Below, in pieces: positions 1 to 5,065 of a DNA stretch of 5,065 nucleotides. Each line of letters starts with the position of its first letter. Position 1 is the first letter of the stretch. The notes below the pieces were generated by a model. The model worked only from the letters and a program-made list of their open reading frames with translations. It had not been told where the DNA came from and did no database searches. A program made the translations under genes and the position numbers. Source of the stretch: Nitrososphaerota archaeon. Lineage in GTDB: Archaea > Thermoproteota > Nitrososphaeria > Nitrososphaerales > UBA183. The DNA lies in contig JAFMAU010000109.1 in NCBI GenBank assembly GCA_029784825.1, positions 1-5,065 on the forward strand, given 5' to 3'.

Positions 1-207
1 CTCATCCCCATTTCCATCCCTTCCCACGCAGCCTATTAATCGCACTTCGCCATCAAGCCGCCGCGCCGCGACAGCCTGATTCGATCCCTTCCCTCCAGGC
101 CCCTTGGAATAGCCTGTGCCCATGATTGTCTCGCCTGGTCTGGGGAGGCGCGACACCCGTATGGTCTCGCTGGCGTTGTAACTCCCGACGACGGTGATTG
201 GCCTCAC
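1..207 (-). CDS. PfkB/ribokinase-family sugar kinase, N-terminal 69 residues (cut by window edge)
   Basis: The frame runs from GTG at 207 off the left end of the window. The translation has the N-terminal signature of PfkB carbohydrate kinases: a first beta strand ITVVGSYN (residues 4-11), the stretch LPRPGETIMG (21-30) typical of ribokinases, the sugar-binding glycine motif GPGGKGSNQA (36-45) with Asn43 at the ribose-contact position, then LIGCVGRDGNG (57-67). Family members phosphorylate ribose, nucleosides or other sugars with ATP in the cytoplasm. The aspartate that follows the first Asn in ribokinase (Asp16 in E. coli, GSINAD) is Ser13 here, so the substrate may not be ribose. GTG at 207 is chosen because GGAGG lies 6 nt upstream and the strand begins directly after it; an in-frame ATG at 261 would add 18 residues of non-family sequence. 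It follows nrdJ by 93 nt on the same strand, possibly as a cotranscribed gene. Family assignment is firm; substrate is unknown because the C-terminal half with the catalytic Asp is missing. Confidence 0.9.
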   Translation of the reverse strand, partial: MRPITVVGSYNASETIRVSRLPRPGETIMGTGYSKGPGGKGSNQAVAARRLDGEVRLIGCVGRDGNGDE

Positions 208-213
208 TTGTGC

Positions 214-218
214 CCTCC
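214..218 (-). promoter_or_regulatory. Shine-Dalgarno of the PfkB kinase gene
   Basis: GGAGG reads on the minus strand, followed by six bases (GCACAA) and then GTG at 207. It is the best Shine-Dalgarno match in front of any gene in this window. It decides the start against the in-frame upstream ATG at 261, and it suggests this gene is translated from an internal position of a longer mRNA. Confidence 0.65.
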
Positions 219-273
219 GCTCGTGTGCCCCGCGCTCATGAGTTGAACATTTCAGACCCATACCCAAGGCGAG

Positions 274-293
274 GGCCGGATGACGCTCCGGCC
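274..293 (-). other. 7-bp perfect inverted repeat just after nrdJ
   Basis: GGCCGGA and TCCGGCC flank a 6-nt loop, starting 7 nt beyond the nrdJ stop codon. The RNA hairpin would be very GC-rich. No T-run follows it in either direction, so it is not a classical intrinsic terminator; archaeal termination usually relies on T-runs. It could protect or process the 3' end of the nrdJ message or separate nrdJ from the kinase gene. It may also be chance in GC-rich DNA. Confidence 0.4.
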
Positions 294-300
294 TGGTCTC

Positions 301-2664
301 CTACTCGCACTTTGAGTAGCCACACGTGTTACAGTGGTAGCACCCGTTCTCGAACACCAGAGTGCTCTCATGGCAGTCGGGGCATGTGCCTGTCCCTCCT
401 CTGGACGCCTGCTTCCCCTTGTATTCGCTCACGAAGCCTGACTCCTTGACCACGTGGTTGAGGGTCAGGAGTTCCAGGGCTTTCGCGATGGCGTCCGGAA
501 TGGACTGCAGCTGGGTCCCCTCGTCCCAGGATACGTACTTCCCTTTGATTCCTTTCAGGGTGGAGATGACGTTCTTGATGTCCCCTCCGTGCTGGAGGTA
601 CAGACTAATCAGCCTGCCGAGTGCAGCTGCGTCTGCGTTCTCGTCTGCTCCAGATTTGCCCAGTGTGACGAAGACCTCCTTGATCTCGCCGCCGACGAGG
701 TTGGCCGTGAGGTAGATGCTCCCCTGAGGCAACTTCAACTTCAGGGTCCTCCCCTCCATGACCTTGGGCCGCTCGAATGACTCGGGGGTCTTCGGGGCTT
801 CGACCTTCTTCCCCACTTTCGCCGTCTCAAGGATCCCTTCTCTGCTCCCTTCCCTGTAGACGGTGATGCCCTTGCATCCCATCTTCCAGGCTAGGAGGTA
901 GATCTTCTCGACTTCCTCGGGCGTGATCTCTTCGGGGAGGTTGACGGTGCTCGAGATGGCGGTGTCGATGTGCTTCTGGATCGTCGCCTGCATCTTCACT
1001 CGCATCTCCGGCCTGATCTGGTGGGAAGTTACGAAGTAGTTCGGGACCTGCCCTTCCTCCTTCGCCCCGGTGGTCGCCATGTACTCCTTCACGAGCGGGT
1101 GGAAGACCTTGAACTCCCCCTCGCTGAGCGACTTGCTCCTCCGCGTGTAGAAGAGGGCGAAGACCGGCTCGACCCCGCTGCTGGTCCCTGCCAGTATCGA
1201 CCCCGAGCCGACCGGGGGTATGGTGGTCACCGCCGCGTTCCTGATCCCCTGGGTCCTGATCTTCTCCTTCACCTTCTCATCAAGCCTGGAGACGAACGGC
1301 TGTGCGAGGTGCTTGCCCGCGTCGAAGGCCGGAAAGCTCCCCTTCTCCCTGGCGAGCTCGGTCGAGTAGTCGTAGAACACGTTCTTGATCCTCTCGAACA
1401 GGTGGTCCACGAACCCTATGGTGGAGTCTTCATCGTACTTCAGCCCCAGCTTGATCAGCATGTCTCCCAGGCCCGTGATGCCCACCCCTATCCTCCTGCT
1501 GTGCAGCGACGCCCCTTTCTGCTGCTGCAGTGGGTGTCTCTCAGCATTGTAGTCGAGGACGTTGTCGAGGAACCTGACCCCATATTGGGCGGCCCTCGTG
1601 AGCTGGTCCCAGTCGATGCTCGCGCTCTCGGTGAACGGATCTTTTACGAAGGCGCTGAGGTTCACCGACCCCAGGCAGCAGCACCCGTAGCTTTCGAGGG
1701 TCTGCTCGCTGCAGGGGTTGACTCCCTGGACTTCCATGCCGTTGTACTCGGTGGTTGACTCGCGCTTGATGGCGTCCCAGAAGAGCACGCCGGGCTCTGC
1801 CGACTGCCACGCTCCCTTGATCAGTGACTTCCAGACGTCTCGGGCCCTGACTGTCCGGTTGACCTCTGCCTTCTCGTTCTTGAAGTGCAGCTGGAAGTCG
1901 CCGTCGGTCTCCACCGCCCTCATGAAGTCGTCGGTGATCTTCACGGAGATGTTGGCAAAGTTCACCCTCTTGAGGTCCCTCTTGACGCCGATGAAGTCCA
2001 TCACGTCCGGGTGGTCCACCCTGATGGTGATCATGAGAGCGCCCCGCCTCCCCGCCTGGCCGATGGTGCCGGTGGTGGTCGAGAGCAGCTCCATGAATGA
2101 GACGGAGCCGGAGCTGTAGATCGCCGAGTTGTTCACCGGGGCCCCCTTGGGCCTCAGGACCGAGATGTCCGTGCCTACCCCTCCCCCGAAGCTGTAGGTT
2201 CTCGCGGCCTCCTTGCACCAGTCGAAGATGGCCTCTATCGAGTCCTCTCTTATCTTGAAGAAGTAACAGTTCAGCAGCGTAGACTTCCTGGTCTGCCCCG
2301 CACCGAACAGAATCCTCCCTCCTGGGACGAACCTGTAGTTCTCAAGGAGCCAGTAGAACTTGGCCCCCCACTCCTTCCTCTTCTCCTCGTCCTTCTCCGG
2401 CGAGGCGAGCTCCCTGGCGACCCTGCGCCACATGTCTGACGGGACCTTCTCCACCTGCCTTCCGTCGGGGTCTCTCAGGGCATACTTCTCATAGAACACG
2501 CGGGCGCGCAGTTCATCTCCTCCGAACGCAGCCAGCGTCTCTGTCGGGAGTCTTACCTCCCCTTTCAGCTCCTCTCCTACGTCCGGAGAGTCGTGTGGTT
2601 GCTCAACGATCGACGTCATAACCTTGGCCTCAACCCCATCGTCCGGGATATATATCTCACCCAC
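301..2664 (-). CDS. nrdJ: Adenosylcobalamin-dependent (class II) ribonucleotide reductase NrdJ
   Basis: Converts ribonucleotides to deoxyribonucleotides using a radical generated from coenzyme B12, so it works with or without oxygen; cytoplasmic. The 787-residue frame is complete. Seen in order: N-terminal segment without an ATP-cone (1-115); redox Cys133 in LLNCYFF; glycine-rich stretch 159-164; RRGA loop region (206-209) followed by VDHPD; the catalytic Asn316/Cys318/Glu320 triad in NPCSEQ; the second barrel cysteine within CCC (328-330) before LGSVNL; TIPPVGSGS phosphate-loop region (481-489) and GTSSGVEP (493-500); a TSCPD-like domain around 640-735; then a zinc-ribbon tail with Cys761, 764, 775, 778 and the terminal Cys781-x4-Cys786 pair, the spacing of the reducing cysteines in class II enzymes. 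Coordinates give the longest frame (GTG at 2664). The true start may be ATG at 2619 (residue 16): a GAGG lies 8 nt before it and a TATA-like ATATATAT sits inside the first codons of the longer version. It lies 108 nt downstream of the regulator-like gene. Two oddities are the triple cysteine and the PPVG loop, where most homologues I recall have ACN and APTG. Confidence 0.96.
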   Translation of the reverse strand: MGEIYIPDDGVEAKVMTSIVEQPHDSPDVGEELKGEVRLPTETLAAFGGDELRARVFYEKYALRDPDGRQVEKVPSDMWRRVARELASPEKDEEKRKEWGAKFYWLLENYRFVPGGRILFGAGQTRKSTLLNCYFFKIREDSIEAIFDWCKEAARTYSFGGGVGTDISVLRPKGAPVNNSAIYSSGSVSFMELLSTTTGTIGQAGRRGALMITIRVDHPDVMDFIGVKRDLKRVNFANISVKITDDFMRAVETDGDFQLHFKNEKAEVNRTVRARDVWKSLIKGAWQSAEPGVLFWDAIKRESTTEYNGMEVQGVNPCSEQTLESYGCCCLGSVNLSAFVKDPFTESASIDWDQLTRAAQYGVRFLDNVLDYNAERHPLQQQKGASLHSRRIGVGITGLGDMLIKLGLKYDEDSTIGFVDHLFERIKNVFYDYSTELAREKGSFPAFDAGKHLAQPFVSRLDEKVKEKIRTQGIRNAAVTTIPPVGSGSILAGTSSGVEPVFALFYTRRSKSLSEGEFKVFHPLVKEYMATTGAKEEGQVPNYFVTSHQIRPEMRVKMQATIQKHIDTAISSTVNLPEEITPEEVEKIYLLAWKMGCKGITVYREGSREGILETAKVGKKVEAPKTPESFERPKVMEGRTLKLKLPQGSIYLTANLVGGEIKEVFVTLGKSGADENADAAALGRLISLYLQHGGDIKNVISTLKGIKGKYVSWDEGTQLQSIPDAIAKALELLTLNHVVKESGFVSEYKGKQASRGGTGTCPDCHESTLVFENGCYHCNTCGYSKCE
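2648..2655 (-). promoter_or_regulatory. Candidate TATA box for nrdJ
   Basis: ATATATAT on the minus strand is the most TATA-like sequence near the nrdJ start. An archaeal TATA box centred here would place initiation around 2625, about 5 nt before the in-frame ATG at 2619, giving a near-leaderless message. This conflicts with GTG at 2664, because the box would then lie within codons 4-6. The alternative is that it is simply coding sequence for IYI. Confidence 0.4.
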
Positions 2665-2732
2665 GGCTGATTGTTAGTTAACCAACATGCAAGACGGCGA
2701 GCGCCCGGTCGACGACATGAGGCGCGCCGCTG

Positions 2733-2757
2733 TTAACTCGTTTTGACAAGAAGTTAA
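2733..2757. promoter_or_regulatory. Imperfect 25-bp dyad upstream of nrdJ, candidate operator
   Basis: Arms TTAACTCGTT (2733-2742) and AAGAAGTTAA (2748-2757) are inverted repeats matching at 8 of 10 positions around a 5-nt centre (TTGAC). The outer six bases pair perfectly (TTAACT/AGTTAA). It is AT-rich inside GC-rich DNA, begins 15 nt after the stop of the HTH protein gene and ends about 70 nt before GTG 2664. Its dyad symmetry and size suit a dimeric winged-helix protein. A further GTTAAC copy lies at 2677-2682. The role as an operator is inference. Confidence 0.4.
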
Positions 2758-2772
2758 GTGGATTGGAGGGGA

Positions 2773-4860
2773 CTAGCCCGCTGTCGAATACTGGGCCATT
2801 GCGACCGACTTGCACCTCGGGCACCTGGCGGAGCCCTGCGGGAGCTTCGCCCCGCAGTTCCTGCAGACGGAGATGGTCCTGTCCACCTTGAAGTAGGGCA
2901 GCTTCGGCGTGGCGTTGAGTATCAGGTTGTAGATCCCCCTCACTTCCTCCGCCGAGCCGTCGAGGGTCACCGAGACCCCACCGTGAAGGCCCGCGGACAG
3001 CTTCGTCATGTAGTCCATCTTCTCCGGAATCTCGAGTTCGGCGAGCTGAACCCTGGGCGCCTGGGTGTAGGCCCCTCTCATGAGAGGCTGCAGGTTCGCC
3101 TTCCCGTACTTCTCAGAATCGAGGCTCGCGAGCCTGGCCGCGCCGTCCAGGTCGAGCATGGCCACCCCCAGCCTGTCTATCTTCGTGGACTTGTCGTCGG
3201 CCACCTGGGTCGCTGTCCCGATGATCTTGTCCGCCAGGTCGTAGCGCGACGCGGTCGTGGGGTCCCGGATCAGGCTGGCGAGCGTCTCGTCGAGGCCCAC
3301 GAGGTTCATGATGAGAGGCATGGTGTCGGAGGTCACGGCGTCTGAACCAGCTGCGAGCGATGGCAGCAGTCCCCGCTTCAGCGTCCTCTCTATCAGCTTC
3401 CGCCTCGTCGAGAGGGCGTCGGCCGCGGTCCCTATCAGGAGCGCCAGCTTCGCCCGGAAGTACGTCTCGTCCTGGTTCGAGTCATACGCGAGCCTCGGCA
3501 AGTTCAGGCTGAGCCCATGCAGCACGCTGATGTTGTCGGCCTGCGACTCCACCGAAAGGACGTTGGCGTTCAGTCCCAGGAAGCTCCTTCTCTGGTCAGA
3601 CGAGAAGAAGGCGATCCTCCCGCCGTTGAAGATAATGGAGGCCGCGTCCTTCAGCGTCTTGGTGTCGTCCACCCGGCTGGGCTTGGCCAGCAGTAACCTT
3701 ACGTCGGGCCGCGGGGTCTCTTCGACGTAGCTCCGGTACGCGCCCAGGGCCGCGTCGAGCGTCTTGTCCATGACCTCCCTGCCAACGTCGTCATGCCTGT
3801 ACGGGTTCAGGTCTATGCTGATGGCTGGGCCGTTGGCCCCCGCGACGGGGGACCCGGCCACCTCGAAGAACCTGAGAAGCAGCGACTCGAGCTCGCGCTT
3901 CCCCCTCGACTTGCAGAAGGGCCCGATGAACTGGAGGAAGTTGCGGAAGGTCACTTCGTCAGAAGCTTCCCTGGTCAGCATCGACGCCATGTTGAGGACA
4001 ATGTTCAGGGCCCTCTCGGCGTTCTCAGGGCTCGGTATCATCGAAGTGTTCGGTATCTTCCCTCTCGGGTTGAGCCCGGCGCTCTTCATCGAAAGGAGGT
4101 CGACGAATACTGTGTCCGGGGTCAGCCCCCAGGAACCCGCGTTGGTGATGTGGATGTCCCCTGAGAGGTGGGCGTCGGCCACGTCCCTGGGGAGCTGCTC
4201 CAGGAGCAGGTACTCAGAGAACACCTGCTTCCCGGTCTGGTGCACGAGGGATTCGACGTTTCCCCCATCGTCCCCGGCCCTCCCCAGGAGCTGGGTGACG
4301 TCGTAGATGGGCATGCCGAGCCTCGTCAGCTTGTGCCTGTATTCTTCCATGCTGTGCTCCACCAGCAGGGCGTTGACGATCTCCCGGATGAGAGGGGCCG
4401 TGAGGTACTGGGTCTGGAACTTGTAAAGCCTCGACTCGGTCTCGCTGGTTATCTTCTGAGCCAGCTCCACCGGCATCCCTGCTTCCTTCACCAGCGACTG
4501 AAGTATCTTGTTGGCGTTGAACTCCTCCATGGTCTGGTGCGAGGTCCTGACGTACAGCTTCCCGCTCTCCACCAGGGACTGCTCTTCAATCTGGCGGGTT
4601 AGGTTCAAGACGAGCCTCCCAAGGTTGGTCACGGTGTACTTCCTCTCCTGTCTGTTGAGCTGGATCAGGAGCTGCTTGACGAGCTTCCTGAGGTGATAGG
4701 CAAACTTCCCGGACTCCTTCTTCGACTTGAAGCCAGCCAGCGTCTTGAGGGCGCTGTACGTCAGCGGGCCCTTTATGTTCAGAATCCTGAGGATCTCCAG
4801 CCTCTGTGGAGAAGCGATTACGCTGTAGATCGTCTTGACCCTACGAGGAGCAGCCTGCAA
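2773..4860 (-). CDS. HTH + ATP-cone + inactive NrdD-like protein, putative nucleotide-sensing regulator of nrdJ
   Basis: A 695-residue protein, probably a transcription regulator rather than an enzyme. Seen: ArsR-like winged helix (about 8-90; SPQRLEILRIL, then a Lys/Arg-rich recognition region, and the KYTVTNLGRLVL wing); ATP-cone (about 101-190; LYVRTSHQTMEEFNANKI to PIYDVTQLL), the module that binds ATP/dATP in reductases and NrdR; then an NrdD (class III reductase) body, recognisable by GDIHI (234-238), RRSFLG (424-429), LSLNLPRLAY (450-459), HGGVSVTL (626-633), LPYFKVDRTISVC (654-666) and a zinc ribbon (Cys666, 669, 680, 683). Relative to the family pattern, the NCC cysteine site reads DTV (249-251), the CRSFL cysteine reads Arg424, and the RxxGY glycyl-radical motif is absent, the chain ending 12 residues after Cys683. 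Only five cysteines exist, four of them in the ribbon. Start is TTG at 4860: no other start lies between it and the in-frame TGA at 4881-4879, and the HTH begins directly after it. A TATA-like box sits 26 nt upstream. No NrdG activase is in view. A working class III enzyme is unlikely; regulator of nrdJ is inference from domains and adjacency. Confidence 0.88.
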   Translation of the reverse strand: MQAAPRRVKTIYSVIASPQRLEILRILNIKGPLTYSALKTLAGFKSKKESGKFAYHLRKLVKQLLIQLNRQERKYTVTNLGRLVLNLTRQIEEQSLVESGKLYVRTSHQTMEEFNANKILQSLVKEAGMPVELAQKITSETESRLYKFQTQYLTAPLIREIVNALLVEHSMEEYRHKLTRLGMPIYDVTQLLGRAGDDGGNVESLVHQTGKQVFSEYLLLEQLPRDVADAHLSGDIHITNAGSWGLTPDTVFVDLLSMKSAGLNPRGKIPNTSMIPSPENAERALNIVLNMASMLTREASDEVTFRNFLQFIGPFCKSRGKRELESLLLRFFEVAGSPVAGANGPAISIDLNPYRHDDVGREVMDKTLDAALGAYRSYVEETPRPDVRLLLAKPSRVDDTKTLKDAASIIFNGGRIAFFSSDQRRSFLGLNANVLSVESQADNISVLHGLSLNLPRLAYDSNQDETYFRAKLALLIGTAADALSTRRKLIERTLKRGLLPSLAAGSDAVTSDTMPLIMNLVGLDETLASLIRDPTTASRYDLADKIIGTATQVADDKSTKIDRLGVAMLDLDGAARLASLDSEKYGKANLQPLMRGAYTQAPRVQLAELEIPEKMDYMTKLSAGLHGGVSVTLDGSAEEVRGIYNLILNATPKLPYFKVDRTISVCRNCGAKLPQGSARCPRCKSVAMAQYSTAG

Positions 4861-4882
4861 AGCAACCGAGACTCGTGGTCAA

Positions 4883-4915
4883 CTCTATTTAATCATATGA
4901 CTACTCGATTTAATC
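4883..4915 (-). repeat. Tandem 12-bp direct repeat spaced 21 bp in the regulator promoter
   Basis: GATTAAATCGAG (4915-4904) and GATTAAATAGAG (4894-4883) match at 11 of 12 bases, and the next base (T) is also shared. The 21-bp period equals two turns of B-DNA, so proteins bound to both copies would sit on the same face. The downstream copy overlaps the likely TATA box. This may be two promoters, or an operator with a second copy acting in autoregulation. The AAAnnGAGT part also occurs in front of nrdJ (2744-2736). Confidence 0.5.
4886..4893 (-). promoter_or_regulatory. Candidate TATA box of the HTH/ATP-cone gene
   Basis: ATTAAATA on the minus strand, 25 nt ahead of the TTG at 4860. Its centre predicts transcription starting at about 4863, so the message would be leaderless or nearly so, which fits the lack of any Shine-Dalgarno between the box and the start. 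A second similar box, ATTAAATC (4914-4907), lies exactly 21 bp further upstream. Confidence 0.5.
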
Positions 4916-4930
4916 AAGGGTGTGAAAGGA

Positions 4931-4950
4931 TGGGGTCGCCCGGATTTGAA
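4931..4950 (-). other. tRNA 3'-end-like fragment (T-loop to discriminator base)
   Basis: Read on the minus strand: TTCAAAT (a canonical T-loop, 4950-4944), CCGGG (4943-4939), CGACCCC (4938-4932, like an acceptor 3' strand) and A (4931). The sequence 5' of it (ACGAG) does not pair with CCGGG, and no GGGGTCG acceptor partner occurs upstream on this strand within the window, so a normal tRNA cannot be folded here. It may be a tRNA remnant, an attachment-site scar left by an integrated element, or the last exon of a tRNA with introns in its T-arm. CCAGG at 4975-4971 would restore four of five T-stem pairs if the 20 nt between were an intron. Confidence 0.35.
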
Positions 4951-4981
4951 CTCGTTTGGGTTCACAATGACCTGGCAAAAC

Positions 4982-5007
4982 GCCCCATTTTACCCGGCTT
5001 TTGGGGC
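4982..5007 (-). other. 6-bp hairpin with 14-nt loop between the tRNA-like fragments
   Basis: GCCCCA (4982-4987) and TGGGGC (5002-5007) are perfect inverted repeats. On the minus strand the hairpin is followed by GTTTTG, which resembles a weak terminator for transcription entering from the right. The TGGGG arm on the minus strand could instead pair with CCCCA at 4935-4931, enclosing 57 nt. Which fold, if any, forms cannot be decided by eye. Confidence 0.3.
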
Positions 5008-5016
5008 ATCAAAAAG

Positions 5017-5041
5017 CGGGGTCGGCCGGATACAACCCAGC
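5017..5041 (-). other. Second tRNA-end-like fragment followed by a T-run
   Basis: On the minus strand GCTGG (5041-5037) and CCGGC (5029-5025) form a 5-bp stem with a 7-nt loop, followed by CGACCCC (5024-5018), G, C and then TTTTT (5015-5011), a plausible archaeal termination T-run. The layout is that of a tRNA T-arm and acceptor end, and just upstream GAAC/GTTC could form a small variable-arm hairpin (5057-5044). The loop GTTGTAT lacks the normal TTC, so this is a degenerate or pseudo-tRNA, or chance. Any 5' part would lie beyond the window. Confidence 0.3.
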
Positions 5042-5065
5042 GGGAACTGGCTGGTTCAAGGAGGG

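Follow-up and report, generated by a model that had tools for sequence, protein, structure and literature searches.

To our knowledge, the control of ribonucleotide reductase (RNR) genes in archaea is largely unknown. The closest described regulator is NrdR, in which, according to two papers, an ATP-cone is joined to a DNA-binding domain; the gene adjoins RNR genes, palindromic sites lie upstream of them, and NrdR is rare in archaea (PMC9110341, PMC12176259). The window analyzed here, a whole stretch of 5,065 nucleotides from a Nitrososphaerota archaeon (GCA_029784825.1, contig JAFMAU010000109.1, positions 1 to 5,065), carries a gene whose product is, in our judgement, very probably a transcription regulator of RNR genes; activation and repression, each taken singly, are less certain. 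The initial annotation, made from the DNA letters, had seen in it the logic of NrdR built from a reductase paralogue, a reading supported by the domains, the catalytic losses, the single clade, the gene order and a conserved repeat. It also knew of no characterized member. Our literature search, which covered papers open without subscription and no preprints, likewise found no description of such a protein among the papers listed, and database annotation or papers outside that search may have noted the fusion.

The gene occupies 2773..4860 on the minus strand, begins with TTG and encodes 695 amino acids, as judged from the open reading frame, Pfam matches, homologues and a structure model; the earlier observation of this frame and its features was confirmed. 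Homologues number 4410 at E<=1e-5 (7996 candidates scored), with 64-94% identity among the 120 matches listed. Residues 1-98 (4567..4860, minus strand) are a winged helix-turn-helix that matches Pfam DUF7347 (PF24038) at residues 11-85 with 38.3 bits against a cut-off of 27.6. The domain is thus a member by score of a family annotated as of unknown function, whose name is absent from the literature searched. It had been called ArsR-like, which is a loose label: HTH_20 reached 24.2 bits of the 27 required and NF033788, the ArsR/SmtB model, 18.5 of 55, and none of the solved structures matched the domain at a useful E-value. The predicted ATP-cone does follow this N-terminal domain (residues 99-190, 4291..4566, minus strand), with PF03477 matching residues 103-174 at 29.8 bits (cut-off 25.8). 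An NrdD-like barrel (residues 198-660, 2881..4269, minus strand) and a C-terminal four-Cys ribbon (residues 661-695 and the stop, 2773..2880, minus strand) complete the chain. The NRDD family scored 103.5 bits against a cut-off of 26.2, its best stretch being 447-686, and the listed fold markers GDIHI, NLPRLA, HGG and the ribbon are all there. An AF2 model from a shallow alignment (pLDDT 50.7) was discarded and one from a deeper alignment (pLDDT 84.5) was used. Superposed on T4 NrdD, as had been suggested, this model shared the fold, and the VIA alignment ended at residue 695, opposite residue 581 of T4 NrdD.

The catalytic residues have been lost from this reductase paralogue. Cys175 on the first barrel strand and Cys384 in the thiyl-radical finger loop of E. 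coli NrdD are the residues that we take to be catalytic. In a MAFFT alignment the Cys175 column holds Thr250 of the window protein. The Cys384 loop, G-C-R-S-F-L, reads Q-R-R-S-F-L, with Arg424 at the cysteine; this pairing rests on the motif because the MAFFT columns of the loop are gappy. The initial annotation had declared both cysteines and the glycyl-radical RxxGY tail missing and had proposed an alignment of homologues. We aligned 80 members (the window protein, database proteins and loci of a 41-locus set, 29-89% identical to the window protein), the 41 loci being Thaumarchaeota, Nitrososphaerales archaeon and similar entries. The Cys and Gly losses are conserved throughout: 0/80 have Cys at 250, 0/80 have it at 424 and 0/80 have the tail. 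The window protein ends exactly at the place of the tail, that is, where NrdD has its glycyl-radical loop, and S-R-[IV]-[TV]-G-Y is kept in all of the 30 canonical NrdDs that scored best within the phylum. Only five cysteines are found in the window protein, Cys316 and ribbon residues 666, 669, 680 and 683; the four ribbon cysteines are present in 80/80 members, and Cys316 is common to 8/80.

The retained barrel fold, ribbon and NLPR motif, together with the label of anaerobic RNR that some databases give the protein, would suit an unusual reductase that still works, by a different radical chemistry or with a thiol supplied by a second protein. So would a result that counts against a clean picture of the losses, namely that in 24/80 members the segment aligned to 412-436 holds a Cys at some position, where the window protein has none. 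Twelve of these 24 are Bathyarchaeia-type rows with a common N-L-C; even so, they have neither the Cys of the first strand nor the glycine. A canonical NrdD (L091) also has N-L-C, separate from its own loop Cys. We nevertheless hold a working reductase to be very improbable. No column of non-ribbon Cys rises above 31/80 members, nine members have no Cys at all in the NrdD part other than those of the ribbon, and the window protein reaches just 92.5 bits with the NrdD equivalog TIGR02487, whose cut-off is 326.35. The initial annotation would have counted active reductases with an NrdG activase among the homologues against its reading, along with intact cysteines and a radical glycine. NrdG was above cut-off in 0/16 related Nitrososphaeria genomes, and so was NrdG2 (0/16). 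NrdG2 was above cut-off in 4/4 Bathyarchaeia-type genomes. In 7/7 genomes from the 41-locus set the candidate regulator gene is the sole NRDD-matching gene, and the adjoining nrdJ of the window passes its own model, TIGR02504, with 555.9 bits (cut-off 399.95).

Across 79 relatives the mean identity to the window protein is 0.70 in the winged helix and 0.70 in the ATP-cone, against 0.37 in the barrel and 0.39 in the ribbon. Invariant columns in a 20-row alignment (identity to the window protein down to 64%) amount to 162/190 in the N-terminal part versus 109/463 in the barrel. When 25 family members were placed with 20 canonical NrdDs in a quick maximum-likelihood tree, the whole family fell on one side of a single branch (SH-aLRT 100), adjoining 12 archaeal NrdDs in a joint group (SH-aLRT 96); columns filled in fewer than 60% of rows had been removed, which should drop most of the winged helix, and several long branches were flagged. 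As part of the RNR-regulator reading, we think it very likely that the protein is a duplicate of an archaeal NrdD with an ATP-cone that lost its catalytic residues and gained the winged helix by fusion. The family is widespread. Matches at E<=0.001 occur in 183/250 sampled genomes of the phylum, a count that includes weak matches and probably plain NrdDs, and matches at E<=1e-40 in 148/250 by hand count. Among the matches listed, down to E 3e-41, alignments begin within residues 1-46, that is, in the winged helix, and some distant members are just 540-650 aa long. One pattern scan of IMG/VR gave no relative.

In the window the 695-codon gene is followed on the same strand, after 108 bp, by the nrdJ open frame (301-2664), which encodes a B12-dependent class II RNR. 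The first possible start, GTG 2664, falls inside the promoter, and the start is probably ATG 2619, since this ATG is conserved in the alignment of upstream regions; the gene would then span 301..2619 (minus strand). As ATG 2619 stands 36 bp past the start of a TATA-like element, the transcript may be almost leaderless. Two other features were seen. A gene for a PfkB-family carbohydrate kinase begins within 1-267 (minus strand) and runs off the window. At 4926-5040 (minus strand) there are two stretches like tRNA 3' ends (...TTCAAATCCGGGCGACCCCA), and such an end also stands just before the regulator in several relatives. ARAGORN found no tRNA in the window and 8 relatives, nor did Rfam in the window; these stretches may belong to a tRNA that is broken or holds an intron, or may be a scar of integration.

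The gene order is conserved. By script, 37/41 loci have an RNR gene immediately downstream and on the same strand; in one of the remaining four (L012) NrdJ is in an overlapping open frame, and the other three (L010, L014, L041) end at contig edges. The same holds for 29/29 ammonia-oxidizer-type loci (L054-L082, the best-scoring after L053), whose proteins are 52-67% identical to that of Nitrososphaera gargensis (P0237). The reductase is B12-dependent and begins with an NrdD-like part, which we take for an ATP-cone, in L061 (the one scanned of these 29), in L084, whose regulator shares 74% identity with a Nitrosocaldus protein (P0125), and in L102. Twenty more distant loci were picked across the score range: six have an RNR neighbor (L084, L086, L087, L089, L091, L102) and 14 have none, L085 among the latter sitting on a 4.3-kb contig. 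Four distant members without an RNR neighbor (L083, L088, L090, L096) lie beside an ornithine carbamoyltransferase gene, convergent or divergent. The Bathyarchaeia-type loci are L089, whose protein is identical to a Bathyarchaeota protein (P0241), and those near it in the tree. The order regulator, glutaredoxin-like gene, nrdD is found in L086, L089 (with its near-copy L165) and L166, and the order regulator, nrdD in L091, L167, L168 and L169, the last with nrdD split over two open frames. The intervening glutaredoxin/NrdH-like gene (L086:4733-5098, L089:8980-9291) matches under curated cut-offs and is possibly the electron donor of the neighboring NrdD. Because nrdJ, the ammonia-oxidizer-type B12 reductase and nrdD are all found downstream, the candidate regulator precedes RNR genes of different kinds.

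The adjoining genes and the lack of any Pfam ATP-cone match in the NrdJ of the window bring up a protein partnership, in which the dead reductase would lend its ATP-cone in trans and switch NrdJ by contact, the winged helix being minor or protein-binding. We consider this unlikely, given that no single partner explains a protein found also beside class III nrdD. In the ammonia-oxidizer-type reductase, moreover, the N-terminus itself matches the first ~100 positions of NrdD models, and the candidate regulator is still kept there. The winged helix and the cone are the best-conserved parts of the protein, and a conserved repeat occurs at two promoters.

This repeat, TGTCAA-N6-TTnACA, was found by eye in intergenic pieces. 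In the window it matches once, as TGTCAA-N6-TTAACA at 2731..2748 on the minus strand (0 in 200 shuffles), where it is a candidate operator of nrdJ, 75 bp before the TATA-like element (ATATATAT, 2648..2655, minus strand). With at most one mismatch, GTCAA-N6-TTAAC matches there and at 4878-4893, and 0/200 shuffles had two matches. The second match, GTCAA-N6-TTAAT (4878..4893, plus strand, one mismatch), is a candidate operator in the regulator's own promoter, where it overlaps the TATA-like TTAAAT. Four conserved islands stand out in an alignment of 17 upstream regions, the repeat, TCATG, GGTyAAC and TATA, and the last was recognized also by its spacing. A second conserved element within these islands (GGTTAACTAACAATC, 2669..2683, minus strand) is a possible weaker operator beside TATA.

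Counts of GTCAA-N6-TTnAC or its complement cover the window and L001-L040, with L014 dropped (no downstream DNA), as were L016, L019, L028 and L033 (regulator start absent). It is present in 25/33 near nrdJ upstream regions and in 5/7 of the deep branch (protein 45-49% identical), in 21/30 near regulator upstream regions, the window being among the 9 without the exact form, and in 0/7 deep-branch regulator promoters; the remaining 513 kb of sequence hold 1 match. When the spacing between GTCAA and TTnAC halves was scanned from 2 to 15, the sole peak was at 6 in near and deep groups alike; with looser halves a spacing of 3 also appears in 8/33 near loci. In 18 loci the distance from the repeat to the TATA-like element of nrdJ is 74-76 bp; 5 deep loci have 54-56 bp instead, about two helical turns shorter. 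The script gave no distance in 7/25 near sites; printed positions put four of these (L001, L012, L018, L031) at 75-78 bp, and L029, L030 and L033 have no TATA match. Ammonia-oxidizer-type loci showed a spacing of 5 with looser halves in 20/29 (shuffles 0.8) and with strict halves in 7/29.

In 11 whole genomes the strict pattern occurred at nrdJ in 9 and at one other site overall, against 3 matches of a control pattern. At the lone extra site (G002 contig 66, L115) no open frame could be linked to RNR from its translation. These scans bear on a further alternative, that the protein is a DNA-binding regulator of other genes and that its position before RNR is inherited linkage. Distant members without RNR neighbors, four of them next to ornithine carbamoyltransferase, would fit this; yet across the whole genomes scanned the strict repeat hardly occurs outside the nrdJ promoter, and the linkage holds across RNR genes of different kinds, which makes other targets quite unlikely.

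The presence of the repeat at nrdJ is itself circular, because it was chosen from these promoters and 9/11 whole genomes were already known carriers; its rarity elsewhere and its spacing are free of this circularity, as is the fact that it recurs at a second promoter and in a deep branch. Loci are related and some are nearly identical, so the counts are not independent events. The relaxed GTCAA-N6-TTnACM was at background in 13 genomes (54 matches, control 50). Across 13 genomes an own-promoter pattern, GTTAAA-N5-TTGAC, had 11 matches (7 at the regulator) and the control 8. In 10 ammonia-oxidizer-type genomes the looser pattern did not single out the RNR promoter (14 matches against 19 of the control, 5/14 at RNR). 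No such repeat was seen in the four Bathyarchaeia-type RNR regions scanned. TGTCAA half-sites precede the RNR operon in L089, L091, L166 and L167 (4/8 loci, a raw count). The exact palindrome AGTCAA-N6-TTGACT, which precedes the regulator in L089 and L166, was dropped as a Bathyarchaeia operator since it is a dispersed repeat in those genomes: AGTCAA-N6-TTGACW has 12 forward matches in G131 and 14 in G094, and none in G066, G113 and G125.

To return to a regulator of RNR genes, we infer that the protein binds the repeat, dimerizes and senses nucleotides. A dimer formed through the NrdD fold would set two winged helices on TGTCAA-N6-TTnACA before nrdJ, and likewise on the related site over the TATA element of its own gene. 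ATP or dATP in the ATP-cone, and perhaps dNTPs in the old specificity site, would change its shape and so its affinity for DNA, so that RNR expression would track the dNTP pool. The K-R-D-G motif is a feature of bacterial ATP-cones; it is not kept here, which makes ligand binding by the cone unsure. That the site at the regulator's promoter overlaps TATA suggests autorepression, and the nrdJ site, which keeps a fixed distance of 75 bp (55 bp in the deep loci) ahead of TATA, fits activation, or repression jointly with the second element.

A wider proposal, which we advance tentatively and would not put quite at even chances, is that a reductase mimic is the phylum's counterpart to NrdR. A dead RNR would read ATP, dATP and other dNTPs through its ATP-cone, its specificity site and perhaps its substrate pocket, and signal to a winged helix at the RNR promoter. 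A single duplication of an archaeal NrdD, older than the split of Nitrososphaeria and Bathyarchaeia, would have given rise to it, and it would have been kept before RNR while the class of RNR was exchanged. The family offers a candidate archaeal RNR regulator with a named candidate DNA site, widespread in the phylum, and, if the reading is right, a clear case of a pseudoenzyme become the transcriptional sensor of its own pathway. The anaerobic-reductase label in several databases would then wrongly assign a class III RNR to ammonia oxidizers such as Nitrososphaera gargensis.

How the slot ahead of a reductase gene can be filled is seen in 7/151 sampled genomes of the phylum (G008, G073, G087, G101, G119, G137, G155), which have NrdR above cut-off. 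By coordinates, NrdR lies directly upstream of nrdD in 7/7 of them, so that the slot can go to NrdR or to the candidate regulator. All seven also carry a distant member of the family elsewhere in the genome, and the distant members must have another task or work in trans.

Like NrdR, the window protein joins an ATP-cone to a DNA-binding domain, its gene stands beside RNR genes, and candidate palindromic sites precede these. Unlike NrdR, whose model has 147 positions and whose N-terminus is a DNA-binding Zn ribbon, it consists of a winged helix and a dead reductase of ~500 residues around the cone, and TIGR00244 (NrdR) had no match in it at E<=0.1. The sites of NrdR, the NrdR boxes, are a pair of 16-bp boxes, and the repeat described here is a different one. 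By its domains the protein is not NrdR, and by its proposed logic it would be NrdR-like. With NrdD (TIGR02487; T4 1h78, T. maritima 4coi, S. thermophilus 9d3x) it has in common the fold, the ribbon, the ATP-cone, GDIHI and NLPR, but it lacks the thiyl Cys, the second Cys and the glycyl-radical tail and has gained a winged helix, and no activase was above cut-off in the 16 related Nitrososphaeria genomes. BirA and PutA are regulators derived from enzymes, in which the enzyme fold senses the state of the pathway, the protein binds DNA and catalysis is kept. The window protein would resemble them in using an enzyme fold as its sensor; those enzymes are active, whereas this one is dead.
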